Assembly: GCF_003932505.1 (NCBI RefSeq)
Contig: NZ_QZMU01000001.1
Coordinates: 1,612,001 to 1,676,000, forward strand
Direction of reading: 5' to 3'
Length of the DNA: 64,000 bases
DNA from: Thiohalobacter thiocyanaticus
GTDB taxonomy: Bacteria > Pseudomonadota > Gammaproteobacteria > Thiohalobacterales > Thiohalobacteraceae
Positions 1-64,000 of the stretch are shown in pieces (positions within the stretch are counted from its first letter, which is position 1; each line of letters begins with the position of its first letter). The translations under genes and the position numbers were made by a program. A model generated the notes under the pieces. The model had not been told where the DNA came from and ran no database searches. It was given only the letters and a program-made list of their open reading frames with translations.

Positions 1-287
1 ACCGGGAGGCACTGGCCATGAGCGCGCGCGAGGGCCGTGCGGTATACTACTCGCGCTCGCGCGGCCGGCTCTGGCCCAAGGGCGAGGAATCCGGTCATGT
101 GCAACAGATCCGTGAAATCCGGGTCGACTGCGACAAGGACGTGGTACTGCTGAAAATCGAGCAGCTCGGCGGCATCGCCTGCCACACGGGACGGCGCAGC
201 TGTTTCTACTTCCGGCTCGGGGACGGCGAGTGGCAGGCAGTGGAACCGGTACTCAAGGACCCCGGGGAAATATATCGCCGCTCCTGA
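1..287 (+). CDS. hisI: Phosphoribosyl-AMP cyclohydrolase, 5' end cut by window edge
   Basis: The visible 94 residues are the C-terminal part of HisI, which opens the purine ring of phosphoribosyl-AMP in histidine biosynthesis. The frame is open to the first base, so the true start lies outside the window and the ATG at 18 is internal. Family signatures seen are [17 protein letters not shown] and the zinc-site stretch [11 protein letters not shown], preceded by the DCD metal-binding motif. hisE follows after 32 bases in the same direction, so the two steps are separate proteins here rather than the fused HisIE of enterobacteria. Function is confident from the motifs. Confidence 0.95.
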
Positions 288-319
288 GCGTCTCACCCCT
301 GTACTATTGAGGTAGCACA

Positions 320-640
320 ATGACCGATACACTGGAGCGCCTGGCCGAGGTGCTGGAAGCACGTAAACAGGCGGACCCCGACAGCTCCTACGTGGCGGGG
401 CTCTACGCCAGGGGGCTGGACACCATCCTGAAAAAGGTCGGCGAGGAGGCCACCGAGACGGTTATCGCGGCCAAGGGCGGCTCCAGCGAACAGCTGGTTT
501 ATGAGACCGCGGATCTGTGGTTTCATACTCTGGTCATGCTCGCACACCAGGGCCTGGGGCCCGCGGCCGTGCTGAGCGAACTGGAACGGCGCTTCGGTCT
601 GTCCGGCCTGGACGAGAAGGCCGCGCGCCAACAGAAATAG
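320..640 (+). CDS. hisE: Phosphoribosyl-ATP pyrophosphatase
   Basis: A 106-residue all-helical MazG-like protein that removes pyrophosphate from phosphoribosyl-ATP, the step before HisI. The metal-binding helix is seen as [16 protein letters not shown] (about residues 35-50), followed by an ETADLWFH helix. Length is normal for stand-alone HisE. It sits between hisI and tatA in one direction with short gaps. The his genes and tat genes are therefore likely co-transcribed, an arrangement known in many proteobacteria. Confidence 0.95.
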
Positions 641-672
641 ATCATCAGCGCCGTGCAGCGGCGGGAGTTATT

Positions 673-900
673 ATGGGAATCAGCGTCTGGCAACTGTTAA
701 TCATTCTGGCGATCGTGCTGGTGCTGTTCGGCGCCAAGCGCCTGCGCAACCTGGGCGGGGATCTGGGCACGGCCGTGAAGGGCTTCAAGAATGCGGTCAA
801 GGAAGGCGACGAGGAGGTCAACAAGGAACAGCTCGAGGATCAGGCCGAGGAGGACCGCACCATAGAGGGCGAGTCCACCCGCGAGAAGGACAAGGTCTGA
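673..900 (+). CDS. tatA: Sec-independent protein translocase subunit TatA
   Basis: A 75-residue TatA, the pore-forming subunit for export of folded twin-arginine proteins. It has one N-terminal membrane helix (residues 3-18), the conserved FG pair at 19-20 and the amphipathic helix starting [12 protein letters not shown], then a highly charged acidic tail. The start at 673 is preferred over longer in-frame starts because the protein then begins with the canonical MGISVWQL and a purine-rich GGGAG lies just upstream. First gene of a tatABC cluster. Confidence 0.95.
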
Positions 901-971
901 GCGCCTCCCGCACCGTCGGCGCCGGCCGCCGCCGGCCGCCTCGCACCTGAACCCCGCTACGCGTCCGCGTC

Positions 972-1325
972 ATGTTTGATATCGGCTTCTGGGAACTGGG
1001 TCTGCTGATGGTCATCGCCCTGTTGGTGATCGGCCCCGAGCGCCTGCCCAAGGTAGCGCGCACCGTCGGCCTGCTGCTGGGCAAGGCGCGCGGCATCGTG
1101 CGCTCGGTCAAGGCCGATGTGCAGCGCGAGCTGGCCGCGGAGGAACTCAAGCAGACCCTGTCCAAGCAGGCCGAGAGCAATCCCCTGCACGAAATCATCG
1201 AAGAGACCCGCTCCGTGGCCAGCGACGCCAAGTCCAGTCTCGACGAAGCCAGCCAGTCGCTGCGTGACACCGGCCTGAAGGACGAGGACCGGCCGTCTCC
1301 GCCCAAGTCTGATTCCGGTCCATGA
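972..1325 (+). CDS. tatB: Sec-independent protein translocase subunit TatB
   Basis: A 117-residue TatB, which with TatC forms the twin-arginine signal-peptide receptor. The N-terminus MFDIGFWEL, the conserved Glu8, and the GPERLP hinge (21-26) distinguish it from TatA. A long charged amphipathic region and a variable Pro/Lys-rich tail follow. The last four bases (ATGA) overlap the start of tatC, which suggests translational coupling. Confidence 0.95.
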   Translation: MFDIGFWELGLLMVIALLVIGPERLPKVARTVGLLLGKARGIVRSVKADVQRELAAEELKQTLSKQAESNPLHEIIEETRSVASDAKSSLDEASQSLRDTGLKDEDRPSPPKSDSGP

Positions 1326-2179
1326 GCGCACCCGATCCGAACGATCCCGGCCAGGAGATCGAGCAGCCCTTCATGGCACACCTGATGGAGCTGCGCGACC
1401 GCCTCATGCGCATAGTGGTGGTGGTGCTGGCCCTGTTCCTGGTGATGAGCCCGTTCGCGGACAGGATCTTCGCCCTGCTGGCCGACCCGCTCTCGCGGCA
1501 CCTGCCCGAGGGCACCTCCATGATCGCGGTGGAGGTGATCGCACCCTTCCTGATTCCGCTCAAGGCCACCCTGGTACTGGCGATCTTCCTGGCCATGCCC
1601 TATGTGCTCTACCAGATATGGGGCTTCATCGCGCCGGGCCTGTACAAACATGAAAAGCGTCTGGCCGTGCCGTTGCTGGTCTCCAGCACCCTGCTGTTCT
1701 ATGCCGGCGCAGCCTTCGCCTATTTCGTTATCCTGCCCATCCTGTCCATCTTCCTCACCGGCACCGCGCCCGAGGGCGTGGCGGTCACCCCCGACATCGG
1801 CAAGTATCTGGATTTCGAGCTGATGCTGTTCTTCGCCTTCGGTGCGGCCTTCGAGGTGCCGGTGGCAACCTTCGTGCTGGTGCTGATGGGCATCACCACG
1901 CCGGACGCCCTGGCCAGAAAACGCCCCTACATCATCGTCGGCGCCTTTGTCATCGGCATGGTGCTGACCCCGCCGGACATCATCTCCCAGACCCTGCTGG
2001 CCCTGCCCATGTGGCTGCTGTTCGAAATCGGGGTGTTACTGTCGCGTTCCTTTGAGCGGCGCCGGGCCGAAGAAGCTGCCGCCGAAGAAAGCGATGACGA
2101 CTACCGGCCCATGACCGACGAGGAGATGGACGCGGAGCTGGACGAGATCGAGAAGTCTGAGAAGTCCGACCGGGAGTGA
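1322..2179 (+). CDS. tatC: Sec-independent protein translocase subunit TatC
   Basis: A 285-residue polytopic protein with six predicted membrane segments, the core receptor of the Tat system. The N-terminal signature HLMELRDRL and the periplasmic FEVPVATF element match the family. The C-terminal 40 residues are an acidic cytoplasmic tail, longer than in E. coli TatC. The gene overlaps tatB by four bases and ends before a palindromic repeat shared with the convergent gene on the other strand. Confidence 0.95.
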   Translation: MSAPDPNDPGQEIEQPFMAHLMELRDRLMRIVVVVLALFLVMSPFADRIFALLADPLSRHLPEGTSMIAVEVIAPFLIPLKATLVLAIFLAMPYVLYQIWGFIAPGLYKHEKRLAVPLLVSSTLLFYAGAAFAYFVILPILSIFLTGTAPEGVAVTPDIGKYLDFELMLFFAFGAAFEVPVATFVLVLMGITTPDALARKRPYIIVGAFVIGMVLTPPDIISQTLLALPMWLLFEIGVLLSRSFERRRAEEAAAEESDDDYRPMTDEEMDAELDEIEKSEKSDRE

Positions 2180-2186
2180 CAGATCC

Positions 2187-2222
2187 CGTAGGTCGGGTTA
2201 GCGAAGACTAACCCGACCTACG
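2187..2222. repeat. Palindromic repeat, family A (CGTAGGTCGGGTTAG)
   Basis: Perfect 15-bp inverted repeat (2187-2201 and 2208-2222) with a 6-base loop, lying between the convergent tatC and pentapeptide genes. Related sequences recur at 19815-19846 and 36031-36107. It could work as a two-way terminator or transcript-end hairpin, but there is no T-run. Confidence 0.85.
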
Positions 2223-2233
2223 TCTCACACAAC

Positions 2234-2581
2234 TCAACGCCGATACCGCATCCGCGTGCCGTGGATCAGCGACAGGGTGATCTCCTCGGGATCGAGTTCC
2301 GGCGGGAAACAGGCACCGGAGATCTTGGCGGCATGAATGCTCGCACCCTCCAGGTTGCAAGTGGAGAAATCGATGCCACGCACATCGGCCTGGCGGAAAT
2401 AGGCATTGCTGAAGTCGATGCCGCTGGCATCCAGTCCGCGCAGATCCAGACCACGCAGATCGGTACCGCTCAATCGGACCGCCTCCCCGCCCTGCTTCAG
2501 GGTATTGAAATCCTCGATCTTGCCGTGACGCAGCAGCTGATACAAAGGGTCGTCGGTAATGACGGGCCTGTCCTCGCTCAT
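2234..2581 (-). CDS. Small pentapeptide-repeat protein
   Basis: A 115-residue soluble protein. The centre (about residues 35-90) is a run of A(D/N)LXX-type pentapeptides (GTDLRGLDLRGLDASGIDFS, then ADVRGIDF and CNLEGASIH), which fold as a short right-handed quadrilateral beta-helix. The short N- and C-terminal caps are not recognised. The start is the ATG at 2581 with GGGAGAG just upstream. Cellular role is unknown; with only about two coils it is too short to be a Qnr-type gyrase-protecting protein. Confidence 0.8.
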   Translation of the reverse strand: MSEDRPVITDDPLYQLLRHGKIEDFNTLKQGGEAVRLSGTDLRGLDLRGLDASGIDFSNAYFRQADVRGIDFSTCNLEGASIHAAKISGACFPPELDPEEITLSLIHGTRMRYRR

Positions 2582-2664
2582 GCTCTCTCCCTCGCAGTTA
2601 TGGCGCTGCCCCGAACATATCAGATATCCCCGGTTGGCAAAACGCAGTTTGCACCCGGCCGGAC

Positions 2665-3585
2665 TCAGAATCCGTACAGCGTCTGCAGCAGTGCATCGAA
2701 CTCGCCGCCGGCAAGCTGCAGGCACTCGGGCACGGCCTCCGGACCGACACCGGCCTGCTGCCAGACTGCGGCGGGGACTCCCGTCAGGGCAGCGGCCACC
2801 GGCGCGGCGTCCTCGATCTCGATGAACCGGGTGTAGGGATCGTGCTCCGCTCCGCCTAGCTCGCCGGGCAGACGTTCCACGGCATGGGCGATACGGTTGG
2901 CCAGGGCCACCAGCGCAGTTTCCCTGGCTCCCTGTACCACGCCCAGGGGGGCGTGGTGATACTGGGCCGCCACGCACAGCTCTTCCGGAAGCTGCCAGAA
3001 ACGCAGCAGGGCGCCGCCCAGGGCGGCATGGTCCCAGCCCAGCAGGGCGCGTTCCCGCTCGCACAGGTCCTCGGCGTGCGCCAGCACGGCCGGACTCAGG
3101 GGTGCCGCCGTCTCCGGCAACTGGGTGAAGATGAGTAGATGGCCGATGTCATGCAGCAGTCCGGCGATGAACAGGCGCTCGGCGTGCAGCACGCCGGCCC
3201 GTCGTGCCAGCGCCTGCGCCACCAGCGCAGTGAACACACCGTGACGCCAGAAGGTGAGCATGTCGTAGCCCCGCAGGGGCTGACCCCGGAACACCTCCAC
3301 CGCCGCCATGGCCAGGGACAGCCTGCGCAGTTCGCGGATGCCGATCAGCCCGACGGCCCGCGAGACCGTCGCCACCCGCGCGGGCAGACCGTAATAGGCG
3401 CTGTTGACCCGTTTGAGCAGCTGTGCGGTAAAGGCCGGATCCTGGATGATGATCCGGGCAAAATCCTCCACCCCGGCCTCGGGATCGTCGGCCAGAAGCT
3501 GGATCTGCAGACAGACCTCGGGCAGAGACAGGATGGTGGCGTTGTCCCGGATCAGCTGTTCGATGCGCATCAGCGCCGGCTCCAC
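2665..3585 (-). CDS. HDOD domain signalling protein
   Basis: About 306 residues. An HDOD domain (HD-related output domain) covers roughly residues 10-210, with the signatures LPEVCLQIQLLADDP, VNSAYYGLP and a partly retained HD centre in FIAGLLHDIGHLLIF. The family is linked to two-component and cyclic-di-GMP signalling, usually without proven catalytic activity. The start may be the GTG at 3585 or the ATG at 3570. It follows the hydroquinone reductase gene by 19 bases in the same direction, so they may be co-transcribed. No receiver, GGDEF or EAL domain is attached. Confidence 0.85.
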   Translation of the reverse strand: MEPALMRIEQLIRDNATILSLPEVCLQIQLLADDPEAGVEDFARIIIQDPAFTAQLLKRVNSAYYGLPARVATVSRAVGLIGIRELRRLSLAMAAVEVFRGQPLRGYDMLTFWRHGVFTALVAQALARRAGVLHAERLFIAGLLHDIGHLLIFTQLPETAAPLSPAVLAHAEDLCERERALLGWDHAALGGALLRFWQLPEELCVAAQYHHAPLGVVQGARETALVALANRIAHAVERLPGELGGAEHDPYTRFIEIEDAAPVAAALTGVPAAVWQQAGVGPEAVPECLQLAGGEFDALLQTLYGF

Positions 3586-3604
3586 TCAGCGCGCCAAGCC
3601 GGGG

Positions 3605-4597
3605 TCACGACCGTGCAGGGAGCCGGTCCCTGTCATGCGCGGCATCCAGGTCCAGCCGCGGCCCGCCCGGTACGATTCGCGAGGGGTTGAGCTGGGGATG
3701 GCTCCAGTAGTAGTGCGCCTTGATGTGTTCCAGGTTCACTGTCTCCGCAATGCCGGGATACTGGTACAGCTCGCGCAGGTAGTTCGACAACGCCGGGAAA
3801 TCGGCGATGCGATTGCGGTTGCACTTGAAGTGGCCGACATAGACCGCGTCGAACCGCACCAGGGTGGTGAACAGCCGCCAGTCGGCCTCGGTCAGCCTGG
3901 CGTCAACCAGATAGCGCTGTCCGTTCAGACGCGCCTCGATTTCGTCCAGGGCCGCGAACAGAGCGTCGAAGGCCTGGTCATAGGCCGTCTGGCTGGTGGC
4001 GAAACCGGCCCGGTAGACGCCATTGTTGATATTCTCGTAGACAAAGGCGTTGATGGCGTCGATCTCATCCCGCAGCGACGGCGGATACATATCCACCTGC
4101 GCATCCCCCCAGGCATCGAAGGCGGAATTGAGCATGCGGATGATTTCGGCGGACTCGTTGTTGACGATGGTGCGCCGCTCGCGGTCCCACAGTACCGGCA
4201 CGGTGACGATACCGGTGTAATCCGGCTGTGCCAGCCGGTAGAGCTCGTGCATGTGGCTGCAGCCGTTGACCGTATCCGGCGTCGCGGCGGGGAAGCTCGC
4301 ATCGAAGTGCCAGCCGGCATCGCCCATGTGTGGATGCACCACATTGACGCTGATGACATCCTCCAGCCGCTTGAGCCGGCGCAGGATGAGCGTGCGATGG
4401 GCCCAGGGACAGGCATAGGAAACATACAGGTGATAGCGCCCGGGCGCGGCGCGGAAACCGCCCTCGCCACTGGGACCGGCGCTGCCGTCGGGCGTGATCC
4501 AGCTGCGGAACTGCTGTTCCCGGCGGACGAATTCGCCGTCTTCCTGTTCACTGTCGAGCCAGCCCGTGCGCAGCTCGCCATTGACCATCAGACTCAT
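3605..4597 (-). CDS. yqjG: Glutathionyl-hydroquinone reductase (YqjG/PcpF family)
   Basis: A 330-residue Xi-class glutathione transferase that reduces S-glutathionyl-hydroquinones back to hydroquinones. The catalytic Cys63 lies in SYACPWAHRT in the thioredoxin-like N-terminal half, and VPVLWDRER with VNNESAEIIRM forms the glutathione site. The helical C-terminal half contains YLVDARLTEADWRLFTTLVR. Length and all landmarks are normal. It starts at 4597 immediately after a degenerate GGDEF remnant on the same strand. Confidence 0.95.
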   Translation of the reverse strand: MSLMVNGELRTGWLDSEQEDGEFVRREQQFRSWITPDGSAGPSGEGGFRAAPGRYHLYVSYACPWAHRTLILRRLKRLEDVISVNVVHPHMGDAGWHFDASFPAATPDTVNGCSHMHELYRLAQPDYTGIVTVPVLWDRERRTIVNNESAEIIRMLNSAFDAWGDAQVDMYPPSLRDEIDAINAFVYENINNGVYRAGFATSQTAYDQAFDALFAALDEIEARLNGQRYLVDARLTEADWRLFTTLVRFDAVYVGHFKCNRNRIADFPALSNYLRELYQYPGIAETVNLEHIKAHYYWSHPQLNPSRIVPGGPRLDLDAAHDRDRLPARS

Positions 4598-4800
4598 ATC
4601 AGCCCTCGTTACTGTCAGCCGCCAGCAGACAGTGGTTGCGGCGCTGTTCCCTGGCCCGGTAGAGGGCCCCGTTCGGCGCGGTCGAACACCATCTCCACGG
4701 TATCACCCTCGTCGAACAGGGCGATACCGCAGGAAATGGTAATGGAGACATCCTCGCCGCGATAGCGGAAACCGCAGTTCCCGATGGCCACGCGCCGGGT
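4598..4800 (-). pseudogene. Remnant of a GGDEF (diguanylate cyclase) domain C-terminus
   Basis: Read on the minus strand, 4800 to about 4650 encodes a typical GGDEF C-terminal sheet (VSITISCGIALFDEGDT, then FDRAER). Around 4665-4670 a one-base shift in a G-run is needed to continue with the expected ALYRAREQRRNHCLLAAD, ending in a TGA next to the hydroquinone reductase start. Only about the last 65 residues of the domain remain; the GGDEF active loop and all upstream domains are missing, and an in-frame stop lies just upstream. It is not expressed as a functional cyclase. Confidence 0.7.
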
Positions 4801-4877
4801 GCCCGGATTCTGTCATGACCGTAACGGTCCGGAAAAGCTGTCTGGCGTGCCTGTATCGATACCGGGGTCGGGGGTCT

Positions 4878-5708
4878 TCAGAGCTTCAGATGCAGCGATT
4901 CCGGCAGGGTCAGGTCCATGGCAATGGGCAGATGGTCCGAGACCGGGTAGTTCAGCACCCGGATACGGTCCACCTGCAGGGTCGGGCTGACCAGGATGTG
5001 GTCGATGTTGCGGTTGGGCCGCCAGCTGGGAAAGGTGTGCAGGCCGTGCACCGGCTCGGTCAGCAGGGTACGTTCGATGAAATGATCCATCTCCTTGGAA
5101 TCGGAGGGAAAATTCATATCTCCCATAAGCACCACATGGCGCTGCGCATTGACCAGTTCGCTCAGGTAGTCGAGCTGCTGCAGCCGCGCCCGTCGCCCCA
5201 GGGCGAGATGGATGATCAGCAGCAGGAGGCTGTCCTCGCCCTGACCGAAACGCAGCGACAGGGCACCGCGGCCGGCGATGGGGCCGGGCAGCCGGTGCTC
5301 GATGATTTCGTGACATTCGTAGCGGCTGACCACGCCGAGTGCATGCCGGGCGAAGTTGCCGATGCGGCGGTTGGTCTGGTCATACCAGAAGGGAAATTCG
5401 GCCCGCTGGGCGATGTATTCGGTCAGGTTGATGAAGCCGCTGCGCAGGCTGCCGGCATCGACCTCCTGCAGCCCGGCCAGGTCATACTGCCCCACCAGCC
5501 GGGCGATGCGGTCCAGGTTGTGAAAGCGGGTGGCGTGCGGCAGGACGTGCTTCCAGCTGTGCGTGAGGTAGTGGCGGTAGCGCGAGGTGCTGATGCCGGT
5601 CTGGATGTTGAAGCTGAGCAGACTCAGCTTCTGTCCGGTATTACCCACAGCGGTGCCGCCCCGGTCCGGGACGTGCTCGAGCAGGGTATCGATCTCGGCC
5701 GGGCTCAT
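4878..5708 (-). CDS. Endonuclease/exonuclease/phosphatase (EEP) family hydrolase
   Basis: A 276-residue metal-dependent phosphohydrolase of the DNase I-like fold. The fold's metal and catalytic motifs are present in order: SFNIQTG near residue 32, LQEVD near 85, GDMNFPSDS near 205, and the catalytic SDHLPI near the C-terminus. The start ATG at 5708 overlaps the TGA of the upstream acetolactate synthase-like gene (ATGA), so translation is coupled. The substrate (nucleic acid, phospholipid or sugar phosphate) cannot be told from sequence. No signal peptide is visible. Confidence 0.85.
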   Translation of the reverse strand: MSPAEIDTLLEHVPDRGGTAVGNTGQKLSLLSFNIQTGISTSRYRHYLTHSWKHVLPHATRFHNLDRIARLVGQYDLAGLQEVDAGSLRSGFINLTEYIAQRAEFPFWYDQTNRRIGNFARHALGVVSRYECHEIIEHRLPGPIAGRGALSLRFGQGEDSLLLLIIHLALGRRARLQQLDYLSELVNAQRHVVLMGDMNFPSDSKEMDHFIERTLLTEPVHGLHTFPSWRPNRNIDHILVSPTLQVDRIRVLNYPVSDHLPIAMDLTLPESLHLKL

Positions 5709-7336
5709 AACGGACTGACCAGGTTGCCCAGCTTTTCGGTCAGGATCAGGTTTTCGCGGTAGTCGACCGGGCAGTCGATGATGCTGACCGTGTCGTCGGC
5801 CAGTGCCTGGCGCAGTGTGGGCAGCAGGTCCGCCACCCGTTCGATGCGATAACCCTTCGCCCCGAAGGACTCGGCGTATTTCACGAAGTCGGGATTGCCG
5901 AAGGCGACGTTGGAACTGCGTTGGAAGGTGTTGTGCTGTTTCCAGTCGATCAGGCCGTAGCCGCCGTCGTTCCAGATCAGCACCACCATCGCCACACCGA
6001 GGCGCATGGCGGTTTCGATCTCCTGCGAGTTCATCATGAAGCCGCCGTCGCCGGTCACGGCCACGACCTTGCGCTGCGGGCAGGCCAGGCGCGCGGCAAT
6101 GGCGCCGGGCACACTGATGCCCATGCTGGCGAAGCCGTTGGATATCAGGCAGGTATTGGGGTGCTCGCAGCGGAACATGCGCGCCATCCACATCTTGTGC
6201 GCACCGACGTCGCAGATGACGATGTCCTCCAGATCCATGGCGGTGCGCAGGTCCCAGATGATCTTCTGCGGCTTGACCGGAAAGGCCTCATCGCGGGCAT
6301 GTTGATTCATGTCCTCGATCAGGGCCTGGCGCAGCACCCGCATGGGGTGGCCCTCGTGCGGCGTGGCCAGCTCGGCAATCCGCTTCAGGCTGTGGCGGAT
6401 GTCGCCGACCACGCCAACCTCGACCTCGTAATGGGCATCCACCTCGGACGGGGTGGTGTCGATATGGATGATCTTGCGGTCGCGGGTCGGGTGCCACAGA
6501 TGCGGGTGATACTCGACCAGATCGTAGCCGATGCAGATGATGACATCGGCGCGGGAGAAGCCGCAGCTGACATAGTCCTTGGCCTGCAGCCCCGCGCTGC
6601 CCAGGGCATAGGGATGCTTGAAGGGTATCACGCCCTTGGCCATGAAGGTGTTGGCGGTGGGGATGCCGAGCCGTTCGGCGAACCCGGCCAGCTCCTTCCA
6701 GGCGCGGGAGCGGATCACGCCGTTGCCGGCCAGGATGATGGGGTAGCGCGCCTGCGAGATCAGCTCGGCGGCGTACTGCACCTTCTCCTGCGGCGGCTCC
6801 GACAGCATGGACTGGCGACTGTGCAGCGGCGGCTCTTCGGTGTCGAGCTTCATGATGTTCTCTGGCAGCTCGATGAAGGTCGCCCCGGTCTTGTCGGTCT
6901 GGGCCAGTTTGAAGGCCTTGCGCACCACCTCGGGAATGATGTTGGGCGCGACCACGCGCGAGGAGTACTTGGTGATGGACTGGAACATCTGCTCCAGGTC
7001 CAGCACCTGGTGCGACTCCTTGTGCAGGCGATGGGTGTCGGCCTGACCGGAAATGGCCACCAGCGGGGCATGGTCCATGTTGGCGTCGGCAACGCCGGTG
7101 AACAGGTTGGTCGCCCCTGGACCGAGGGTCGCCAGACAGACCCCGGCGCGGCCGGTCAGCCGGCCGTAGACGTCGGCCATGAAGGCCGCCCCCTGCTCAT
7201 GGCGGCAGGTGACGAAACGGATAGAGGAATCCAGCAGGGCATCCATCACGTCCAGGTTTTCCTCGCCCGGCAACCCGAAGATGTACTCCACGCCCTCGTT
7301 TTCCAGGCACCTGACGAACAGTTCAGCGGCTTTCAT
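5705..7336 (-). CDS. Acetolactate synthase-like thiamine-diphosphate enzyme (AlsS/IlvB family large subunit)
   Basis: 543 residues with the three standard ThDP-enzyme domains: Pyr domain (about 1-165) with the catalytic glutamate in RHEQGAAFMAD, a central domain (190-325), and the PP domain (360-540) with the ThDP/Mg motif GDGGFMMNSQE followed by WNDGGYG. The overall pattern is closest to catabolic acetolactate synthases that condense two pyruvates. No regulatory small subunit (ilvH/ilvN) is adjacent, which supports a catabolic or atypical role. Substrate preference cannot be proven from sequence alone. Confidence 0.85.
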   Translation of the reverse strand: MKAAELFVRCLENEGVEYIFGLPGEENLDVMDALLDSSIRFVTCRHEQGAAFMADVYGRLTGRAGVCLATLGPGATNLFTGVADANMDHAPLVAISGQADTHRLHKESHQVLDLEQMFQSITKYSSRVVAPNIIPEVVRKAFKLAQTDKTGATFIELPENIMKLDTEEPPLHSRQSMLSEPPQEKVQYAAELISQARYPIILAGNGVIRSRAWKELAGFAERLGIPTANTFMAKGVIPFKHPYALGSAGLQAKDYVSCGFSRADVIICIGYDLVEYHPHLWHPTRDRKIIHIDTTPSEVDAHYEVEVGVVGDIRHSLKRIAELATPHEGHPMRVLRQALIEDMNQHARDEAFPVKPQKIIWDLRTAMDLEDIVICDVGAHKMWMARMFRCEHPNTCLISNGFASMGISVPGAIAARLACPQRKVVAVTGDGGFMMNSQEIETAMRLGVAMVVLIWNDGGYGLIDWKQHNTFQRSSNVAFGNPDFVKYAESFGAKGYRIERVADLLPTLRQALADDTVSIIDCPVDYRENLILTEKLGNLVSPL

Positions 7337-7389
7337 ACGGTCTATGGTATCAGGATTTCCCTCTCCTCACTCCTCACCCCTCACTCACG

Positions 7390-7414
7390 AAAAAGGCCCG
7401 CACACCGGCGGGCC
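7390..7414 (-). terminator. Rho-independent terminator of dsbA
   Basis: On the minus strand, downstream of the dsbA stop, GGCCCGC and GCGGGCC form a perfect 7-bp stem with a 6-base loop, followed by a run of five T (A-run at 7390-7394 on the plus strand). Confidence 0.85.
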
Positions 7415-7441
7415 CCTGCGTCCGTACCAGCAGAAACGGCC

Positions 7442-8074
7442 TCAGTCACCGGCGGCACGCTCTTTTTCGATCAGGTGGTTGGTCACCTCGATCATCGCGG
7501 CGTGACTGCCGGCTTCGGAGGCCGAGGTGCGGTACTTGCCGTTGATGATGAGCGTGGGCACGCCGCGCACCCGGTAGCGCTGGGTCATTTCGCGGGCGCG
7601 GTTGAGCTTGGCCGCCACGCCGAAGGAATGGAATGTCTTGTCGAAGTCCTCCGCCGCCACGCCCTGTTCGACGAAGAAGGCCTTGAGCTGCTCGACCGTG
7701 TTGATGCGCTCGCGATCCTCATGGATGGCCTCGAACAGCGGCTTGTGGATCTGGTCGGTCATGCCCAGCAGTTCAGCGGTATACCAGGCCCGGGCCAGCA
7801 GCTCCCAGCGCGGGCTGAGTACAGCCGGCAGGCGCACGAACTCGACGTCCTCGGGCTTGCTCTCCAGCCACTGCTCGATATGCGGCTCCAGCCGGTAGCA
7901 GTGCGGGCAGCCGTACCAGAACAGCTCCACCACCTCGATTTTGTCGGGCGTCGAGGTCGGCTGGGCGCTGGACAGGCGCTCGTATTCCTTACCTTCCGCG
8001 AAGTCCGCCGCCTGTGCGGCCGCGAGAAACAGGCCGGCGAACAGCAGGCAAGTGGTTTTGAACAGATTCTTCAT
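7442..8074 (-). CDS. dsbA: Periplasmic thiol:disulfide oxidoreductase DsbA
   Basis: A 210-residue exported thioredoxin-fold protein that introduces disulfides into periplasmic proteins. There is a signal peptide (residues 1-22, ending AQAADF), the active site C56-P-H-C59 in FWYGCPHCYRLEP, and the cis-proline loop GVPTLIING. The helical insert is of normal length. A strong terminator follows 28 bases downstream. Its position next to cytochrome c maturation genes fits a shared role in periplasmic cysteine chemistry, but the genes are separated by a repeat. Confidence 0.95.
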   Translation of the reverse strand: MKNLFKTTCLLFAGLFLAAAQAADFAEGKEYERLSSAQPTSTPDKIEVVELFWYGCPHCYRLEPHIEQWLESKPEDVEFVRLPAVLSPRWELLARAWYTAELLGMTDQIHKPLFEAIHEDRERINTVEQLKAFFVEQGVAAEDFDKTFHSFGVAAKLNRAREMTQRYRVRGVPTLIINGKYRTSASEAGSHAAMIEVTNHLIEKERAAGD

Positions 8075-8106
8075 TTTGTAACCTTTGGCGTTGCTTTACT
8101 TACACA

Positions 8107-8230
8107 CTCCCCTTTCCTTGATGGGAGCACCCTGAAGGCATAAAGGGTTGGGGGAGAGTGAGGGCCGGACACGAACCCATGCAGGATACCGATACGCTCC
8201 CCCTCCTCACCTCCCCCATCAAGGGGAGGG
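8107..8230. repeat. Imperfect inverted repeat (CTCCCCTT...GATGGGAG type)
   Basis: Two arms, 8107-8128 and about 8209-8230, are imperfect reverse complements rich in CCCCTT and ATCAAGGGG, enclosing about 80 bases. The element fills the space between dsbA and ccsB and looks like a dispersed palindromic intergenic repeat. No coding sequence is present. Confidence 0.6.
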
Positions 8231-8252
8231 AAGAAAGAAAAAACACTTTAAT

Positions 8253-9431
8253 TCATAGTTCCCCGTAGGAGTGCAGCCCGGAGAGGAACATGTTCACGCC
8301 CAGGAAGGCGAACAGGGTGATGAACAGCCCCACGATCGCCCACCAGGCCATGGGTGTGCCGCGCCAGCCCTTGGTCAGGCGCATATGCAGCCAGGCGGCA
8401 TAGTTCAGCCACACGATCAGGGCCCAGGTCTCCTTCGGATCCCAGGACCAGTAGCCGCCCCAGGCCTCGGCCGCCCACAGGGCGCCGAGGATGGTGGCCA
8501 CGGTGAAGAAGGCGAACCCCAGGGCGATGGACTTGTACATCACGTCATCGAGCAGCTCCAGGCTGGGCAGCACGCTGCTGCCTGCCGCCTGCGGGTTGCG
8601 CCGTTCCTGGCCATTGCGGAACAGGTAGGCCACCCCCACCATGGCTGCCAGCGCAAAGGCGCCGTACCCGACAAAGTTCGCCGGCACGTGGATCTTCATC
8701 CAGTAACTCTGCAGCGCCGGCACCAGCGGTTCGATCTCGTGGGCGCCGCGGTCGAAACTGTACCAGAGCAGGAAGGCCACGGCGGCCGAAATCACCAGCA
8801 GCACGAAACCGCCCAGAGCGCGGGTCTGGTACTTGCGCTCATAGAACAGATACAGCAGCGCGGTGATGACGGCGAACAGGATGAAGACTTCGTAGAGGTT
8901 ACTGACCGGGATGTGGCCGAAGTCGGCGTTGACCAGATAGGACTCGCGCCAGCGCACCATCAGGCCCACCGTACCCATCACGGTGGCCGACCAGGTCATG
9001 GCGCTGGCGACCTTGCCGCTGAACTCCGAGCGGGTGAAGGTGGCGAAGAAATAGGTCAGGGTTGCCAGCACATAGAGCGCGCTCATCCACATGATGGCGG
9101 ACTGGCTGGCGACGAGGTACTGCAGGAAGAAGTTGCTGTCACGGACGCCGATGTCACTGCCATAGAGCCAGACCGCGAACAGGCTGACTGCCGCCACCGC
9201 CAGGGTGTAGGGGCGTACCGGTTTCCAGCTCCAGCCCCAGGCCACCAGGGCCACGGCGGTGCCGGCCAGGATGGCGACCTCGTAGCCATCCATCAGGGTG
9301 TGATAGTGCCACCAGGCATAGATGCTGCCGGCCACCACCAGCAGGGCCCAGATCCAGTCGAAGGCACCGAGCCGCCGGTAGAAGGGGCGCTCGTCGAGTT
9401 CCTGTAGCATCTGATCGTGTGTTACCGACAT
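8253..9431 (-). CDS. ccsB: System II cytochrome c biogenesis protein CcsB/ResC (CcmF/CcsA family)
   Basis: 392 residues with about eight membrane segments. The tryptophan-rich haem-handling motif WGGYWSWDPKE (WWD domain) is near the C-terminus and flanking conserved histidines are present (KIHVPANFVGYGAF, LHMRLTKG). With ResB it forms the haem exporter/ligase that attaches haem to CXXCH motifs in the periplasm. The start is set at 9431 because AGGAG lies at the right spacing there; longer starts add an uncharacteristic arginine-rich extension. It is downstream of resB in the same direction. Confidence 0.93.
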   Translation of the reverse strand: MSVTHDQMLQELDERPFYRRLGAFDWIWALLVVAGSIYAWWHYHTLMDGYEVAILAGTAVALVAWGWSWKPVRPYTLAVAAVSLFAVWLYGSDIGVRDSNFFLQYLVASQSAIMWMSALYVLATLTYFFATFTRSEFSGKVASAMTWSATVMGTVGLMVRWRESYLVNADFGHIPVSNLYEVFILFAVITALLYLFYERKYQTRALGGFVLLVISAAVAFLLWYSFDRGAHEIEPLVPALQSYWMKIHVPANFVGYGAFALAAMVGVAYLFRNGQERRNPQAAGSSVLPSLELLDDVMYKSIALGFAFFTVATILGALWAAEAWGGYWSWDPKETWALIVWLNYAAWLHMRLTKGWRGTPMAWWAIVGLFITLFAFLGVNMFLSGLHSYGEL

Positions 9432-9593
9432 GAGGGTCTCCTGCTGGGGTCGATGCTCTGCGTAATGGACGGCGCGACACCCCCGCTCCATTCCATTCGA
9501 GTCAGGTATTATTGAGGAATCCTCACCCTGAGACAACGGCGGACCCAGTTTGATCCCGACTGGCTGAATCGGGGCTGAATCCGGCGCTCGGGC

Positions 9594-11591
9594 TCAGTCC
9601 GTCTCACCGGCGCGGCGAATCCCCTGATGGAGCTGGGTGAATTCGCGTTCGAAGTCCCGCCGGTCCCGCTCGCCGGAACCGGCCATGATGACCTGGGTCT
9701 GGTCCAGCTGCGGCTGCAACCACACCCACACCCGGCGCTGACGCACGTAGAACATCATGAACACCCCGATCATGAGCAGCGTGAAGCCCAGATAGACCAC
9801 GCTCTTGCCCGGCGAACGGGTGATCTGCAGCCCCGAGGCCTGGACGTGATCGAAGCTCTCCAGTTGCAGGAAGAAGGGCGAGCCGTACATGGGCAGGGCG
9901 GTCACCGCGTTCAGGGCGTCCTCGTAGAAGCGGCTGTCGCGCTCGTTGATGCCCGCGCTGATGTCCACGCCCTCGGCGCGCAGAATCTCTGCATACAGGG
10001 CACTCAGAATGTTGCGCAGCACCTTCATGTAGGCGTCCATGACCTGCATGCGCCGATCCTCCGGCACGGTGGCCTCGACCTGCTCGACAATGCCGTCGAA
10101 GCCGCCCCGGGCGAACATCCGCACCAGGCGGCCCATGGTGGCGGTGACCTCCTCGACCATGCCCGGCTCCTGCAGGCGCAGCTCGCTGAAGGTCTCGCCC
10201 ACCGTCTCGGCGGCGATTTCCCGCACCCTGTCCTGGTCGCGCAGCAGGGCGTTGAAGGCCAGGAAGCGCCGCGGCGAGCCGGCGGGATCGGCCGGAATGT
10301 GCAGGTAGAAGAACGGCTGATTCGGGTTGTCGCGCACGCCGCTGAGAAAGAACTTCCGCCCTTCCAGAGCCACCGGCAGCATGTAATTCTCGTATTCGCG
10401 CGCCTCGCCCTGGGCGCTGCGCAGCCTGTAGGTGAAGCTGGGGCCGAAATTGCGGAATTCGCGCTCCGGGTCTTCCGGCGCCGGATTGACGTTGAAGGGG
10501 CGGAAGGATTCGAATTCCAGTGTCTGTCGCCCGGCGGAGGTCTCCACCTCCAGACTCTCGAACACGGCGGCCTCCACCTGCTGGGTCTCGAGCTCCGGGT
10601 GATCCAGCGGCCATGCCTGCAGGCTGAGGCCGGACCCACCGTCGTCGAAGCTGGCCTGATAGATGGCATACCCTTCATAGATGAGGGGATGATTGACCGC
10701 GATGGTCGCCTCGACCGGCTGCTCCCGCTCCGGGTCATGGATCACCAGGTCGCTTTCGAAGGACTTGGGCTGGCCGGTCACATAGTGCTCGATGCGGAAA
10801 TCCTTCAGCTCGATGGTAAAGGGCAGCGGCTGGACCAGGTAACCGTCGCGCAGCTGCAGGAAGGCGACACCGGCGCGGCCGCCCTCGGGAATGGTCACGT
10901 TGCCACGGAAGGAGGGATTACTCTCGGGCAGCCAGCTGATCTCAGGCACCTGCGAGGCCGGTATGTCCCGGGTCTCGGGCTGGATCTGACCGATCATTTC
11001 CTTGACGCGGATCGGCAGCTGGCCGTCGACCAGACCGCCGATACAGATCACCACAATGGCCGAATGGGTGAAGATATAACCCAGCCGGTTCCAGGAGCCC
11101 TTCTTGGCGGCGATCAGGCGGTGGTCGTCGTGATCGGCGCTGCGGGTCTTGTAGCCACGCTGTTTGAGCCAGGCACGGTAGCGCGGCTCCAGCGTATCGA
11201 CCGGCGCATCGGCGTGCCATTCCTGCACCTGGTGCATGTTGCGCAGGGACACGGCCTGCACTCTGGTGCGGAACTGGCGCATCTCGCGCACCATGTTCGG
11301 GGCGTTGCGATAGATGCAGACACTGGTGGAGATCACCAGGAAGGTCAGGATCACCAGGAACCAGCCGGCAGCATAGACATCGTACAGTCCCAGGCTCTTG
11401 AACACCTCGTGCCAGAAGGGCCCGAACTTGATGATGTAATCCTGGTAGGGCTGATTCTGCTGTAATACCGTACCCACCACCGAGGCGATGGCCACCGTCA
11501 CCAGCAGGGTGATGGCCAGATTCATCGAGCCCAGGAATTCCAGCAGGATGGTGCCGCGGGAGGGAATATTGCGTTGCGCCGGGGATTTCAC
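9594..11591 (-). CDS. resB: System II cytochrome c biogenesis protein ResB (Ccs1)
   Basis: 665 residues. Three N-terminal membrane helices (near 20-45, 75-95 and 170-195) are followed by a large periplasmic domain and one C-terminal helix with VVYLGFTLLMIGVFMMFY. The first helices match the ResB family start (FLGSMNLAITLLVTVAIAS). ResB partners CcsB to move and ligate haem. The order cytochrome c4, resB, ccsB on one strand links the maturation apparatus to a client cytochrome. Confidence 0.93.
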   Translation of the reverse strand: MKSPAQRNIPSRGTILLEFLGSMNLAITLLVTVAIASVVGTVLQQNQPYQDYIIKFGPFWHEVFKSLGLYDVYAAGWFLVILTFLVISTSVCIYRNAPNMVREMRQFRTRVQAVSLRNMHQVQEWHADAPVDTLEPRYRAWLKQRGYKTRSADHDDHRLIAAKKGSWNRLGYIFTHSAIVVICIGGLVDGQLPIRVKEMIGQIQPETRDIPASQVPEISWLPESNPSFRGNVTIPEGGRAGVAFLQLRDGYLVQPLPFTIELKDFRIEHYVTGQPKSFESDLVIHDPEREQPVEATIAVNHPLIYEGYAIYQASFDDGGSGLSLQAWPLDHPELETQQVEAAVFESLEVETSAGRQTLEFESFRPFNVNPAPEDPEREFRNFGPSFTYRLRSAQGEAREYENYMLPVALEGRKFFLSGVRDNPNQPFFYLHIPADPAGSPRRFLAFNALLRDQDRVREIAAETVGETFSELRLQEPGMVEEVTATMGRLVRMFARGGFDGIVEQVEATVPEDRRMQVMDAYMKVLRNILSALYAEILRAEGVDISAGINERDSRFYEDALNAVTALPMYGSPFFLQLESFDHVQASGLQITRSPGKSVVYLGFTLLMIGVFMMFYVRQRRVWVWLQPQLDQTQVIMAGSGERDRRDFEREFTQLHQGIRRAGETD

Positions 11592-11681
11592 GTGATATCA
11601 GTCAGGTTGTCGCAGGGCTGGAAGAGTCGGCCAAGCATACTGCATGGGGCCGCGTCCGGGCAAAACCGGACCTGAAAACAC

Positions 11682-11708
11682 CAGGGGGTGGCACCTGGCC
11701 ACCCCCTG
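11682..11708 (-). terminator. Hairpin downstream of cytochrome c4 gene
   Basis: Perfect 11-bp inverted repeat CAGGGGGTGGC / GCCACCCCCTG with a 5-base loop, between the cytochrome c4 stop and the resB start on the minus strand. A short TTTT follows after a few bases, so it is a plausible but weak intrinsic terminator or mRNA 3'-end stabiliser. Confidence 0.65.
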
Positions 11709-11747
11709 TCAGTCACATCAACGGGATGAAAGTTCCCGCGGCGCGGA

Positions 11748-12362
11748 TCAGCGCAGCCCCTGGATATAGGAGGCCACTGCCTTGATCTCGGCATCCGTCA
11801 TCCGCGCGGCGACATTGCGCATCATGCTGCCGTAGTCATTGGCGCGCGCACCGGAGCGGAAGGCCTTGAGCTGGATCTCGGTGTAGGTGGCGTGCTGCCC
11901 GGCCAGAGCGGGGAAGTTGGCGGCCGGGTTGCCCTTGCCGGCCGGGCCGTGGCAGGCCATGCAGGCGGACACACCGCTGGCCTTGTTGCCGCCGCGGAAG
12001 ATCTGCTCGCCCAGCTCGACCAGTTCGGGGTCGGCCTCGCCGTACTGCGGCTCCTGGGCGGCGTAGTAGGCGGCCAGATCCTGCATGTCCTGCTCGGACA
12101 GGGGCGCGGCCATGGGTGCCATGGTGGCGTTTTCGCGGTCGCCGGCCTTGAATTCCTTGAGCTGCTTGACCATGTAGTCGGGATGCTGGCCGGCCAGCTT
12201 GGGCCACTCCGGATTGGCGCTGTTGCCGTCGGCACCGTGACAGCCGGCGCAGGTATTGGCCTTGGCCTTGCCGGCGCTGGCATCACCCGCGGCCAGCGCA
12301 CCCGGCGCGCCGAGGGCGGCGGAAACGGACAAAAGGGCTGCGAAAACAAACGGCTTGTTCAT
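11748..12362 (-). CDS. Diheme cytochrome c4
   Basis: A 204-residue exported diheme cytochrome. The signal peptide is residues 1-25 (cleavage after ALAAG). Two class I cytochrome domains each carry a haem motif, C38AGCH and C134MACH, with likely axial methionines in MAPMAAP and GSMMRNV. Cytochrome c4 carries electrons to terminal oxidases and other acceptors at the periplasmic face. It is transcribed toward resB-ccsB and diverges from engB, a pairing common in gammaproteobacteria. Confidence 0.95.
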   Translation of the reverse strand: MNKPFVFAALLSVSAALGAPGALAAGDASAGKAKANTCAGCHGADGNSANPEWPKLAGQHPDYMVKQLKEFKAGDRENATMAPMAAPLSEQDMQDLAAYYAAQEPQYGEADPELVELGEQIFRGGNKASGVSACMACHGPAGKGNPAANFPALAGQHATYTEIQLKAFRSGARANDYGSMMRNVAARMTDAEIKAVASYIQGLR

Positions 12363-12541
12363 CGAAACGGAACTCCTGTGCCTGAAGGCCTTGGAATTTC
12401 AGGATGCCGGCGGGCATCGTGCGGGAAAATGCGGCCAAAAACGGAGCGCCATTTATACCAGCGCCGCCCCCCCAATTCAACCTGACAGCCCCTGTCCGCA
12501 CTACATGACAGGGCCTGCATTTCAGGGGAAAATGCCCCGCC

Positions 12542-13138
12542 ATGCACAACCCCTATGCCCAGACCCGCTTCCTGATCAGCGCCGCCGAACCGCGCCAGGC
12601 ACCCCCCGACAGCGGCCGCGAGGTGGCCTTCGCCGGCCGCTCCAATGCCGGCAAATCCAGCGCGCTGAACGCCATCACCGGCCAGAAGGCCCTGGCCCGG
12701 ACCAGCAAGACCCCGGGCCGTACCCAGCTGCTGAACTTCTTCCAGATCAGCGACACCGCCCGCCTGGTCGACCTGCCCGGCTACGGCTATGCCAGGGTGG
12801 GCGGCGATACCAGGGCCCGCTGGCAGCGCAGCCTGGCCGGCTACCTGGAGCAGCGGCGCTCCCTGGCCGGCCTGGTCCTGCTGATGGATATCCGTCACCC
12901 GCTGACCGACTACGACCGCCAGCTGCTGGACTGGGCTCGGGAGGCTGGACTGGCGGTACACATCCTGCTGACCAAGGCCGACAAGCTCAAGCGCGGGGCG
13001 GCGAAGGCCGCCCTGCTGCAGGTCCGCCGCCAGCTCGAGACCGACGGCCTGCCGGCCACGGTGCAGCTGTTCTCGGCGCTGAAGAAGGAAGGGCTGGAGG
13101 AGGTCTGGGCCGTGCTCGACGCCTGGCTGGAACGCTGA
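12542..13138 (+). CDS. engB: Ribosome biogenesis GTPase EngB (YihA/YsxC)
   Basis: A 198-residue small GTPase needed for 50S subunit assembly. Visible G motifs are the P-loop GRSNAGKSS (32-40), the switch threonine region [12 protein letters not shown]3 in DLPGYGYA (77-84) and the G4 specificity motif TKADK near 146. Length is normal. It diverges from the cytochrome c4 gene, and a family B palindromic element lies right after its stop. Confidence 0.95.
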
Positions 13139-13146
13139 ATCGATAG

Positions 13147-13300
13147 AAGAGCGCCACGGAATACACGGACAAACACGAAGAGGGTGAGGCTGGTTTAATC
13201 AAACCTTGCATATGCGCCCAAGGCTCAGCAGTGAAAGCCAACAGGATTACTCATAAACATCTTTAATTTCCGTGGCTTCCGTGTATTCCGTGGCGCTCTT
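13147..13300. repeat. Palindromic intergenic element, family B, copy 1
   Basis: The ends are inverted repeats of about 22 bp (AAGAGCGCCACGGAATACAC at the left, its complement at the right) around an AT-richer centre. The same ends recur at 43651-43802 and 58480-58701. There is no open reading frame of note inside, so it resembles a small non-autonomous repeat. Confidence 0.85.
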
Positions 13301-13319
13301 AAATCCTGATCGGGCGAGC

Positions 13320-13360
13320 AAAAAAACACCCCGGCTTCAAGGGGGAAGTCAGCCGGGGGT
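13320..13360 (-). terminator. Rho-independent terminator for polA
   Basis: On the minus strand, CCCCGGCT pairs with AGCCGGGG across a loop and is followed directly by seven T (A-run 13320-13326 on the plus strand). It lies about 170 bases past the polA stop. The stretch between them (13361-13527) shows no gene. Confidence 0.8.
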
Positions 13361-13527
13361 CAAGTCATCACCCGGATGGGGAACCGGGCGGAGGATGGCT
13401 CGCTCCAGGGAGGGAGAGCAAGAGCCAGAACCATCTGTCTCGTCCCTTTAGTCAGACCGCAGATGAGAAAGTTCCCGGACCGGCGTGTGACGTTTCGCAC
13501 AGACCCGGTATCTTGCGCCTGCCCGCT

Positions 13528-16236
13528 TCAGTGGGCCTCGTCCCAGTTGGCACCGACGCCGATCTCCACCTCCAGCGGAATGGCCAGCTCGGCCGCCGTC
13601 TGCATCTTCTCCCGGATGGCGGGCTCCGCCTTCTGCACATCCGTTTCCGCCACCTCGAACACCAGCTCGTCGTGCACCTGCATGACCATGCGCACATCCA
13701 GCCGGCTGGCGCGGATCCAGTCGTCGGTACGGATCATGGCCAGCTTGATGATGTCGGCGGCCGTACCCTGCATGGGCGCGTTGATGGCGGTGCGCTCGGC
13801 CGCCGTGCGGCGCTGGTGGTTGCGGGCGTTGATCTCGGGCAGGTACAGGCGCCGGCCGAACAGGGTCTCAACAAAGCCCTGCTCGTGCGCCTGCTCGCGG
13901 GTGCGGTCCATGTAGTTCTTCACACCCGGGTAGCGGGCGAAGTACAGATCCACGTATTCCTGCGCCGCGCCGCGCTCGATCCCCAGCTGCCGGGCCAGGC
14001 CGAAGGCCGACATGCCGTAGATCAGGCCGAAGTTGATCGCCTTGGCGCTGCGGCGCTGCTCACCGCTGACCTGCTCCGGCCTGACCCCGAACACCTCGGC
14101 GGCAGTGGCGCGGTGGATGTCCTCGCCCGCTGCAAAGGCCGCGAGCAGGCCCGCGTCGCCGGACAGGTGCGCCATGATGCGCAGCTCGATCTGGGAGTAA
14201 TCCGCCGCCAGGATGCGGTAACCGTCCTCGGCAATGAAGGCCTGGCGGATGCGCCGGCCGGACTCGGTGCGCACCGGGATGTTCTGCAGGTTGGGCTCGG
14301 TGGAAGACAGCCGGCCGGTGGCGGCCACGGCCTGATGGTAGGAGGTATGCACCCGGCCGGTACGCGAGTCGATACGCTCGGGCAGCCGGTCGGTGTAGGT
14401 GGACTTGAGCTTGCTCAGGCCCCGGTAGTCGAGAATCAGCTGCGGCAGACGATAATCCAGCGCCAGCTCCGCCAGCACGCCTTCCGCCGTCGAGGGTGCG
14501 CCCTTGGGCGTCTTGGCCAGTACCGGGAGCCCCTGCTTGTCATACAGGATTTCCTGGATCTGCTTGGGCGAGCCGATATTGAACGGCTGACCGGCCTCCC
14601 GGAAGGCCGCCTCCTCGATTTCGGCCATCTTCTGCGCCAGTTCCTCGCTCTGGGTCGCCAGCATGTCGCGGTCGACCCGCACGCCGTTGCGCTCCATGCG
14701 CGAGAGCACAGGCACCAGCGGCAGGTCGATGTCGCGGAATACGCCAACCAGGCTTTGCACCTGCTCCAGTTTCGACCACAGGGTCTCGTGCAGCCGCAAT
14801 GTGATATCGGCATCCTCGGCGGCATAGGGGGCGGCGACCTCCACCGCAACCTCATTGAAGCTCAGCTGCTTCGCGCCCTTGCCGGCGACCTCTTCGTAGC
14901 TGATGCATTTGTGCCCGAGATACTTCAGCGCCAGCGAATCCATGTCGTGGCGACTGGCGGTGGAGTCCAGTACGTAGGACTCCAGCATGGTGTCGAAGGC
15001 GATACCATTCAGCTCGATGCCGTGATTGGCCAGAACGCTCATGTCGTACTTGAGGTTGTGACCGATCTTCTTCGGCGCCTTGTCCTCCAGCAGTTGCTTG
15101 AACTGTTTCAGAACCTGGTCGCGGTCGAGCTGATCCGGCGCACCGGCATAGTCGTGCGCCAGCGGCACATAGGCACCGCTGTGCGCCTCCACGGCGAAGG
15201 ACAGGCCGACGATCTCGGCCTGCATGTATTCCAGGCTGGTGGTCTCGGTGTCGAAGGCGTAGTGCCCGGCCTGTTCCAGTTTTCCGAGCCAGGCATCGAG
15301 CTGCTTCTGCGTCAGCACGGTTTCGTATTCGACCTCGGCGGCCGGCGGCGCAGCTGCCTCGCCGGAGGCCGGCGGGACGTCCTCGCCCAGGATTTCCTTC
15401 AGCCAGGTGCGGAACTCCATCTGCTCGTAGAGTTCCTTCAGGGCGGCCCGGTCCGGCGGCTGCATGGCCAGCGCGTCCACGTCCTGGTCCAGTTCCAGAT
15501 CGCAGCGGATGGTGGCGAGCTGACGGGACAGGTCCAGCTGCTCCAGGTTCGCGCGCAGGCTTTCGCCGACCTTGCCCTTGACACTGTCGGCCTGCTCGAT
15601 CAGGGCGTCCAGCGAGCCGTATTCGTTGAGCCACTTGGCGGCGGTCTTCGGCCCGACCTTCGGCACGCCGGGGATGTTGTCCGAGCTGTCGCCGACCAGG
15701 GCCAGGTAGTCGATGATGCGCTCCGGCGGCACGCCGAACTTCTCCACCACGCCCTCGCGGTCGAGCCGGGTGTTGCTCATGGTATTGACCAGGGTGATAT
15801 TGCCCTCGACCAGCTGCGCCATATCCTTGTCGCCGGTGGAGATCACCACCGGCTCGCCGCGGGCATCGGCCTGCCGCGCCAGGGTGCCGATGACATCGTC
15901 GGCCTCCACCCCCGGCACCTGCAGCACCGGAAAACCCAGGGCCCGGACGATGGCGTGCAGCGGCTCGATCTGGGCGGCCAGCTCCTCCGGCATGGGCGGG
16001 CGATTGGCCTTGTAGTGCTCGAACATCTCGTCGCGGAAGGTCTTGCCCCTGGCATCGAACACCACGGCGACGTGCTCCGGTTCGTAGTCCTTGAGCAGGC
16101 GCTTGAGCATGTTGATCACGCCGTAGACCGCGCCGGTGGGCTCGTGGCGCGAATTGGTCAGCGGCGGCAGGGCGTGGAAGGCCCGGTAGAGGTAGGAGGA
16201 GCCGTCCACGAGGACGACCGGCTTGTCATTGGCCAT
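13528..16236 (-). CDS. polA: DNA polymerase I
   Basis: 902 residues with all three Pol I domains: N-terminal 5'-3' exonuclease (about 1-290; [38 protein letters not shown]), 3'-5' proofreading exonuclease (about 325-510; [18 protein letters not shown]), and polymerase (about 515-902; [27 protein letters not shown], and the catalytic [11 protein letters not shown]). The proofreading acidic residues are present, so it should be active. The start at 16236 is preferred over upstream starts because AAGGA precedes it and [14 protein letters not shown] begins the family alignment. Confidence 0.95.
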
Positions 16237-16308
16237 GCACTGTCCTTTCGCTGGTCCGGCCGGCATACACCGACCAGTTCTGAAGAAATCCCTGTTCAAT
16301 TTCTTTTT

Positions 16309-16379
16309 CGTCATCCCGGCGCAGGCCGGGATCCAGAGGAATCAGACACATGGATGCCGCCCTCCACCGGCATGACGGA
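16309..16379. repeat. Palindromic repeat, family D, copy 1
   Basis: Imperfect palindrome with left arm CGTCATCCCGGCGCAGGCCG and a right arm ending CCGGCATGACGG. It matches the widespread TCATCCCGGC...GCCGGGATGAC type of intergenic repeat. Related copies lie at 51868-51940 and 58597-58629. It sits between the divergent polA and LOG genes. Confidence 0.7.
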
Positions 16380-16479
16380 TTGTTCAGAGGCTCGCTAATG
16401 GTATCATCCTCCGACCGGGCGCAGACCCATCCGCCCTGCCGAACCGCCCCATTCACGGACAGCCGACAGACAGACCATT

Positions 16480-17205
16480 ATGGACGACCAGACACGTCAT
16501 CAGCATCCGGGCATGCGCCCGCTCAACGACACCCAGCTGACCCGGGAATCCTGGAAGATCTTCCAGATCATGGCCGAGTTCGTCGAGGGTTTCGAGCGTC
16601 TGGCACGCATCAAACCCTCGGTGAGCATCTTCGGCTCGGCCCGCACCGACCCCGAGAGCGGTGAATACAGGCTGGCCGAGGACATCGCCCGCGCGCTGTC
16701 CGACGCCGGTTTCTCGGTGGTCAGCGGCGGCGGGCCGGGCATCATGGAGGCGGCCAACAAGGGCGCCCAGGCCGGCCGCTCGCCCAGTATCGGCCTGAAC
16801 ATCCAGCTGCCGCACGAACAGGCCGGCAATCCCTACCAGGACATCGCGCTGAACTTCCGCCACTTCTTCTCGCGCAAGGTGATGTTCGTCAAGTACGCCT
16901 CGGCCTATGTGGTGCTGCCCGGCGGGTTCGGCACCCTGGACGAGCTGGCCGAGATCCTGACCCTGGTGCAGACCGGCAAGACCCGGCGCATCCCCATCAT
17001 CCTGGTCTGCCACGAATTCTGGGACGGTCTGATCGAGTGGTTCCGCACCACCCTGGTCAACGCCGGCACCATTTCGGCCGAGGACCTGGACCTGTTTCAG
17101 GTGCTGGACAGCCCGGACGAAGTCGTGGATGCTATCTTCGACTATTATGAAAATCGCGGCTTCGAGCCGTCGGCGCAGGAACGCGAGATCCTGCTGGAAC
17201 TCTGA
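16480..17205 (+). CDS. LOG-family nucleoside monophosphate phosphoribohydrolase (TIGR00730-like)
   Basis: A 241-residue Rossmann-fold protein of the family once labelled lysine decarboxylase. The family's nucleotide/ribose-binding motifs are present: SIFGSARTDP, VVSGGGPGIMEAANKGA and LPGGFGTLDELAE. Characterised members hydrolyse cytokinin riboside monophosphates or AMP/GMP to base and ribose 5-phosphate. The bacterial physiological substrate is uncertain. It diverges from polA and precedes the DUF2782 gene by about 43 bases. Confidence 0.85.
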   Translation: MDDQTRHQHPGMRPLNDTQLTRESWKIFQIMAEFVEGFERLARIKPSVSIFGSARTDPESGEYRLAEDIARALSDAGFSVVSGGGPGIMEAANKGAQAGRSPSIGLNIQLPHEQAGNPYQDIALNFRHFFSRKVMFVKYASAYVVLPGGFGTLDELAEILTLVQTGKTRRIPIILVCHEFWDGLIEWFRTTLVNAGTISAEDLDLFQVLDSPDEVVDAIFDYYENRGFEPSAQEREILLEL

Positions 17206-17248
17206 TCCGCCGCCAGTCCGTTCACCCCACTGGATCCAAGGAACCGCC

Positions 17249-17596
17249 ATGCGACGCACCGCTCTGCTCACCAGCGCCCTGCTGCTCACCGCCAGCGCCC
17301 AGGCCCAGCCGGAGCTGGAGGAGATCGCCCCGCCCGGCCTGCCCGAACCCGACCTGCCCACGGCCGGCGCCGAGGACCAGGAGGCCATTGAGCCGGAGGT
17401 CACCATCATCCGCCGCCAGGACCGCACGGTGGAGGAATACCGGATCAACAATCAGCTCTACATGATCAAGGTCACGCCGCGCAAGGGCGTGCCCTACTAC
17501 CTGATGGACAGTGACGGCGACGGCTCGCTGGAGACCCGCCGCAACGAACTCGATCCGCAGCTGCTGGTGCCGAGCTGGATTATCTTCAGCTGGTGA
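17249..17596 (+). CDS. Exported DUF2782 family protein
   Basis: 115 residues with a signal peptide (1-20, ending ASAQAQ), an acidic/proline linker, and the DUF2782 domain (about 45-115) containing VEEYRINNQLYMIKVTP and GVPYYLMDSDGDG. The family is known from gammaproteobacteria, often near polA as here, but has no assigned function. The start at 17249 is supported by AAGGA upstream and by the signal peptide. Nothing suggests an enzyme. Confidence 0.8.
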   Translation: MRRTALLTSALLLTASAQAQPELEEIAPPGLPEPDLPTAGAEDQEAIEPEVTIIRRQDRTVEEYRINNQLYMIKVTPRKGVPYYLMDSDGDGSLETRRNELDPQLLVPSWIIFSW

Positions 17597-17695
17597 GCCC
17601 GGCGCCACCGCACCTTCTGATTCCTCCGTCATTGCGAGGAGCGCCAGCCGCAGCCTCCCCCTAACCCCATAAAAACCCGTATAATCCCGGCCATC

Positions 17696-18238
17696 ATGGC
17701 CCATCCCCTCGAAACCGGCGCACGCATCCTGGAAACCGTCTCCGAACAGGTCGGCCGGCTGGTGGCCTGGCTGACCCTGGCCATGGTGCTGGTGATGTTC
17801 ACCGTGGTGGTGCTGCGCTACGCCTTCGATTTCGGCCGCATCTACCTCCAGGAAAGCGTCACCTGGATGCACGCCGCGGTATTTATGCTCGGCGCGGCCT
17901 ACACCCTGCGTCACGAAGGCCATGTGCGCGTGGACATCTTCTACCGGCGCTTCTCCCCCCGCACCCGTGCCTGGGTGGATCTGCTCGGCACCCTGGTGCT
18001 GCTGCTGCCCGTGAGCCTGTATCTGCTGTGGACCGGCTGGGACTATGTCGCCGACAGCTGGGCCATGCGCGAGGGCTCGCTGCAGACCGGCGGGCTGCCG
18101 GCGGTCTACCTGCTCAAGAGCCTGCTGCTGGCCATGCCCGTCCTGCTGTTGCTGCAGGGCCTGGCCATGATTCTGCTGCACCTGGCCGTCATCCTGGGTC
18201 TGCGGACCGAAGCCGGCCCGGCGGAGCCGGGGCAGTGA
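17696..18238 (+). CDS. TRAP transporter small permease (DctQ family)
   Basis: 180 residues with four predicted membrane helices (about 20-40, 58-78, 97-117 and 140-165). The pattern (ESVTWMHAAVFMLGAAYTL, HVRVDIFYRRFSPR) matches DctQ of tripartite ATP-independent periplasmic transporters. The TGA overlaps the GTG start of the large permease, so the two are coupled. A TATAAT at 17680-17685 ends only 10 bases before the ATG, giving a possible very short or absent 5' leader. No substrate-binding DctP gene is in the window. Confidence 0.9.
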   Translation: MAHPLETGARILETVSEQVGRLVAWLTLAMVLVMFTVVVLRYAFDFGRIYLQESVTWMHAAVFMLGAAYTLRHEGHVRVDIFYRRFSPRTRAWVDLLGTLVLLLPVSLYLLWTGWDYVADSWAMREGSLQTGGLPAVYLLKSLLLAMPVLLLLQGLAMILLHLAVILGLRTEAGPAEPGQ

Positions 18239-19632
18239 TCGAGCACCTGACCGAGTGGATGCCGCTGTGGATGTTCCTCACCGTGGCGCTGGTGCTATTG
18301 CTCGGCTATCCCGTGGCCTTCACCCTCGCCGGCACCGCGCTGATCTTTGCCTTCGTCGGTCAGGCCGCGGGTCTGTTCGATCCGGCCTTCCTGGAAGCCC
18401 TGCCCAACCGCCTGTTCGGCATCATGACCAACGAAACCCTGATCGCGGTGCCGTTGTTCGTGTTCATGGGCGTGATGCTGGAGCGCTCAAAGGTGGCCGA
18501 GAACCTGCTCGACACCATGGCCGCGCTGTTCGGCTCATTACGCGGCGGACTGGGCATCTCGGTCACCCTGGTCGGCATGCTGCTGGCGGCCAGTACCGGT
18601 ATCGTCGGCGCCACCGTGGTCACCATGGGCCTGCTGTCCCTGCCCACCATGCTGCGCCGCGGCTACAGCCCGGCGCTCGCCAGCGGCACCATCTGCGCGG
18701 CCGGCACCCTGGGCCAGATCATCCCGCCATCGATCATCCTGGTGCTGCTGGGCGACGTGCTGTCCTCGGCCTACCAGCAGGCGCAGCTGGACATGGGCAT
18801 CTTCGCCCCGGAGACGGTCTCGGTGGGCGATCTGTTCGCCGGCGCTCTGATCCCGGGCCTGGTCCTGGTCGGACTGTACCTGGCCTATCTGCTGCTGGTC
18901 GCCTGGCTGAAACCGGCCAGCATGCCGGCGATGGACGCCGGCGAGGTGGCTGCGCTGCGCGGTCCAGGGGTGGTCCGGCGCGTGGCCGGCGCCCTGCTGC
19001 CGCCACTGGTGCTGATCGTCGCCGTACTGGGCTCGATCATGGGCGGGCTGGCCACCCCCACCGAAGCCGCCTCGGTCGGGGCGATGGGCGCGATCCTGCT
19101 CGCACTGTCGCAGCGCCAGTTCAGCCTCGCCATCCTGCGCGACGTGGCCCGCAGCACCACCCGCGTCACCAGCATGGTGTTCCTGATCCTGATCGGCGCC
19201 TCGGTGTTCTCGCTGGTGTTCCGCGGCTACGGTGGTGACGAGCTGGTCGCAGAACTGCTCACCGGCCTGCCCGGCGGCACCTTCGGCGCGGTGCTGGTGG
19301 TAATGCTGGTGATGTTCCTGCTCGGTTTCGTGCTGGACTTCATCGAGATCACCTTCGTGGTCGTGCCCATTGTCGGCCCCATCCTGCTGGCCATGGGCCT
19401 GGACCCGGTCTGGCTGGGCGTGATGATCGCCATCAACCTGCAGACCTCCTTCCTCACCCCGCCGTTCGGCTTTGCCCTGTTCTACCTGCGCGGTGTGGCC
19501 CCGGCCGAGGTGAAAACCGGCCAGATCTACCGCGGCGTGGCGCCCTTCATCGTAATCCAGTTGCTGATGCTGGGCCTGCTCGCCGCCTGGCCGGCCGTGG
19601 CCACCTGGCTGCCGGGGGTGGTGTACGGCTAG
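18235..19632 (+). CDS. TRAP transporter large permease (DctM family)
   Basis: 465 residues, about 12 membrane helices, the transport channel of a TRAP system. Family landmarks are LLGYPVAFTLAGTALIFA, NETLIAVPLFVFMGVMLERS, ATPTEAASVGAMGA and LQTSFLTPPFGFALFYLRG. The subclass resembles permeases usually annotated for mannitol/chloroaromatic or C4-dicarboxylate-type substrates, but specificity sits in the missing binding protein. The GTG start at 18235 overlaps the stop of the small subunit; earlier starts would run antisense to family conservation inside dctQ. Confidence 0.92.
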   Translation: MIEHLTEWMPLWMFLTVALVLLLGYPVAFTLAGTALIFAFVGQAAGLFDPAFLEALPNRLFGIMTNETLIAVPLFVFMGVMLERSKVAENLLDTMAALFGSLRGGLGISVTLVGMLLAASTGIVGATVVTMGLLSLPTMLRRGYSPALASGTICAAGTLGQIIPPSIILVLLGDVLSSAYQQAQLDMGIFAPETVSVGDLFAGALIPGLVLVGLYLAYLLLVAWLKPASMPAMDAGEVAALRGPGVVRRVAGALLPPLVLIVAVLGSIMGGLATPTEAASVGAMGAILLALSQRQFSLAILRDVARSTTRVTSMVFLILIGASVFSLVFRGYGGDELVAELLTGLPGGTFGAVLVVMLVMFLLGFVLDFIEITFVVVPIVGPILLAMGLDPVWLGVMIAINLQTSFLTPPFGFALFYLRGVAPAEVKTGQIYRGVAPFIVIQLLMLGLLAAWPAVATWLPGVVYG

Positions 19633-19754
19633 TCGGTGCGGATCGAAAACTGAAAACCGCAAAGGCGGGGAAGGCGCGCGGAGGATGGCGGGACAGATGG
19701 GCCTGAAGGCGGATTGATTGACCGGACAACCTTCGAACAAACCACATCGGGACA

Positions 19755-19913
19755 AACGCAGAGGACGCGGAGACGTAAAGGCGCAGAGAATGATTCTGCT
19801 CAAAGGCCACGCCATGTCGGGTTACGCTGCGCCAACCCGACCTACGTGTCGATACTCGCTGCAGGGTCCTGCATTTATTAGAAATTTTCTTTGCGCCTCA
19901 GCGCCTCTGCGTT
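19755..19913. repeat. Palindromic intergenic element, family C, copy 1, with nested family A repeat
   Basis: The ends AACGCAGAGGACGC and GCGCCTCTGCGTT are inverted. The interior carries a partial family A palindrome at 19815-19846 (TCGGGTTACG...CCAACCCGACC). It fills most of the 304-base gap between the TRAP genes and topA (19633-19936), where I see no gene. A second family C copy is at 51746-52059. Confidence 0.75.
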
Positions 19914-19936
19914 AACAGCACCGAGGCAGAAAAGGG

Positions 19937-22234
19937 CTAATCCTCGCCCGCTGATTCCGTCGCCTCCGCCGGCTCGCTGAATTTGCAGTCCTTCTGCGGA
20001 CACACCTTTTCGGTGCCGCGTCGCTTGGTGGTCTTGAGTGTCAGCATCGGCCAGCCGCAGTCGGGGCATGGCTCGTCAACCGGCTCGTTCCAGACTGCGT
20101 ACTTGCAGTCGGGATAGCGCGAGCAGGAATAGAAGATCTTGCCGGAGCGGGCCCGGCGTTTGAGCATGCTGCCCTGCTTGCACTCGGGGCAGGTCACGCC
20201 GGTGTCCTCGGGCTTTTCCAGCGGCTCGATGTACTTGCAGTCGGGGTAGCCGGAGCAGCCGATGAACTTGCCGTAGCGGCCGCTGCGGATGATCAGCTGT
20301 GAGCCGCAGTCGGGGCAGCTGCGGCCCTCGATGACTTCGGGCTCGGCGTCTTCCTTGTCTTCCCCGACATTGCGGGTGTAGTCGCAGTCGGGGTAGCCGC
20401 TGCAGCCGATGAAGCGCCCGCGCCGACCCAGCTTGATCTGCAGCGGCTTGCCGCACTTGGGGCATTCCTCGTCCAGTTCCTCGGTGGTGACCTCCTTGCG
20501 CGAGACGCTTTCCTCCTTGTCCTTGAGCTGCTGCTGGAAGGGACCCCAGAACTGATGCAGCAGCGGGATCCAGTCGCGCTCGCCACGGGCGATCTCGTCC
20601 AGATCGTCCTCGAGTTTGGCGGTGAAGTCGTAGTCCACGTACTGGTCGAAATGCTGGGTGAGGAATCGGCTCACCACCCGGCCCACGTCGGTGGGCTGGA
20701 AGCGCTTCTTCTCCAGGGTGACGTACTCGCGCTGCTGCAATGTGGAGATGATGGAGGCGTAGGTCGAGGGCCGGCCGATGCCGTGCTCTTCCAGCGTCTT
20801 GACCAGGCTGGCCTCGGTGTAGCGCGGCGGCGGTTCGGTGAAATGCTGCTCGGGACGCAGCTTGACCAGCGTCACCACATCGCCCTCTTCCAGCCGCGGC
20901 AGCATGTTCTCGTCGGAATCGGCCTTGGCGTCGTCCCGGCTTTCCTGATAGACGCTCATGAAGCCGGGGATGGCGATGGTCGAACCGGTGGCGCGCAGCA
21001 CATTGCCTTCGCCGCAGGGGAAATCCACGCCGACGGTATCGATGGTGGCATGGATCATCTGGCAGGCGACGGTGCGCTTCCAGATCAGATCGTAGAGCTT
21101 GAACTGTTCCTGGCTGAGATGCGACTTGATCTCCTCCGGCACCCGCATGGCCGAGGTCGGGCGGATGGCCTCGTGCGCCTCCTGGGCGTTCTTGGCCTTG
21201 GTCTTGAAGGTGCGCGGCGCATCGGGCAGATTGTCCGCGCCGTAGCGCTGGCTGATCAGCTCGCGGATCTCGTCCAGGGCTTCATTGGCAAGCGTCACGG
21301 AGTCGGTACGCATGTAGGTGATGAGACCCACCGCGCCCTCGCCGATATCGATGCCTTCATACAGCTGCTGGGCCACGCGCATGGTGCGGCTGGCGGTGAA
21401 GCCCAGCTTGCGCGAGGCCTCCTGCTGCAGGGTGGAGGTGATGAAGGGCGCGGCCGGGTTGCGCTTGCGCTGCTTCTTCTCGACCTTGCCGACCGTGAGC
21501 TCGCCGCCGGCGGCCTCGATCAGCTCCTGCTCGACCTTGCGGGTCTTGTCCTCGTTGTTCAGCGTGAACTGGCCGAGTTTCTTGCCGTGGAGGATATTCA
21601 GTTTGGCGACGAACGCCTGCGCGTCCTTCTCCAGGTCGGCCTCGACCGTCCAGTACTCGCGCGGGACGAACTTCTCGATCTCCTCCTCGCGCTCGACGAT
21701 CAGGCGCAGGGCCGGGCTCTGCACCCGGCCCGCGGACAACCCCCGGCGCACCTTCTTCCACAGCAGCGGAGAAAGGTTGAAACCGACCAGGTAGTCCAGC
21801 GCGCGGCGCGCCTGCTGGGCATTGACCAGATCCATGGACAGGCCGCGCGGGTGTTCGATGGCCTCCTGGATGGCGCGCTTGGTGATCTCGTGGAAGACGA
21901 CGCGGTGGACCGGCTTGTCCTTGACCGCCGTCTTGTCCCTGAGCAGCTCGTAGAGGTGCCAGGAGATGGCCTCGCCCTCACGGTCCGGGTCAGTGGCCAG
22001 GATCAGGTCGTCGGCCTTCTTCATCGCCTTGGCAATCGCGTCGACGTGCTTGGCGTTGCGCTCGATGACATCGTACTTCATGGCGAAGTCGCGCTCCGGG
22101 TCGACCGCGCCGCCCTTGGGCACGAGGTCGCGCACATGGCCGTAGGAGGCCATGACCTCGAAGTCCTTGCCAAGATATTTCTTGATCGTCTTCGCCTTGG
22201 CGGGCGATTCCACGATCACCAGATGCTTACCCAT
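19937..22234 (-). CDS. topA: DNA topoisomerase I (type IA)
   Basis: 765 residues. The TOPRIM domain is at 1-115 (LVIVESPAKAKTIKKYLG, DPDREGEAI), and the active-site tyrosine is Tyr307 in GLITYMRTDS. The C-terminal third (from about 585) carries three Cys4 zinc ribbons with CXXC...GCSGYPDC spacing plus a fourth divergent one (CPDCGWP...CPQKDC). It relaxes negative supercoils. It is downstream of smg and dprA on the minus strand, the usual gammaproteobacterial order. Confidence 0.97.
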   Translation of the reverse strand: MGKHLVIVESPAKAKTIKKYLGKDFEVMASYGHVRDLVPKGGAVDPERDFAMKYDVIERNAKHVDAIAKAMKKADDLILATDPDREGEAISWHLYELLRDKTAVKDKPVHRVVFHEITKRAIQEAIEHPRGLSMDLVNAQQARRALDYLVGFNLSPLLWKKVRRGLSAGRVQSPALRLIVEREEEIEKFVPREYWTVEADLEKDAQAFVAKLNILHGKKLGQFTLNNEDKTRKVEQELIEAAGGELTVGKVEKKQRKRNPAAPFITSTLQQEASRKLGFTASRTMRVAQQLYEGIDIGEGAVGLITYMRTDSVTLANEALDEIRELISQRYGADNLPDAPRTFKTKAKNAQEAHEAIRPTSAMRVPEEIKSHLSQEQFKLYDLIWKRTVACQMIHATIDTVGVDFPCGEGNVLRATGSTIAIPGFMSVYQESRDDAKADSDENMLPRLEEGDVVTLVKLRPEQHFTEPPPRYTEASLVKTLEEHGIGRPSTYASIISTLQQREYVTLEKKRFQPTDVGRVVSRFLTQHFDQYVDYDFTAKLEDDLDEIARGERDWIPLLHQFWGPFQQQLKDKEESVSRKEVTTEELDEECPKCGKPLQIKLGRRGRFIGCSGYPDCDYTRNVGEDKEDAEPEVIEGRSCPDCGSQLIIRSGRYGKFIGCSGYPDCKYIEPLEKPEDTGVTCPECKQGSMLKRRARSGKIFYSCSRYPDCKYAVWNEPVDEPCPDCGWPMLTLKTTKRRGTEKVCPQKDCKFSEPAEATESAGED

Positions 22235-22367
22235 ACGACGTCAGCGAACCTGTGTGGTGGATTATCAGTCAGGGGGCGGGCCGGGCCTGTCCGGGGACAG
22301 TCAGCGGATCCGGATGGAAGGAGTCAGATGCCGCGTTGCATGCGGGGCCGGGCCGGCGCTAGGGCCT

Positions 22368-22410
22368 CTGTTAACACTACCGAAGCACCCGCTGCCGGTA
22401 GTGTTAACAG
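22368..22410. repeat. Perfect 15-bp inverted repeat between smg and topA
   Basis: CTGTTAACACTACCG (22368-22382) and its exact complement (22396-22410) flank a 13-base loop. It lies just after the smg stop and about 130 bases before the topA start on the minus strand. There is no T-run, so it is not a standard terminator. It could be an mRNA hairpin in the topA leader or a protein-binding site. Confidence 0.75.
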
Positions 22411-22418
22411 ACCCTGGG

Positions 22419-22913
22419 TCAATGCAGCTTCCCGGCGTACTCGTCGAACACCAGGTCTTCCATCCAGGCGTAGGCGGCCTCTTCGCCCGGCTGGTTGAAC
22501 AGCACCATGAGGATGATCCACTTGAGCTGGTCAATGTCCACTTCCTCGGCATCCAGCGCCATCACCCGGTCGATAATCAACTCGCGGCTGGCAGGGCTGA
22601 GGATGTCCATCTGTTCCAGGAACAGGATGAAACCGCGGCATTCGAGGTCCAGGCGCTGGCATTCGCCGTCGGTGTAGACACGCAATGCCCGGCAGGGCTG
22701 AGGGTTGGGCAGGCTGGCGTCACGGTACTGGGCCAGGCCGTCCAGCCACTCGAAGGCCTTGTTGATCTCGCCCGGGGTGAAGCCGGCCTCGATCAGTTCG
22801 ACGTGCAGCGACTCGCGGTCGGGATGCCACTCGGGGTCGTCATCCATGTAATAGTTTTCAAACAGATACATCAGCACGTCGAACATGCTTTCCTTCATTT
22901 CAGACCTCGTCAT
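22419..22913 (-). CDS. smg: Smg family protein (DUF494)
   Basis: 164 residues, acidic, mostly helical. The DUF494 signature runs through MFDVLMYLFENYY, PGEINKAFEWLDGL and FLEQMDILSPASRELIIDRV. Smg is conserved between dprA and topA in many gammaproteobacteria. Its function is not established. The gene's first 14 bases overlap the 3' end of dprA, so they are co-transcribed. Confidence 0.92.
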   Translation of the reverse strand: MTRSEMKESMFDVLMYLFENYYMDDDPEWHPDRESLHVELIEAGFTPGEINKAFEWLDGLAQYRDASLPNPQPCRALRVYTDGECQRLDLECRGFILFLEQMDILSPASRELIIDRVMALDAEEVDIDQLKWIILMVLFNQPGEEAAYAWMEDLVFDEYAGKLH

Positions 22914-24012
22914 TGAGTCGGACGTAGGCGCCGCCGGCCTGGCTGGCCACCCGCCCCTCCAATTCCAGGATCAGGAGCATGGAGGAAACCGCTTCCGGCG
23001 TCAATCCGCTGGCTGTAACCAGTTGATCCACTGTGACGGGTTCATAACCCATCTGTTCCAGCAGCTTATGCTGCTCCGGTGACAGGGCGGCGGCAATAGG
23101 TGTGGCTGTCTCCGCAGCGGACCCGGGCCGCGACAGCGGGATGCTGGCCAGGGCATGCAACTCCTCCAGCACGTCGGCACCGGTCTCGACCAGCTTGGCC
23201 CCCTGGCGGATCAGGGCATGGCAGCCGCGGGCCAGCGGATTGTGGATGGAGCCGGGAATGGCGAACACCTCGCGGCCCTGGTCCAGGGCCTGGCGGGCGG
23301 TGATCAGCGAGCCCGAGCGCAGCGCGGCCTCGACCACCAGCACGCCCAGGCTCAGCCCGCTGATGATGCGGTTGCGGCGGGGAAAGTGCTCGGCCAGCGG
23401 CGGGCTGCCGATGGGCAGCTCCGAGACCAGCGCCCCGCCGGTCTCCACGATGGCGTGAGCCAGCTCGCGGTGACGCGCCGGGTAGACCCGGTCCAGGCCG
23501 GTGCCCATCACGGCCAGGGTGTAGCCGCCGGCCCGCAAGGCGCCCTCATGGCCGGCCGCGTCCACCCCCAGAGCCAGGCCACTGGTCAGCGTCAGCCCGG
23601 CGCCGGCCAGGTAGCGGGCGAACTCGAAGGCGTTGTCGCGGCCCGGGCGGGTCGGATTGCGGCTGCCGACCAGGGCCAGCTGGGGATCATTGAGACGGAC
23701 CGGGTCGCCGTGCAGAAAGAGCAGCGGCGGCGGGTCGGGGATGGCGGCCAGCAGCTCCGGATACTCCGGATCCCGGCGGGTGACAATGTGATTGGCGGCA
23801 TCGGCTTCCTGCCAGGCGAGATCCCGCTCGGGTCCGGTCCGGTCGGACCGGCGCAGGGCGGCGCGCAGATCCTCGTTCAGCCATGCCGGAGGATCCCGCA
23901 GGGCCTGTTCGGGCCGGCCGTCGGTGGCTTCGATGAGTTGATTGAAGGTGTGCGCACCGACGCCGGGGATATGCCACAGCGTCAGCCAGTCGCGCAGTCG
24001 GTCTGCATCCAT
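22900..24012 (-). CDS. dprA: DNA-processing protein DprA
   Basis: 370 residues. An N-terminal SAM-like helical region (1-75) precedes the Rossmann-fold DprA core (about 85-290) with ALVGSRNPTRPG, TSGLALGVDAAGHEGAL and FPRRNRIISGLS. A C-terminal winged helix (about 310-370) contains VTVDQLVTASGLTPEAVSSM. DprA loads RecA on incoming single-stranded DNA during natural transformation and is also conserved in non-competent bacteria. The start is set to the ATG at 24012 with GGGAG upstream. Confidence 0.95.
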   Translation of the reverse strand: MDADRLRDWLTLWHIPGVGAHTFNQLIEATDGRPEQALRDPPAWLNEDLRAALRRSDRTGPERDLAWQEADAANHIVTRRDPEYPELLAAIPDPPPLLFLHGDPVRLNDPQLALVGSRNPTRPGRDNAFEFARYLAGAGLTLTSGLALGVDAAGHEGALRAGGYTLAVMGTGLDRVYPARHRELAHAIVETGGALVSELPIGSPPLAEHFPRRNRIISGLSLGVLVVEAALRSGSLITARQALDQGREVFAIPGSIHNPLARGCHALIRQGAKLVETGADVLEELHALASIPLSRPGSAAETATPIAAALSPEQHKLLEQMGYEPVTVDQLVTASGLTPEAVSSMLLILELEGRVASQAGGAYVRLNDEV

Positions 24013-24037
24013 GCATTCATACTCCCTGTAACGGCAA

Positions 24038-24059
24038 CGGCCCGGCAAATGCCGGGCCG
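24038..24059. terminator. GC hairpin between LysM gene and dprA
   Basis: Perfect 10-bp inverted repeat CGGCCCGGCA / TGCCGGGCCG with a 2-base loop. It sits 22 bases past the LysM gene stop and upstream of dprA on the minus strand. With no T-run it may only slow polymerase or protect an mRNA end. Confidence 0.5.
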
Positions 24060-24081
24060 CGCCGGGTTCTGCCGGACAAGC

Positions 24082-25101
24082 TCAGGGGTTGGTCACGATG
24101 TCCATCAGATGGATCGCCCGGGTCGCCTCCATCACCAGGCCGTAGCTGAGCTTGTCGAAGGTGCGGAACACCAGCAGGGTGCCGGCATCCTCGTTCGGCA
24201 GCTGGACCTGTTCCTTGTCCTCGCCGAAACGGTCGCGGATCAGGGCCCCGGCCTGCTGGATCTTCAGGACGTGGCCGGCCTCCAGGCCCTCGCGCTCGCC
24301 GCGATTGATCACCACCACCTGATACTGACCGATCTGGGTCACGCCGTCGACCACGGCGATGATCTTGCCCTCGACCGCCGTCTCGGGTGCCCTGGGCAGG
24401 AAGTGGGTGCGAACCTCTTCCTGGCGCACCGGCAGCAGCCGGTCGCCCAGGCTGACCTCGCGTGTGGTCTCGACCAGCTGCAGAGTGGAGGGGTCGCCGT
24501 GGCTCTCGATCCTGGCCTCGCCGACATACAGGGCCCGATGGCCGAGCAGCTCGCCGGTGTCGGGATCAATATAGGGCTGCTGCGGCTCGAACACATTGTA
24601 GCGGTCATAGTCCGCGCTGGTGCCGCGGGCATAAATCCGGTCGCCGGCGCCGGTGACGATGTGCTCGTCGGCGCTGTCCAGCACATAGCCGGCACTGTCC
24701 AGCGCCTCCTCGTCCAGCACCAGCGGCCTGGTCAGGAACTGGTGGATGGCATCGATGGGAATGGTCGGGATCGCCTGGTCCAGCGGCGTGGCACGCATCT
24801 TGGGCGAGAGCCTGACCGTGCGCTGGCCGCGTTGGACCCGCAGCTGCGGCCTGCCGTCAATGTAGACCAGAGTGATGACGTCACCGGGATAGATCAGGTG
24901 CGGATTCTCGATCTGCGGATTGACATACCAGACCTCCGGCCACAGCCAGGGATCGCGCAGGAAGGCCTCCGAGATATCCCACAGGGTATCCCCCTTGACC
25001 ACGACATGGCGCTCCGGATGCTGCGGATTGAGGGCGATCTCGTCCGCACCGGCCATCAGGGTGGTGGAGGCGAGCAGGATTCCAAGCAGTCGTTTGAACA
25101 T
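24082..25101 (-). CDS. Exported LysM-domain protein
   Basis: 339 residues. It has a signal peptide (1-19, [19 protein letters not shown]), a LysM peptidoglycan-binding motif at about 31-78 ([20 protein letters not shown]...[11 protein letters not shown]), and a long beta-rich region containing [10 protein letters not shown]. Orthologues lie between dprA and def in many proteobacteria and are thought to be cell-wall associated; no enzyme domain is visible. The start at 25101 is chosen for the signal peptide. It diverges from def. Confidence 0.9.
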
Positions 25102-25327
25102 AGGCGTCCCTTTTATTCGTTCTGGGGCATGGGGCCCGGGCGGTGGCGGCCCGACCTTCCCCGGCAGCAGGCCGGGCCCTGTCCGACACAGTCCGGCCCG
25201 CCCGTCCAAAACCCTGATTTGCCTGGTGTGGAAAACCGGCGCAGGATTCCTTATATTATCGTTCTCGGCAGCAACTTACTTTAGCAATATATCCAAGTGC
25301 TTAAAAGGCATTTGTGACAGGACTCAC

Positions 25328-25867
25328 ATGAGCAGACTCGAAATCCTGCATTTTCCCGATCCCCGGCTGCGCCACAAGGCCGCGCCGGTGCCCGAGGTCG
25401 ATGACGAAATCCGCCGTCTGGTGGACGACATGTTCGAGACCATGTATGCCGCCCCGGGCATCGGCCTGGCCGCCACCCAGGTCAATGTGGCCAAGCGGCT
25501 GCTGGTGATCGACATCAGCGAGGAGGGCGACGATCCGCGGGTGTTCATCAATCCCGAGATCCTGGAGACCTCCGGGACCGAGGAAATGCAGGAGGGCTGC
25601 CTGTCCGTGCCCGGCATCTACGAGACCGTCCAGCGCGCCGATTGGGTCAGGGTGCGCGCCCTGGACCGCGACGGCCAGCCCTTCGAGCTGGAGGCCGAGG
25701 GACTGCTGGCCGTGTGCATCCAGCACGAGATCGACCACCTCGACGGCAAGCTGTTCGTGGATTATCTCTCCGGTCTGAAGCGCCAGCGCATCCGCAAGAA
25801 ACTGGAAAAGGAGCGCCGGCACGAGAGCGCACCCAGCCCCGAGAAGCACGCCGAGCCCGTTATCTGA
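25328..25867 (+). CDS. def: Peptide deformylase
   Basis: 179 residues. It removes the N-formyl group from nascent proteins. All three motifs are intact: GIGLAA (44-49), EGCLS with metal ligand Cys91, and HEIDH with His133, Glu134 and His137. The charged C-terminal tail is typical. It is the first gene of def-fmt-rsmB. The start at 25328 gives the standard N-terminus; a long upstream in-frame extension is antisense to the LysM gene and not credible. Confidence 0.97.
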
Positions 25868-25952
25868 CTCCACCGGCTGTTCGCCTGCGGTCCTCCCCGG
25901 CGTCCGGAGCGGTTACAATGATCGCCTCATACTCACAGCCGGGCCCTGACAT

Positions 25953-26897
25953 ATGAGGCTAGTCTTCGCCGGTACGCCGGAATTCTCCGTCCCGCCCCTG
26001 CAGACCCTGATCGACAGCGACCACGAGGTCGTCGCCGTCTACACCCAGCCCGACCGCCCTGCCGGCCGCGGCCGCCGGCTGCAGGCCGGCCCGGTGAAGG
26101 CGCTGGCGCTGGATCACGGCCTGCCGGTCGAGCAGCCGACGCGCCTGAAACCGCCCGCAGCCCTGGATCGGTTGCGTGACTATGCGCCCGAGCTGATGGT
26201 CGTGGTCGCCTACGGCCTGTTGCTGCCCCGGGCCGTGCTGGACATCCCCACCCGTGGCTGCGTGAACATCCACGCCTCGCTGCTGCCGCGCTGGCGCGGC
26301 GCGGCCCCGATCCAGCGCGCCATCGAGGCCGGCGACACCGAGACCGGCATCACCCTGATGCAGATGGACGCCGGCCTCGACACCGGCCCCATGCTGGCCC
26401 GGGCCACGACCCCCATCAGTGACACCGACACCGCCGCCGACCTGCACGACCGCCTGGCCGGGCTCGGCGCCCGGCTGCTGGGCGAGCAGCTCGAGGCCAT
26501 CCTGGCCGGCCGGATCCAGCCGCAGCCGCAGGACGAGGCCGGGGCCAGCTACGCCACCAAACTGCACAAGTCCGAGGCCAGCATCGACTGGAACCGGCCG
26601 GCGCCACGGCTGCTGCGCCAGGTCAATGCCTTCAATCCCTGGCCTGTGGCCCAGACGGCATTCGGCGACCGGACCCTGCGTATCTGGCGCGCCGCCTGCC
26701 TGCAGACCGACGGCCGCCACGGCGACCCCGGCAGCATCCTGGCCGCCGGCCGCGACGGTGTGGATGTCGCCTGCGGCGCGGGGGTGCTGCGGCTGCTGGA
26801 GGTGCAGCTGCCCGGCGGGCGGCGTATCCCGGCCGGGGATTTCAGTCATGCCCAGGCGCTGGACGGCGTCTGCCTCGGCCAGGCGGCGGACGCTTGA
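25953..26897 (+). CDS. fmt: Methionyl-tRNA formyltransferase
   Basis: 314 residues. The N-terminal formyltransferase domain (1-205) contains FAGTPEFSVPPL and the catalytic stretch NIHASLLPRWRGAAPIQRA (from Asn105), and the C-terminal OB-like tRNA-binding domain follows. It formylates initiator Met-tRNA. A TACAAT at 25914-25919 could be a -10 box but no good -35 is seen. Its TGA overlaps the TTG start of rsmB. Confidence 0.96.
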   Translation: MRLVFAGTPEFSVPPLQTLIDSDHEVVAVYTQPDRPAGRGRRLQAGPVKALALDHGLPVEQPTRLKPPAALDRLRDYAPELMVVVAYGLLLPRAVLDIPTRGCVNIHASLLPRWRGAAPIQRAIEAGDTETGITLMQMDAGLDTGPMLARATTPISDTDTAADLHDRLAGLGARLLGEQLEAILAGRIQPQPQDEAGASYATKLHKSEASIDWNRPAPRLLRQVNAFNPWPVAQTAFGDRTLRIWRAACLQTDGRHGDPGSILAAGRDGVDVACGAGVLRLLEVQLPGGRRIPAGDFSHAQALDGVCLGQAADA

Positions 26898-28228
26898 CAG
26901 CAGCTGCCTCCAGCCGGGAACGCGCCGCCCGGGCGCTGGCCGCGGTCAGCCAGGGGGCCTCGCTCAGCCAGGTGCTGCCGGCTGCGTTGGAGGGTCTGAC
27001 CGGCCAGGACCGGGGCTTCACCCATGAACTCATCTACGGCGGACTGCGCCAGTACCAGCGCCTGGAGGCCATCCTCGCCGAACTGCTGCGTCAGCCGCTC
27101 AAGCCCCGCGACCGCGACATCCACTGCCTGCTGCTGCTGGGCCTGTATCAGCTGAGCGCACTGGAGGTAAAACCCTATGCCGCGGTGCATGCCACGGTCG
27201 AGGCCGCCCGCGCCCTGGGCAAGAGCTGGGCGGCGAAACTGATCAACGGGGTACTGCGCAGTTATCAGCGCCGCGCCACCGAACTGGAAGCACAGCTGGA
27301 AGGCGATCCGGCCGCCCGCCACAGTCACCCGGCCTGGCTGCTGGAGCGCCTGCAGCAGGACTGGCCGGAGGACTGGGAAGCCATCGCCGCAGGCAACAAC
27401 CGCCAGCCGCCGCTCAGCCTCCGGGTCAACGCCCGCCACGGCGACCGCGTCGCCTATCTCGCGCGCCTCGCCGCGGCCGGCATCCAGGCCGCCCCCCTGG
27501 CGCACACCAGCCACGGCATCCGGCTGGAACAGAACGCGGCCATCGACAGCCTGCCCGGCTACGCCGAGGGCGACTTCTCGGTCCAGGACGGGGCCGCCCA
27601 GCTGGCCGCACCCCTGCTGGAGCTCGCCCCGGGCCAGCGGGTGCTGGACGCCTGCGCCGCCCCCGGCGGCAAGACCGCCCATATCCTGGAAACCGAACCG
27701 GGGCTGCGGGAACTGGTAGCGGTGGAGCTGGAACCCGATCGCCTGCAGCGGGTGCGCGACAACCTGGTCCGCTTGCGCCTGCAGGCACGGCTGGTGCAAG
27801 GTGACGTGGGCCGGCCGGCGGACTGGTGGGACAATGATCCCTTCGATCGCATCCTGCTGGATGCGCCCTGTTCGGCCACCGGCGTCATCCGCCGGCACCC
27901 TGACATAAAACTGCACCGCCGCCCCGGCGACATCGACCGCCTGACCGGGCTGCAGGCCCGGCTGCTGGAGGCCGTCTGGCCGCTGCTGCGCCCCGGCGGG
28001 CGTCTGCTCTATGTCACCTGCTCGGTGCTGCGCGCGGAGAACGCGCTGCAGGTAGGCGCCTTTCTCGAACGCTGCCCCACGGCCCGGGCGGTGCCCATCG
28101 CCGTCGACTGGGGCCGCGCGGACGGGGCCGGGCGTCAGCTGCTGCCGATTGTGAACCGGGCGGATGAAGCGCCCACCGATGGCTTTTATTATGCCTGTCT
28201 GGAGAAGGCGATGGACGAAGCGGCATGA
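26894..28228 (+). CDS. rsmB: 16S rRNA (cytosine-967-C5) methyltransferase
   Basis: 444 residues. The N-terminal NusB-like RNA-binding domain spans about 5-135 (RAARALAAVSQGASL, HELIYGGLRQYQRLEA). The C-terminal SAM-dependent methyltransferase has VLDACAAPGGKTAHI for SAM, the catalytic DAPCSATGVIRRHPD, and TCSVL with the second conserved cysteine. The start is a TTG at 26894 overlapping the fmt stop (TTGA). The stop overlaps the next gene's ATG. Confidence 0.95.
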   Translation: MTAAASSRERAARALAAVSQGASLSQVLPAALEGLTGQDRGFTHELIYGGLRQYQRLEAILAELLRQPLKPRDRDIHCLLLLGLYQLSALEVKPYAAVHATVEAARALGKSWAAKLINGVLRSYQRRATELEAQLEGDPAARHSHPAWLLERLQQDWPEDWEAIAAGNNRQPPLSLRVNARHGDRVAYLARLAAAGIQAAPLAHTSHGIRLEQNAAIDSLPGYAEGDFSVQDGAAQLAAPLLELAPGQRVLDACAAPGGKTAHILETEPGLRELVAVELEPDRLQRVRDNLVRLRLQARLVQGDVGRPADWWDNDPFDRILLDAPCSATGVIRRHPDIKLHRRPGDIDRLTGLQARLLEAVWPLLRPGGRLLYVTCSVLRAENALQVGAFLERCPTARAVPIAVDWGRADGAGRQLLPIVNRADEAPTDGFYYACLEKAMDEAA

Positions 28229-28797
28229 GCCTGTTTGTTGACCCCCTGCGAACCCGGCTCCCGGGCTGGCTGCTGCTGGGCTGGCTGGCACTGGCCGCCA
28301 CGCCGGCGCCGGCCTTCGAGGTCGAATCGGTCGAGCCGCACTGGGACCGCGACGTGCTGCTGCTCGATGCCCGCATGAGCTTCACCCTGAGCGAGGAGGC
28401 CCGCACCGCACTGCAAAGCGGCGTGCCACTGGTGCTCATGCTGCAGATCGAGGTACTGGAACCGCGGAATTATGTCTGGGACCGGGTGGTCGCGCGGCTG
28501 CGCCAGCGCTACCGCCTCAGCTACCACGCCCTGAGCGAGCGCTACGTCGTCCAGCGGCTCAACACCGGCGTGCGCGCCAGCTTCTCCTCACTGGAAGGCG
28601 CACTGTACAGCCTGGGGCAGGTGCAGGCCCTGCCGGTGCTCGACCGCAGTCTGCTCGAACCCGGCCAGGACTATTACGGCCAGCTGCGGGTGGCACTGGA
28701 CGTGGAGGCACTGCCCACGCCGCTGCGGGTCTGGGCCTACGTCACCTCCGACTGGCAGCTGGGCAGCGACTGGTATCCATGGCCGATTCAGCCCTGA
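28225..28797 (+). CDS. DUF4390 domain protein
   Basis: 190 residues. A membrane anchor or signal peptide (about 12-33) precedes a DUF4390 domain (about 36-185) with DARMSFTLSEEARTAL, LNTGVRASFSSLEGAL and YGQLRVALDVEALP. Function of the family is unknown. Its conserved place between rsmB and ntrY suggests a link to the NtrYX membrane sensor. The ATG overlaps the rsmB stop and its 3' end overlaps the ntrY start by 19 bases. Confidence 0.85.
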   Translation: MSLFVDPLRTRLPGWLLLGWLALAATPAPAFEVESVEPHWDRDVLLLDARMSFTLSEEARTALQSGVPLVLMLQIEVLEPRNYVWDRVVARLRQRYRLSYHALSERYVVQRLNTGVRASFSSLEGALYSLGQVQALPVLDRSLLEPGQDYYGQLRVALDVEALPTPLRVWAYVTSDWQLGSDWYPWPIQP

Positions 28798-31000
28798 AAC
28801 GCTTCTCCGGCGGCATGTGGCCGATGCTGCTGCTGTTCGCGCTGCTGCTGGTGTCGCTGTCGTTCATGAGCGATGCCACCCACAACTCCGAACGCTTCGG
28901 CCGCCTGTATTCCTGGCTGCTGCTGACCAATGCCGCCGGACTGCTGGTCCTGCTCGGCCTGATCGGGCGCAACCTGTACTGGCTGATCCGCCAGGTCCGC
29001 GCCGGCGCCCCCGGGGCGCGCCTGACCTCGCGCATGGTCTGGATATTCGTGATCCTGGCGCTCGCTCCGGTCAGCGTGGTCTATTACTTTTCGCTGCAGT
29101 TCCTGCAGCGCGGGATCGACACCTGGTTCAATGTCGAGATCGAGAACTCGCTGGAGAGCGCGCTGGAGCTGAGCCAGTCGGCCTTCGATGTGCGCATGCG
29201 CGACCGGCTGCGCACCACCGAGCAGCTGGCCGCGGGAAACTCACCGAGGTGCCCTCGCCGCTGGCCCCGCTCAGCCTGTTCGACCTGCGGGTACGCTCCG
29301 GCGCGGTGGAGCTGACCCTGCTCAGCCACAACGGGCGCATCATCGCCTCCAGCGGGCTGGAATCGACCAGCATCGTGCCCGACCGGCCCGGCGATGCCGT
29401 ACTGCTGCAGCTGCGCCGCGGGGCCTCCTACGTCGGCCTGGACCCCACCGGTGACGGGGGGCTGCACATCCGCGCCGTGGTGCCGGTGCCGCTGGCCACG
29501 CCGACCTCCGAGCAGCGCATCCTGCAGGCCCTGTATCCTATTCCCGAGCGCCTCAACACCCAGGCCGAGGAGGTGCAGGCGGCCTATGCGCGCTACCGCG
29601 AGCTGGCCTATCTGCGCACGCCGCTCAAATACAGTTATACTCTGACCCTGTCGGTGGTGCTGGTACTGAGTCTGCTGTCGGCGGTATGGGCCGGCTTCTA
29701 TGCCGCGCGCAAGCTGGTCGCCCCCATCCGCAACATCGCCGAGGGCACCCGGGCGGTGGCCGACGGCGATTACAGCCGGCGACTGCCCTCGACCAGCGAT
29801 GACGAGCTGGGCTTCCTGGTACGTTCCTTCAACATGATGACCCGGCGTCTGGCCATGGCCCGCGACCATGCGCGGCGCAGCCAGCTCGAGGTCGAGGGCC
29901 AGCGCACCTACCTGGAAACCCTGCTCGGCAGCCTGTCCTCGGGCGTGATCAGCCTGTCGCCGGAACAGCGCATCCGTACCGTGAATACGGCCGCAGGAAA
30001 ACCATCCGCGGCATCCGCTCAGCGCTCGGCGGCGAGCCGATGTCGGCCGCTGTGGCCGCACACCCCGTCCGGGTGCCGCTGCAGAGACATCGAGCGTCAC
30101 CGAGAACCGCCGCGGCCCCACTGGACCGATCAGCTCAGCCCTGTTTCGGCCCCACGGCCGCCAGGTATTGGATCGGTCCGCGGGCCCGCCTGCCCGGCGA
30201 CGGCTGGCGCCCCGGCGGCCAGTGCTGTATCGAATGATGTCACCGCCCTGATCCAGGCCCAGCGCGATGCCGCATGGTCGAGTGCGCGGCGCCTGGCGCA
30301 CGAGGCAAGAATCCGCGCCCCCGATCCAGCGGCTCGGGCCGAACGGCTGCGGCGCCGGGATCTGCCCGGCATGGAGGTCTCCGAGGGCGAGGGTTCTTGG
30401 ACCGTGCCACCCACACCATCATCCCACCAGTCGAATCCATGAGGAAATGGTCAACGCCTTTTCCCGATTACGCCCGCGCCCCGGAAAAAAAAAGCTGGAA
30501 CTGCGCCCACTGGCACTCAACGAAACTGGTCAGGGATACGGGCCGATCTGTACCGGCGGCATGCAACCCAATGGGGAACTGCAGACTATCTGGATCCGGC
30601 CGAACCCCTGGATCGAGGGCGACCCGCAACCGGCTGCGCGCAGCTGCTGCACAACCTGATCAAGAACCCCATGAGCCATCGCAAACGGCAGCCCGGCCAG
30701 GTTCCGTTCTCTAGACCCGCTGCCGGATCGAGCAGGACACGCCCTAATGCCGAGCTGTGGGTAATGCGACAACGGGCCCGGGCTTCCGGACGAGGTCCAG
30801 CGACACTGTGTCGAGCCCTATGGCACCACCAAGAGAAAGGGCACGGCCTGGGTCCGGGCCCATCGTCAAGAAGATCGGTCGAGGAACACGGCGGCCACTA
30901 TGCAGGCCCCGGCAACCGTGACGACGGCGAGCCATGTGCGCTACATCTGCGCCACTCCAACCGGCCTCAAGGCTTCCGGCAATAGTCAGCGGCCGCAGTC
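28779..31000 (+). pseudogene. ntrY: NtrY-like sensor histidine kinase, disrupted
   Basis: The first 150 residues are intact with three membrane helices (LLLFALLLVSLSFMSDA, AAGLLVLLGLIGRNLYWL, MVWIFVILALAPVSVVYYF). The frame breaks near 29236, then is readable to about 29990 through a fourth helix and HAMP domain (VAPIRNIAEGTRAVADGDYS). The PAS region is scrambled. RRLAHE at the H-box is followed by wrong residues instead of IKNPL. N and G boxes are recognisable only across frames near 30770-30870. NtrY senses nitrogen or redox state and phosphorylates NtrX. The damage is probably sequence error; see findings. End coordinate approximate. Confidence 0.85.
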
Positions 31001-31068
31001 AAGTGGTTATACTCTGGGACCGGGAACCGGAATCGGCCCGGCAATAACAACGCGCGCAGCCCAAGCCA

Positions 31069-32435
31069 ATGCCTCATCCCATGTTTTAATCCTTGTCGTC
31101 TACGATGAACAGATATCGTAGCCCTTATTCCAGGAGATCAACTGTAATAGGAAGGGTGCGAATTCAGTATCGCCGACAGTGCGCCGCCGCCCGGCGCCAG
31201 CGCCGCACCCATCGTCCGGACCTTGAATCCTGCTCGACTCCTGGTGGAGGACATCGACGGGCATCATCTCCTGCTGCGCCGAATGGGCCGAGGGGGCGAC
31301 GCCCTGCCCGGTGAATCATAATCTCCGGCCACGGCACGGTCGAAGACCGCGGTCGAGGCCACCCGGCTCGGCGCCTACGACTTCATCGAAAAGCCCATCT
31401 CGCTGGCCAAGCTGCTGCTGGTGGTCGAGCGCGCGCTGGAGGCCGACAAGCTCGCCCGCAAGTGGGTCGACCTCAAGCTCAGCGGCCGGTGGTACCGGAG
31501 CCGGTCGGCGCAGCGGACAGCCTGCAGCGCTGCGCGAGCAGGTTGCGCAAGGTCGCCGCCAAGACACCGGCGGTGCGGTTCAAGGGGAACCGCAGCGGCA
31601 AGAAGACCCGTGCGCGCATTTCCTGCACCACAACAGCCCGCGCTGCCGGACCGGCTTGGTCGAGGTCAGCGTGGGTTTCGCTTGTCGCAGCACTCGCCCA
31701 TGGACTTGTTCGGCACGAGGACGAGGAGCGGGTCCATTACGGCCGCTTCGAGCGGCCCCGACCGCGGCGGACCCTGTACATCGTGACAGTGCCGACTGGA
31801 CGAGCAGACCCAGCTCGGCTCTGAGCGCGCTGTAGACCCGCACGTCACCCGGGTCGGCGGCACCGAACCCGTGCGCCTGGACGTGCGTATCGTCGCCGCC
31901 ACCCGGCATGACCTCGATCAGGCCGTGGCCACCGGGCGCTTTCGCGAGGATCTCTACTACCACCTCAACGTGGTGCCGATCCAGATCCCGCGCCTGGCCG
32001 AACACTGCGAGGACGTGCCCGAACTGCTCAATTACTACGGTCACCGTTCTTCGTCGTCGCAGCCCTGACCTACCGGCACGGTGTCGCGCTGGGCCGCCCA
32101 GAACCGGCTGCGCAACTACAGCTGGCCGGGCAATGTGCGTGAGCTCAAGAACCTGGTCCAGCGCCTGCTCATCCTCGGCAGCGGCGAGGAAATCACCCTC
32201 GATGAAGTCGAGTCCGCCCTGCATGCACACTGATTAACCGCGATACCGGCCAGTAGACAGCTCCCTGGTTCGGCTGCCGCTGCGCGAGGCGCGCGAAGCA
32301 GTGGCGAGAAGAGCTACCTGAACACCAGCTGCAGGAGGCCGCGCAGCGTGGCAGGCTGGCCACCCGGGTGGGCATGGGGCGCCCCGCCTTACCGCAAGCT
32401 CAAGGAACCCGCTGGGCATCGGAAAAGTTTGTGAA
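31069..32435 (+). pseudogene. ntrX: NtrX-like sigma-54 response regulator, disrupted
   Basis: Pieces in order match NtrX: a broken receiver (THRPDLE, then AVEATRLGAYDFIEKPISLA across a shift), a damaged AAA+ domain (FLHHNSPR, then VRLDVRIVAATRHDLDQAVA and REDLYYHLNVVPIQIPRLAE intact), WPGNVRELKNLVQRLLILG, and a broken Fis-type helix-turn-helix (KSYLNHQLQEA-like, then ATRVGMGR). The Walker A region near 31580-31610 is not readable in one frame. It would be the partner of NtrY. Stops and shifts prevent any full-length product as sequenced. Confidence 0.85.
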
Positions 32436-32502
32436 GAAAGGCGGTTTGAGACGGTGCGTTGTTTCCCTTTCCCAGATCCTGACCTGAACGGGAGCCTCGA
32501 CC

Positions 32503-33955
32503 ATGAAAGATCATCATCCTCGGCGCCGGCAAGGTCGGGCGCCTCGGTGGCCGATAACCGGGCCAGTCGAGTACAACGACATCTCCATGATCGACGCAGG
32601 ACGCCGACCAGGCTGCGCGATTCTGCGCGACCGGCTCGAACCATCGGCCGTCACTGGGCCGGCCACGGCGCCCACCCCGACGTGCGGCGGCTCGCGGCCG
32701 GGCCGGATGACGCCGACATGATCATCGCCGTGACCAACACGACGAGGTCAATATGGTCGGCTGCCAGGTTGCCTACACCCTGTTCCACACGCCCACCAAG
32801 ATCGCCCGCGTGCGTGCCCTCGCCTTTCTCAACGAGCCGCGCCTGTTCTCCCAGGAGGCCCTGCCCATCGACGTGCTGATCAGCCCGGAGCAGCGTTCAC
32901 CGATTACGTCTACGTACTATCCATAACCCTGGCGCGCTGCAGGTACGGGATTTGCGCCGGCGGCGGGGTGGCAAGCTGGGTGGCGGTACGGGCGGGGCGG
33001 GCGGCCCGCCTGTGTTCGGGCACGAGCTGCGTGATCTGCGCGATCACATTGCCCCGGATCGATGCCGGGTGCGGCCATCTCCGCCGCGCCAGCCGCTGAT
33101 TCCCCGAGGGCATACCGTGATCGAATCCTCGACGAGATATTCTTCGTCGCCGCACCGAGGAACATCCGCGGCCGTGATGAGCCGAACTCGCGACCCTGGA
33201 CACGACGGTCACAAAAAAAGCGCATCATCCTGGCCGGCGGCGGCCACATCGTGCGCCGCGACCGCGGCCCCTGGCGGCCAGCCTGGAGCACCGCTACCAG
33301 GATCAATATCATCGAGCGCCGCGCCAGGAGCGGGCCCGGCAGTTGTCCGAGGAACTGAACAAGACCATCGTGCTCTGGGGCGATGCCGCGGACGAGGAAC
33401 TGCTGCTGGAGGAGAACATCGAGAACCACCGACCATTCTACTGACGCCCTGACCAACGGACGAGGAGTCCAATATCTTCTACTCCATGCGGCCAAACGGC
33501 TGGGGCGCGGGCAAGGTGATGTCGCTGATCAACCGCGCCGCCTACGTGGATCTGGTTCACAGCGTCGTAATCGACATTGCGCTCTCGCCCCAGCATGCCC
33601 ACCCTAGGCACAGCCTGCTCACCCATGTGCGCCGCGGGCTCGTGGTGGCCGTTTTTTTGTTTTGTTTGTTGTTGTCTTTGTTGTTTTTGCATCGCTGCGC
33701 CGCGGCGGCGGCCCGAGGCCTCGAGGCCGTGGCCACACGGCGACGATGCCTCCAGCTCCAAGGTGGTGGGCCGACGCGGAGGAGATAAACTTCCGCCCGG
33801 CACCACCCATCGGGCCATCTCGGCGTGTGCGAGGAGGTGATCATCGCCCATCAGACACCCTGATCGAGAGACGGCGATCACGTCCTCCTGTTCTGGTGGG
33901 ACAAGGGCCGCATCCCGAGGAGAGCGCCTGTTCCAGGTCCGGCGTGACCTTCTGA
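32503..33955 (+). pseudogene. trkA: Trk potassium uptake protein TrkA, disrupted
   Basis: Two RCK/NAD-binding halves are recognisable in fragments: IILGAGKVG (frame broken after the first codons), EYNDISMIDA, DMIIAVTN, VRALAFLNEPRLFSQEALPI, then IILAGGGHI for the second Rossmann motif, NKTIVLWGDAADEELLLEEN and GKVMSLINRAAYVDLVHS. At 33651-33689 a T/G-only tract interrupts the sequence between RRG-VVAV and the following SLRRG-like residues. TrkA gates the TrkH potassium channel by nucleotide binding. Confidence 0.85.
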
Positions 33956-33959
33956 ATCT

Positions 33960-35562
33960 TCAGATTGCGGCACTTGCCCATGCACCACTGTTCCTGACCA
34001 CCATCAAGCGCATCCTCGGCCTGTTGCTGGTGATCTTCAAGCCCACCCTGTTGTGCCGAACGCCGGCGCGGGGGCACTCATCTAACCGCGAACTGCGCAC
34101 TCGCCCCCTTCCTGAGGGCTTCCGTGCTCTTACGGCTCACCGCCTCGTTAATCATCGTGGTGTTGGCCGGTACGCCGCCCACCGTCGCGACTGCGCCTTG
34201 CCGCGAACGGCTTCCTGATCGTGCCCTGTTCTGGTGGTGCTGGGTGGGGTCGGCGCGCTGCCGCGGTATCTCCTCTTCCCGATCCGGCCATGGCCTCACA
34301 GATCGGTGTTCGAATCGCTGTCGGGACGGACCACCACCGCGCCACATTGCTGACCGGCCATCGACCAGCTGGGGCCCCCATTCGATCCGTCCTCCGCCAG
34401 CAGCTGCAATGGCCTTGGGCGGCATGGGGCATCATATCATCGTGCTGGCGGTGGCCGTGCTGCCCATGCTCGGCATCGGGCGCGAATGCAGCTCTACCCT
34501 AACCGGGCCGAAACCCCCGGTACCGATGAAGGACAACAAGCTCACCCGCCATCGCCGAGACCGCCCAAGCCCGGTGGGAACATCCTAATCTCAATCTCAG
34601 AGCCTGACCATCGCCTGCGGCCCTGGCCGGACATACTGGCTGGGCCGGCAATGAACGGCTTCCGACGCCATTTTGCCCACATCTTCTCGACCGTGCCATC
34701 GGCGGCTTCGTCCACTCACGATCGAGCATGGGCTATTTCCAGAGCGAAGAGCGGATCGAGATGATCGCGTGGTCTTCATTGCTGCTGTCGCGGTTCAAAC
34801 TTCGACTGCAATTTCACGGTTCTGTGGCGTGCGCTCAGCAGCCTGGGGCCCTATTGTTCGCGACTCCGGATGTACGCACCTATCTCAGCATCCGCTGATC
34901 ACGTTGCGTTCATCTGCGTAACCTATCTCTATATCACCCGGCACATTCGGCAGCTTGGGCGAGTCCACTGCATCACGGGTTGCCTGTGTCCAGTGGTCCC
35001 ACATCGGCACCACCACCGCTTCATCAAGCCAGGCTTCCACCACCACCGCGCAGTAATCACAACTGGCCCGGTTTTTGCTGTCCGTTGCTTGCTGGTTGGT
35101 TCGACCAGCTCAGCGCGGCTGCGCCCGGCTTCACCGCCGGCGGCATGAAGGTGATCCGTTGCCTGTGCTGCTCAGCAGGGGCGTGCGCGAGATCACCAAG
35201 CGGTCCACCCCAACGCCCAGGTGCCGGTCAAGATCAACAAGAAGCCGCTGTCCGATGGCCGTTGTCAATTCGGGTGTGGGGAATCTTCGTTCGCCACCTA
35301 CGTGGCCGTGTTCGCCGTGAGTGATGCGATCCTGATGGGCCACGGACTGGACCAGGTCACTCTGCCTTCTCCGCCGTGGCCGCTTTATCAACCATCTCGG
35401 CCCCGGCCTGGGCGAGGGTCGGACCAGCATACGGCGACATCAACGATACCGGCCAAGTGGGTTCTTGGTGCGGCCCGCCATCTGCTTCGGCCGACTGGAA
35501 ATCTTCTCCGTACTGGTGCTGGCTGTCGCCGGTGTTCTGTAGGAGAAAGAGGCGCCGATAAC
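33960..35562 (+). pseudogene. trkH: Trk potassium channel subunit TrkH, disrupted
   Basis: Fragments over all three frames match TrkH: TIKRILGLLLVIF, DAVFESLSGL-like at 34300, TTGATVLTGIDQLPPS-like, WLGGMGIIVLAVAVLPMLGI-like at 34410-34475, NFxLH, TYLYITRH at 34920, GSTAGGMKVIR-like at 35130, LFGRLEIFSVLVL-like and a final SPVFxRR near 35540. The selectivity-filter glycine regions can be recognised but not in one frame. The start is uncertain (ATG near 33980 is possible). Coordinates are approximate. Confidence 0.8.
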
Positions 35563-35708
35563 CCAACCGTTGGCCGACGAGGGACACGGGGCCCGTTTCC
35601 CGGCATCGGGCGGCCGGATTTGCTCCTGGGAACGCTGCGCTTATCCCCGGCCCTATATATGCAGACCCTATCGATATTAGCCGTTTGCAGCGAATTCGGG
35701 AGCCAATC

Positions 35709-36034
35709 ATGAGCTGATCGACAACGTCGAAAAGATGGCTGGCCGACGGCCAGGAACGCCCACGGCTGCGTTATGTTCGCTGGGGCTGGAATACGTACGG
35801 CAAGGCCGGCGACGCACGCCCCCGGGCGGCGGAAGCATCTGCGCCCGCCGTTGTGAGCAGGATCCCGGCAACTCCGCCGCTGAAAAGCTCGGGCTGGGGA
35901 GGAGGCCGCCGACTGATCAGGTCGCCATCGCCGTCTACGAGGAAAGGCACGCTGCAGCGGGAGAAAAAAGGCGACATGCAGGCCGCCAAGGAGATGCGTC
36001 TTTCCTCAACGCCTGCAAGGATAAAACCGCCTAG
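35709..36034 (+). pseudogene. Small tetratricopeptide-repeat protein, disrupted
   Basis: Reading across frames gives a roughly 105-residue TPR protein: LIDNVEKM, ADGQERP, LRYxLGLEYVxAGD, EQDPGNSAA, DEAIAVYERG-like, then KGDMQAAKEMR, ending at a TAG at 36032-36034. At least five small frame corrections are needed; the second codon already breaks (ATGAGCTGA). TPR proteins of this size are generic protein-interaction modules, and no specific function can be given. Confidence 0.7.
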
Positions 36035-36107
36035 GTCGGTTAGCGCACGTAACCCGACAATACCGCAGTGGCGTCGGGTTACACCCTGCGGGCTAACCCG
36101 ACCTACG
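36031..36107. repeat. Palindromic repeat, family A, tandem copies
   Basis: Two neighbouring copies of the GTCGGGTTA / TAACCCGAC palindrome (about 36034-36058 and 36073-36107) between the broken TPR gene and the convergent ampG. The right copy ends in GCTAACCCGACCTACG, identical to the arm at 2208-2222. Confidence 0.8.
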
Positions 36108-36147
36108 CTTTTAATCTCCCTTCGCGCGCCTTTGACGCCTTTGCGGT

Positions 36148-37598
36148 TTAAATGTTTTCCGGGGAACGCCGTTTGAACTGCCGTGCCAGCACCTCGCCGT
36201 GGCGGATCACGAACAGCGCCAGCAGGATGGTGGGTAATAACCCAGTCCGGTGGTGTAGAGAAAAAAAAAGAAAAGAACCACACTAGGCGCCGCCACCAGT
36301 CCCCGGAGAAGCCGCTTATGATCTATTGAGGGACGAGGGGAGAGGTCTCCGGCAGGTCATCAGTGAACTGAACGGGCATACTGGGTGGCGGTATAGGCGC
36401 GGTGGGTGAGGCTGGAGAGATAGGCGATGAAGGCCGAGGTGGCGAAACCCGCGCCCAGGTTGTCGGCACTGATCACCACGGCCAGCAGGGACGGGGTGGG
36501 CTCGGACAACACCGCCAGCAGCGAAAACAGCAGGTGGTGCCCCCAACAGGTCGCGCGCGGCCGGAGAAAAAACAAAGCTTCCACATCACCCCGAAGCGCA
36601 CCACCACTCCAGTCCGCCAGCATTTCAACCTAGCAGGGTCAATGCTAAGCCTAACACCTTTTTTCGATGGCGGCTATCTGATCAGCGTGTAGGCCCAATC
36701 CAGATGAATTGATTGGGCCATCTCCCCCATGCTGAGTTTCCGCGGATGCGAATATGGCAATCAACAGCAGGATCACCGCCCCGTACCAGCCGGTGCGGGT
36801 AAAGAATTCCACGAAGGGTCCGATCACGGCGCGCGCGAACCAGGCGGCGATGCGCCGCGCCGTGCCCGCAGGCATGCGGTCGATGTGCAGGGCCTGGCTG
36901 ATGCCGGCCTCGATCTCGCCTACCCGATCGTGGCGCACGTGCGCCGGCTCGCGGATCAGCAGGGTGGTGATCACGCCCACCAGCATCAGACCGGCCATGA
37001 CCAGATAGCTCAGCATCCAGGAATGGTGGCCGGCCAGATACAGCGCGCCGGCGCCCGAGGCCAGGGTGGCCACCCGGTAGCCGAATACGTAGGCGGCGGC
37101 CAGCGCCCCCTGGTGGGCATCGGGCGCCGCCTCGATGCGGTAGGCGTCGATGGTGATGTCCTGGGTGGCCGAGCAGAAGGCGATGAACAGGGCGATGCCG
37201 GCGAACAGCGCCAGCTGTGCGGACGGGTCGGTCAGTGCCATCGCCACCAGTCCGCCGCCGATGCCGAGCTGGGCGGCGAGCATCCAGCCGCGACGCTGAC
37301 CGAGCAGCCGCGAGAGCAGGGGAAAGCGCAGCCGGTCCACCACCGGGGCCCAGATCACCTTGATGGAATAGGTGATGCCGACCCAGGCGAAAAACCCGAT
37401 CACACTGCGCTCGACCTGGGCCTGTGCCAGCCAGGCGGTCAGGGTGGAGAACACCAGCAGAAACGGCAGCCCGGCGGAGAAACCGAGGAAGGCCAGCGCC
37501 ACCACCTGCGGCCGGGTGTAGACATGCAGCGCCTCGCGCCAGTTGCGGGCGCGGGCATTGCCGGGTGAATTCTGGGTAGTGGGGTCCGAGGCTGGCAT
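36148..37598 (-). pseudogene. ampG: AmpG-type MFS permease with corrupted C-terminal third
   Basis: The N-terminal 290 residues (37598 down to about 36740) read cleanly as an MFS transporter: LGFSAGLPFLLVFSTLTAWL, CSATQDITIDAYRIE and FGYRVATLASGAGALYL are AmpG signatures. AmpG imports anhydro-muropeptides for cell-wall recycling. Below about 36740 the frame breaks several times, yet conserved C-terminal pieces persist (SLLAVVISADNLGAGFATSA, FIAYLSSL, then VIRHGEVLARQFKRRSPENI before a TAA at 36148). The start ATG at 37598 is preferred to a TTG at 37610. Confidence 0.85.
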
Positions 37599-37648
37599 AA
37601 TGACCGGCAAGCTTACCAGACCGCACCCGCATCCGAGCAGTCTCCCCT

Positions 37649-39367
37649 ATGGACATTGTCAATCAGCTGATCCTCGTCGCCGCCGCGCTGCTGCTGATCA
37701 GTATCCTGGTCAGCGTGCCCTCCCGCCGCGTGGGGATGCCGCTGTTGCTGGTGTTCCTGGCGCTGGGGATGCTGGCCGGCGCGGAGGGACCCGGGGCGCT
37801 GGAATTCGACAATTACCAGGCCGCCTATCTGATCGGCTCGGTCGCACTGGCCATCATCCTGTTCGATGGCGGCCTGGGCACGCGCGCGACGACCTTCCGG
37901 GTCGGCCTGCGCCCGGCGCTCAGTCTGGCCACGCTGGGGGTGATCATCACTGCCGCCGTCACCGGGCTGGTCGCCAGCCTGGTGTTCGAGTTGAACTGGC
38001 TGCAGGGCCTGCTGCTCGGCGCCATCGTCGGCTCCACCGATGCCGCGGCCGTGTTCGGCCTGCTGCATGCCCAGGGCCTGCGGCTCAAGGAACGCGTCAG
38101 TGCCACGCTGGAGATCGAGTCCGGCGCCAACGACCCCATGGCGATCTTTCTCACCCTGGCGCTGGTGGAACTGGTCGCCGCCGGGGCGACCCGACTGGAC
38201 AGCGGTGTGCTGGTCATGCTGGTGCAGCAGATGGGCCTCGGGCTGGTGCTGGGCTACGGCGGCGGCCGGTTGCTGGTGTATGTAATCAACCGGCTGCCGC
38301 TGGCCACCAGCCTGTATCCACTGCTGGCCCTGGCCGGGGCCCTGGTGATCTTCTCCGGCACCCTGAATCTCGGCGGCAGCGGCTTTCTCGCCGTGTATGT
38401 CGCCGGCCTGGTGCTGGGCAACCGGCCGCTGCAGGCCAATCTCGGCATCCAGCGCTTCCACGACGGCATCGCCTGGCTGGCGCAGATCGGCATGTTCCTG
38501 ATGCTGGGCCTGCTGGTCACCCCCAGCGCCCTGCTGGCGGTGGCGCTGCCGGCGCTGGCGGTCGCGCTGGCGCTGATCCTCATCGCCCGGCCGCTGGCCG
38601 TGTTCATCAGCCTGCTGCCCTTCGGCTTCCCGCTGCGTGAACAGATCTTCGTCGGCTGGGTGGGTCTGCGCGGCGCGGTGCCGATCATCCTGGCCCTGTT
38701 CCCGCTGCTGGCCGATCTGCCCAACGCCCAGCGCTATTTCAATGTCGCCTTCTTCGTGGTGCTGGTCTCGCTGATACTGCAGGGCTGGACCCTGGCCCCG
38801 CTGGCCCGCCGGCTGGGCCTGGAGGTGCCGACCACCCCGGGCTGGCACCGGCGGCTGGAGCTGGACCTGCCCGGTCAGCTCGACTACGAAATGGTGGTCT
38901 ATGTACTGAGCGAAGACAGCCCGGCGCTGGGCGAGACCCCGGCCACCCTGCGCGTGCCTCCGGGGGTCGGCGTGGCCGGCCTGATCCGTGACCACGCGGT
39001 CATCGCCGGCTGCGAGGCGGTCCGGCTCGCCGTGGGCGACCATCTGCTGCTGCTCGCTCGCAGCGAGGATGTCGAGGCGCTGGACAAGCTGCTGACCACC
39101 GATAAGGTGCCCGAGCACCTGCGCGAGTCGCGCTTCTTCGGCGAATTCGTCCTCGACGGGCACGCCACCCTCGGGGATGTGGCCGGCGTCTACGGCGTCG
39201 AGGTGCCCGCGGACAGCCGCGATTCCAGCCTGGCCGAGGTGCTTGCCCGCGCCTTCAAGCGCCGGCCCGTGGTCGGGGACCGCCTGCCGCTGGGCAACCT
39301 CGAACTGGTAGTGCGGGAAATGGAGGGCGAGACCATCACCCGGGTGGGCCTCAAACTCACGCATTAG
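37649..39367 (+). CDS. cvrA: Potassium/proton antiporter, CvrA/NhaP2 family
   Basis: 572 residues. Twelve or so membrane helices (1-390) form a CPA1 exchanger with AIILFDGGLGTR, the transport motif GSTDAAAVFGLL, and ESGANDPMAIFLT with its conserved acidic residue. The cytoplasmic tail holds a TrkA-C/RCK-C-like domain (about 405-475, VPPGVGVAGLIRDHAVIAGC) and a CorC/HlyC-like domain (490-572). Such proteins exchange potassium for protons. It diverges from ampG and lies near the broken trk genes, making a potassium-handling neighbourhood. Confidence 0.92.
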   Translation: MDIVNQLILVAAALLLISILVSVPSRRVGMPLLLVFLALGMLAGAEGPGALEFDNYQAAYLIGSVALAIILFDGGLGTRATTFRVGLRPALSLATLGVIITAAVTGLVASLVFELNWLQGLLLGAIVGSTDAAAVFGLLHAQGLRLKERVSATLEIESGANDPMAIFLTLALVELVAAGATRLDSGVLVMLVQQMGLGLVLGYGGGRLLVYVINRLPLATSLYPLLALAGALVIFSGTLNLGGSGFLAVYVAGLVLGNRPLQANLGIQRFHDGIAWLAQIGMFLMLGLLVTPSALLAVALPALAVALALILIARPLAVFISLLPFGFPLREQIFVGWVGLRGAVPIILALFPLLADLPNAQRYFNVAFFVVLVSLILQGWTLAPLARRLGLEVPTTPGWHRRLELDLPGQLDYEMVVYVLSEDSPALGETPATLRVPPGVGVAGLIRDHAVIAGCEAVRLAVGDHLLLLARSEDVEALDKLLTTDKVPEHLRESRFFGEFVLDGHATLGDVAGVYGVEVPADSRDSSLAEVLARAFKRRPVVGDRLPLGNLELVVREMEGETITRVGLKLTH

Positions 39368-39421
39368 CCGGGCACCCCGGCTTTGGCAGGGATCCCGGCG
39401 ATGTGCTGTAATACAGGCGCT

Positions 39422-39613
39422 ATGGACACTGACTCCCATCAGGATCCAACCAGGCTGCAACTGGCCGAAGCGGTCCGCATGGCCTGTATCCAGGCCATGC
39501 GCCGGGGCTACCAGGACGCAGCGACCAGCGGGCTGTGTGCAGAGGGCGCACTGGAAGCGGCAATCGGCGCGGTCCAGCAACTGGATCTCGAGACGCTCGT
39601 CCAGGTCGAATGA
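39422..39613 (+). CDS. Small conserved protein of unknown function
   Basis: A 63-residue soluble protein with a helix-rich pattern AVRMACIQAMRRGYQDAATS and GLCAEGALEAAIGAVQQLDL. I recall similar short proteins in gammaproteobacteria, but without a known role. The ATG at 39422 is favoured because it follows TAATACAGG and gives a compact product; an upstream in-frame start exists at 39383. It ends 35 bases before the cytochrome gene in the same direction. Confidence 0.6.
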   Translation: MDTDSHQDPTRLQLAEAVRMACIQAMRRGYQDAATSGLCAEGALEAAIGAVQQLDLETLVQVE

Positions 39614-39648
39614 AGCCTTCTCAGGTTCAGCAACTGCGAGGACACACG

Positions 39649-40152
39649 ATGCAAGGCACAAGCGTTATCGGGACGGTTCTGGGACTGTGGCTGCTGCTGG
39701 CCGGATCGCCCGTCGCACTGGCCGGATCACCGCAGGGCGCAGCGGCACCGCTGCAACTGCCCCCGAAACTGCAGCAGGCCCTGGTTGACGAGATGATTGC
39801 GGTCAATGACGGAATGACCGTGCTGCCCGAGGCCATCGTCAAGGCGGACTGGGAACGGATCATTGAGACCGGCCACCTGATCGAAGGCAGCTACATCCTC
39901 AATCAGCGCCTGTCGCAGGCCGAACGCGAAACCCTGGTCCAGTCCCTGCCGACCAGCTTCAAGTATCTCGACCGGCGGCTGCATGAACATGCCGGCAAGC
40001 TGGCCCAGGCCGCCGAACGCCGTGATGGCGAGCTGGTCCGGTTCTATTTCGGCCGCATGCTCGACAGCTGCGCGGGCTGTCATGCCGTATATGCGAAACA
40101 CCGCTTCCCGGGCTACGAACGCCGTGACACCACCGGCGATCACCAACACTGA
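39649..40152 (+). CDS. Exported class II-like cytochrome c (C-terminal CXXCH)
   Basis: 167 residues. A signal peptide (1-25, ending ALAGS) precedes an all-helical body. The single haem motif CAGCH lies close to the C-terminus in RMLDSCAGCHAVYAKHRFPG, the placement typical of cytochrome c-prime/c-556 four-helix bundles. The expected distal helix residue is not evident, so the fold assignment is moderate. It may carry electrons or bind NO in the periplasm. It converges on the DUF488 gene with a 3-base gap. Confidence 0.75.
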   Translation: MQGTSVIGTVLGLWLLLAGSPVALAGSPQGAAAPLQLPPKLQQALVDEMIAVNDGMTVLPEAIVKADWERIIETGHLIEGSYILNQRLSQAERETLVQSLPTSFKYLDRRLHEHAGKLAQAAERRDGELVRFYFGRMLDSCAGCHAVYAKHRFPGYERRDTTGDHQH

Positions 40153-40155
40153 GCT

Positions 40156-40512
40156 TCAGTCCGCCCCCAGCATCTTCAGATACTGCATCAGCACCACGGC
40201 GTTGTTGTGCGCCGCGTCACGGGCCCCGAAGACCAGTGTCAATCGGTCCTGCCGGGCGGCAGCCGCCAGCCGCCGCAGGGCATCACGGTGAGCCTTGAGT
40301 TCGGCCAGATAGGCCCGGCGGAATTCGCCCCATCCCAGTTCACCGCCATGCAGGCCCCGGCGCAGTTCCTCGGATGGGGCCGTCTCCCTGAGCCACTCGT
40401 CGATCTGCAACTGCTCGCGGGACAGACCCCGCGGCCAGAGGCGATCGACGAGCACCCGGTAACCATCGCCCGCCGCCGGCGGGTCGTAGGCACGTTTGAC
40501 GGCAACCGACAT
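40156..40512 (-). CDS. DUF488 family protein
   Basis: 118 residues. The family signature is clear: KRAYDPPAAGDGYRVLVDRL, WPRGLSREQLQIDEWL, and LVFGARDAAHNNAVVL near the C-terminus. These YeaO-like proteins have no settled function. The start is at 40512 with GGAGAGGAG upstream. The gene follows the acyltransferase gene by 20 bases on the same strand, suggesting co-transcription. Confidence 0.88.
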   Translation of the reverse strand: MSVAVKRAYDPPAAGDGYRVLVDRLWPRGLSREQLQIDEWLRETAPSEELRRGLHGGELGWGEFRRAYLAELKAHRDALRRLAAAARQDRLTLVFGARDAAHNNAVVLMQYLKMLGAD

Positions 40513-40532
40513 CTCCTCTCCTCCGTATCGGG

Positions 40533-41402
40533 TCACCCCTGTGTCCGGCCGTCGCCCTTGAAGCGCCGGTAACTCCACTGGTACTGCTCCGGCAGGGCGC
40601 GCACGCAGTCCTCCACCGCCCGGTTCAGGGCGGTGGCCGCGATCACCGGATCCGGGTCGGCAACCGCCGGCGGCAGCGGCCGGATGCGTACATGGTAACC
40701 CCGCGCCCGGGGCAGGCGCTCGCACCAGGCGATGAAGACAGCGGCCCCGGTCCTGCGGACCAGGCGCGGCAACAGGTGCATGGTGTTGGCGGGTACACCG
40801 AAAAAGGGCGCCATCACCCCATGGCCGGGACCAGGATCCTGATCCGGCAGGATCCCCACCACCTCCCCATGGCGCAGGACGGTGAGCAACTGTTTCACCC
40901 CTCCGACATCGGCCCGCACCAACCGGCCGCCCAGGCGGGTGCGCCCGGCCTGCAGCAGCGGCTCCAGCCGCGGGATGCGCAGCGGCCGGTACAGGTTCCA
41001 GATGCCCCATTCCAGACCGCCGATCTGCCCCGCCATCTCCCAGCTGCCCAGATGCGGGGCGGCGATGATCACCCCCCGGCCGGCGGCCACGGCCGCATCC
41101 ACCGCCTCGCGGCCCTCCAGTCCCACCAGCAGGGCCCGGGCCCGCGCCGGGGTCAGTGACCAGAGGTAACCTGCCTCCAGGGCGGCCTTGCCGGTCTCGA
41201 TCAGGCTGCGCCGCAGGATCCGCCGCCGTCGGGCCGGCGCGAGTTCGGGCAGACAGCGGGCGAGATTGTCGCGGGCATCCCGGCGCAGCGGATTGGGTAT
41301 CCAGTAGAGCAGACTCCCGATGGCCCCGCCCAGGGCCTGGCTGACCCGCAGCGGCAGCCGGGATGACGCCCAGACAAGACCCCGGATCAGGTAATAGCGC
41401 AT
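40533..41402 (-). CDS. Lysophospholipid/lipid A acyltransferase (LpxL/HtrB family)
   Basis: 289 residues. The HX4E catalytic motif is His117-Glu122 in AAPHLGSWEMAG. Downstream blocks GILPDQDPGPGHG, APFFGVPANTM and AVEDCVRALPEQYQWSYRRF are those of the lauroyl/myristoyl transferases that add secondary acyl chains to lipid A. An N-terminal membrane helix is likely. Whether it is LpxL-like or LpxM-like cannot be decided here. About 58 AT-rich bases separate it from the TtcA-like gene upstream and could hold its promoter. Confidence 0.88.
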   Translation of the reverse strand: MRYYLIRGLVWASSRLPLRVSQALGGAIGSLLYWIPNPLRRDARDNLARCLPELAPARRRRILRRSLIETGKAALEAGYLWSLTPARARALLVGLEGREAVDAAVAAGRGVIIAAPHLGSWEMAGQIGGLEWGIWNLYRPLRIPRLEPLLQAGRTRLGGRLVRADVGGVKQLLTVLRHGEVVGILPDQDPGPGHGVMAPFFGVPANTMHLLPRLVRRTGAAVFIAWCERLPRARGYHVRIRPLPPAVADPDPVIAATALNRAVEDCVRALPEQYQWSYRRFKGDGRTQG

Positions 41403-41460
41403 CGAATAATGGCTTCAAATCCCACTTTATATAGAAAATCGTAATATCTGACGGGACATA

Positions 41461-42240
41461 TCAGGCGTTTGCCGATTTTTTGCCTGTAAATGGGAATTCG
41501 TAAATATTTTTATGTGAATCGTTATCCATGAGTGGGCGCATACTGCTGAGAAGCGTCTTAAAAAGCTGACTGTTGTGGGATTCCTCCTGAACCAGCAGCG
41601 CCTTCATGTGAGCGCGCTGGGTCGGCATGCGGAAGCAGGCCGGACAGTTGTCCTTGATCACCGGCAGGCCGGCACTGGCGGCGAAGTCGGCCAGCTGACG
41701 CTCGCGCGCATAGACCAGCGGCCGGATGATGCGCAGGTCGCCGTCATCGTTGCGGTAATGCGCCTTCATGGTCTGCAACCGGCCGCCGTGAAAGGCCGAC
41801 ATCAGAAAACTCTCGGCCAGATCATCCAGGTGCTGACCCAGCGCCAGCACGTTGTAGCCCTCCTGGCGGGCGGTGGTGTACATGGTCCCGCGCTTCATGC
41901 GCGCACACCAGCTGCAGTAGGAGTCCTTGCCCATGTGATCCAGCGCCCGCTCCATGATGGGTTCGGCGCGAAAGTGATAGGGTACACCCAGTTCGGCCAG
42001 ATAGGGCTTGAGCCGGGCCGGCTCGAACCCCTCGACCTCGGGGTCCACGGTCATGGCCCCCAGCTCGAAGCGGATCGGGGCATGGCGTTGCAGATGCATC
42101 AGGATATGCAGCAGCGACAGGGAGTCCTTCCCGCCCGACAGGCCCAGCAGGATGCGGTCCCCGTCCTGAATCATGCGGTAGTCGGCAATGGCCCGGCCGG
42201 CCGGGCGCAGCAGGGATTTGGGAGGTCGGATCGCGGTCAT
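41461..42240 (-). CDS. TtcA-like PP-loop ATPase (tRNA 2-thiocytidine synthesis family)
   Basis: 259 residues. The PP-loop LSGGKDSLS is at 34-42. Two CXXC pairs, C109SWC112 and C199PAC202, supply cysteines for an iron-sulfur cluster as in TtcA. The protein is about 50 residues shorter than E. coli TtcA (311), lacking much of the N-terminal part, so it may act on tRNA position 32 or a related substrate. It diverges from a rhodanese gene that could supply persulfide sulfur. The start at 42240 is chosen because longer starts add residues antisense to that region. Confidence 0.82.
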   Translation of the reverse strand: MTAIRPPKSLLRPAGRAIADYRMIQDGDRILLGLSGGKDSLSLLHILMHLQRHAPIRFELGAMTVDPEVEGFEPARLKPYLAELGVPYHFRAEPIMERALDHMGKDSYCSWCARMKRGTMYTTARQEGYNVLALGQHLDDLAESFLMSAFHGGRLQTMKAHYRNDDGDLRIIRPLVYARERQLADFAASAGLPVIKDNCPACFRMPTQRAHMKALLVQEESHNSQLFKTLLSSMRPLMDNDSHKNIYEFPFTGKKSANA

Positions 42241-42349
42241 GGCGGAAAGGTAACGACATGCATACCGACTGGCAAGTGACACAGCGCTATACTCGGACGG
42301 AACCCACGCCGGCCAGGCCGGCGCAACCGGTGCCTGAGCGGAGACAGCA

Positions 42350-42778
42350 ATGAGTGAGGAAGAGGTCAGGGCACTGAGCGCCCGGGCGGCAGCCGAGCTG
42401 CTGGAACACAACCCCCGGGCGGTGCTGATCGATGTGCGATCCAACATGGAGTTCCTGTTCGTCGGCCACCCGGTGGGGGCAGTGCATGTGCCCTGGATCG
42501 ATGAGCCGGACTGGGTGATCAACCCGCATTTCGTCACCCAGGTGCGCCAGGTACTGCTGGGCGGCGTGTGCCGGGAGCCGGACGCCGGCTGCGCACCGGT
42601 CATCCTGATCTGTCGCAGCGGCAAGCGCTCGCTGGAGGCCGGCCGCGCCCTGCTCGCCGCCGGGATCGCCGACGTCTACCACGTGGCGGAAGGTTTCGAG
42701 GGTGAAATCGACGAAAATCACCACCGCAGCTCAGTCGGCGGCTGGCGCTTCCGCGGCCTGCCCTGGGAGCAGTGCTGA
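42350..42778 (+). CDS. Rhodanese-like sulfurtransferase
   Basis: A 142-residue single rhodanese domain. The active loop is C88RSGKRS, with Cys88 as persulfide carrier, and LIDVRSNMEFLFVGHPVGAV forms the first CH2-type motif. No signal peptide is present, so it is cytoplasmic. It lies between a TtcA-like gene (divergent) and a DsrE-like gene (same direction, 212 bases further), suggesting a sulfur-transfer role. Confidence 0.9.
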   Translation: MSEEEVRALSARAAAELLEHNPRAVLIDVRSNMEFLFVGHPVGAVHVPWIDEPDWVINPHFVTQVRQVLLGGVCREPDAGCAPVILICRSGKRSLEAGRALLAAGIADVYHVAEGFEGEIDENHHRSSVGGWRFRGLPWEQC

Positions 42779-42990
42779 ACCGGCATTGCGGGTCAGGGAT
42801 TCGCGGATTGACTCGGCCCCGGGGTCCGCATATATTCCATCATTCGTTGTCATGCGCCGGGCCGGCCCAGCCGCGCCCGCTGCAGCGCGGATGAACGGGC
42901 GCCGCAATTATATTATTAAATCATGTGTAGCGGCGCAGCCCGGAACAACCCATTTCCACGCACTCACGGTGCGGCGAGGAGGAGCACAGC

Positions 42991-43590
42991 ATGTCGGATA
43001 CAACCCCCAACGAACAGATGGACCAGTGGCTGAGCGAGAAACTCGACGAGCTGCTGCCGCAGAAACTGGAGGCCATCGAGCAGAACAAGACCCCGAGCAT
43101 GGCGCTGATCGCCACCAAGGGGACCCTGGACTGGGCCTACCCGCCCTTCATCCTGGCCTCCACTGCCGCGGCGCTGGGCTGGGACACCCATATCTTCTTC
43201 ACCTTCTACGGCCTGCTGCTGCTGAAGAAGGAGATCCCCTCCGAGGTCAGCCCGCTGGGCAATCCGGCCATGCCGATGAAGATGCCCTTCGGACCCAAGT
43301 GGTTCCAGAACTTCACCTGGCCGATGCCGAACCTGATCATGGCCGGCATCCCGGGATTCGAGAAGGTCGCCACCTCCCTGATGAAGAAGACCTTCAAGAA
43401 CAAGGGCGTGGCTACGGTCGAGGAACTGCGTGAGCTGTGCATCGAGGCCGACGTGAAGATGTCCGCCTGTCAGATGACGGTGGACGTGTTCGGCTTCAGC
43501 CAGGACGAGTTCATCGACGGCCTGGATTATGTCGGCGCCACCTACTTCCTGCCGGTGGCGCGCGAGTCCGACGTCTGCCTGTTCATCTGA
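42991..43590 (+). CDS. DsrE/DsrF-like family protein (DsrE2-type)
   Basis: 199 residues. Features of the DsrE2 group are MALIATKGTLDWAYPPFILA, a hydrophobic stretch HIFFTFYGLLLL, and the conserved cysteine Cys160 in EADVKMSACQMTVDVFG; Cys150 and Cys196 are also present. Relatives exchange sulfane sulfur with TusA and rhodaneses in sulfur-oxidising bacteria. Here no tusA is adjacent. The gene has its own AT-rich upstream region (TATATTATTAAA near 42909-42920) and a strong terminator after it, so it may be a single transcription unit. Confidence 0.85.
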   Translation: MSDTTPNEQMDQWLSEKLDELLPQKLEAIEQNKTPSMALIATKGTLDWAYPPFILASTAAALGWDTHIFFTFYGLLLLKKEIPSEVSPLGNPAMPMKMPFGPKWFQNFTWPMPNLIMAGIPGFEKVATSLMKKTFKNKGVATVEELRELCIEADVKMSACQMTVDVFGFSQDEFIDGLDYVGATYFLPVARESDVCLFI

Positions 43591-43617
43591 ACCGGCATAC
43601 CGATCCGGCACCCCAAG

Positions 43618-43648
43618 GACCCGCGCTTGCGCGGGTCTTTTATTTTCA
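43618..43648 (+). terminator. Rho-independent terminator of the DsrE-like gene
   Basis: GACCCGCGC / GCGCGGGTC form a near-perfect stem with a short loop, followed by TTTTATTTT, 28 bases after the stop codon. Confidence 0.9.
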
Positions 43649-43650
43649 AC

Positions 43651-43802
43651 AGCGCCACGGAATACACGGAAAGCACGAAATCTTGTTCTGTCATTGCCGG
43701 GCGAGTACGCGAACGACCCCGGGGTGCAGCGCACCACGGCAATGAACCATGACTTTATGCTTGGTATTTTTCCGTGCTTTCCGTGTATTCCGTGGCGCTC
43801 TT
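43651..43802. repeat. Palindromic intergenic element, family B, copy 2
   Basis: The ends AGCGCCACGGAATACACGGA and the inverted TCCGTGTATTCCGTGGCGCT enclose about 110 bases. The inner parts also pair (AAAGCACGAAA with TTTTCCGTGCTTT). No coding potential is seen. Confidence 0.85.
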
Positions 43803-43818
43803 ACTTGAATTGAAGGCG

Positions 43819-43842
43819 AAAAAAAACCCGGCGGGTACCGGG
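43819..43842 (-). terminator. Orphan terminator-like hairpin on the minus strand
   Basis: On the minus strand ACCCGG pairs with CCGGGT and is followed by eight T (A-run 43819-43826 on the plus strand). No minus-strand gene lies within 1.6 kb upstream. Between it and the iminopeptidase start (43843-44092) I see no protein gene, so a small minus-strand RNA is possible but unproven. Confidence 0.45.
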
Positions 43843-44051
43843 TGAGTTGCCAAAAAGAGGCTGGAAGGCATGATTATTAAGCTTATTGGCGACACACTAC
43901 CCGCGATGGGGATACCCTCCCAGATATTGATTCCGCATCGCGAGTCATGCCGAGCCTGACCCCGGATCCCGCATCCTGCGGAAGCCCCGAGGCCGCACAG
44001 TATGGTTTCACGGCGGCATCCCCGCCGGACAGTCGGAAAATGATGATTTAT

Positions 44052-44071
44052 TTGTAAGCCTATGCTTACAA
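44052..44071. promoter_or_regulatory. Perfect palindrome upstream of the iminopeptidase gene
   Basis: TTGTAAGC-CTAT-GCTTACAA is a perfect 8-bp inverted repeat with a 4-base spacer, ending 21 bases before the start codon. Its size and place fit an operator for a dimeric repressor; no adjacent regulator gene is present. Confidence 0.5.
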
Positions 44072-44092
44072 GCCAGTCGAAGGGAGGTGTTC

Positions 44093-45049
44093 GTGGCGGG
44101 TCTGTATCCCGATATCAAGCCCTATGTGCAACACACGCTGGACGTCGAGCCCCCGCACGTCCTGCATGTGGAGGAATGCGGCAACCCCACCGGCCTGCCG
44201 GTGGTCTTCCTGCACGGCGGCCCGGGCGGGGGCTGCGAGCCCTACCATCGGCGCTTCTTCGATCCCGAGCGCTACCGGATCGTGCTGTTCGATCAGCGCG
44301 GCTGCGGCAGCTCCACCCCGCACGCCGAACTGCAGGGGAACACCACCCAGACCCTGGTGGCGGATCTGGAGCATATCCGCGAGCACCTGGGCATCGACCG
44401 CTGGGTGGTGTTCGGCGGCTCCTGGGGTTCGACCCTGGGACTGGTCTATGCCCAGACCCACCCCGAACGGGTGCTGGCTCTGATCCTGCGCGGCATCTTC
44501 CTGTGCCGGCCGCGCGACATCGCCTGGTTCTACCAGGACGGCGCCGGGCGTCTGTTCCCGGAACACTGGGAAGAATACCTCGAGGTCATCCCGGAGGCCG
44601 AGCGCGGGGACATGGTGCGGGCCTATCATGCCCGCCTGACCGGCGACGACGAGGTGACCCGGATGCAGGCGGCCAAGGCCTGGGCCCTGTGGGAGGCGCG
44701 CGCCTCGACCCTGCTGCCGCGGGATGCCGTGATCGAACACTTCGGCGCGCCCTACACCGCGCTCAGCCTGGCCCGGGTCGAATCCCACTATTTCGTCAAC
44801 AACTGCTTCCTGGAACCGGACCAGATCCTGAATCAGGCCGGGCGTCTGCACGACATCCCGGGTGTCATCGTCCACGGACGCTATGACTGTGTCTGCCCGG
44901 TGGAGCAGGCCGTCGCGCTGCACCGGGTCTGGCCCCAGGCCCGGCTGCAGATCGTGCCCGACGCCGGCCATGCCGCCAGCGAGCCCGGCATCATCGAGGC
45001 CCTGGTCAGCGCCACGGACAGCTTCGCCGACAAGCTCGGGGCCTACTGA
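44093..45049 (+). CDS. pip: Proline iminopeptidase
   Basis: 318 residues, alpha/beta-hydrolase peptidase that releases N-terminal proline. Motifs are the oxyanion [10 protein letters not shown] (41-50), DQRGCGSS, the nucleophile Ser110 in GGSWGST, and the late acid/base pair in HGRYDCVCP and DAGHAASEP. The start is GTG at 44093, five bases after GGGAGG; GTG at 44087 overlaps that ribosome-binding site and is less likely. It is five bases from dtd downstream. Confidence 0.93.
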
Positions 45050-45054
45050 CCCGG

Positions 45055-45504
45055 ATGATCGGACTGCTGCAGCGGGTGAGCGAGGCGCGGGTGACGGTGG
45101 GCGGGGAGACGGTCGGCGCCATCGGCCCCGGGCTGCTGGCGCTGGTCGGGGTGGAGCAGGGCGACGGCGTGGCCCAGGCCGACCGGCTGCTGGAGCGGCT
45201 GCTGGGCTATCGGGTGTTTCCGGATGCGGACGGGAAAATGAACCTGTCGCTGACCGATACCGGCGGCGGCCTGCTGCTGGTGCCCCAGTTCACCCTGGCC
45301 GCCGACACCCGCAAGGGGATGCGGCCCAGCTTCACGCCGGCCGCCACGCCGGAGGCGGGGCAGCAACTGTTCGAATACCTGGCGGAACAGGCCCGGGCCC
45401 GGCATCCCGACCTGGCCTGCGGGCGCTTCGGCGCCGACATGCAGGTAAGCCTGACCAACGACGGCCCGGTCACCTTCTGGTTGCAGGTACCGGTCAGCCG
45501 CTGA
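45055..45504 (+). CDS. dtd: D-aminoacyl-tRNA deacylase
   Basis: 149 residues. It clears D-amino acids from mischarged tRNA. The active-site Thr region is in [20 protein letters not shown] and the second motif [12 protein letters not shown] is at the C-terminus; the N-terminal [18 protein letters not shown] is standard. The 3' end overlaps the convergent rnd gene by 11 bases. Confidence 0.96.
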
Positions 45505-46654
45505 GCGGCGGCGCCAGCTGCAGCCGGCCGTCGCGGATCCCGGCCTGATGCTCGCCGGCCAGCACCGCGAGCAGCCGGTCGCCGGCCAGTCGGCGCCGCC
45601 AGCCCTGCAACAGGGGGCAGTCGTCGCGCCCGCGCAGCAGCTTCTCCAGATCCTTGCGCCCGCCCAGCACGCCGGGATTGATGCCATTGTCCGTAGCGAT
45701 CAGCCGCAGCACGCCCTGCAGCAGGTCCAGCGCGGCCTCTTCGGCAGGTGCGAGCGGCGGCAGGCGAGTGAAGGCGGGCAGCGGCAGAGGCTCCCGGGTG
45801 CGGGCGGCCTGGATGCGTTCGATCAGCTCATCGCCGTGCTGGCGGATCAGGCCGGGATTGAGCCCGCGCGCCCGTTCCAGCTCCACCCGTCGTTTGGGCT
45901 TGAGCCGGGCCAGGGTGGCCAGGGTGTCATCGGGCAGGATCCACTTGCGCGGCCTGTCCTCGCGCTGGGCCCGTTCCTCGCGCCAGGCCGCCAGATCCTG
46001 CAGGATGGCCAGGCTGGCACCCTTCAGGCGGGTGGCCTCCCTGATCCGCTGCCAGGCCGCTTCCGGATGGACGATGTAGGTCTCGGGATCCAGCAGCAGG
46101 TCGAAGTCCGGCGCCAGCCAGTCCAGCCGGCCCTGTTCGGCCAGCGCCGCGCGCAGCGCCGGATAGAGCCGGGCCAGGTGGTAGACGTCATCGGCGGCGT
46201 AACGCAGCTGATCGGCGGACAGGGGACGCTGCGCCCAGTCGGTGCGGCTGTGGCCCTTGGGCAGCTCCACGCCCAGGCGCTCGCGCACCAGGTTGGCATA
46301 GCCGGTCTGCTCGGGATAGCCCAGCAGCGGGGCGGCCAGCTGGGTGTCGAACACCGGCGCGGGCAGGCTGCCGCGCAGCTGATGGAAGATCTCCAGGTCC
46401 TGGTGGGCGGCGTGCAGCACCTTGGTGATGCCAGGGTCGTAGAACACCTCCAGCAGCGGGTCGATGTCCAGCGCCAGCGGATCGATGCAGAACAGCTGCA
46501 GATCCGGAGTGGCCACCTGAATCAGGCAGAGCTTCGGGTAAAAGGTCTTTTCCCGGATGAACTCGGTATCCAGCGCCAGCCAGTCGTGGCGGCGCAGTTC
46601 GCCGCAGGCGTCAATGAGCGCGGCGGCCTGGTCGATAAAGGCATATTCGGACAT
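45494..46654 (-). CDS. rnd: Ribonuclease D
   Basis: 386 residues. The DEDD 3'-5' exonuclease domain (1-190) shows [30 protein letters not shown] and the last acidic motif [15 protein letters not shown]. An HRDC domain follows (about 210-290; [20 protein letters not shown]), then a second helical region. It trims tRNA 3' ends. It diverges from the DUF1289 gene with an 18-base gap. Confidence 0.95.
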
Positions 46655-46672
46655 AGGCGGCGATCATACAGC

Positions 46673-46867
46673 ATGAACCGGACAGACCCTAAGCCAGACT
46701 CACCCTGCATCCGCATGTGCACCCTGGATGACGCCGACGTGTGCCTGGGCTGCGGCCGCAGCCTGAAGGAGATCACGGAATGGGGCGGGGCGGATCCCGA
46801 ACGGCGGCGCGAGATCCTGGAAGCGGCGGCACGTCGGCGGGCGAGGCGGCCCGGGTGGCGGGACTGA
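46673..46867 (+). CDS. DUF1289 family protein
   Basis: 64 residues. The family pattern is PCIRMCTLDDADVCLGCGRS, with four cysteines in CX3C...CX2C form, followed by LKEITEWGG. It probably binds a metal, but the role is unknown. The ATG at 46673 begins just before the conserved block. The 3' end is 10 bases from the convergent glutathione reductase gene. Confidence 0.85.
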   Translation: MNRTDPKPDSPCIRMCTLDDADVCLGCGRSLKEITEWGGADPERRREILEAAARRRARRPGWRD

Positions 46868-46877
46868 CGGGGACACG

Positions 46878-48227
46878 TCAGCGCATGGTCACGAGTTCCT
46901 CGGCACTGGTCGGATGCAGGGCGACAGTGTCGTCCAGATCGGCCTTGCGCGCGCCCATGCGCACGGCCACGGCGAAGCCCTGCAGCATCTCGTCGGCGCC
47001 CATGCCGATGATGTGACAGCCCACCACCTTTTCCTGCGCACCGACCGTGACCAGCTTCATCGCGGTCTCGCGCTTGTGTTCGGTCAGGGCGTGATACATG
47101 GCCGTGAAGCGGGTCTGGTAGATCGTGACGGCGTCGCCGTGTATTTCCCGCGCCCGGGCCTCGGTCAGGCCCACGGTACCGATGGGGGGATGGCTGAATA
47201 CCACGCTGGGGATGTTCTCGTAGGGCAGGTGGCGTTCGCTCATGCCGCCGAACAGGCGGTCGGCCAGGCGCCGGGCGGCGGCGATGGCCACCGGGGTGAG
47301 CGCGGCCTTGCCGTTGACATCGCCCAGCGCGTAGATGCCCTCGACATTGGTGTTCTCGAACCTGTCGCTGGGAATGAAACCGTTGTCATCGGTGGCCACA
47401 CCGGCCGCTTCCAGGTTCAGGCCTGCCGTGGCGGGAGTACGACCAATGGCCCAGATCAGCTGGTCGAAATCATCCAGATGCTGGCCATTGCAGCCGCGCA
47501 GGCTGAGTTTGCCGCTGTCCTGGCGCACCACCTCGGCCAGCTCCGTGGTGGAGATGATATCGATCCCGTCCTTGATCATCTCCTCCATCAGGCATTCGCG
47601 CAGCATGGCGTCGAAGTCGCGCAGGATGTGTTCGCGCCGCAGCACCAGGGTGACATCACTGCCCAGCGCATTCAGCATCCCGGCCAGTTCCACCGCGATA
47701 TAGCCGGAGCCGGCGATGGCCACCCGCGGCGGCAGCGTGTCCAGCTCGAAGAAGCCGTCCGAAGTGATGCCAAGTTCGGCGCCGGGGATATCCGGCACGG
47801 TGGGATAGCCGCCCACGGCGATGCAGATGTGATCGGCCGTGTAGCGCTCGCCATCGACATCCAGGGTACGGGCATCGATGAAACGCGCCCGGCCCGGGAT
47901 CTCGGCGATGTCGGAGTCGGTCAGATAGGTGTGGTACCAGGTGTTGATGCCGTTGACATAACCGTCGCGGCCGGCCTTGAGCCGGGCCCAGTCGAACCCG
48001 TTGCGGGTGATATCGAAGCCGTAGCCGGCGGCATCCTCGAGCGCGTGAGCCAGGGTGGCGCCGTACCACATCACCTTCTTGGGCACACAGCCCACGTTCA
48101 CGCAGGTGCCGCCCAGCGGCCCGCTCTCGATAACAGCGCAGCGGGCACCGTAACGCGCGGCGCGCTCGGCCACGGAAAGTCCACCGCTGCCGGCACCGAT
48201 GGCGATAAGGTCGAAGTGTCTGTCCAT
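46878..48227 (-). CDS. gor: Glutathione-disulfide reductase
   Basis: 449 residues. FAD-binding GAGSGG at 11-16; redox-active disulfide Cys42-Cys47 in [21 protein letters not shown]-site [14 protein letters not shown]; and the dimer-interface catalytic histidine in [14 protein letters not shown]. The CVNVGC form and KKVMWY follow-on are typical of glutathione reductase rather than dihydrolipoamide dehydrogenase. It keeps glutathione reduced. The start at 48227 gives the canonical N-terminus; upstream extension is arginine-rich and unlikely. Confidence 0.93.
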
Positions 48228-48372
48228 GATCCGCTCTGCTTCTGCCGAATAACCACAAAAGCCGTCATTGTACCGATGCGGGCCGCAATGAACAGCGCCC
48301 GTGCGCCGGGAGGCTGCACGCACTATCCCTTGAAAATACCAGGGAATTAAGGCCAGCCCAGGTGTTCGAAGT

Positions 48373-49593
48373 GTGATTCACTGCACAGGAAGTACGCCAG
48401 TCAGCTGTCTAGACTTGAATCGAAACAGCCACGGACCGCAGCAGAACAACATGCGATACGGACAGCAGCCTTACGGACACACACCCTGCCACCCCTTCCC
48501 GGGGAGCTGCGAAGCCCCTGCCGCAGAGTTCGTCCTCGACCGGGCCTTTCATGCCATGCAGGAGGCGGTCCTGGTGTTCGACCCCGACGATCATTGCATT
48601 CGTGCCTGCAATCCCGCCGCCAGTGCGCTGTTCGGCTATCACCATGAGCAGCTCATCGGCAGCAGCATCGAGATACTCTATCCGGACCGCAGAAGTTTCC
48701 GGGCCTTCGCAGCGGAGAGTGACCTGGAGCTCGACCGGCGCAGCCGTTTTCGCCGCGAGCTGTCGCTGCAACACCAGGACGGCACCACGATCCACACCGA
48801 AACCACCGTCATCAGCCTGCGTGACACCAACAGCCTGCAGCGCACCCGGCTGTGCCTGATCCGCGATATCACGGAATACAAGCAGCAGGAACAGGCATTG
48901 CACAGGCTCAACGCGCATCTGCAGCAGGTCCGTGAGGCGGAACGTCGGCTGATCGCGCGCGAGCTGCATGACGAGCTGGGCGGCGTGCTCACGCTGATAA
49001 GCATCAGACAGCAGCAGGTCCAGCAGCAGCTGCATAAGCAGGTACCGGAACTGAGCGAGGAGCTGCATCAGCTGGCCGATCACATCCATCAGGCAGGCGA
49101 CGTCCTGCGGCGACTGATCGGTCAGCTCCGCCCGCCTCTGCTCGACCTGTACGGCCTGCAGGCAGCGCTGGAGGACCATGTGGCGCAGGTCTGCTCCTGC
49201 ACCGGACTGCAGTGCGAACTGCGGCTGGACTGGCCAGGCCCGGGACAGGACTGGCGTGAGCAGGAGCTGACCCTGTTCCGTATCTGCCAGGAGGCGTTGA
49301 ACAATGTGGTCAAGCACGCCGGCGCCACCCGGGTCGAACTGGCGCTCTCCCACACCCGGCGTCAGGCCTGCCTGGTCGTACGCGACGATGGCTGCGGTAT
49401 CCGCCAGGCGCAGATACGCCACTCCGACTCCTATGGCATCCAGTGCATGAACGAACGCCTGCGCGCCCAGGGCGGATGGCTGGACATCAAGGCCAACCCC
49501 GGCAGGGGAACCACACTGAAGGCGGTGCTGCCGCTCACGGGCAGCGATCGCTGCCGCCAGCGCGCACTCGGTGAATACGAGTTCGGAACCTGA
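48373..49593 (+). CDS. PAS-containing NarX/DegS-type sensor histidine kinase
   Basis: Up to 406 residues (a second start, ATG at 48451, gives 380). There are no membrane helices. A PAS domain (about 55-175) with [20 protein letters not shown] precedes a HisKA_3 dimerisation domain with the phospho-accepting histidine in [14 protein letters not shown]. The HATPase_c domain has [14 protein letters not shown] and [21 protein letters not shown]. The kinase type normally pairs with a LuxR/NarL-class regulator, but none is in the window. It is flanked by gor (divergent) and prlC. Confidence 0.88.
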
Positions 49594-49687
49594 TTCCAGT
49601 CCGTCCAGGGTCCGCCGTACCTGTGTCATCTCCCTGCGTCTGCGTCTACAATCCCCCTCATCAACGGTAACGATTCCAGGGAAAACC

Positions 49688-51727
49688 ATGACCAACCCCC
49701 TCATTGACCTGCAGGGCCTGCCGCCCTTCGGCCGGATCCTCCCCGAGCACGTGGAGCCGGCCATCGACAGCATCCTCGCCGACTGCCGTACCACCGTGCA
49801 GCGGCTGCTGGACGAGAACAGCACTTACAGCTGGAACAACCTGGTGCAGCCGCTCGAGGACGCCGAGGACCGGCTCGACCGCGCCTGGTCACCGGTCAGT
49901 CACATGAACTCCGTGGTCAACAGCGAGGAACTGCGCCAGTCCTATAACGCCTGCCTGCCCAAGCTGTCGGACTACGCCACCGAGATGGGCCAGAATGAAC
50001 GTCTGTACGCGGCCTTCCAGCAGATTGCCGACAGTGATGAATATCCATTGCTCGACACGGCCCAGCGCAAGGTCATCGACAATGCCCTGCGTGATTTCCG
50101 TCTCTCCGGCGTGGCCCTGCCACCCGGGCAGCGCGACCGCTACCGGGCCATCATGCAGGAGCTGTCCTCGCTGACCGCGAAGTTCGAGGAGAATCTGCTG
50201 GATGCCACTCACGCCTGGAAGCTGAATATCACCGATGAAAACCGTCTGGCCGGCCTGCCCGAATCGGCCGTCGATCTGGCCCGCCAGACCGCCGGGCGCG
50301 AGGGTCTGGAGGGCTGGGTGTTCAATCTCGAGTTCCCGTCCTATTACCCGGTGCTGACCTACGCCGACGACCGGGAACTGCGGCGCGAACTCTATTCGGC
50401 CTATGTCACCCGCGCCTCGGACGAGGGCCCGAATGCCGGCCAGTGGGACAACGGCCCGGTGATGGAGAAAATCCTGGCCCTGCGCCACGAGGTCGCCCGG
50501 CTGCTCGGCTTCGACAACTATGCCGAGAAGTCCATCGAGACCAAGATGGCACAGAGCACCGGACAGGTACTGCAATTCCTGAATGATCTGGCCGAACGCG
50601 CCCTGCCGGCAGCCCGCGCCGAACTCGACGAGGTACGCGCCTTCGCCCGCGACCAGCACGGGATGGACAACCTGGAAGCCTGGGATATCGCCTACTACTC
50701 GGAAAAGCTGCGTCAGCACAAATACGCCATCTCGCAGGAGGAACTCAAACCCTGGTTCCCGGTCACCCGCGTCATCCCCGGCATGTTCGCCGTGGTCCAG
50801 CGACTCTACGGCCTCGATATCAACGAGGTCGAGGGCGTGGACGCCTGGCATCCGGACGTGCGTTTCTACGAAATCCGCGACGCTGACGGCAGACTGCGAG
50901 GCCAGTTCTATCTGGACCTCTACGCCCGGCCGCACAAACGCGGCGGCGCCTGGATGGACGAGTGCATCTCCCGGCGCATCACCCGCGACGGCCTGCAGAC
51001 ACCGGTGGCCTACCTGACCTGCAACTTCACCCCGCCGGTGGGCGACAAACCCGCACTGCTCACCCATGACGAGGTCATCACCCTGTTCCACGAGTTCGGC
51101 CACGGCCTGCACCACATGCTGACCCAGGTCGACTATGCCGGGGTCTCCGGCATCAGCGGCGTGGCCTGGGACGCGGTGGAGCTGCCCAGCCAGTTCATGG
51201 AGAACTGGTGCTGGGAACGCGAGGCGCTGGATCTGATCGCCGGGCACTATGAAACCGGCGAGAAGCTGCCGGGCGAGCTGTTCGAGCGCATGCTGGCGGC
51301 GAAGAATTTCCAGGCCGCCATGATGATGGTACGCCAGCTGGAGTTCTCCATCTTCGACTTCCGCCTGCACAGGGAATACGACCCCGACCGGGGCGGTCGC
51401 GTCTACGAGATTCTCCAGGAAGTGCGCGATCAGGTCGCGGTAATGCAGCCGCCGTCCTTCAATCGCTTCCCGCACAGCTTCTCGCACATCTTCGCCGGCG
51501 GCTACGCGGCGGGCTACTACAGCTACAAGTGGGCCGAGGTGCTTTCCGCCGACGCCTTCTCCGCCTTCGAGGAGAGCGGCGTCTTCGACCACGAGACCGG
51601 CAGGCGTTTTCTCACCAGCATCCTGGAGCAGGGCGGCTCGCGCGAGCCGATGGAGCTGTTCATCGAGTTCCGCGGCCGCGAACCTTCCATCGACGCGCTG
51701 CTGCGCCACAGCGGGCTGGCCGCTTGA
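49688..51727 (+). CDS. prlC: Oligopeptidase A (M3 metallopeptidase)
   Basis: 679 residues. The zinc motif HEFGH starts at residue 468 in TLFHEFGHGLHHMLTQ, with the third ligand region ELPSQFMENWCWE downstream. N-terminal LPPFGRILPEHVEPAIDSIL is characteristic. It degrades peptides, including cleaved signal peptides, in the cytoplasm. The start at 49688 is chosen over one inside the preceding kinase gene. A TACAAT about 40 bases upstream may be part of a promoter. Confidence 0.95.
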   Translation: MTNPLIDLQGLPPFGRILPEHVEPAIDSILADCRTTVQRLLDENSTYSWNNLVQPLEDAEDRLDRAWSPVSHMNSVVNSEELRQSYNACLPKLSDYATEMGQNERLYAAFQQIADSDEYPLLDTAQRKVIDNALRDFRLSGVALPPGQRDRYRAIMQELSSLTAKFEENLLDATHAWKLNITDENRLAGLPESAVDLARQTAGREGLEGWVFNLEFPSYYPVLTYADDRELRRELYSAYVTRASDEGPNAGQWDNGPVMEKILALRHEVARLLGFDNYAEKSIETKMAQSTGQVLQFLNDLAERALPAARAELDEVRAFARDQHGMDNLEAWDIAYYSEKLRQHKYAISQEELKPWFPVTRVIPGMFAVVQRLYGLDINEVEGVDAWHPDVRFYEIRDADGRLRGQFYLDLYARPHKRGGAWMDECISRRITRDGLQTPVAYLTCNFTPPVGDKPALLTHDEVITLFHEFGHGLHHMLTQVDYAGVSGISGVAWDAVELPSQFMENWCWEREALDLIAGHYETGEKLPGELFERMLAAKNFQAAMMMVRQLEFSIFDFRLHREYDPDRGGRVYEILQEVRDQVAVMQPPSFNRFPHSFSHIFAGGYAAGYYSYKWAEVLSADAFSAFEESGVFDHETGRRFLTSILEQGGSREPMELFIEFRGREPSIDALLRHSGLAA

Positions 51728-51745
51728 ATTAAGGTAAGCGGCAGT

Positions 51746-52059
51746 AACGCAGAGAACGCAAAGACGCAGAGGCGAAAAGGATGTGATAATAAACCCATAC
51801 AACCCAGATGGCACCGTAACTGTCTTTCACAGCGGCAGGAAATGTTAACTGCAAACTTGAAGAATACCGTCATTCCCGCGGAGGCGGGAATCCAGTGACC
51901 GCAGCGGTGTCTGGATCCCGGCCTTCGCCGGGATGACGGAATATGCGCTGATTTTCATTTAGCCTTATATTCTGACTCTGAAGCAACTCAGTCATGAAAT
52001 TTATCTTTCTCTGCGTCTCCGTACCCATAGGGCATAAACGCCTCTGCACCCTCTGCGTT
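51746..52059. repeat. Palindromic intergenic element, family C, copy 2, with nested family D repeat
   Basis: The ends AACGCAGAGAACGC and its near-complement CCCTCTGCGTT enclose a complete family D palindrome at 51868-51940 (CGTCATTCCCGCGGAGGCGG ... CGGGATGACGG). It fills the 361-base gap between prlC and ubiD (51728-52088); I see no gene there. Confidence 0.75.
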
Positions 52060-52088
52060 CACACCACCCGGCCAACTGATTTCAGCCC

Positions 52089-53561
52089 ATGAAATACAAC
52101 GACCTTCGCGACTTCATCCATCAGCTCGAACAACGCGGCCAGCTCAAACGCATCCGCCAGCAGATCGACCCCTGCCTGGAGATGACCGAGGTCTGCGACC
52201 GCACCCTGCGCCGCGGCGGCCCGGCATTGTTGTTCGAAAACCCGAAAGGGCATGCCATGCCGGTGCTGGGCAACCTGTTCGGTACGCCTGAGCGTGTCGC
52301 CTTCGGCATGGGCGAGGAATCCACGCTGGCGTTGCGCGAGGTCGGCAAACTGCTTGCCACCCTGAAGGAACCCGAGCCGCCGCGCGGCATGAAGGATGCC
52401 TGGAGCAAGCTGCCCATGTTCAAGAAGGTACTGGACATGGCGCCGAAGACGGTACGCGACGCCCCCTGCCAGGAAGTGGTGATCGAGAAGGACGCTGTGG
52501 ATCTGGGCACCCTGCCGATCCAGACCTGCTGGCCCGACGATGCCGGCCCGCTGATCACCTGGGCGCTGGTGGTCACCCAGGGCCCGCACAAGCCACGCGC
52601 CAATCTGGGCATCTATCGCCAGCAGGTCATCGGCCGCAACAAGGTCATCATGCGCTGGCTGGCCCATCGCGGCGGGGCGCTGGACTACCGCGACTGGCAG
52701 GCCGAGCATCCCGGCGAACCCTTCCCGGTCGCCGTCGCGCTGGGTGCCGACCCGGCCACCATCCTGGGCGCGGTCACGCCGGTGCCGGACACACTGTCGG
52801 AGTACGCCTTCGCGGGTCTGCTGCGCGGCAGCCGCACCCGGCTGGTGAAGTGCCTGTCACACGACCTGATGGTGCCGGCCTCGGCCGAGATAGTGCTTGA
52901 GGGCTTCCTGCATCCGGGCGAGGAGGCCGACGAGGGCCCGTTCGGCGACCATACCGGCTATTACAACGAGGTGGAGCGCTTTCCGGTGTTCACCCTCGAG
53001 CGCATCACCCACCGCCGCGATCCCATCTATCACAGCACCTACACCGGCCGGCCGCCGGACGAGCCGGCCATCCTGGGCGTGGCGCTGAACGAGGTGTTCG
53101 TACCGCTGCTGCAGAAGCAGTTCCCGGAGATCACCGATTTCTATCTGCCGCCCGAGGGCTGCTCCTACCGCCTGGCGCTGGTCAGCATGAAGAAGCAGTA
53201 CCCGGGTCACGCCAAGCGGGTGATGTTCGGGGTCTGGTCCTTCCTGCGCCAGTTCATGTACACCAAGTTCGTCATCGTCACCGACGACGACGTCAACATC
53301 CGCGACTGGCAGGACGTGATCTGGGCCATGACCACGCGCATGGACCCGGTGCGCGACACCACCCTGATCGACAACACCCCGATCGATTATCTCGACTTCG
53401 CCTCGCCCGTCTCCGGCCTGGGCGGCAAGATGGGCCTGGACGCCACCAACAAGTGGAAGGGCGAGACCGACCGTGAATGGGGCCGGCCGATCCGGATGTC
53501 GGACGAGGTGAAGCAGCGGGTCGACGCCCTGTGGGACGAACTCGATATATTCAAGCCCTGA
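52089..53561 (+). CDS. ubiD: 4-hydroxy-3-polyprenylbenzoate decarboxylase UbiD
   Basis: 490 residues. It is a prenylated-FMN-dependent decarboxylase of ubiquinone biosynthesis. The N-terminus [18 protein letters not shown], the [20 protein letters not shown] block and the [16 protein letters not shown] segment with the catalytic Glu/Asp network are standard. The C-terminal [20 protein letters not shown] motif is also present. No ubiX is in the window to make the cofactor. Confidence 0.95.
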
Positions 53562-53576
53562 TCCGGGCAGCAGACC

Positions 53577-55941
53577 TCAATGCACGGCGGGCCTGCGGCG
53601 CCCGGCCATGAACAGCCCCAGCAAACCACTGCCGAACAGCCACACGGCGGCAGGCACCGGGACGGCACTCACCACGGTCAGATCGACCCAGCCGTCGCCA
53701 TAGAAAATATCGAAGGTCTTGCCGTCGAATACCGGGAAGAACAGGCTGTCGAACTCACCGATCACAGCACTTGCATACAGGATATCGAAGGTCATGCCTT
53801 CATCGGCTGAAAAGGCCTCACCCAGCGTGATCACCAGATCGCCACCCAGCCCGGCACTGCCATAGACATTCAACAGATCGTCGAAATCACCCTGTCCTGT
53901 CCCGAGCTCCAGATGCAGGCGTCCGCCCGTATCCTGATGCAGATTGCCGTAGACATCGAGCATTGCACCCGTATCGGTGGACGCCCCCACATACATGTTC
54001 CCGTGATTGAATATATCGGCCTCAATGAGGCCCTCGGCCCGGAAGGTACCCCCGGTGCGGATATCAACCTGGTTGGCGTAGAGGTATGCGTTGTTCCGCA
54101 CGATCAGCTCACCCCGCCCTGCCTGTTCCGGGTGCGCTTCATCCAGGATATCGCCACCGACCTGGACATCACCGCCTACGAACGCTGCATCCCGACCGGA
54201 GATATCCATCAAACCCACCGTATCCTGATGCACCCCGATACGTGTCGTGAGCGTATCCAGACTCCCGCCGGTCAGCCTGTACTCACCCCTGCCTCCATCA
54301 CTGGCGGCGATCGTCAACTGATTCGTGGCATGCTGCCCCCCCGACTGGGTGAAACGACCCTGGCCAGCGCCGCCGACGACTGTATTCTGTGTATGCAGAA
54401 CACTCCAAACAGAAAAGCTCCCTGACAGTATGTACTCACCTCGGCTGCCCGCCATCACACCCAGGGTGAGCGTTTCGCTGATCTGGTGCTCTCCCTGGCT
54501 GTGGCGATAGACACCCTGCCCGGCCACGCCGACCTGCAGCCCCGAGTCGCTCCAGTTATCCACATCGCCCCGGCGCTGCTCGAAGGTGCCGTGGCTGCCG
54601 GCGTCCCGGCCCAGCACCAGCCGGCGCGAGCCCGTCAGTTGCAGCACGAGATCATAGCTATCAGACGACTGGTCCATCACAAAGACGCCGGTCCCGGCCG
54701 CACCGATCACCAGTTCATCGAAATCCAGCCACCCGCTGTTCCATTCATAGCGGCCGTAGCTGCCGGCCTGATGGCCCACCATCAGCTCCCAGGCAAGCAC
54801 ATCACCATTCTGGTGATGGTATGCACCGTTGCTCCCGGCTTCACTGCCGACCAGCAGGCGATCAGTGGAATGGTGTCCACCGCTCTGGCTGAACATACCC
54901 TGGCCGGCACCGCCGACGACTGTTTCCCCTGTATGCAGATCGCTCCAGCCGGTATCGCTCCCGGACAGTATGTATTCACCCCGGCCACCCGTCTGCACGC
55001 CAAGGGTCAGGGTTTCAGTGATCCAGTGGGCGCCGTAGCTGTGGCGGTAGACGCCCTGCCCGGCCACGCCGACCTGCAGCCCCGAGTCGCTCCAGTTATC
55101 CACATCGCCCTGGTGCTGCTCGAAGGTGCCATGGCTGCCGGCATCCCGGCCCACAACGAGGCGGCGTGAGCCATTCAGTTCCAGCGCTGGATAGTAACCG
55201 TCAGGCGCCTTGTCCATCACAAAGACACCGGTCCCGCCCGCACCGACCACCAGCCCATCGAAGTCCAGCAGCCCGCCGGTCCAGTCATAGCGGCCGTAGC
55301 TGCCGGTCTGATGGCCTACCATCAACTCCCAGGCAACACACGTCACCATTCTGGTGACGGTATGTACCGTTGCTGCCGGCTTCACTGCCGACCAGCAGAC
55401 GATCAGTCGAATGGTGTCCACCGCTCTGACTGAACAAACCCTGGCCGGCGCCGCCGACAACTGTTTCCCAGGTACGCAGATCGCTCCAGCCGGTGTCGCT
55501 CTCGGACAGTATGTATTCACCCCGGCTGCCTGACTGTTGGCCAAGTGTGAGGGCGTCCATGACATGGAGCTCTCCGCCCGTGTGGCGATAGCTGGCGGCG
55601 CCCGCTACGCCGACATCCACCCGATCGGCGAATAGAACATTGCCGGATTGCTCGAGCGTAATGGCACCGCTACCGATGGCATCGATATACAGCGCGCCGA
55701 TGGACGGCAGATAGCTGCCGGTGTCCATTACCCTTATGGTGCGATTGACCGAATCGGCCTGTGTCAGATACACGTTGTCCCAGTTCGGAATCCCGTAGGG
55801 GTCCCAGTTGCCGGGGTCTGTCCAGGCCCCATCATTGCCGATCCAGTATTTGTCCGCAGCCTGGGCGGCCATGGAAGGTGAGAGGCTCAGAACTGCCAGT
55901 ATGAAAACGATATGACTGCCAAGGTGCCGGGATGAGTGCAC
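53577..55941 (-). pseudogene. Exported tandem-repeat beta-rich protein with VPxPA-type C-terminal sorting signal; one frameshift
   Basis: Joined across a one-base shift at about 55336-55342, this is a 787-residue exported protein. It starts with a signal peptide (about 1-28, ending MAAQAADKYW). The middle holds 540-bp (180-residue) tandem repeats rich in VGxxAGSxGxY and TVVGGAGQG motifs, suggesting a beta-helix like autotransporter passengers. The end VPVPAAVWLFGSGLLGLFMA followed by GRRR is a PEP-CTERM-like (VPxPA) sorting tag for an exosortase system; none is in the window. As sequenced the N-terminal piece (55941-55285) terminates early. Confidence 0.8.
54361..55441. repeat. 540-bp tandem repeats inside the exported protein gene
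   Basis: Matching landmarks recur at 54361, 54901 and 55442 (TGGCCRGCRCCGCCGACRA) and at 54541 and 55081 (CCCGAGTCGCTCC). Spacing is 540 bases within the copies and 541 across the frameshift, which directly shows the one-base insertion near 55340. Copies are diverged, so they are not a recent duplication. Confidence 0.85.
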
Positions 55942-56216
55942 TTGATACCCCCCTGTTTTGTCGTTATCTGACTGGCGTGCAGTGGTGGCGATGCAGTCAG
56001 CGATTTTTACATTGTTATTCGGGAAGGATGTTATAAGCAGTATATATACCAGTTTTTAATATATTGTTTTTTAATATATTAATTTTTCATTGCTTATAAA
56101 AACGTCAACAATTTCGACGCCAAGGCCCGATTGGGTTGGGCGATCAGCCATTTCTCCCAAGGGCCTTTACTGTCGCGTGAGTACACAGAGACGGGCGGGC
56201 GACAGTGGCACAGGGG
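55942..56216. other. AT-rich gap upstream of the exported protein gene
   Basis: The core at about 56025-56105 is almost pure A/T with repeated TTTTTAATATATT, strikingly unlike the GC-rich surroundings. It lies upstream of the exported protein (minus) and downstream of the epimerase gene (minus). AAGGCCC at 56123 and GGGCCTT at 56159 could form a terminator hairpin for the epimerase, without a T-run. The AT-rich stretch could hold a promoter or bind a nucleoid silencer. Confidence 0.5.
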
Positions 56217-57113
56217 TCATTTCGCTTCTTCAGCAAAACAGGCCGCCAGTCCCGCTTCCAGGTCCGGGTACTGCAGTTCCACCCCCAGTTCCTCGCGCAG
56301 GCGGCGGTTGTCCAGCCGCTTGGACTCATTCATGAAGGCCTGCATGCCCCGGCTGAGTTTCTCGGGCGCCTCGGCCCGCGTGACGGTGGGCGGCGGCGGC
56401 AACCCGGCCGCTTTTGCGATACATGCAAAGTAGTCGGCCATGGTGCTGGGATGGCCATCGGCGACGTTGTAGGCAGCGCCCGGTTCGCCCCTTTCCATGG
56501 CAGCGCAGCAGGCGCTGATCAGATCGTCCACCTGGATGCGGTTGGTGTAGGGACAATCTTCCTCACGCAGGATGGGCAGGCCCTGGCGGATGCGTTCCAG
56601 TGGCAGCTTGCCGGGGCCGTAGATCCCGGGCACGCGCAGGATCACCACCGCGACACCGGTCTGCTCCGACCAGGCCTGCAGGGCCTGCTCGGCGGCCAGG
56701 CGCCGGCGGCCGCGCGGGGTGCCCGGGTTGAGCGGAAAGGACTCGTCGATCCAGTCGCCGCCGCTGTCGCCGTACACGCCGCTGGTGCTGATGTAGACGA
56801 TGCGGCGCGGCAGGTTGCCCGGCTGCAGTTGCTCCAGCACCCGCGCCAGGCGCGGATCGCCATCGCCTTCCGGCGGGGGCGGGGCGAAGTAGTACAGCTC
56901 ACGGCCGGCCGCGGGCAGCGCACCCGCCGGCAGCGCCTGATCCAGGTCGAGCTGCAGGGGCGCGATGTCCACCCCCCGCAATGCAGCCGCACTCGCGTCG
57001 CTGCGCACCAGGCCTGTGACCGGAACATCCCCCGTCCGCAACTGCCGGCCCAGGCGCCGGCCGACATAGCCGCAGCCGACGACTAGTACTCTTTCAAGGT
57101 GATATTGACGCAT
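56217..57113 (-). CDS. NAD(P)-dependent epimerase/SDR family protein (YeeZ-like)
   Basis: 298 residues, extended short-chain dehydrogenase fold. The nucleotide-binding VGCGYVGRRLGRQL is at 11-24, YISTSGVYGDSGGDWIDES holds the Ser/Tyr-type site, and VILRVPGIYGPGKLPLERI follows, as in YeeZ and related NAD-dependent epimerases. Substrate is unknown. Its first nine codons (MRQYHLERV) lie in the left arm of a 262-bp inverted element whose right arm repeats them on the opposite strand. Confidence 0.85.
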   Translation of the reverse strand: MRQYHLERVLVVGCGYVGRRLGRQLRTGDVPVTGLVRSDASAAALRGVDIAPLQLDLDQALPAGALPAAGRELYYFAPPPPEGDGDPRLARVLEQLQPGNLPRRIVYISTSGVYGDSGGDWIDESFPLNPGTPRGRRRLAAEQALQAWSEQTGVAVVILRVPGIYGPGKLPLERIRQGLPILREEDCPYTNRIQVDDLISACCAAMERGEPGAAYNVADGHPSTMADYFACIAKAAGLPPPPTVTRAEAPEKLSRGMQAFMNESKRLDNRRLREELGVELQYPDLEAGLAACFAEEAK

Positions 57114-57347
57114 TCAGTTGGCCTGTCAGCATTCCTGGCAAGGCGCGGCTCGCAGCGAATGGCGAGCCCTTTGCAAGAGCAGCAACACAGACAGGGATGC
57201 TGACAGGCCAACCCGGAGGGCGCCCCTGTGGTGTCCCGCCACTGCGTTGCGCCGCTTGACAAGGACCGAGCCATTGCCTGCACGACGCGCCTTGCGGCGA
57301 AACACCACAGGAGCGCTGAATGCGTCAATATCACCTTGAAAGAGTAC
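57086..57347. repeat. 262-bp structured inverted-repeat element between divergent genes
   Basis: Perfect 32-bp terminal inverted repeats (57086-57117 and 57316-57347) enclose two further hairpins: one with 15-bp perfect arms TTGGCCTGTCAGCAT (57118-57132) and 57197-57211, and one with 15-bp arms (one mismatch) at 57220-57234 and 57302-57316. The left terminal arm includes the epimerase start codon. This occupies nearly all of the 314-base gap 57114-57427, where no other gene is seen. Confidence 0.9.
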
Positions 57348-57427
57348 AAGCACAGGAACCATCGGTTTATCTCCCACGGGAAATGGGCGACAATCGCCGC
57401 CTTTGTTTGAGTTGCGTCCAGGATTAC

Positions 57428-58474
57428 ATGGCATATCAGGTCAAGATCGAACCCAGCGGCCACACATTTTCTGTGGAAGCCGGCGAGTCCGTGCTCGAAG
57501 CGGCCCTGCGCCAGGGCATCGAACTGCCCTATGGCTGCCGCGGCGGCAGCTGCGGCAGCTGCCGGGGCCGGGTAATCAGTGGTTCGGTGAGCTACCCCAG
57601 CGATGTCCTGCCGCCCGCGCTCGAGCCGGAACAGGCCGCCGCCGGCGAGGCGCTGTTCTGCCAGGCCATGCCGCAGGAGGATCTCGGCATCGAGGTACAG
57701 GAACTGATCACGCCGGCCCAGATCGAGGTCAAGAACATGCCGGCGCGGGTCGCCGAGATGCAGCGGCTCTGCCACGATGTCTACCTGCTGAGGCTGAAGC
57801 TGCCGACCACCGAGCGGCTGCAGTTCTTTGCCGGCCAGTATATCGAGATCCTGCTCAAGGACGGCCGCCGGCGCGCCTTCTCCATCGCCAATGCCCCGCA
57901 TGACGACGACTACATCGACCTGCACATCCGGCTGGTCGAGGGCGGCGAGTTCACCCAGTATGTATTCAACGAGATGCAGCCGAAGGCCATCCTGCGCATC
58001 GAGGGCCCCTTCGGCCAGTTCTACCTGCGCGAGGACTCGCCGCGGCCGATCCTGATGATGGCCGGCGGCACCGGCTACGCCCCGCTCAAGGGCATGCTGG
58101 AACACGCCTTCCACATCGGCATCACCCGGCCGATCCACCTGTTCTGGGGAGCGCGTTCGCGGCGCGATCTCTATGCCCATGACACGATCAGCCGCTGGGC
58201 GCGCGAACATGGGAACCTCCAGTACACGCCGGTGCTGTCGGAGCCGCTGGCCGAGGATACCTGGGACGGGAGGACCGGCCTGGTACTGGGCGCACTGCTC
58301 GAGCGTTACCCCGAACCGGCCGGCCATGACATCTACATGAGCGGCCCACCGGCCATGGTCGAGGCCGGTCGCAAGAGCTTCCTCGGCCGCGGCGTGCCGC
58401 AGGAACAGATGTTCGCCGATGCCTTCGAATTCGCCGCCGACACCCGGGACAAGGCCGCCCAGGGCGGCGGGTGA
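57428..58474 (+). CDS. 2Fe-2S ferredoxin-linked NAD(P)H oxidoreductase (CDP-6-deoxy-delta-3,4-glucoseen reductase-like)
   Basis: 348 residues. An N-terminal plant-type ferredoxin domain (1-90) has cluster ligands Cys37, Cys42, Cys45 and Cys78 (CRGGSCGSC). It is followed by an FAD-binding domain with RRAFSIANAP (RxxS motif) and an NAD-binding domain with MAGGTGYAPLKGML and the C-terminal SGPPAMVEAG. Such proteins pass electrons from NAD(P)H to a partner oxygenase or radical enzyme. Gammaproteobacterial members often sit near ubiD, here 3.9 kb away. The in-frame start at 57320 would add 36 atypical residues and is rejected. Confidence 0.9.
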   Translation: MAYQVKIEPSGHTFSVEAGESVLEAALRQGIELPYGCRGGSCGSCRGRVISGSVSYPSDVLPPALEPEQAAAGEALFCQAMPQEDLGIEVQELITPAQIEVKNMPARVAEMQRLCHDVYLLRLKLPTTERLQFFAGQYIEILLKDGRRRAFSIANAPHDDDYIDLHIRLVEGGEFTQYVFNEMQPKAILRIEGPFGQFYLREDSPRPILMMAGGTGYAPLKGMLEHAFHIGITRPIHLFWGARSRRDLYAHDTISRWAREHGNLQYTPVLSEPLAEDTWDGRTGLVLGALLERYPEPAGHDIYMSGPPAMVEAGRKSFLGRGVPQEQMFADAFEFAADTRDKAAQGGG

Positions 58475-58479
58475 AGATC

Positions 58480-58701
58480 AAGAGCACCACGGAATACACG
58501 GAAAACCCGGAAAAATATAATTGCAAAAGCTGCCCGGTCTCCGTTCCGCTCAATGCTCGTTATTTCGGCCCAGGGCGGAACCCCTTGACTACGGCGGGTT
58601 ATGGATTCCGGCATTCGCCGGAATGACAGGAAATCCTTAAAAATCCACCAGCCTTATATTCAAGTACTGTCCGTGTTTTCCGTGTATTCCGTGGCGCTCT
58701 T
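58480..58701. repeat. Palindromic intergenic element, family B, copy 3, with nested family D half
   Basis: The ends AAGAGCACCACGGAATACAC and inverted GTGTATTCCGTGGCGCTCTT match copies 1 and 2. It is about 70 bases longer and contains an ATTCCGGC...GCCGGAATGAC palindrome at 58597-58629. Confidence 0.8.
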
Positions 58702-58716
58702 GATCTTTAATAAACC

Positions 58717-59929
58717 TCACACCCCGGCGCGGCGAAGGCGGCCGGTCTCGCCGGTGGCCAGCTGCATGCCCTTGCGGAAGCACACTGCGGCCTGATCCGG
58801 CTCTTCCAGTTCCTCCAGCAGGCTGCCCAACAGCTGATACCCTTCCACCGTGGGCTGGATCTCCAGAGCCGCCTCGAGATAGTTGCGGGCCTTGCCCCAC
58901 AGGCGGTTGAGGATCGCCAGCCGGCCGGCGGCCTGGAGCAGCACCGGATTGCGCGGCTGCTCCTTGAGCCATTCCTCCAGCTGCGAGAGCTGCATGCCCA
59001 GGTTCTCGCCCGCACCGGCGGACAATCCAGCAGGCGCTCGTTCGCGGCGGCGGGGATGGCCTCGCGCATCACCGGCTCGGCCGCGCTGTCCCGTTTCAGT
59101 GATGCAGGGCGCGTGTCGTAAGACCAGCAGCAGGTCGGCGCTCCGGGCTGCAGCCGTGTGGCAGCTGGGCCCCATAAACTTGCTGCAGCGCATCGGACGT
59201 CATGCTCGAGCGCAGTATAGTACGTTCCAGCCGCGCGCGATAGACCGTCTCCTCCAGCTCCAGGGTCGGCTCGGGCAATACCCGCGCGATTGGAGCTCCG
59301 GCAGGCAGCTCGCGCAGCCGCCTCCCAGTCGCCAGGCGCTTGTACAGGCGGGTGCGCATCTCAAAACACATAGCATTGACGCGTCGCGATTGCGCGCAGG
59401 TGGGTCAGAGGTGCCAGTGCCTTTTCCATCTGCTGCTGATGAACTGGCCGATGGCCTGGGTCAGCGACGGCGCGTCGGAATCCGGCATGGCCTGATGGGG
59501 CCAGACGCGTATTGATTCGCGGCGGGCATCCTCCCCTGATCCTGGGCGGCCCGGGCCGCGGCCAGATAGTTGAGCAGCGGGCTCTCGCTGTCATCCGCAT
59601 GCTCGACCAGCAGTTTCTCGGCCCGCGGCCAGTCGCCCTCGGACAGGGCCAGCAGCCCCTGGTTGAGCGAATGGCGGGCCCGCAGGGCCCGGCGCCGGCC
59701 GCGCCAGGCCCGCAGCCGCCGGGGGGTCCGCCGCACCCCCGGCCAGCAGCCGCAGCAGGGCATAGAGGACAATGAAACCCAGCAGCAGGGCGAACAGCAG
59801 CAGCGACAGGCTGGTCTCGACACTCCACTGACCGTAACCGATCAGCACATAGCCGGGCTCGTTGAGAAACACCAACCCCAGCACCACGCCCAGCGCCAGG
59901 GTAAGCAGGGCGAGGAACAGCGGCTTCAT
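58717..59929 (-). pseudogene. hemY: HemY-like membrane TPR protein, disrupted
   Basis: The N-terminus is clean with two membrane helices (LFLALLTLALGVVLGLVFL and LLLFALLLGFIVLYALLRLL) and the HemY pattern NEPGYVLIGYGQWSVETSL. From about 59740 to 59020 the frame shifts many times, though LLALSEGDWPRAEKLLVEHA, LERTILRSSMTSDALQQVY and TLTHLR-like pieces can be read. The C-terminal 100 residues are clean (MQLSQLEEWLKEQPRNPVLL). HemY is of unknown exact role but is conserved after hemCDX. The ATG overlaps the hemX stop. Confidence 0.8.
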
Positions 59930-61175
59930 GGTGCGCTCTCCGCGCCGTCATCGGCGGCGGCGTCGGAAGCGGCTTCCGGCGTGACCCGGCCGGCATCGAT
60001 CAGGGCCAGTTCCTGGCGCAGCAGGCGCAGGGAACCGGCGATGTCGGGCAGCTCGGGGCGCAGTTCCACCGCCAGCAACTCATCGATCTCCGCCCGCGCT
60101 TCGCGCACCGCCGGCTGCCCGACATCGAATTCCTGCGCCAGCCAGTCCCGCGCCGTGCGCAGGCTCACCCGGTACAGCTCGGGCGTGCCACGCAGGGCGG
60201 CCAGACGCGCGGTGTCGAGCTGCAGCCGCAGATTGGCATGGAGGAAGAACTGCTGATCCGGTGCCAGCAGTGGGGCGACCGGCTCATCGTTGCGCCGCAC
60301 CGCCACCAGCTGGCGCAGTTCATTCCACAGGGCCGCGGGCAGCTCGCGCCAGTCCCCGGCGGGCACCCCGGCGTCGGCATCGGGGCCTTCGGCGCGCGGT
60401 GTGGGCCGGTACTGGGCGCCGGCGACCTTGAGATCGTCGATATTGGCGGCCAGGGTCTCCAGGCGCAGGGCGATGCCGTCGATGGTTCCGGCTCGTTGAC
60501 ACTGCGCAGGGCGCCCAGCTCGCGGCTGATCTGTTCCCGCACCGGCAGGTAGGCCGCGTTGGCCAGCTCCTGCAGGCGCTGATCGGCGGTGGCGAGCGCG
60601 GCCAGGGCGGTATCCACATCCCGCGCCAGTTGCAGCCGCTGGTTGGCCACGTGCAGCAGATACTCGGCCTCGGCCAGCACCCAGGCCTCCTGGCTGCGCC
60701 CGACCTGGGCCCGCAGCACCCCGAAGGCCCGCTCCATGGCCTCGATCGACTGCTGCTGGTCGGCCAGATCCTGGCGCAGGCCGCGGCGGGCGCTGTCCGC
60801 TCCGTCCAGGGCGGATTCCATCCGGTTCACGGCGGCAGCGATGCGGTTGTCCAGGGCCTGGTTGCGGCTGTCGATCTGGGCCAGGACCTCCTGCTGCCAG
60901 CCGGCCTGGCGCTGGACCTCGTGCCAGATGAAATAGCCTCCGACCAGGGCCCCGACACCGACCAGCAGGTCCAGGATGGCCAGCGGTCCGGCGTAGCGCG
61001 GCCCGGCGCTGGGCCGGGGCGAGGCAGGGGCCGGCCGGCGGGGGGTGGGAGGACTTGCGCGGCGGTCGCCACTGGAACGCGAACTTGCGCCATCGGCTTC
61101 GCCGCCGTCTGAGCGCGCCTGATGCCCTGCCGGATGGGAATTGGGATTGGGGCTGGGGCTTTCTTGTTTTCACTA
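59926..61175 (-). pseudogene. hemX: HemX-like protein, disrupted
   Basis: The body reads as HemX: a membrane helix (LAILDLLVGVGALVGGYFIW), then a long coiled-coil (QALDNRIAAAVNRMESALDG, QRLQLARDVDTALAALATAD) and the C-terminal HemX domain (FFLHANLRLQLDTARLAAL, SLRTARDWLAQEFDVGQPAV). One frame change is needed near 60488 (SVNEPE to IDGIALRLET) and at least one in the Pro-rich N-terminal region (61000-61150). Despite its old annotation the family lacks methyltransferase residues. The start is uncertain, and 61175 is approximate. Confidence 0.8.
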
Positions 61176-61178
61176 TTT

Positions 61179-62014
61179 TCAGCTTCCCGATTGGGTGGGT
61201 TGGGCGCGGATTCCGCCGGGGCGGCCGCGCAGTCCCTCCAGCGCGGCAATCATGGCCGCGTCGTGAGCATCCTCGGCTCCCGGAACCTGTCGCGACCGAC
61301 GCCCCCCCCCCCCCCACCCACCCCCCCGCATCTCAGGGAGTGTTTCCCGGGTGCGGGGGCGATGGGCACGATCGCGGGTATGCCGCAACAAAGCGCGGCG
61401 CCGGACTCGCCCAGCAGGGTGAGCAGATTATCCAGGATTGCATTGCTGGTCACCATCACCGCATCGAGCCCGCCGCTGTACCAGCGTTGCAGCAGCGGGG
61501 CGGGATCCCGCGCGGGCAGGGCCCGCTCGTAGAGCTCGACGCATTCGACCCGGGCGCCACGCTCGCGCAGGGTGTCCCGGATCAGCTCGCGACCACCGCG
61601 CCCGCGCAGTATCACGATGGAACAATCCGTCAGGCGCTGCAAGTCCGGCAGCGCCAGCAATGCCTCGCTGGTATGGGGCGAGGGCGCGGCCAGACCGGCC
61701 GGGATGCCGGCGGCCGCCATGGCCGCCGCCGTGCGCCGGCCGATGGCCAGGGTACGCACCGCCGCCGGCCAGGGCCTGCCGCCGGCCTGCGCGCGCCAGG
61801 CGGCCACGGCGTTCACGCTGACGAACAGCGCGTAATCGAAGCTTTCCAGCGGCGCCGGCCAGTCGACCCGGTCCAGGTAGCGGATCTCCATCACCGGGAA
61901 CGGAACCGGCTCGGCACCCGCCGCGGCCAGTTGCTCGCACAGCGCACCGGCCTGGGCCTCGGGGCGGGTGACCAGCACCCTCCACCCCGCCAGCACCGGT
62001 CGCCGTCCCCGCAT
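61179..62014 (-). pseudogene. hemD: Uroporphyrinogen-III synthase with corrupted 3' end
   Basis: About 235 residues are clean: VLVTRPEAQAGALCEQLAAA, FDYALFVSVNAV, AIGRRTAAAMAAAGIPAGL, ILRGRGGRELIRDTLRERGA and VTSNAILDNLLTLLGESG. HemD closes and inverts ring D of the tetrapyrrole. Near 61350-61300 the frame breaks at a C-rich tract; the expected C-terminus (RTRETLPEM, then GAEDAHDAAMIAALEGLRG) continues in another frame to a TGA at 61179. It starts two bases before the hemC stop, in the normal hemCDXY order. Confidence 0.85.
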
Positions 62015-62015
62015 G

Positions 62016-62948
62016 CTAGGCGTCTTCGTAGAGCGCCTTGAGGATGGCGTCGGCGCCGCGGCCGAGCAGGTCGTCGGCCAGCACCCGGCCGAGTTCCTCG
62101 CCGTCCTCGGGCCGGCCGCTGATCACCCCGTGGACGATCTCGCTGCCGTCGGGACGGCCGACCAGGCCGCGCAGCACGATCACCCCGTGCTCGATTTCGG
62201 CATAGCCTCCGATCGGCACCTGGCAGCCGCCCTGCAGGGCCGCGTTCAGCGATCGCTCGGCGTTTACCCGCTGGGCGGTGCGGGCATCGCCCAGGGGCGC
62301 GATCAGGGCCTGGACCTCGGGATCCTCACGCCGGCACTCAATGCCGATCGCCCCCTGGCCGATGGCCGGCAGGATCACCTGCGGTCCGATTTCACTGCGG
62401 ATGCGGGCGCCGAAACCCAGGCGTTTGAGCCCGGCGCAGGCCAGGATGATGGCAGCATAGTCGCCGCGGTCGAGCTTCTCCAGCCGGGTGTTGACGTTGC
62501 CGCGCAGGTCGCGGATCTGCAGATCGGGACGCAGGGCGCGCAGCTGGCTCTGGCGGCGCAGGCTGGAGGTGCCGACCACTGCCCCTTGCGGTAGCGCCTC
62601 CCAGTCCGCATATTCATTGGAGACGAAGGCGTCGCGGGGATCGTCGCGGGCCAGGATCCGGGCCAGCTCCAGCCCCTCGGGCAGTTCGACCGGGACGTCC
62701 TTCATGGAATGTACGGCGATATCGGCCCGTCCCTCCAGCATGGCGGTCTCCAGTTCCTTGACGAACAGGCCCTTGCCCCCGATCTTGGCCAGCGGACTGT
62801 CGAGCACCCGGTCGCCCTGGGTGGTCATGGTGACCAGCTCGACCTCCAGGCCGGGGTGGTGTAGTTCCAGACCGGTCTTGACGTGTTCGGCCTGCCACAG
62901 GGCGAGCGCGCTCTTGCGGGTGGCGATGCGGAGCTTGGTCAGGGACAT
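62016..62948 (-). CDS. hemC: Hydroxymethylbilane synthase (porphobilinogen deaminase)
   Basis: 310 residues. It polymerises four porphobilinogens. The dipyrromethane cofactor cysteine is Cys242 in [14 protein letters not shown]; other landmarks are [42 protein letters not shown] and [11 protein letters not shown]. Length is normal and the gene is intact. It heads hemCDXY and diverges from the thioredoxin-fold gene with a 74-base gap that should hold both promoters. Confidence 0.97.
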
Positions 62949-63022
62949 GGTTTCTCTTGGGTATCAGGATTGAATAGCTCGGGCCGGCTGAGACGCCCGC
63001 GCGCAAGCAGTGAGGATAACGA

Positions 63023-63514
63023 GTGGTGAAACAGGCTTTCAAGTTTATCACGGGCGGGGTGCTGCTGCTCTGGCTGCTGGGCCAGGCTGCGGTCGGAGCC
63101 GGGACCCGGCCGGAGGTCCAGGAGGTTCAGAGCCTGGAGCAGGCCACCCACGAGGCGGCCGAGCGCGGCCTGCCGCTGCTGCTGGCCTTCAGCAGCCGGC
63201 ACTGCACCTATTGTGACCAGGTCGAGCAGAATTTCCTGATCCCGATGCTGATCAGTGGCGATTACGAGGACCGGGTGCTGATCCGCAAGCTCAACATCGA
63301 CGCCGGGGTGATGGTGGAGGACCTGCACGGGGAAATCCGCCCGGCGCGGCGCATCGCCGATGAGTATGACGTCGACATGACCCCGACCCTGCTGTTCCTG
63401 GGTCCGGACGGGAAGGAGCTGGCTGATCGTGTGGTCGGCCTGCTGACCCCGGACTTCTACGGCGGCTATATCGACCGCGGCATCGATACGGCCAACGCGG
63501 TGCTGCAGCAGTAA
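63023..63514 (+). CDS. Exported thioredoxin-fold protein
   Basis: 163 residues. A signal peptide (1-26, ending AAVGAG) precedes a thioredoxin domain with C61TYC64 in FSSRHCTYCDQVEQNF and a cis-proline loop MTPTLLFLGPDG. The pattern is closest to DUF255/SoxW-like or DsbD-gamma-like reductases, acting on periplasmic thiols. The start is one of two consecutive GTG codons (63023 or 63026) after GAGGATAAC. It converges on the response regulator gene, whose stop lies 32 bases away. Confidence 0.85.
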   Translation: MVKQAFKFITGGVLLLWLLGQAAVGAGTRPEVQEVQSLEQATHEAAERGLPLLLAFSSRHCTYCDQVEQNFLIPMLISGDYEDRVLIRKLNIDAGVMVEDLHGEIRPARRIADEYDVDMTPTLLFLGPDGKELADRVVGLLTPDFYGGYIDRGIDTANAVLQQ

Positions 63515-63545
63515 ACGCTTGAGGGCAACAACCTCTGCGTTACTC

Positions 63546-64000
63546 TCATCCCCCTTTAAGCAACCGCCGCACCTCGGGCTGCTGACGGCGGCTGACCTCC
63601 AGTCGCGCATCCACCCCGCGCAACACGGCACACAGCCGGCCCTCGGCGTCACGTTCCAACGCGCTGAGATAACGTCGCGCCACCAGGGCGTTGCGGTGGA
63701 TGCGGATGAACTGCTCGCCGAATTCCTCCTCCAGTGCCTTCAGCGCCTCCTCGATCAGGAATTCGCCCTCGCCGGTGCGCACGGTGACGTACTTGTTGTC
63801 GGCCTGGAAGTAGCGGATGTCGGTCACCGGCACCAGCTGCAGGCTGCCGCGGACCGGCACGCACAGGTGAGTGCGCTGACGCGGCCCGTCCTCGCCGGCA
63901 AGCCGCGCGGCCTGGGCCCGGTTGAGCCGGCAGGCATTGGCCAGCGCGGCCATCAGGCGCTCACTGCGGATGGGCTTGAGCAGGTAATCCACGGCGCAGG
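63546..64000 (-). CDS. LytTR-type response regulator (AlgR/LytR family), N-terminus cut by window edge
   Basis: The visible 151 residues start inside the receiver domain (AVDYLLKPIRSERLMAAL, the receiver's conserved Lys-Pro) and include the complete LytTR DNA-binding domain (about residues 45-145) with VPVTDIRYFQADNKYVTVRT and FIRIHRNALVARRYL. AlgR of gammaproteobacteria often lies beside hemC, as here. The frame is open to the last base of the window. Genes under its control cannot be told. Confidence 0.88.
   Translation of the reverse strand, partial: CAVDYLLKPIRSERLMAALANACRLNRAQAARLAGEDGPRQRTHLCVPVRGSLQLVPVTDIRYFQADNKYVTVRTGEGEFLIEEALKALEEEFGEQFIRIHRNALVARRYLSALERDAEGRLCAVLRGVDARLEVSRRQQPEVRRLLKGG

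Follow-up and report, generated by a model that had tools for sequence, protein, structure and literature searches.

Within the 64,000-nucleotide stretch of DNA analysed here (the window), the genes for an NAD-dependent epimerase and a ferredoxin reductase are divergent, and a 262-bp inverted-repeat unit lies at the start of the epimerase gene. The features of the locus, in window coordinates and with the evidence for each in brackets, are as follows.

56217..57113, minus strand: epimerase open reading frame, 298 aa, with its first nine codons from the left arm (open reading frame, domain search, relatives)
57084..57085, no strand: left copy of the putative TA target duplication, target YTAG (sequence against the empty site)
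57086..57347, no strand: the 262-bp element, very probably an IS630-type MITE, target duplication left out (sequence, copies, empty site in genomes L205 and L206)
57086..57117, plus strand: left terminal inverted repeat, with IS630-like ends; its minus strand holds the new epimerase ATG and MRQYHLERV (sequence)
57118..57211, plus strand: hairpin A, conserved module on the minus strand (fold and family comparison)
57126..57362, minus strand: 78-aa leader from the native epimerase ATG (57362) through the element to a TGA (comparison with relatives)
57139..57188, minus strand: conserved module within hairpin A (covariance model R1 match, 53.5 bits)
57212..57220, no strand: linker CCCGGAGGG joining hairpins A and B (sequence)
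57221..57315, plus strand: hairpin B, conserved module on the plus strand (fold and family comparison)
57244..57294, plus strand: conserved module within hairpin B (covariance model R1 match, 67.6 bits)
57316..57347, minus strand: right terminal inverted repeat, the perfect complement of the left arm (sequence)
57348..57349, no strand: right copy of the putative target duplication, now AA, a single change from TA (sequence against the empty site)
57428..58474, plus strand: 2Fe-2S/FAD/NAD ferredoxin reductase from its native start (open reading frame, domain search, relatives)

The anatomy given by an earlier, sequence-only reading of the locus was confirmed: the perfect 32-bp inverted repeat, the two hairpins and ATGCGTCAATATCACCTTGAAAGAGTAC on both strands are all present. 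In the sequence, the internal hairpins extended over 57117-57212 and 57220-57316. The expected number of occurrences of the arm's 26-bp core in shuffles of the window was 0.00, and the folding energy of the unit as a single strand was -95.8 kcal/mol, compared with -47.4 kcal/mol in shuffles (z = -13.1). The 262 bp contain no transposase gene, and the open reading frames inside them are chance ones only.

Two genomes of the same genus (L205 and L206) carry the empty site, GATTAGCACAGG. The uninterrupted junction between the same gene pair in the relatives reads GCCCGCGATTAGCACAGGAACCATCGG, and that of the window reads GCCGACGACTA[GTACTC...GAGTAC]AAGCACAGGAACCATCGG. Since both of these genomes have the empty site, 57086-57347 represents an insertion into YTAG. 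The window copy is flanked by TA and AA, as compared with TTAG in the empty site, and the simplest reading of these junctions is that the insertion duplicated the TA and that the right TA has since mutated to AA. For six further copies in the same genome, the orthologous site is uninterrupted in one or both relatives, with junctions at these six other sites too diverged to prove target duplication. The ends of the element are generally TA-G...C-TA, often inside CTAG, and many copies have C-TA...TA-G on both sides. A target site without duplication (CT|AG) was also considered, and fits the subfamilies less consistently than TA duplication.

The insertion split the epimerase gene after codon 4. 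The element (262 bp) and the 2-bp duplication together add 264 bp, and thus the epimerase reading frame is kept. On the minus strand, the left arm encodes ATG-CGT-CAA-TAT-CAC-CTT-GAA-AGA-GTA, and the open reading frame from 57113 reads MRQYHLERV-LVVGCGYVG, in which nine codons are arm-derived. The epimerase in the relatives begins with MVPVLIAGCGYVG or MNPVLIVGCGYVG, not MRQYHLERV, and its start is preceded by a TGGAGATAAACCG-like ribosome-binding site. The native ATG at 57362 and the upstream TGGGAGATAAACCG are intact in the window, now beyond the element. Two in-frame TGA codons lie near the new ATG, one 13 nt upstream, which ends the leader, and the other immediately before the ATG. The epimerase now probably starts within the arm at 57113. 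The native promoter and ribosome-binding site, across the element, would drive the 78-codon leader, and because this leader stops 13 nt upstream of the new ATG, re-initiation is the likely route by which the epimerase would be translated.

On the other side, the right-arm ATG at 57320 (plus strand) is in frame with the reductase open reading frame ending at 58474 and lies 108 nucleotides (57428 - 57320) before the ATG at 57428. The latter is common to the same-genus relatives, in which the frame upstream of it contains stops in one and has no ATG in the other. Since the relatives share the ATG at 57428 without a usable upstream frame, the right-arm ATG is probably accidental and the reductase appears to have kept its native start. 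The earlier claim that two divergent genes have the same first nine codons is thus correct for the open reading frames and probably incorrect for the proteins. Elsewhere in the window, the minus strand of 53577-55941 encodes a protein that is rich in repeats, ends in a PEP-CTERM-like tail (VPVPAAVWLFGSGLLGLF) and matches no Pfam family; the open reading frames 55285-55941 and 53577-55565 overlap there in different frames and resemble one frameshifted gene.

Elements of the IS630 family target TA and duplicate it (PMC2170065), and the same paper, citing Tenzen and Ohtsubo 1991, gives CTAG as the preferred target of IS630. The arms were compared with the ends of autonomous elements. An IS630 on a Streptomyces plasmid has the ends CTAGTGTCCTGAGTCGGAGATT in the layout CTA|GTGTCCTGAGTCGGAGATT...|TAG, nearly identical to copy L116; a gammaproteobacterial IS630 (DDE_3 by Pfam) has perfect 33-bp ends, CTAGTACATCGACCAGTTTATATTGACGGATAG; and further autonomous IS630-family ends include CTAGTAGTCCTTCAATAAGATAAATTAGGAT and CTAGTGGTCCATGCGGTTAATTAGGTAATG. 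IS630 ends matched the element arms in register above shuffled controls (Fisher p = 5e-13, a nominal value that treats the ends as independent). By direct comparison, copy L302 of the same genome, with the ends CTAGTGGTCCATGCGGGAAGTTCGGTAATGC, shares 24 of 28 positions with the IS630 L267 (CTAGTGGTCCATGCGGTTAATTAGGTAATGC). The resemblance to autonomous IS630 ends holds at the family level, and no autonomous element with exactly the arms of the window copy was found among the IS630 elements searched; for the Azotobacter IS630 copies, the TA-end search gave no matching ends.

We are highly confident in reading the unit as a MITE whose terminal inverted repeats are of the IS630 type, inserted in YTAG and probably the source of the new epimerase start. 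Mobilisation by an IS630 transposase is strongly inferred: supplied in trans, the enzyme would excise the element, paste it into YTAG and duplicate the TA. No DDE_3 transposase was found in the element's own genome (assembly 92% complete), and the window copy may therefore no longer move. The IS630-Tc1-mariner elements (IS630, ISY100) resemble the element in their inverted-repeat ends, CTAG target and TA duplication (PMC2170065). In contrast, the element has no transposase gene, and its conserved double-hairpin core is missing from the autonomous IS630 copies examined, which makes an origin by simple internal deletion inadequate.

The 3.3-Mb genome in which the element lies has another copy with 89% identity, further ones with 75-81% and partial copies. 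A covariance model of the core (51 positions) gave 31 matches in this genome and detected the core in 35 genomes of a phylum-wide sample of 299, some of them outside the class. The search for further copies in the genome and relatives, which the sequence-only reading had proposed as a check, was thus positive, and the many copies in one genome, together with the empty site in two same-genus genomes, substantiate its suggestion of a mobile non-autonomous element. To catalogue the family, the hairpin B motif was matched exactly against 84,980 genomes; the pattern fixes part of the module, so that conservation of hairpin B at those bases is biased, and hairpin A was not selected in this way. Among the matches listed, the hosts are mostly Gammaproteobacteria and some former Betaproteobacteria, and include Stutzerimonas, Azotobacter, Pseudomonas, Comamonas, Sedimenticola, Thioalkalivibrio, Microbulbifer and many MAGs. 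The usual length is 260-290 bp; hairpin A is missing in some (L044, L061, L074), and others have an extra nested hairpin (L066, L077). The copies occupy unrelated contexts, and the same arms recur at unrelated loci. A blastn search of plasmids with a Stutzerimonas copy detected full-length relatives, none of them autonomous, on Azotobacter, Pseudomonas aeruginosa and Halomonas plasmids, and the same search with the window copy gave short non-specific matches only. No description of the family was found in Rfam or in the mostly open-access literature searched, and an earlier description is possible; the family is apparently both widespread and undescribed. At 2122779 of the element's own genome, an IS3-like transposase gene is apparently inserted in a copy of the TACTAATGAG subfamily (L178).

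Every well-preserved copy has the same fold, consisting of a terminal stem and hairpins with a module in opposite orientations. The module in each hairpin is GCGTT-[7-8 bp stem]-TTG-[second stem]-TGC/GGC-[stem]-GCCTTG, carried by hairpin A on the opposite strand; since the modules lie on opposite strands, the element consists of two half-units in inverted arrangement. Across 53 distinct modules, standard pairs occupied 93.6% of the pair cells and two-sided changes occurred in 93 cells, compared with a shuffle mean of 33 (score 0.338 vs 0.111). Sliding the pairing partners abolished this covariation signal. The stem mismatches on the module strand were A.C over G.T, by 29 to 4 in the inner stem and 30 to 7 in the outer stem (distinct stem contexts, used for the outer stem since raw counts partly reflect conserved positions). 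An A.C bias on the module strand means G.T wobbles on its complement, the strand that is read inward from each end. The bias is suggestive of selection on the folded single strand, although shared ancestry may inflate it, and it is absent from the terminal arms (37 G.T vs 41 A.C).

These results bear on an alternative, that the hairpins function as a structured RNA or single-stranded DNA element (a processing, stability or regulatory signal) for which the terminal repeats are merely a mobile carrier. The strong covariation of the module, and the mismatch bias that places G.T on the strand read inward, argue for this. On the other hand, the Rfam (Rfam 15) covariance models gave no family matching the element, the arms lack the bias, the bias in the module is open to inflation by shared ancestry, and the copies lie in unrelated contexts. 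We regard this alternative as possible, though somewhat doubtful.

Returning to the reading of the unit as an IS630-type MITE, we compared the arms among copies. They are near-perfect inside each copy and strongly different between copies and subfamilies, even in a single genome: in that of the window, at least seven kinds of ends occur on like cores (beginning GTACTC, GTGGTCCTTC, GTGGTCCATGCGG, GTGTCCTGTCA, GTACCATG, CTAATGAG, CTAAGAC, TTAACCCG). Between L001 and L002, 6 positions of the arms differ, each of them altered on both arms; L016 and the L031 copy (also read as L179) differ at 17 and L100 and L108 at 9, with 0 one-sided differences in either pair, and the interiors of the latter are 92% similar. 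L020 and L031 have a common inner arm half and different outer halves. The very high arm differences with L122 and the unpaired counts of L127, L060 and L004 were excluded as possible register-shift artefacts, and the symmetry of the arms makes forward and reverse labels in this comparison uninformative on orientation. Since the differences are two-sided, independent point mutation is insufficient; an exchange of the paired ends as a unit, or the copying of one arm from the other, would be needed. Between copies, the two arms would be swapped together, with arm correction or selection for pairing acting afterwards. The previous argument that perfect arms imply a recent origin is not needed, since near-perfect arms are the rule in the family despite the large differences between copies. 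L010, L020 and L179, copies with different ends, have an identical insertion of about 24 bp (GGCGCCTACTGTTGGTGCC) in their hairpins, which again hints at exchange between copies.

The usual view of MITEs is that each derives from one transposon by deletion and has fixed ends. What is surprising here is a conserved structured core with interchangeable ends, rather than the nine shared codons. One covarying core with many IS630-like ends, even in a single genome, points to end exchange and selection on the core, whose role becomes testable. We tentatively propose, as one possibility, a phylum-wide IS630 satellite, in which a core selected for its RNA or single-stranded DNA fold repeatedly adopts the terminal repeats of different IS630 transposases, with the ends swapped pairwise. 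The window copy also shows cleanly how the end of a transposon can come to provide a host gene with its start codon and N-terminus.

Other MITEs that combine TA duplications with stable folds have been described, among them ERIC/RU, Correia/NEMIS and RUP (PMC10969869 and PMC2759123). ERIC, RU-1 and RU-2 are, like the element, small and structured, with TA ends and TA duplications, and fuse with reading frames, N-termini included; they are set apart by their reported size (127 and 168 bp for the ERIC/RU repeats, vs about 265 bp), and the passages of PMC2759123 consulted do not mention end exchange on a conserved core. The Correia/NEMIS elements of Neisseria are similarly short, are bounded by terminal inverted repeats and fold stably as transcripts, and promoters, inversion and RNase III processing have been reported for them (PMC10969869); they differ, by description only, in host and in the reported length of 204 bp. 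The R0 and R2 repeats of Pseudomonas fluorescens are MITE-like, with the same inverted repeats as resident insertion sequences (PMC2718517), but are 89 and 110 bp long and form two fixed-end families, in contrast to one core with many ends.

The inversion reported for Correia elements (review PMC10969869) is also a point in favour of an invertible switch, in which recombination between the arms flips the interior and alters the expression of both flanking genes. The long, perfect arms would suit such a switch, as would the MAG HyVt-541, where the element occurs in both orientations inside the same larger repeat. However, the arms in HyVt-541 differ at 8-9 paired positions, which makes simple inversion inadequate there, and no promoter-like site was found in 57050-57450. 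No orientation variant is known for this locus; inversion of the window copy in situ is unsupported, and we consider the switch improbable. The larger repeat in HyVt-541 (L100, L108, L111, L139) is palindromic, with arms GTAGCTGTTCAGCCCGGCGAGG, and nests the element at one site; both orientations occur there, and the inner arms differ.

Still less probable is a single-strand (HUH/Y1, REP-like) element cut beside CT, with ends AGTG...CACT and no target duplication. The strong single-strand fold agrees with it, and CT...AG flanks also fit cutting after CT, but the arms match the ends of IS630, the preference for CT/AG is symmetrical, and the ACTAATG/ACTAAG subfamilies lack the CT flank and yet are consistent with TA duplication. 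Finally, an inverted duplication of the epimerase 5' end, proposed earlier for a 5' gene region in general, would account for nine identical codons on both strands but is practically untenable: the arms are transposon ends that also occur at unrelated loci, and the same-genus relatives have the empty site and their own first epimerase codons.

Several features were observed around copy L008 (1556305 in the same genome as the window). An rpoD-like gene has its stop codon at this copy; the end of the gene reads AACAGCTGA in the relatives and AACAGTTAG in this genome, the TAG arising at the L008 boundary. Near 1556650 there is a different repeat, about 40 bp long (GTCATTGCGAGGCCCAGAGGGCCGTGGCAATCTCC), dispersed in dozens of copies through all three genomes of the genus. 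A full-length group I intron (Rfam, 63.3 bits; L008 1460-1698, about 1556764-1557002 in the genome) lies about 200 bp downstream of copy L008, immediately preceded by the apparent 5' half of a tRNA gene ending in ...GGGGACTCAT, where ARAGORN reports no tRNA.
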